Assembly (NCBI GenBank): GCA_030637025.1
Contig: DAOVVV010000044.1
Coordinates: 1-16,299, forward strand
Direction: 5' to 3'
Length of the DNA stretch: 16,299 nt
From: JAGLHV01 sp023143305 [NCBI: Clostridia bacterium]
Lineage (GTDB): Bacteria > CBDUZB01 > JAGLHV01
The notes below the pieces were generated by a model. It did not search any database. It saw nothing but the letters and a program-made list of their open reading frames with translations, and was not told where the DNA came from. The position numbers and the translations under genes were made by a program. The number at the start of each line of letters is the position of its first letter. Within the stretch, counting starts at the first letter, position 1. This document shows positions 1 through 16,299 of this stretch, in pieces.

Positions 1-1127
1 AATTCTCTGGAAATAGACACATCAATATCCGGGGTAATCCCTATATCATGAATACATCTGCCTTTAGGCGTATAATATTTAGCAGTGGTCAACCTTAATG
101 CAGAACCATCGGAAAGAGGAATAACTGTCTGTACCGATCCTTTACCAAAAGTTTGTGCTCCTAAAATAACGCCTCTCTTCCAATCCTGAATTGCCCCGGC
201 AACAATCTCCGAAGCAGAAGCCGAACCTTTATTTACTAAAACAACCATCGGGTAAAAAGAATTTTTCTTTTTCTTATCGGCAAAAAATTTCAGTTCCTGA
301 TTATTATCCCTGCCTTCTGTATAAACAATTAACTTTTCCTGGCCAATAAATCTCTTAACCACATCTACCGATATAGTTAAAAGTCCTCCCGGATTATTGC
401 GTAAATCCAGAATAAAATTTTTCATTCCTTTTTTCTCTAAAGCGGATAAAGCTTTATCAAAATCTTCCAAAGCATTTTCAGTAAAATCCAGCAAATGAAT
501 ATAACCGATAGAATGATCCAACATTCTCCAGCGAACACTTTTAATTTTAATAATGTCCCTGATAATAGTAAATTCTATCGGTTCTTTTTCACCCTCCCGG
601 AAAATAGTAATAGTTATTTTTGTCCCTTTAGGTCCTCTTAGTTTTTTTACTGCTTCCATAAGAGTAATGTCTTTAATATCTTCTTCTCCTACTTTTATTA
701 TTTTATCCCCGGGAAGAATGCCTTGACGATAAGCAGGCGTTCCGGGCAGAGGAGTAATTACCGTAAGATAATTATCTCTTATGGCAATACGTATCCCCAA
801 TCCGCCAAATTCTCCCTTAGTTTCTACTTTCATTTCTTTATACTCATCAGGGTCCATAAACTGAGAAAAACAATCCAGAGTTCTTACCATTCCACTAACC
901 GCGCCATAAATCAATTCTTTAATATCGACTTTTTCTACATATTTATCCTGAACTAAAGATAATACCTCTGAAAATAACCTTATGTGATTATAAAATTGAT
1001 TATCTACTGCATGAGCCGAAGGAGAAAAAACAATCTTCCCCATACTTACGAAAATAATAAGAAATAGAATCATTCCTATTCCTAAACCTAAAAAAATCTT
1101 TCCTGTGTTACTTTTTTTATTAGACAT
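1..1127 (-). CDS. ctpA: C-terminal processing peptidase CtpA (S41 family), 3' end outside window
   Basis: Serine protease of the Prc/Ctp family, acting at the outer face of the inner membrane to trim or degrade envelope proteins. The ATG at 1127 is preceded by a purine-rich AGGAAGGG. The 375 residues visible hold an N-terminal membrane or signal segment (about 10-32), a PDZ domain (about 100-185, with the GLGI loop at 109-112) and the S41 catalytic core. The catalytic serine is Ser304 in GSASASE and the general-base lysine is Lys329 in FGKGSVQ. Their 25-residue spacing is the one seen in D1-processing and Prc proteases, and NNPGG (244-248) is also present. The frame is open to base 1, so the C-terminus lies outside. 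It starts 59 bp after the EnvC-like gene and is probably its co-transcribed last or later member. Such proteases in other bacteria control peptidoglycan hydrolases, which fits the neighbours; that link is inference here. Confidence 0.95.
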   Translation of the reverse strand, partial: MSNKKSNTGKIFLGLGIGMILFLIIFVSMGKIVFSPSAHAVDNQFYNHIRLFSEVLSLVQDKYVEKVDIKELIYGAVSGMVRTLDCFSQFMDPDEYKEMKVETKGEFGGLGIRIAIRDNYLTVITPLPGTPAYRQGILPGDKIIKVGEEDIKDITLMEAVKKLRGPKGTKITITIFREGEKEPIEFTIIRDIIKIKSVRWRMLDHSIGYIHLLDFTENALEDFDKALSALEKKGMKNFILDLRNNPGGLLTISVDVVKRFIGQEKLIVYTEGRDNNQELKFFADKKKKNSFYPMVVLVNKGSASASEIVAGAIQDWKRGVILGAQTFGKGSVQTVIPLSDGSALRLTTAKYYTPKGRCIHDIGITPDIDVSISRE

Positions 1128-1186
1128 TTCTTTCCCTTCCTTTATTAATAAATTTTTAAATTCCTTTATAACTATTTTTTTTTAGT

Positions 1187-2419
1187 TTAATTCTTTTTTC
1201 TAAGCCAATTCAACGGATTTTGCGGTTTCCCGTTTTTCCTAACCTCAAAATAAAGAGAACTACCCAGCCTTACTTCCCCTACTACCTCTCCTTCTTTTAC
1301 TGTTTTCCCGATAGAAACCTTAAGTTTGGATAAATGCCCGTAAATCGTATAAAATCCACCTCCATGATCAATAATAATCATTTTACCGTACATCTGAAAA
1401 ATATCGGCAAACATTACTTTCCCATGAGCTATATTATTTACTTCTTTAAACACTCCGGACTTAATTTTGATGCCGTTATTTATTACATAAGTATCTAACT
1501 GAGAATGTTTACGCTTTCCAAAAAAAGACACCACTCTCCCTGCTATTGGCCAGGATAATGAACCTTTTCTTTGAATGACAAGTAATCCTTTTTCTTTTTC
1601 TCCTTCTAAAAATCTTGTTTGTTTATCTAAAATATTAACCAGTTTTTGTAATGCTTTTGCACTTTGTTCTAATTTTTTAATTTCTTTTTCATAAGCTGCT
1701 TTTTTATTGCGCAGTTTTTTTCTTAAAACAACTTTCTTTTTTTTATTATCTAAAAAAACAATTTCTTTTTGTTTAGTTTCCTTTCTGATTTTTTCCGAAA
1801 GCATCTTCTCAGCCATTAAATCTTTTTTTAACTTTTCAATTAATTGTTCACTTTTTTTTGCTTCCTGAAAAGTATTCAGCCTTTTCCTGGTTATTGCTTT
1901 TAAAAACTCGTATTTTTTTATAAGATCGGCAATGGGTTTTGATGAAATCAATCCTTTTGCCCAAAAATCATATTCGGAAATATCCCATAATCTTTCAACA
2001 TAAATAAAATATAACTCTTTTTTTAAAATCTCTAAATGATTAACTCTCTCTTTTTGCACAATTTTTAATTCTTTATTAATCATTTCTATTTTGTCTTTAG
2101 TCATTAAAAGATGTTCTTTAAAATAAATTAATTCTTTTTCTATTTTAGACAACTTACCATTTAAGGATTTAATTTCCCCTGCTATGTTTTGTTCTTTTTT
2201 TTCAACTTTGGTTTTATCTCTTTTTTTTTGCTGAATTTTATTTTGAATATCATCAATGTTTTTTTTACTATCTTCTATTTCATTTTTAACTTTATCCAGT
2301 TTTTTATCATAGTTTATTTCACTATAAAGTACGGTAGAAAAAAAGAAGATACACCCCAGACCAAACAAAATCAATAGTCTTCCATTCTTTTTTACTTTGG
2401 TAAAAAACTTAATTTCCAC
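1187..2419 (-). CDS. envC: EnvC-like murein hydrolase activator (coiled coil + degenerate LytM/M23 domain)
   Basis: Likely periplasmic partner of FtsEX that switches on cell-wall amidases during septation. A signal or anchor segment (about 13-33) is followed by a long Lys/Glu-rich coiled coil (about 36-285) and a C-terminal LytM/M23 domain (about 288-405). The zinc ligands of active M23 peptidases are mostly lost: the H-x-G-x-D type motif reads NNGIKI (314-319), and the HxH of LHFE reads SLYFE (388-392). Only the histidine of YGHL (His362) remains. That pattern is known in EnvC and NlpD, which activate amidases instead of cutting peptidoglycan. The start is GTG at 2417-2419; no in-frame ATG precedes the signal segment and the ribosome site is weak. 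It lies 51 bp after ftsX in the same direction, the expected partner position. PcsB-like function is an alternative, but PcsB carries a CHAP domain, which is absent here. Confidence 0.87.
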   Translation of the reverse strand: MEIKFFTKVKKNGRLLILFGLGCIFFFSTVLYSEINYDKKLDKVKNEIEDSKKNIDDIQNKIQQKKRDKTKVEKKEQNIAGEIKSLNGKLSKIEKELIYFKEHLLMTKDKIEMINKELKIVQKERVNHLEILKKELYFIYVERLWDISEYDFWAKGLISSKPIADLIKKYEFLKAITRKRLNTFQEAKKSEQLIEKLKKDLMAEKMLSEKIRKETKQKEIVFLDNKKKKVVLRKKLRNKKAAYEKEIKKLEQSAKALQKLVNILDKQTRFLEGEKEKGLLVIQRKGSLSWPIAGRVVSFFGKRKHSQLDTYVINNGIKIKSGVFKEVNNIAHGKVMFADIFQMYGKMIIIDHGGGFYTIYGHLSKLKVSIGKTVKEGEVVGEVRLGSSLYFEVRKNGKPQNPLNWLRKKN

Positions 2420-2471
2420 TCAAGAATACCTTTTAAAAAATAAATTTAATATTTTAAATTCCAACCTTAGC

Positions 2472-3320
2472 TTATATTTCAATATATTTTTGTATAGAAA
2501 TAAAACTGCCGACAAACCCTACCAATATCCCCGCTGCTCCCAAAGCTGCTATTATAAACCATGGCAAAAAAAGAATCCCCTCAAACCTTAAAATCAATAA
2601 ATAATAACTACCCCCCAGAAATCCCAATCCGAGCCCCCCCCCTAATAATCCCGCAATTAATCCCTCCAACAAAAAAGGCATACGGATAAAACCGGCTGTT
2701 GCTCCCACCAACTGCATTATTCTAATCTCATCCTCTCTCAACGAAACAACTAAATGAATGGTATAATAAACCATAGATAAACTAATCAGTCCTAATATAA
2801 TACCCAACCCTATCCCAATGGATTTTATAAAAAAGATAATTTTATTTAAATTTTTCACCTCTTCCTGTCCATATCTTACCTCTTTTATCCCCTCAAAAAA
2901 CCCAATTCGCTTTGCTATATTATTTAATTGCTCCATGTTTTTATCAATGAGTTTTATATTAAAAGAAGCGGGTAAAGGGTTTTCTCCTATCATTTTTATG
3001 TAATGAGCAATTTCCGGGTCCTTACCTAAATCACTTAATGCCTCTTCTTTAGAAGTATAGGTTATATCTTCGATATTGCCCATATTAAATATTTTTTTTC
3101 GTATAGAGCTAATTTCTTCTATGGTTAAATCATCATCCAGAAAGACAACAACCCCTACCTTTTCTTTTAAATCATTTATTACTTTATTTAAATTAGTCCC
3201 GATTAAGAAAAAAACGCCCATGATTAAAATAGAAATACTTAACGACCATATAGCACTTAAATTAGCTAATTTTTTCCGTGAAAAATTGTTTTTTGCTTCC
3301 CTCATAGCATGCTGTATCAT
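2472..3320 (-). CDS. ftsX: Cell division protein FtsX (ABC-type permease subunit)
   Basis: Inner-membrane half of the FtsEX complex, which passes ATP-driven movement from the divisome to periplasmic hydrolase activators. The 282 residues show the family layout: a short cytoplasmic N-terminus, TM1 (about 22-42), an extracytoplasmic domain (about 43-160), then TM2 (about 162-187), TM3 (about 211-240) and TM4 (about 253-275). The segment before TM3 has the diagnostic LREDEIRIMQLVGAT (194-208), the FtsX coupling region to FtsE. The ATG overlaps the ftsE stop by one base (TAATG), so the two are translationally coupled. The EnvC-like gene follows directly, completing an FtsE-FtsX-activator trio. 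Confidence 0.95.
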   Translation of the reverse strand: MIQHAMREAKNNFSRKKLANLSAIWSLSISILIMGVFFLIGTNLNKVINDLKEKVGVVVFLDDDLTIEEISSIRKKIFNMGNIEDITYTSKEEALSDLGKDPEIAHYIKMIGENPLPASFNIKLIDKNMEQLNNIAKRIGFFEGIKEVRYGQEEVKNLNKIIFFIKSIGIGLGIILGLISLSMVYYTIHLVVSLREDEIRIMQLVGATAGFIRMPFLLEGLIAGLLGGGLGLGFLGGSYYLLILRFEGILFLPWFIIAALGAAGILVGFVGSFISIQKYIEI

Positions 3321-3997
3321 TATTCTTTAGCCTTTCCTCCTACTAATTTTAATAACCGATGAGAAATATCATTAAACTCTATTCTCGGATTATTAGTAGC
3401 CATAATAACAGTAACACCTTCTTGATTACTTTTTTTTAAAATCTGGATAAGTTCATCTTGTGTCTGCATATCTAAATTAGCTAACGGCTCATCGGCTAAA
3501 ATAATTTCAGGATTGTTTACCAATGCCCGGGAAATACATAATTTCTGTCTTTCTCCATGGGATAACTGATAAGGGTATAAATTCTTTTTTCTGATTAAAT
3601 CCACTTTGTTAAGTATTCTGCAAACTTTGTCAAAAATTACTTCTTTTGGTAAATCAATAGCAGAAAGGACAAAAGCAATATTTTCAAAAGCAGTTTTTTT
3701 ATATAACAATTTAAAATCCTGAAAAATCATTCCTACCTTTCGGCGCAAATAAGGAATATGTCTTTTTTTCATTTCACTCAAATCCTGTTCACCCCAAAAT
3801 ACTTTTCCTGCTGAAGCATATTCCTGGCAGGTAATCATTTTTAAAAAAGTAGTTTTTCCTGATCCGTTAGGACCGAATAACACAAAAAATTCCCCTTTTT
3901 TTATTTCTATATTAATATCTACCAATGCACTAATCTGCTCTTCCATATCACTGGTTTTCGCAGAATAATATTTACAAACATGTTCAAATCGAATCAT
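3320..3997 (-). CDS. ftsE: Cell division ATP-binding protein FtsE
   Basis: Cytoplasmic ATPase of FtsEX. The 225 residues are normal length. Walker A is GPNGSGKTT (42-50), the Q-loop is FQDF (92-95), Walker B is IILADE (165-170) and the D-loop ANLD (173-176). Two consensus positions deviate: the ABC signature reads LSHGE (145-149) instead of LSGGE, and the switch histidine of the usual MATHD reads MATNN, placing Asn at 202. The codon there is clearly AAT. The rest of the nucleotide-binding site is intact, so the protein should bind ATP; a slower or differently regulated hydrolysis is inference. Start is ATG with AAGGA upstream; 18 bp separate it from mtnP, and it overlaps ftsX. Confidence 0.94.
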   Translation of the reverse strand: MIRFEHVCKYYSAKTSDMEEQISALVDINIEIKKGEFFVLFGPNGSGKTTFLKMITCQEYASAGKVFWGEQDLSEMKKRHIPYLRRKVGMIFQDFKLLYKKTAFENIAFVLSAIDLPKEVIFDKVCRILNKVDLIRKKNLYPYQLSHGERQKLCISRALVNNPEIILADEPLANLDMQTQDELIQILKKSNQEGVTVIMATNNPRIEFNDISHRLLKLVGGKAKE

Positions 3998-4015
3998 CTT
4001 TTTTCCTTTTTAAGT

Positions 4016-4876
4016 CTATCCAATATATTTCCCAACCAATAATTTTAATTTTTTAGCTGCTTCCCGGTCAATAGAATCTTTTGCTGTTTGAATCGCTCCG
4101 GCTAAAACCGTAGCACATTCACATTTTCGTTCTCTTTGAAGATGAGGAATAACCGTTTTAATTAATCCTTTTACCTTTTCCACATTTACTTTAACATTAC
4201 CTAAAACCCTCTCTACAGTCACTTCTTCCCCTTCTTTCCAGACATCATAATCTGTAACCAGGGCAATGGTAGCATAACATATTTCTGCTTCTCTGGCTAA
4301 TTTAGCCTCGGGAATATTGGTCATACCAATAATAGAAAAACCCAATTGGCGGTATACCTTTGACTCGGCACGCGTAGAAAACTGCGGCCCTTCAATACAA
4401 ACATAAGTACCTCCGTATTTTACGGAAAGCTGTTTTTCTTTTGCGACATTATAAAGAATACGGGACAAATCCACACAGTAGGGATTAGCAAAAGGTACAT
4501 GTGCCACTATTCCTTCACTAAAAAATGTCGAAACCCTATTCCGGGTACGATCAAATAACTGGTCCGGAATAACAAAATCCCGTGGTTTAATTTCTTCTTT
4601 TAAACTTCCCACCGCAGAAACGGAAATAATTTGTTCCACTCCTAAACTTTTTAAAGCATAGATGTTTGCCCTAACATTAATTTGGGTGGGTGAAATTCTG
4701 TGCCCTTCTCCATGCCGGGGAAGAAAAGCAACCGGAATATTTTCCACCATTCCGACAGTTAAAAAATCAGAAGGAGCACCAAAAGGTGTTTTTACCTCTA
4801 CTTTACGAACATCCTTAATACCCGGTATCTGATCAACCCCACTGCCCCCTATTATTCCTATCTTTATCTTTTCCAT
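4016..4876 (-). CDS. mtnP: S-methyl-5'-thioadenosine phosphorylase
   Basis: Cleaves methylthioadenosine with phosphate to adenine and methylthioribose-1-phosphate, the salvage step for the by-product of polyamine synthesis. The 286 residues carry the PNP/MTAP family-2 landmarks: the phosphate-binding GGSG (10-13), PRHGEGHRISP (53-63), SAVGSL (87-92), IEGPQFSTRAES (161-172), GMTN (184-187) and TDYDVW (208-213). The aspartates in the last motif favour an adenine-containing purine and separate MTAP from guanosine/inosine phosphorylases. Start is ATG with TAAGGAG upstream. It sits between the PASTA gene and ftsE, with only 18 bp to ftsE, so it probably shares the transcript. No functional tie to division is evident. 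A broader adenosine or inosine phosphorylase is the alternative. Confidence 0.92.
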   Translation of the reverse strand: MEKIKIGIIGGSGVDQIPGIKDVRKVEVKTPFGAPSDFLTVGMVENIPVAFLPRHGEGHRISPTQINVRANIYALKSLGVEQIISVSAVGSLKEEIKPRDFVIPDQLFDRTRNRVSTFFSEGIVAHVPFANPYCVDLSRILYNVAKEKQLSVKYGGTYVCIEGPQFSTRAESKVYRQLGFSIIGMTNIPEAKLAREAEICYATIALVTDYDVWKEGEEVTVERVLGNVKVNVEKVKGLIKTVIPHLQRERKCECATVLAGAIQTAKDSIDREAAKKLKLLVGKYIG

Positions 4877-4908
4877 AATTTAAAGCTCCTTATCCTTTAG
4901 TTATTTGT

Positions 4909-5006
4909 TAGACTTCTGCAAAATAGCCTTTTTACCTTTATTGCCTGCCCGCCAGTTCTTAAGGAGGGTCATTCCTGCGAAAGCAGGAATCTATCGGTAT
5001 TTAAAA
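4909..5006 (-). repeat. MITE/REPIN-like element, copy 1 (truncated, inverted)
   Basis: Begins TAGACTTCTGCAAAATAGCC and continues through a GCCCGCC/CTTAAGG block to the hairpin ATTCCTGC-GAAA-GCAGGAAT (4971-4990, 8 bp with a GNRA-type loop). It matches the reverse complement of the right half of copy 3 and fades out near 5006. The second hairpin and the second terminal repeat are missing. It lies 14 bp past the stop codon of the PASTA gene, within the untranslated space before mtnP. No U-run follows on either strand, so a terminator role is unproven. Confidence 0.85.
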
Positions 5007-5020
5007 CACCTTTTATACTT

Positions 5021-5746
5021 CTATTCCGTTGCCTCAGAATTTATAGTAATATCTACAGAACCCTTTCTATCGATTTTTGCTCCTGGTCTAGGATATTGTC
5101 TGAGAATAATATCAAAAGCTCTTTCCTCATCACACGCGTGCTTTATTTCTCCTATTTTTAATTTTTTTCTTCTTAAAATAGCTTGAACAGTAGTAAGTTT
5201 CTTTCCTAAAAGATTGGGCACTGTAACCTTCCCACTGCCTTTGCTGATTAAAAGAGTAACTCTTTCTCCTTTTTTTACTTTTGAATTATAAGCGGGTTTG
5301 GTAGAAACAATTTTTCCTGCAGAAATACTCTCCGAGTAAACTTCTTCCTGCTCACCTAATTTCAATCCCAATTGTTCCAGCTTATCTTTTACTTCTTCTA
5401 ATAAAAGACCTGAAAAATCAGGAAGTTCAATCTTTCCTTTACTAATAAAAACTTTTATCCGAAATCCACTATCGACTATTGCTCCTCCTGCGGGAATCTG
5501 ATCAGCAATCTTCCCTTCCTCAACAAGAGTACTTTCTTTTTCTCCCTCCAGAGAAAGAACTAAATTTTTACTTTCCAAAATCGATCGCGACTGTTCCAGA
5601 GAGGTCCCTATTAAATTGGGCACTTCTACATCCTTCATTCGTTCTAATACCGGATTTAAATGAAAAAAAGAAATTATGTAGACAGTAATAGAAACAATTA
5701 ATGAAATCAAAACATATCCAAAAAATTTATTCGTTCCATTAGACAT
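5021..5746 (-). CDS. Membrane-anchored PASTA-domain protein (three PASTA repeats, no kinase)
   Basis: PASTA domains bind muropeptides or beta-lactam-like ligands in Ser/Thr kinases and penicillin-binding proteins. This protein has a short cytoplasmic N-terminus, one TM helix (about 8-30) and three PASTA repeats facing the envelope: about 39-103 (starts VEVPNLIG), 105-170 (IELPDFSG) and 173-238 (VTVPNLLG). There is no kinase or transpeptidase domain and no partial one next door, so it looks like a free-standing sensor or scaffold. The ATG at 5744-5746 is chosen with AAGGAG about 10 bases upstream; an in-frame TTG at 5750-5752 is possible but only 4 bases from the same site. It is the first gene of the leftward cluster and is bracketed by repeat copies 1 and 2. 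Confidence 0.88.
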   Translation of the reverse strand: MSNGTNKFFGYVLISLIVSITVYIISFFHLNPVLERMKDVEVPNLIGTSLEQSRSILESKNLVLSLEGEKESTLVEEGKIADQIPAGGAIVDSGFRIKVFISKGKIELPDFSGLLLEEVKDKLEQLGLKLGEQEEVYSESISAGKIVSTKPAYNSKVKKGERVTLLISKGSGKVTVPNLLGKKLTTVQAILRRKKLKIGEIKHACDEERAFDIILRQYPRPGAKIDRKGSVDITINSEATE

Positions 5747-5778
5747 ATTCAATCTTCTCCTTTTTTAATTTTTTGATA

Positions 5779-5960
5779 AGAGTTCTGCAAAATACAATAT
5801 TCTACCTGCCTGTCCGCCAATCTTTAAGGCGAGTCTGCCAGTCCTTAAGGCGGGTCATTCCGCACTCGATGCGGAATCTACAATGTTTTTAAATATCAAT
5901 AGATTCCTGCTTTCGCAGGAATGACAATAAAGGTAAAAAAGGCTATTTTGCAAAAGTCTA
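5779..5960. repeat. MITE/REPIN-like element, copy 2
   Basis: Terminal repeats: AGAGTTCTGCAAAATA at the left and, on the other strand at the right end, AGACTTTTGCAAAATA. Inside are two perfect hairpins, ATTCCGCA-CTCGA-TGCGGAAT (5857-5877) and ATTCCTGC-TTTC-GCAGGAAT (5903-5922), and two GGCG/CTTAAGG blocks near the left end. In copy 3 that block lies beside the right hairpin, so the modules are shuffled between copies. The flanks AATTTTTTGAT (5767-5777) and AAATTTTCGAT (5960-5970) are similar but not identical. The element lies in the presumed leader of the leftward operon. Confidence 0.88.
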
Positions 5961-6276
5961 AATTTTCGATCCGTTCCTTCAACTAAAAATTTCACCAATA
6001 AAACTACCTATCTATACGAAAATGAACTATTATTTCAATTAATAACAAAATGATTATACAAAAAATTTAAAAACTATTCCACTATTTTTTTTACATATCC
6101 GGACTGCCGTAAAATCCAGGTTAATAATTTCTTTAAATTATTATTTTATGACAAAAAAATTTCTTTACAAAAAAACACAAAAAATAGTATCATTAAACTA
6201 TTATTAATAAAATGGTAATCTTTCATTACTACAATCAGGATTAATAATAAACTCTTTAATAATTTCACTATCTAAA
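5961..6276. other. AT-rich divergent intergenic region
   Basis: Separates the leftward PASTA-mtnP-ftsEX cluster from the rightward rhomboid gene, so it should hold both promoters. A perfect 9-bp AT-only inverted repeat, TAATAATTT-CTTT-AAATTATTA, spans 6122-6143. The word AACTATT occurs at 6025, 6072 and 6196, with an inverted near-copy at 6183. No convincing rhomboid promoter could be assigned; TTTACA at 6164 has only a poor -10 (TAGTAT) at 15-bp spacing. No coding signal was seen. Confidence 0.6.
6011..6038 (-). promoter_or_regulatory. Candidate sigma70-type promoter for the leftward operon
   Basis: On the minus strand TTGAAA (6033-6038) and TATAGA (6011-6016) are separated by 16 bp, facing the PASTA gene. 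The transcript would read through repeat copy 2 before the start codon. In such AT-rich sequence the match could be chance. A TATAAT also exists on this strand (6053-6058) but has only a weak -35. Confidence 0.35.
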
Positions 6277-6948
6277 ATGATTCCTTTTAAAGACAATATA
6301 CCATCTAAAACTTTTCCTTTTGTCAATATCAGCTTAATTTTAATTAATTTAGCTGTTTTCGGCTATGAGCTTTCTTTAGCCTCTGCCGGAACACTGGACG
6401 TTTTTTTCACCCAATGGTCTTTGGTTCCCCTTCATTTTATAGCTCATCCGTTAAAAAACGCCGACAATCTCCTCTTAAGTATGTTTTTTCACGGTGGATG
6501 GATACATCTTATAGCAAATATGTTTTACTTAGCTATCTTCGGAGATAATGTAGAAGACCGGATGGGACACTTCAGATATATAATCTTTTACCTCCTCTGT
6601 GGAATAACATCTTTTATCTTTCAAATTCTAAATACCCCTCTTTCTCAAATTCCTTTAATCGGAGCAAGCGGAGCTATTGCCGGCATTTTAGGCGCTTATT
6701 TCATTCTTTATCCCTGGGCAAAAATCCATACTTTAATTTTTATATTTTCCTTTGAAATACCGGCATTTTTATTTTTGGGCGGCTGGTTTTTTATCCAGAT
6801 GTTAAATAGTTTTTTTTCCATCACTTCAGCCCCCATTAAAGGATGTACCGGGGGAATAGCCTGGTGGGCACATATCGGAGGTTTTATCTCAGGAATAATA
6901 TTAATCTTTTTTTTCAAAAAGAAAAAATATTATCGTGCTCTTTATTAA
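6277..6948 (+). CDS. Rhomboid-family intramembrane serine protease (GlpG type)
   Basis: Polytopic membrane protease that cleaves substrates within or beside their transmembrane helices. The 223 residues open with the typical MIPFKDNIPS and then form about six hydrophobic helices. The catalytic dyad is visible: Ser131 in GASGAI and His199 in WWAHIGG. The family motif HGGWIHLIANM (72-82), with the oxyanion-region His77 and Asn81, is also present, followed by the GD-VEDR loop. The C-terminus is a basic tail (FFFKKKKYYR). No clear ribosome site precedes the ATG, but the N-terminus matches the family. The gene stands alone between two non-coding stretches. The substrate cannot be inferred. Confidence 0.93.
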   Translation: MIPFKDNIPSKTFPFVNISLILINLAVFGYELSLASAGTLDVFFTQWSLVPLHFIAHPLKNADNLLLSMFFHGGWIHLIANMFYLAIFGDNVEDRMGHFRYIIFYLLCGITSFIFQILNTPLSQIPLIGASGAIAGILGAYFILYPWAKIHTLIFIFSFEIPAFLFLGGWFFIQMLNSFFSITSAPIKGCTGGIAWWAHIGGFISGIILIFFFKKKKYYRALY

Positions 6949-7007
6949 AAAAATTTATTTTTGAATCTTTTCTGAATTTTTTTAATCTAAAAATCAACAC
7001 TCTTTCC

Positions 7008-7023
7008 CCCTTTTGAAAAAGGG
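7008..7023. terminator. Short perfect hairpin downstream of the rhomboid gene
   Basis: CCCTTTT-GA-AAAAGGG, 60 bp past the rhomboid stop codon. The drawn loop is too tight, so the real stem is 5-6 bp. No U-run follows on the plus strand. It could act as a weak or factor-assisted terminator, or be an unrelated repeat. Confidence 0.25.
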
Positions 7024-7043
7024 AGTTACAGTGTAAACCATAT

Positions 7044-7086
7044 ATCCGGTTTATTTTGTAAACTATGTTACCAGTTTGTACCGGAT
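7044..7086. repeat. Compound stem-loop upstream of clpB
   Basis: The outer stem ATCCGGT (7044-7050) pairs with ACCGGAT (7080-7086). An inner stem AAACT (7060-7064) pairs with AGTTT (7073-7077). It lies in the 376-bp gap before clpB, upstream of repeat copy 3. It is not a CIRCE element (no TTAGCACTC half-sites). It may be a regulatory structure or a remnant of another repeat. Confidence 0.45.
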
Positions 7087-7137
7087 TTATTCAGTATCTT
7101 AAAACAAAAAATTGCGAATAGCAAATAGTTCATAATT

Positions 7138-7294
7138 ATAGACTTCTGCAAAATAACACATTCTGTCATTCCGCACTTGATGCGGAATCTATAATATTCT
7201 TAAATATCAATAGATTCCTGCTTTCGCAGGAATGACCCGCCTTAAGGACTGGCGGACAGGCAATAAAGGTAAAAAGGCTATTTTGCAAAACTCT
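7138..7294. repeat. MITE/REPIN-like element, copy 3, with 12-bp flanking direct repeat
   Basis: The left end reads ATAGACTTCTGCAAAATA and the right end, on the other strand, AGAGTTTTGCAAAATA. Inside are ATTCCGCA-CTTGA-TGCGGAAT (7168-7188), ATTCCTGC-TTTC-GCAGGAAT (7214-7233) and a CCGCC/GGCGG pair. The element is bordered by TAGTTCATAATT on both sides (7126-7137 and 7295-7306), the form of a target-site duplication. No ORF is inside, so any mobility would need a transposase acting in trans. It sits immediately upstream of the clpB ribosome-binding site. Confidence 0.9.
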
Positions 7295-7324
7295 TAGTTC
7301 ATAATTCTTTAAGGAGAAAAAAAT

Positions 7325-9919
7325 ATGCAATTTGAAAAATTCACCATAAAAGCGCAGGAATCACTGCAGGAAGCACAACAATCAGCTCAGAGCAACAATC
7401 ACCAGCAAATAGATATAGAACACCTCCTGGCTGCTCTCCTTAACCAGGAAGAAGGAATAATTCCTTCTCTCTTAGAAAAATTAGAAGTTGACCTGGAAAT
7501 GTTAAAAAGAGACCTGGTAGAAAACTTAGAAAAAAGGCCTCAGGTTCAGGGAGGAAGTCAACCTTTTCTTTCTACCCGTCTAAATCAGGTATTAAATCAC
7601 TCCTTAAAAGAAGCTAAACAACTTAAAGACGAGTTCGTATCTACCGAACACGTTTTTTTAGCTATGCTTGACGACAGGGAAGGAATCCCTGCCGGTTTAC
7701 TAAAAAAATATGGTTTAAGCAAAGAAAAAATTCATGCTTCTTTAGCCAATATCAGAGGAGGACAACAAGTGACCGATCAAAATCCGGAAACCAAATATAA
7801 GGCACTGGATAAATACTGCCAGGATTTAACCGACCTAGCCAGGAAAGGGAAATTAGATCCTGTTATCGGCCGGGACGAAGAAATCCGGAGAATAATTCAA
7901 GTTCTCTCCCGGAGAACAAAAAACAACCCGGTTTTAATCGGTGAACCCGGTGTAGGAAAAACTGCTGTGGCGGAAGGGCTGGCTCAACGCCTTATTAACA
8001 AAGATGTTCCCGATAGTATTCAAAATAAAAAAATCCTTTCTCTGGATTTGGGTTCTCTTATTGCCGGAACAAAATACCGGGGAGAATTTGAAGACAGATT
8101 GAAAGCAGTATTAAAACAAATCAGTCAAAGTGACGGGCAAATCATTCTTTTTATCGATGAATTACATACTTTAGTCGGGGCCGGTTCTGCAGAAGGTTCC
8201 ATGGATGCTTCTAATATGCTTAAACCCGCTTTAGCCAGGGGAGAATTACGCTGTATAGGCTCCACTACTTTAAACGAATACCGCAAACATATCGAAAAAG
8301 ATGCAGCACTGGAAAGGCGTTTTCAGCCCATCTACATCGGAGAACCAAATGTGGATGACACTATTGCTATCTTAAGGGGGCTTAAGGAACGCTATGAAGT
8401 ACATCACGGGGTAAAAATAAAAGATGATGCTCTTATTTCTGCTGCCGTTCTTTCTCACCGCTATATTTCCAACCGTTTTTTACCGGATAAGGCCATCGAT
8501 TTGGTAGACGAAGCTGCTTCCCGCCTGCGTATAGAAATAGATAGCATGCCCTCGGAAATAGACGAGCTGGAAAGAAAAATAAGACAGGGTGAAATAGAGA
8601 AAGCAGCCTTAAAAAAAGAAAATAGCTCTTCCTGTAAAGAAAAACTAAAAAAATTAGAAAAACAACTAGCCAATTTGAAAGAAGAAGTTAATCCGATGAA
8701 ACTACACTGGCAAAAAGAAAAAGAAAGAATACAAAAAATCCGTCAGATTAAAGAAAAAATAGAGCAGACTAAAATAGCCGCACAAAAATCCGAACGCATC
8801 GGTGATTTAGGAAAAACAGCCGAATTAAGGTATGGAACTATGCCTGACTTAAATAAGCAACTGGTAGAAGAAACCAATAAATTAGACCAACTGCAAAAAA
8901 ATCAAAAAATGTTAAAAGAAGTGGTGGACGAAGAAGATATCGCCGACGTTGTTTCCAAATGGACAGGAATTCCCGTCTCTAAAATGGTAGAAAGTGAAAT
9001 TCATAAATTACTGAAAATAGAAGAAAAACTAAAAGAACGGGTCATAGGACAGGAAGAAGGAATAACCGCTATAGCCAACGCCATCAGAAGAGCACGCGCC
9101 GGACTGCAGGAAGCCGACCGTCCGATAGGTTCTTTTATTTTTATGGGCCCTACCGGCGTAGGAAAAACAGAATTAGTCCGGGCATTAGCTCAGTTTTTAT
9201 TTGACGATGAAAAAGCTATGGTGCGCATTGATATGTCTGAATTTATGGAAAAATTCTCTGTATCACGTCTCTTAGGAGCACCTCCCGGTTATGTAGGATA
9301 TGAAGAAGGAGGATATTTGACCGAGCAAGTCAGAAGAAGGCCCTATTCAGTAATTCTTTTTGACGAAATCGAAAAAGCCCATCCGGAAGTTTTTAATGTA
9401 CTCTTACAGATTTTAGACGACGGCCGCCTGACCGACAGCCAGGGAAGAACCGTGGATTTTAAAAACACAGTAATTATCATGACTTCTAATATCGGCAGTA
9501 ATTTAATTCAGGAACTGGGCGGTAAAAACGAGAAAGAAATGCGCAACCGGGTAATGGAAGCTCTACGCAGCCATTTTCGCCCGGAATTTCTCAATCGCAT
9601 TGACGAAACAATTATATTTCACAACCTTACACCACAACATCTCAAACAGATTGTAAAAATTCAGCTTAACTATCTAAAGAAAAAATTACTGGATAAGAAA
9701 ATAGAAATTACTCTTACTGATGAAGCAATGGAACTTTTAGCCAGGCAGGGTTTTGACCCTGTCTACGGAGCAAGGCCGTTAAAAAGAACTATTCAACAAC
9801 TGATTCAAAATCCCTTAGCCCAAAAAATACTACAGGGAGATTTTAAAGACGGAGACACAATAAAAGTTGATATAGTTAAAAAAGGAAAACAAGAAGAATT
9901 GACTTTCAGTAAAAAATAA
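7325..9919 (+). CDS. clpB: ATP-dependent disaggregase ClpB
   Basis: Hexameric AAA+ chaperone that, with DnaK, pulls polypeptides out of aggregates after stress. The 864 residues are full length. Domains: Clp N-domain repeats (about 1-145); AAA-1 with Walker A GEPGVGKT (206-213) and Walker B ILFIDE (274-279); a coiled-coil M domain (about 405-530), which separates ClpB from ClpA and ClpX; AAA-2 with Walker A GPTGVGKT (608-615) and Walker B ILFDEIE (677-683); then the C-terminal D2-small domain. No ClpP-docking IGL/F loop was noticed. The start ATG has TAAGGAG upstream. Repeat copy 3 ends only about 30 bp before the start, so the promoter lies within or beyond that element. I found no CIRCE site. 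Confidence 0.98.
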
Positions 9920-9924
9920 ATTTT

Positions 9925-9956
9925 TTGACAATTTCCCTATATTTTTGTAGTATAGT
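9925..9956 (+). promoter_or_regulatory. Candidate promoter of tRNA-Ser
   Basis: A consensus TTGACA (9925-9930) starts 5 bp after the clpB stop codon. Possible -10 boxes are TAGTAT at 9948 (17-bp spacer) and TATAGT at 9951 (better match, 20-bp spacer). Transcription would start just before the tRNA 5' end at 9967. A stable RNA gene with its own promoter fits. Confidence 0.55.
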
Positions 9957-9966
9957 ATTTCATTAC

Positions 9967-10057
9967 GGAGAGGTCGCATAGTTGGTCGAGTGCGCACGCC
10001 TGGAAAGTGTGTAACGGGGTAACTCGTTCGAGGGTCCGAATCCCTCCCTCTCCGCCA
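9967..10057 (+). tRNA. tRNA-Ser (anticodon GGA)
   Basis: A class II tRNA of 91 nt with encoded CCA. The acceptor stem GGAGAGG (9967-9973) pairs with CCTCTCC, followed by discriminator G and CCA. The D-arm stem is GCA/TGC. The anticodon stem CACGC/GTGTG encloses the loop CTGGAAA, with anticodon GGA at 10002-10004, reading UCC and UCU. The long variable arm contains AACG/CGTT. The T stem GAGGG/CCCTC holds the loop TCCGAAT. The long variable arm and discriminator G fit serine identity. This gene marks the boundary between housekeeping genes and the defence-like region. Confidence 0.97.
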
Positions 10058-10193
10058 AAACCTGAGTTTGCGAAGGTTTTGGCCCCAACTAGTCAGCGAA
10101 GCTGACGGTCTACTTACTACTATCAAATTACTGATTCAAAACTAAGTTTTTGGCGGAGAGCCCTATACTCGAACGCAGTGAGTAGTTTAGGGC
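10048..10193. repeat. Hairpin cluster with inverted copy of the tRNA-Ser 3' end
   Basis: Several nested inverted repeats follow the tRNA. CTCTCCGCCAAAA (10048-10060) has a perfect inverted copy at 10148-10160, and similarity extends about 10 bases further at 7 of 10 positions. Within it are GCCAAAACCT/AGGTTTTGGC (10054-10083, 10 bp) and GTCAGC-GAA-GCTGAC (10092-10106). A further hairpin GCCCTA.TACTC/GAGTA.TAGGGC covers 10160-10193. None is followed by a T-run. The first hairpin uses the CCA end of the tRNA and could guide 3' processing or termination. The inverted tRNA fragment could also be the scar of an integration or duplication. Confidence 0.75.
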
Positions 10194-10303
10194 AAACTGC
10201 ATTATTTTAAGTTTATGGCAATCCATCTTTTTTAAACAAACCTCCTTCTTCCCCTATCATTCATCCCTTTATCAAATAACAAATATCTACAACTTTATTT
10301 TAA

Positions 10304-10332
10304 TTGACTTTGTGTTTAAGTTATATTAAAAT
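10304..10332 (+). promoter_or_regulatory. Candidate sigma70-type promoter of the defence-like locus
   Basis: TTGACT (10304-10309) and TAAAAT (10327-10332), each 5 of 6 to consensus, lie exactly 17 bp apart. They imply a leader of about 145 nt before the ATG at 10487. It is the best promoter match of the region, although the sequence is AT-rich. Confidence 0.5.
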
Positions 10333-10360
10333 TAGTTTAAGTGAAATAAATAAATTATAT

Positions 10361-10449
10361 AGAAGTGGGGAAGAAGTAACTAAAAAGGAACAAGGTAGTA
10401 ACACACATAATAATTAGTTCCTAAAATACGCAACGTCCCCTATGTCTTC
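10361..10449 (+). ncRNA. Possible structured 5' leader
   Basis: Three nested pairings line up in one stem: GAAG/CTTC (10362-10365 with 10446-10449), GGGGA/TCCCC (10367-10371 with 10436-10440) and AGGAAC/GTTCCT (10386-10391 with 10417-10422). The segment lies between the candidate promoter and the start codon. It matches no riboswitch or retron RNA known to me, and no reverse transcriptase is nearby. It could be a leader, an unrelated small RNA or chance pairing. Confidence 0.25.
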
Positions 10450-10486
10450 CTGTATTGTTTATAAATTAATTTTATAGGATACAGAC

Positions 10487-12901
10487 ATGTATTCAAATGA
10501 AACAATTCAAAGTTCAGACACCAAGAGTTTTTGTCAATACATTAATTGTAATTGCCAAAAAAATTTGTCTAGACATAAAAAGGAAAAGACTTTTTTTCTT
10601 TACCCTGCCAATCCACCCCTTATTGCTTCAACAATAGAAAGATCTGCTGAACTACTCGCTAAAAAACATCAAAGTAAAGAATATCTAATCTGGAAGAATT
10701 TAAAAAATGAAGGAAAAATTGTTTTTTGTGAGATTTGCAAAGCAATTTTTTCTAGTTCATTATTAATATGTGATATTACAAACTTAAATTTTAATGTTTT
10801 ATTTGAAATAGGTTTTATTGTAGGTCTCTCTAAATCGTTTATTCCAATATTTGAAGGAAGCTATGAGCAGAATAAAAAAGTATTGAGTCAAGTTGGTCTA
10901 CTTGACACAATAGGATATAGAAAGTTTGCTAATTCAAATGATATTGTTAATATTGTTGAGTCTTGCCCAGTGAATAAGCTCATTCAGAGAAATGTTAAAG
11001 TTGATATTTTTCGTCCAATTTATTACTTAAAAAGTCCCATTGATTCGGATGGAAGCTTGCGAATTACCTCTGTGTTAAAAAAATCTCCTTTTAACTTTAG
11101 ACTTTATGACGCAAAAGAAAGATATCGATTGCCATTAGATAGCGCATTGAATGAAGTGGATAAATCAAGAGCTGTAATAGTCCATTTAATCGACCCTCAA
11201 AGACAAGATTCTTTAGTCCATAATGCTCGCTGTGCTTTTGTGGCAGGATTAGCTTTAGCATCTAAGAAAAGAGTTTTAATGATACAAGAGGGAAAGTTTG
11301 AAAGTCCAATAGATTATCGAGATATAGTTAACGAATATGAAACAATAGCACAAATTGATGTAATTATGGAAGATTTCATTAAATCTGTGGCTTTAACTCT
11401 ACAAACACCTGTTGAAAATATAGCTCCAATTAGTCGTTCTGAATTAGAGGAAATCGATATTGGAGATATTGCTGCAGAGAATGAAATTGAAAATTTAAGA
11501 GGATATTTTGTTAGAACAGGAGAATTTAACGCGGCAAGAAAAGGACATGTGCAGATAATTGTTGGAAGAAAGGGCAGTGGTAAAACCGCTTTATTTTATG
11601 CATTGAGACATCAAATTAATCCTTCTCGTCGGGATGTCTGTGTTTTAGATTTGAAGCCAGAAGGCTATCAGTTTGCTAGATTAAATGAAGAAATATTGCG
11701 AAAAATGACCCCGGCCGTTAGGCAGCACACTTTAACCGCTTTATGGGATTATGTTTTGCTTCTTGAGCTTACGCATAAAATTTTAAAAGATAAAAAAGAG
11801 GTTGCTATCGCGAATAGGAATGTAAAAAAGGGTAATGTTTGGAATTCTTTGAGAGAGGAATATGAATTGCATAGAAATTTAGAGCAGGGAGACTTCTCGG
11901 AAAGATTAAATGATTTAATAAATAAAATTATTGAGCGGTCACCCAAGATAGAATTAAGTAAAGGTTCACCCGGAATTACAGAGTTAATTTTCATTCACGA
12001 TATTGCTAAATTAAAAGAACTGCTTGCTGAATATTTATCAGACAAGGAGGAAGTTTGGCTTTTGTTCGACAATTTAGATAAAAATTGGAAAGCGAATAAG
12101 CAAAACGAACATGAAGTACTAATATTAAAGGCTTTGCTATCTGCAGGTCGAAAATTAAAAAAAATGCTAGTAAAAAGGAGAATTAATTTTCATAGTATAA
12201 TTTTTGTTAGAAGTGATATATATTCGTTTTTTTTAGAAGAAACAACAGATAGAGGGAAAGAGCAAGTTGTTTATTTAAATTGGGATGATGTAAATCTATT
12301 TAAAGTCATGTTTGGTTTGCGTGTCGATTATAATGCAAAAACTGTGGAAGATTTCAATGAAATTTGGACAAATATGTTTGATTTGCACATAGGAGCCATT
12401 AGTTCATTTAATTATATGATTGAGCGTACTTTGCAAAGACCAAGAGATTTCTTGCTATTTTCAGCCTATGCACTCCAGACAGCAATTAATCGAGGACATA
12501 ATAGAATAAACGCAGATGATATATTGCAGTCTGAGGAAACATATTCACGTGATTTATTTACTGGCTTATCTTATGAGATATCCGATGTTGATTCAAATCT
12601 AAGAGACGTTTTATATTGTTTTCTTGAAACGGAAGCTACTTTATATGAAAATCAAATTGGCGAATTATTGATAAAAGGTAACATACCTAGCTCAAAAATA
12701 AAGAGTGTAATTGAAAAATTATTATGGTTTGGTTTCCTTGGAATCTTAACCTCAAAGATGGAAGAGAGATATGCTTATTCTGTTGGATACGATATAAGGA
12801 AACTGTTAAAATTAAGTGATTGGGTTCAAAAAGAAAATTCTGAGAGAATTTATAGTATACATCCTGGTTTTAGAAAGGTATTAGAAATAAAGAATAAGTA
12901 A
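10487..12901 (+). CDS. Double TIR/nucleoside-deoxyribosyltransferase-like protein fused to Sll1717-like P-loop ATPase
   Basis: Unnamed 804-residue protein, probably an anti-phage or stress ATPase. A short Cys-bearing N-terminus (C16, C21, C23) precedes a Rossmann-like module (about 33-160) with CDITNLNFNVLFEIGF (95-110). The Asp96 and Glu107 pattern resembles TIR-like and nucleoside 2-deoxyribosyltransferase-like domains, where the Glu is catalytic. A second, more diverged module (about 175-300) has SRAVIVHLID and VAGLALASKKRVLMI. The ATPase part has Walker A GRKGSGKT (360-367), Walker B LLFDNLDKNW (525-534), FVRSDIY (573-579), RPRD (651-654) and a C-terminal winged-helix-like segment (about 700-770), an arrangement I associate with Sll1717-family P-loop proteins. 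No signal peptide or TM helix. Arg codons are mostly AGA, unlike clpB. The family assignment is from motifs; NAD or nucleotide cleavage is inference. Confidence 0.72.
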   Translation: MYSNETIQSSDTKSFCQYINCNCQKNLSRHKKEKTFFLYPANPPLIASTIERSAELLAKKHQSKEYLIWKNLKNEGKIVFCEICKAIFSSSLLICDITNLNFNVLFEIGFIVGLSKSFIPIFEGSYEQNKKVLSQVGLLDTIGYRKFANSNDIVNIVESCPVNKLIQRNVKVDIFRPIYYLKSPIDSDGSLRITSVLKKSPFNFRLYDAKERYRLPLDSALNEVDKSRAVIVHLIDPQRQDSLVHNARCAFVAGLALASKKRVLMIQEGKFESPIDYRDIVNEYETIAQIDVIMEDFIKSVALTLQTPVENIAPISRSELEEIDIGDIAAENEIENLRGYFVRTGEFNAARKGHVQIIVGRKGSGKTALFYALRHQINPSRRDVCVLDLKPEGYQFARLNEEILRKMTPAVRQHTLTALWDYVLLLELTHKILKDKKEVAIANRNVKKGNVWNSLREEYELHRNLEQGDFSERLNDLINKIIERSPKIELSKGSPGITELIFIHDIAKLKELLAEYLSDKEEVWLLFDNLDKNWKANKQNEHEVLILKALLSAGRKLKKMLVKRRINFHSIIFVRSDIYSFFLEETTDRGKEQVVYLNWDDVNLFKVMFGLRVDYNAKTVEDFNEIWTNMFDLHIGAISSFNYMIERTLQRPRDFLLFSAYALQTAINRGHNRINADDILQSEETYSRDLFTGLSYEISDVDSNLRDVLYCFLETEATLYENQIGELLIKGNIPSSKIKSVIEKLLWFGFLGILTSKMEERYAYSVGYDIRKLLKLSDWVQKENSERIYSIHPGFRKVLEIKNK

Positions 12902-13170
12902 CACAAATATATATTCAACACACAATTGTATTTCTACCACCTTTCTTCTTATAATTCATTCCCACAGAAATATGAGTTTAGGGAAGGGGAAACACAGTTT
13001 AATCAGATAAAAGATTAAGGGAGTTGTTAGGGAAAAAATCAGGGGCAATAACTATAACAAAAGAAAAAGGGATTGAAGAATGGATATTTCAATAAATTAA
13101 AAGTTTAAACAACATCCCGTAAATTCGTAATAAAAAATGTCTCGTATGTTGTTTAGAATAAGGTGGTGGT
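12902..13170 (+). other. Spacer before the nuclease-HerA pair, with 10-bp inverted repeat
   Basis: The perfect inverted repeat TAAACAACAT (13106-13115) / ATGTTGTTTA (13146-13155) ends 15 bp before the next start codon and abuts its ribosome site (AAGGTGGTGG). It could be a repressor operator or a leader hairpin. No strong promoter was assigned. Two short frames (12902-13015, in phase after the upstream stop, and 13003-13095) read like protein and would join if one A had been lost from the A-run near 13009. They have no ATG and may be gene debris or chance. Confidence 0.5.
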
Positions 13171-14304
13171 ATGAGTATAGATGGCGGATATTACGCTATA
13201 AAAGGTTTTATATATCAATACGATGCAACTATTTTAAAAATTATGAATGTTCCATCTGAAGATGATCTGATTGCTATTGAATGCATCCAAGATTTTTCAA
13301 CAAAAGATGAGATATATCAAATAAAATATAAAGAAGCTCAAAATTATTCATCATCAAAAATTAAAAAAGCGGTTATTCAACTAATAGAAGAATGGAAAAA
13401 AAATAGTAGTTTGAAATATTATTTAATAGCGTATTTTAAAGACAAACAACCCCAAGAAAAGATTTTTACACATGACGAAATAAAGGGTGTGATTAGTAAG
13501 GAATCACTGCTATATTCTGACGAAGATCTTCAAAATTTTTGCCATAATTTTGTCTTAGCTTTTACGGTGGATTATAACAATCAGACACAGTTGGTCTTGA
13601 AATCAATAAAAAAATTTGCTAAAGACGATGAAAAAACTTTGTTGTGGTATTGGTGTTTCTTCCGTTATTTAACAGATAAAGTAGCATCTAATCAAAATTT
13701 GGCTAAAAGAATATGTACTCGAAGAGAGATATTGGAAAAAGTTAATGCTTTTGAGCAAAAATATTTTGATTGTTCATATAAACAATTTTTAGGGAAAAGA
13801 AGATATTTGAATTATATAAAGAAAAAAGTATTTCCATCTCGCTTGAATACTCCTACTAAAAAAAGATTGTTTATTTTAGAGCTAAAAGAGAAAGATTCTA
13901 ATAATAAAATTGCTAATGTTTTACGAAAAATATCAGATCATTTTATAAAAAAAACCACTAACCACTTTTTGGGAGATGCTCCATATATATTACTAAAAAA
14001 CATTAATAAAGAAAAACAAATTGAATTAAAAGAGAAATTATATTCTGGAAACTTCAATTTTGTTGATGGGTATCCTTTTTATGGCTCAAATTTTAAAAAG
14101 GATTGTTTAACTCAAAATTTTAAAAACCATAAAAATGATGTAATTAAAGTTAGGATTTTTAACTCTGATAAAGAACTGCAATTAATCTCCGAAAATTATT
14201 GGAATGAGATTTATGATTTTACAATAACAGGCATTGACTTTTCTTCTGATACGATTACAAAGGTATATGTTGATGATATAGATGAGATAAAACAAATTTT
14301 GTGA
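13171..14304 (+). CDS. DUF4297/Cap4-like PD-(D/E)XK endonuclease candidate, HerA partner
   Basis: Probable DNA-cleaving subunit of a HerA-associated defence complex. The N-terminus has the KGFIYQYDATI segment (11-21), similar to the conserved G-F-x-YQ helix of DUF4297 and Cap4 nucleases. The candidate PD-(D/E)XK core is E37-x3-D41 (ECIQD) followed by Q50-x-K52 (QIKYKE), with the usual strand-turn-strand spacing. Residues 100-377 are Lys-rich, contain no recognisable second catalytic motif, and probably mediate assembly or nucleic-acid binding. A strong AAGGTGGTGG ribosome site precedes the ATG. The TGA is 8 bp from the herA start, so the two are almost certainly co-translated. The gene is markedly AT-rich, as its neighbours are. 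The protein is shorter than many DUF4297 members; a more distant restriction-type nuclease is the alternative. Confidence 0.65.
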   Translation: MSIDGGYYAIKGFIYQYDATILKIMNVPSEDDLIAIECIQDFSTKDEIYQIKYKEAQNYSSSKIKKAVIQLIEEWKKNSSLKYYLIAYFKDKQPQEKIFTHDEIKGVISKESLLYSDEDLQNFCHNFVLAFTVDYNNQTQLVLKSIKKFAKDDEKTLLWYWCFFRYLTDKVASNQNLAKRICTRREILEKVNAFEQKYFDCSYKQFLGKRRYLNYIKKKVFPSRLNTPTKKRLFILELKEKDSNNKIANVLRKISDHFIKKTTNHFLGDAPYILLKNINKEKQIELKEKLYSGNFNFVDGYPFYGSNFKKDCLTQNFKNHKNDVIKVRIFNSDKELQLISENYWNEIYDFTITGIDFSSDTITKVYVDDIDEIKQIL

Positions 14305-14312
14305 GGTGATTT

Positions 14313-16073
14313 ATGGGTAAAGAATATTTTGGTGATGTTATTGCCGTTTATCCTAATAAGATACGTATAGCGATTGACAAAGAGAAATACGATGGTATGG
14401 ATGATGAGCAATTAAAAAAATTTACGTTAGGTGCATATCTTGAAATATCTGATAAAGAAGATGCAAAAATATTATCGATTATTGAAAATTTTTCTATAAC
14501 CTGTGAAACAGATAAAGATGGAAAAGAAAAGAAAAAGTATATTATTGAGGCATTGCCGCTGGGAAGCATAGTTGACGGAAAATTTAAACGAGGTGGGGAT
14601 AGCATTGTTTTGCCACCGAAAGGGATGAGTCCAGCTTCCGAAGTTGATATTAAAAATGTTTATGAAGGCTGGATTGAAAAAGATAAAAAATTCAAATTTT
14701 CTAAGCTAATACAAAATGATAACGTTCAGGTTTCCGTTGATGGAAATCGATTTTTCAATAAACATTTTGCGATAATTGGAGCCACTGGTTCTGGTAAATC
14801 TTGTTCTGTGGCAAAAATATTACAAGAGGCGATTAAAACTAAAAATGCCGGATATCAAGAGCTTAATAATTCACACATCATTTTATTTGATATTCACGGT
14901 GAGTATAAAACAGCTTTTCCAGAATGCAATTATTTAGAGTTACAAAATTTAAAAATTCCGTATTGGCTTTTTGATAGTGAAGAACTTGGTGAGTTATTCA
15001 TTGAAAGCAATGAACAAAATTCTCATAATCAAATATCGCAGTTTAGATTTTGTGTTACGGAAAATAAAAAATTAAAAAACCAGGATATTCCATCGAGTAA
15101 AGTTTTTTACGATTCATCATTAAAATTTAGTATAGAAGAAGTTGTTAGGTATATAAAAAATGTAAATAACGAGTTGATAAATAAAAATAAAAATCGAACT
15201 CCGGCAGATAAAAATGGAATACTTATAAACAACCGCATTCCTGATTATTTTAACAGGGAATTTGAATTTAGTAAGATTGATTCGGGATACGTGAATGGGC
15301 CTTATACGGGAGATTTTGAACGTTTTGTCATGAGATTGGAGACGACCATAAATAACCCTCGTTTAAACTTTATATTTAAAGATATTGATTCTGTAACGAT
15401 TGAAGATGTTCTGCGGAAATTTATTGGATATTTAGATGATAAAAAATCAAATATTACTGTAATTGATCTTGGTGGAATACCTTTTGAAGTTTTGAGCATA
15501 ACGGTTTCTCTTATTTCAAGACTATTATTTGATTTTGGATTCTATTACAAAAAATATCTTTCTAAAAAAGGAATTATTTGTGAAACTCCTTTGCTATTAG
15601 TGTATGAAGAAGCACATAAATACGTTCCTAGAAGTGAATTGGTGAGATATAGAGCATCAAAAAATGCTATTGAGAGAATTGCTAAAGAGGGTCGAAAATA
15701 TGGTGTGACACTTGGGATTGTGAGCCAAAGGCCTTCAGAAATATCTGAGACTATTTTTTCGCAATGCAATAATTTTATTGCCATGAGGTTAACAAATCCA
15801 AATGACCAAGCATATGTAAAGCGGTTATTGCCTGATAATATTGGGGGTTTAATAGATGTTTTACCTTCTCTCCAACAAGGTGAAGGGTTATTAATTGGTG
15901 ATGCTATCGTTATGCCTACACTGATTAAAATAGATAAGTGCAATAAGGAACCTTCATCGAGTGATATTCCATATTATGATATTTGGAAGGAGCAATGGAA
16001 AGATGTGTTGTTTGAAAAAATAACAGAAAACTGGCAAGGGAAAAGCAAGGACAATAAGGAACATAACACATAG
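14313..16073 (+). CDS. HerA-type DNA translocase/helicase
   Basis: Hexameric FtsK/HerA-superfamily ATPase that moves on duplex DNA; here it likely loads or powers the adjacent nuclease. The 586 residues begin with a HAS-barrel-like beta domain (about 1-110). The motor then shows Walker A GATGSGKS (156-163), the FDIHGEY motif (192-198), and Walker B LLLVYEEAHKYVP (427-439). Next come EGRKYGVTLGIVSQRPSEI with the likely arginine finger and sensor, and a C-terminal GEGLLIGDAIVMP strand pair typical of HerA. The insert of about 230 residues between the second and third motifs is usual for this family. The ribosome site GAGGTGA overlaps the upstream stop region. NurA, the archaeal repair partner, is absent; the nuclease upstream takes its place. 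Confidence 0.93.
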   Translation: MGKEYFGDVIAVYPNKIRIAIDKEKYDGMDDEQLKKFTLGAYLEISDKEDAKILSIIENFSITCETDKDGKEKKKYIIEALPLGSIVDGKFKRGGDSIVLPPKGMSPASEVDIKNVYEGWIEKDKKFKFSKLIQNDNVQVSVDGNRFFNKHFAIIGATGSGKSCSVAKILQEAIKTKNAGYQELNNSHIILFDIHGEYKTAFPECNYLELQNLKIPYWLFDSEELGELFIESNEQNSHNQISQFRFCVTENKKLKNQDIPSSKVFYDSSLKFSIEEVVRYIKNVNNELINKNKNRTPADKNGILINNRIPDYFNREFEFSKIDSGYVNGPYTGDFERFVMRLETTINNPRLNFIFKDIDSVTIEDVLRKFIGYLDDKKSNITVIDLGGIPFEVLSITVSLISRLLFDFGFYYKKYLSKKGIICETPLLLVYEEAHKYVPRSELVRYRASKNAIERIAKEGRKYGVTLGIVSQRPSEISETIFSQCNNFIAMRLTNPNDQAYVKRLLPDNIGGLIDVLPSLQQGEGLLIGDAIVMPTLIKIDKCNKEPSSSDIPYYDIWKEQWKDVLFEKITENWQGKSKDNKEHNT

Positions 16074-16149
16074 AGGACGTTGGCGAAAAGATGCGGGACA
16101 ATACTATAACAAATGTCAATAAGTAAAAAAACAAAAAGCTCCCCTATCA

Positions 16150-16171
16150 GTCTTTAAAGACCTTTTTTTTT
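16150..16171 (+). terminator. Candidate rho-independent terminator of the nuclease-HerA operon
   Basis: GTCT-TTAA-AGAC (16150-16161) is followed by C and then nine T residues, 77 bp after the herA stop codon. The stem is short and AT-rich, so efficiency may be modest, but hairpin plus T-run is the expected form. Confidence 0.5.
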
Positions 16172-16238
16172 AAAATATAATCTACAAATTCAGTGTGTTT
16201 CACCAACTGCCAATTTCTCCAATAATCGTTATAGATAC

Positions 16239-16264
16239 AGCGTTATAGACTTTTGCTATACGCT
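16239..16264. repeat. Inverted repeat at the right edge
   Basis: AGCG(T)TATAG (16239-16248) pairs with CTATACGCT (16256-16264), leaving one bulged T and a 7-base loop. The left arm plus loop contains TAGACTTTTGC, identical over 11 bases to the right terminal repeat of element copy 2 read on its minus strand. No T-run follows. It may be the edge of another repeat continuing past the window, or chance. Confidence 0.35.
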
Positions 16265-16299
16265 AATAATACTTTATACATTGTAAGAAATTCGGTGAA

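What the first reader, a model, noticed from the sequence alone, without database searches (positions are those of the whole stretch)
10487..12901. Two TIR/NDT-like modules fused to an Sll1717-like ATPase in one protein
Seen: two Rossmann-like segments (33-160 and 175-300), the first with the Asp-x-T-x-L-N / F-E-x-G signature, followed by a complete P-loop ATPase (GRKGSGKT, LLFDNLDKNW, RPRD) and a winged-helix-like end. Known: TIR and nucleoside-deoxyribosyltransferase-like domains in defence proteins cleave NAD or nucleotides or make signals, and ATPase fusions often act as infection sensors. Inferred: a single-protein abortive-infection device in which a diverged second module could be a sensor or pseudo-enzyme beside an active first one. 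I know of no named system with this exact order.
Basis: partly seen in the sequence, partly recalled or inferred. Interest (0 to 1): 0.75.

Follow-up and report, generated by a model that had tools for sequence, protein, structure and literature searches.

The report
Two TIR-like modules on an ATPase
This bacterial gene encodes one large protein that joins two immune-type (TIR-like) domains, one apparently active and one worn down, to an ATP-driven switch, and it sits beside a known virus-defence system, so it is probably a one-protein alarm against viruses.

Summary
ORF 10487-12901 (804 aa) holds two TIR-like Rossmann modules (about 32-160 and 174-311) and an Sll1717-family ATPase (325-799; 289 bits, cut-off 75). 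Full-length relatives fall in 11 named phylum-level groups. Glu107 is kept in 57 of 57 aligned members and 33 of 33 further module-1 hits; the matching place in module 2 is I/V/L/A. The AlphaFold model (pLDDT 91, pTM 0.89 for residues 31-318) shows two domains: module 1 matches DNPH1 and SARM1 TIR, module 2 TIR-STING and plant TIRs. Module 1 keeps the Glu shared by TIR and NDT enzymes but lacks the Tyr and Asp of DNPH1, which points to NAD cleavage. The ATPase resembles ORC/Cdc6, SSO1545 and NB-ARC switches. No partner gene recurs. The gene lies between tRNA-Ser and a DUF4297-HerA pair; in a same-genus genome that tRNA carries SIR2 and TOTE genes instead. Best reading: a stand-alone, NLR-like defence protein with one active and one pseudo-TIR module. 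Activity, trigger and phage protection are untested. No named system with this order was found, in a limited literature search.

The parts
10487..12901 (+). Whole ORF, 804 aa: TIR/NDT-like module 1, degenerate TIR-like module 2, Sll1717-type P-loop ATPase with a C-terminal small domain
10529..10555 (+). N-terminal motif, residues 15-23 (FCQYINCNC here; FC[QE]YA...C in relatives), in a low-confidence extension; 11 of 57 members, all in the 12-member clade of this protein
10580..10966 (+). Module 1 (residues 32-160), TIR/NDT-like Rossmann domain, predicted catalytic
10805..10807 (+). Codon of Glu107, predicted catalytic residue, 57/57, aligned with SARM1 E642 and DNPH1 E104
11006..11419 (+). Module 2 (residues 174-311), TIR-like fold without the catalytic Glu (position 252 is I23/V21/L9/A3), own conserved set N246, R248, G254, P274, D276, D279, E211, R214
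11444..12586 (+). Sll1717-family AAA+/STAND-like ATPase core (residues 320-700)
11564..11587 (+). Walker A GRKGSGKT (360-367)
12608..12883 (+). C-terminal domain 708-799, aligned with the C-terminal parts of ORC/Cdc6-like ATPases (winged helix by analogy, recalled)
9967..10057 (+). tRNA-Ser(GGA), boundary of the variable defence locus
13171..14304 (+). Neighbour: DUF4297-type anti-phage protein
   Evidence: PADLOC 160.2 bits; NCBIfam 177.9 bits, below its cut-off of 300
14313..16073 (+). Neighbour: anti-phage HerA ATPase, partner of DUF4297
   Evidence: PADLOC 775.9 bits; NCBIfam 784.6 bits, below its cut-off of 850

Best explanation
A stand-alone, NLR-like anti-phage protein. The AAA+/STAND-like ATPase with its C-terminal domain is the switch: it senses infection (trigger unknown) and, on ATP binding or exchange, assembles into oligomers. 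Assembly brings the N-terminal module-1 TIR-like domains together, and Glu107 then cleaves NAD+ (or a close nucleotide), depleting it or making a signal, so that the infected cell stops before phage release. Module 2 is a pseudo-TIR that lost the catalytic Glu and serves as a built-in partner: it holds module 1 inactive or completes its site on activation. Shown by the calls: two predicted folds, the ATPase family, the invariant Glu and its absence in module 2, phyla mixed in the gene tree, and a defence neighbour in a variable locus. Inferred: NAD+ as substrate, oligomerisation, phage trigger, abortive outcome, role of module 2.
For: NF047389 289.3 bits; AF2 full length pLDDT 88.4, pTM 0.86, residues 31-318 pLDDT 91.3, pTM 0.89. 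Module 1 against DNPH1 Z 10.7 (127 aligned, 2.6 A) and SARM1 TIR Z 10.0 (123, 2.6 A); module 2 against TIR-STING Z 11.0 (134, 3.4 A) and RUN1 TIR Z 10.4 (129, 3.3 A). ATPase against SSO1545 Z 13.9, ORC2 13.9, NRC4 12.8, CED-4 12.3; RPP1 (a TIR-NLR) Z 12.0 over 423 residues but at 18 A rmsd, so only piecewise. E107, N101 and N103 57/57, D96 55/57; Glu in 33/33 more hits. Position 36 (DNPH1 Tyr24) is F47/L8/H1/gap1, never Tyr; position 83 (DNPH1 Asp80) is I37/V19/T1. PADLOC at E <= 1e-15: 100 families hit among 120 flanking ORFs of 20 relatives, 11 among 119 ORFs elsewhere on the same contigs. No recurring partner among 388 flanking ORFs of 77 loci except two recombinase clusters.
Against: No activity is measured. 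This protein's own N-terminal half hits no TIR or NDT profile, and a TIR-named Pfam model is hit by 1 of 57 members; by sequence NDT/DNPH1 profiles match better. Unrelated Rossmann folds reach Z 9-10 with module 2 (flavodoxin-like 9.9, glycosyltransferases 9.1), so the TIR match leads by only about 1. The ATPase matches ORC/Cdc6 at least as well as NB-ARC, so a DNA-binding role is not excluded. There is no C-terminal repeat domain. The PADLOC contrast counts families, not proteins, and one Type I restriction operon can give many; the control set also holds hits (a DRT reverse transcriptase, mad3 twice, DpdF/Cas3-like and others). The module 1 to module 2 register by sequence is weak. One relative lies among metabolic genes.
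Confidence: 0.56

Rival explanations
1. Module 1 is a deoxynucleotide N-hydrolase or deoxyribosyltransferase-like enzyme (DNPH1/NDT type) that depletes dNMPs or a modified phage nucleotide, rather than NAD+.
For: Best sequence match of the module-1 profile in the PDB is DNPH1/Rcl (2.4e-5); 30 of 57 members hit PF05014; one relative is annotated nucleoside 2-deoxyribosyltransferase.
Against: The Tyr and Asp of the DNPH1 active site are at positions that are never Tyr or Asp in the 57. Retron-Eco1, with an NDT-like effector, works through NAD+ hydrolysis (PMC12405507, passages).
Confidence: 0.2
2. Module 2 is the sensor: a non-catalytic TIR/SLOG-like pocket that binds a nucleotide signal made elsewhere, and the ATPase passes it on to module 1.
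For: Module 2 has its own kept polar set (N246 55/57, R248 54/57, D276 56/57, D279 55/57, E211 56/57, R214 53/57) on a TIR-like fold; members of the TIR-DrHyd-SLOG clade are described as nucleotide sensors too (PMC9503650, passages).
Against: No signal-making gene recurs next to the family. The set could equally serve packing.
Confidence: 0.25
3. It is an ORC/Cdc6-like DNA-bound regulator of a mobile element, and the TIR-like modules only bind nucleotides.
For: ATPase aligns with ORC2 and Cdc6 over most of its length (Z 13-14); weak ORC-CDC6-like Pfam hits (6 of 57 members at E <= 0.01); plasmid and viral-contig carriage.
Against: Invariant Glu107 argues for catalysis; no replication or conjugation gene recurs beside it.
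Confidence: 0.1

Closest known systems
Sll1717-family P-loop ATPases (NCBIfam NF047389)
   Same: The ATPase half is a clear member, 289.3 bits against 75.
   Different: Of 386 genomes, 17 have a match over the cut-off, in open frames of 206 to 893 aa. Of 13 ORFs with an ATPase hit in 15 re-read loci, 2 (L156, L157) carry both modules and 6 are 509-517 aa long with no module hit.
TIR-NLR / STAND immune receptors (plant RPP1; bacterial STAND such as Avs, recalled)
   Same: TIR-like effector in front of an AAA+/NB-ARC-like switch; the ATPase fold matches NRC4, CED-4 and RPP1.
   Different: Two TIR-like modules, one without the Glu; no C-terminal repeat sensor; the ATPase matches ORC/Cdc6 and SSO1545 at least as well.
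DUF4062 (Swarozyc) TIR-like NADases
   Same: TIR-like domain with distant similarity to TIR and NDT, conserved Glu, next to a NACHT ATPase in human proteins (PMC13174449, passages).
   Different: Different domain family by the tools used here (no DUF4062 hit in P0001 or among the families listed for 57 members). A DUF4062 gene lies next to one Rhodococcus relative.
NDT-like effector of Retron-Eco1
   Same: NDT-like effector in a system that defends by NAD+ hydrolysis (PMC12405507, passages).
   Different: Stand-alone effector of a reverse transcriptase and msDNA system; no ATPase fusion in the passages seen.
DNPH1/Rcl nucleotide N-hydrolase
   Same: Closest solved sequence relative of module 1 and fold match Z 10.7.
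   Different: Its Tyr24 and Asp80 positions hold neither residue in any of 57 members.

Membership tests
Sll1717-family ATPase (NF047389) | Profile score over the curated cut-off (75 bits) | tested here: met
   289.3 bits, residues 325-799
TIR domain (NADase type) | TIR-like fold | tested here: met
   Module 1 vs SARM1 TIR Z 10.0, 123 aligned, 2.6 A; module 2 vs TIR-STING Z 11.0, 134 aligned, 3.4 A; for module 2 other Rossmann folds come within about 1 in Z
TIR domain (NADase type) | Catalytic Glu in the helix after the third strand | tested here: met
   Module 1 only: E107 57/57, aligned with SARM1 E642 (SARM1 sequence recalled); module 2 lacks it
TIR domain (NADase type) | Match to a TIR profile | tested here: inconclusive
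   P0001 hits no TIR family of Pfam at E <= 1; 1 of 57 members hits CAP12-PCTIR_TIR at 0.0024; 38 of 57 hit PADLOC Effector TIR, best 1.3e-6
TIR domain (NADase type) | NAD+ cleavage | not testable with these tools
   No assay possible
Nucleoside deoxyribosyltransferase / DNPH1 | PF05014 profile | tested here: inconclusive
   P0001 itself no hit at E <= 1; 30 of 57 members hit at E <= 0.01
Nucleoside deoxyribosyltransferase / DNPH1 | Active-site Tyr and Asp besides Glu | tested here: not met
   Positions 36 and 83 are never Tyr or Asp in 57 (DNPH1 sequence and residue roles of Asp80 recalled; the Tyr from PMC11204291, passage)
STAND/NLR receptor | NB-ARC/AAA+ switch with effector N-terminus | tested here: inconclusive
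   Fold matches to NB-ARC proteins and to ORC/Cdc6 are of similar Z
STAND/NLR receptor | C-terminal repeat sensor | tested here: not met
   Protein ends about 100 residues after the ATPase core, no repeat array in the model and no repeat family among the Pfam hits
DUF4297-HerA defence system (neighbour genes) | Adjacent DUF4297 and HerA genes | tested here: met
   PADLOC 160.2 and 775.9 bits, though both below NCBIfam equivalog cut-offs
DUF4297-HerA defence system (neighbour genes) | P0001 as a component of that system | tested here: not met
   No partner cluster recurs near 77 relatives apart from recombinases; the described system has two components (PMC11291478, abstract and outline)

The most novel reading that the evidence does not exclude
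A self-contained TIR pair: the pseudo-TIR module 2 is a permanent intramolecular partner of the catalytic module 1, so the composite TIR site is made or broken inside one chain by the ATPase rather than by assembly of many TIR domains. This would be a distinct way to gate a TIR enzyme, in an unnamed one-gene, NLR-like defence family spread over many phyla.
Probability: 0.25. Interest if true: 0.7.

Novelty: new variant of a known kind. Interest (0 to 1): 0.52.

Why it matters
From general knowledge (recalled), TIR enzymes are switched on by assembling several TIR domains. A conserved protein that carries an active and an inactive TIR-like module in one chain, fused to an NLR-like ATPase and with no recurring partner gene, gives a compact system in which TIR gating can be tested by single-residue changes. 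It would also suggest a function for an ATPase family, Sll1717, for whose name the open library holds no paper.

Tried and rejected
A single non-TIR domain for residues 33-300 was rejected: two separate folds with high confidence. NDT/DNPH1 membership was considered first because of PF05014 and DNPH1 hits, then lowered because two of its active-site residues are absent. Homology of module 1 to module 2 by sequence remains weak: hhalign probability 18.8, E 0.0012 over 53 columns; the module-1 profile finds module 2 significantly in no member (best E 0.29, in P0001, in the register N101 on N246). Module 2 alone hits nothing sensible by sequence in the PDB (best E 0.1, a ribosomal protein). The top Foldseek hits for the N-terminal part, the double GTPase EngA (TM 0.27, rmsd about 17 A), are two-Rossmann look-alikes and were not followed.

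A recurring partner gene was sought and not found: 388 flanking ORFs (up to three on either side, 100 aa or more, called naively) of 77 loci gave two clusters that reach three loci or more (four loci each), a tyrosine integrase and a serine recombinase, named by eye from the sequence. Not in that count: L089 (own gene not in the ORF list) and the six loci with stops inside the match (L037, L038, L040, L075, L082, L091). A SIR2-like gene beside one stand-alone Sll1717 ATPase (L153) looked right by eye but had no Pfam hit at 0.001, so it is not used. A second copy of the tRNA 3' end in the window was not found. Paper searches: Sll1717, none; a five-term NDT, TIR, phage, defense, ATPase search, none; DRHyd, 15, of which one was read in passages; deoxyribosyltransferase with anti-phage and NTPase, 1; a STAND and TIR search, 12, seen as a listing only; nucleoside 2-deoxyribosyltransferase with antiphage, 3; Retron-Eco1, 18 (12 listed); tandem TIR, 1; DS41, none.

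Selection: A2 holds P0001 and 56 of the 84 loci. Left out were 28: copies cut or broken, and others only to limit size. Of these 28, 23 show module 1 with the Glu; the other five (L045, L073, L076, L080, L088) show no whole module 1: four begin within about 230 bases of the locus edge, and L080 looks broken inside module 1. Copies that appear broken or split: L007, L010, L038, L075, L080, L082. For the flank comparison 20 loci with long contigs were chosen; 39 of the 40 loci sent to one search were held (L047 was not).

Full report
What is there. The ORF at 10487-12901 (+, 804 aa) begins 429 bases after a tRNA-Ser(GGA) gene (9967-10057) and is followed, after a gap of 269 bases, by a DUF4297 gene and a HerA gene (13171-14304, 14313-16073). 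These two are a DUF4297-HerA anti-phage pair by PADLOC (160.2 and 775.9 bits), though both lie below NCBIfam's equivalog cut-offs (177.9 against 300, 784.6 against 850). Upstream of the tRNA the window is housekeeping: clpB- and ftsEX-like genes and others, named by eye from the translations. The nearest held genome, G001, has the gene at 100%, and the nearest named relative is a Candidatus Omnitrophota bin (L012, 57-58%).

The ATPase half is a certain Sll1717-family ATPase (NF047389, 289.3 bits, cut-off 75). Its predicted fold aligns best with the archaeal AAA+ ATPase SSO1545 and ORC2 (Z 13.9 each), Cdc6 (13.2) and the NB-ARC proteins NRC4 (12.8) and CED-4 (12.3). These differ little in Z, so ORC/Cdc6-like and NLR-like cannot be separated by fold.

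The N-terminal half. P0001 alone gives no family hit there. Of 57 aligned members (A2), 30 hit PF05014 and 1 hits CAP12-PCTIR_TIR, and 38 hit a PADLOC TIR effector model. The module-1 profile finds DNPH1/Rcl in the PDB (2.4e-5). AlphaFold2 on residues 31-318 gives pLDDT 91.3, pTM 0.89 and two like-built domains, 33-159 and 178-305 (the full-length model agrees). Module 1 aligns with DNPH1 (Z 10.7) and SARM1 TIR (Z 10.0), module 2 with TIR-STING (Z 11.0) and plant TIRs (Z 9.3-10.4). Module 2 also reaches flavodoxin-like domains (up to Z 9.9), so its fold class is surer than its family.

Active and inactive. In 57 members W69, G76, N101, N103 and E107 never vary and D96 is kept in 55. The 33 further module-1 hits outside A2 keep the Glu: 32 with the same motif, and L011 with Ser in place of N101. 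Placing human SARM1 and DNPH1 (sequences recalled) in the alignment puts E107 on SARM1 E642 and DNPH1 E104, F36 on SARM1 F565 and DNPH1 Y24, and I83 on DNPH1 D80. Position 36 is F47/L8/H1 with one gap; position 83 is I37/V19/T1. A Tyr that hydrogen-bonds the Glu marks NDTs and DNPH1, whereas NADase TIRs usually have Phe or Ala there (PMC11204291, passage). So the residues point to a TIR-type NADase, within the TIR-DrHyd-SLOG class described in PMC9503650 (passages). The BB-loop glycine of SARM1 falls one column away from the invariant G76 in this alignment, so that comparison is inconclusive. In module 2 the position matching E107, residue 252 by the register of hhalign and by spacing from G254 and K261, is I23/V21/L9/A3, while a different polar set is kept (N246 55/57, R248 54/57, D276 56/57, D279 55/57, E211 56/57, R214 53/57). 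The simplest reading is one enzyme and one pseudo-enzyme.

Spread and setting. The tree of 57 (midpoint root) mixes phyla: starred branches force at least 4 changes for Pseudomonadota and 3 for the 3 Thermodesulfobacteriota rows, and two viral contigs are near-neighbours of a Chloroflexi bin and a Bradyrhizobium. Phylum labels are still clustered more than in shuffles (13 changes against a mean of 18.5), and such counts are no proof of transfer; together with plasmid carriage and copies that look broken they fit horizontal spread. Of 39 genomes searched, 38 gave one match and one gave two. Flanking ORFs share no partner. PADLOC models at E <= 1e-15 hit 100 families among 120 flanking ORFs of 20 loci (Type I and IIG restriction, ThsB, PDC-S11, DrmMI and others among the 25 shown), against 11 among 119 ORFs from elsewhere on the same contigs (which include a DRT reverse transcriptase and mad3). 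These are families, not proteins, and one operon can give many, so I take the contrast as a direction, not a rate. Of 8 plasmid regions read, the annotated neighbours include AbiEi and N-6 methylase (L004), RES (L006), PemK/MazF (L008), MazF (L009), TIR and DUF4062 (L010); the Ensifer relative (L008) otherwise lies among metabolic genes and the Leptolyngbya one (L011) among conjugation genes.

The locus itself is a hot spot. In same-genus genome G002 the same tRNA-Ser (96% over 152 bp) is followed instead by a SIR2_2 gene (9e-10) and an AEP-TOTE gene (1.1e-27), and a DUF3800 gene sits between clpB and the tRNA. Long homology stops at the tRNA end and resumes in a 228-bp noncoding block before the cargo (88.6%). 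That block is a dispersed repeat (2, 14 and 5 matches in G001, G002 and G003, this locus included), with short ORFs beside two copies that look by eye like the end of an IS200-type transposase. Rfam finds only the tRNA in the window.

Mechanism. I propose that the ATPase with its C-terminal domain senses infection and assembles, that assembly lets Glu107 of module 1 cleave NAD+, and that module 2 restrains or completes module 1. Predicted structure, family, Glu conservation and setting are shown; substrate, trigger, oligomer and outcome are inferred. Known parallels are Retron-Eco1, with an NDT-like effector and NAD+ hydrolysis (PMC12405507, passages), DUF4062 TIR-like NADases (PMC13174449, passages) and two diverged tandem TIRs in Dictyostelium TirE (PMC13142454, passage). 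None has this order of domains, as far as these passages tell.

Verdict. A real, widespread protein family that probably moves between species, most likely a one-gene defence system; a new variant of the TIR-plus-ATPase kind rather than something wholly new. The two-module N-terminus is the surprising part. On checking, I lowered the main confidence from 0.58 to 0.56, because for module 2 the TIR match leads other Rossmann folds by only about 1 in Z.

Noticed in passing
window 10529-10555 (residues 15-23); L012, L013, L015-L020, L023, L092: Short N-terminal Cys motif (FC[QE]YA...C in most) in front of module 1 in 11 of 57 members, all within one 12-member clade. Its role is unknown.
   Followed up: partly
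window 9967-10057 and L102 2876-2966: tRNA-Ser(GGA) beside clpB is a variable defence hot spot: this gene and DUF4297-HerA here, SIR2_2 and AEP-TOTE in a same-genus genome.
   Followed up: yes
window 10217-10443: Noncoding block repeated in same-genus genomes (21 matches in three genomes, one of them this locus itself in G001), with IS200-type transposase remnants, judged by eye, beside two copies.
   Followed up: partly
window 4910-5004, 5854-5925, 7165-7294: Dispersed intergenic repeats, 92-95% alike in their main pieces, partly inverted.
   Followed up: no
L158, L160: Stand-alone Sll1717-type ATPases lie near a PHP-AAA protein and a DNA methylase (L158), and near GmrSD_N and HsdM proteins (L160), so the ATPase family seems to keep company with several kinds of defence genes.
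   Followed up: partly
L010 10752-14390: A DUF4062 gene (the domain of the newly described Swarozyc NADases) lies next to a split relative in a Rhodococcus plasmid, with a TIR gene on the other side.
   Followed up: no
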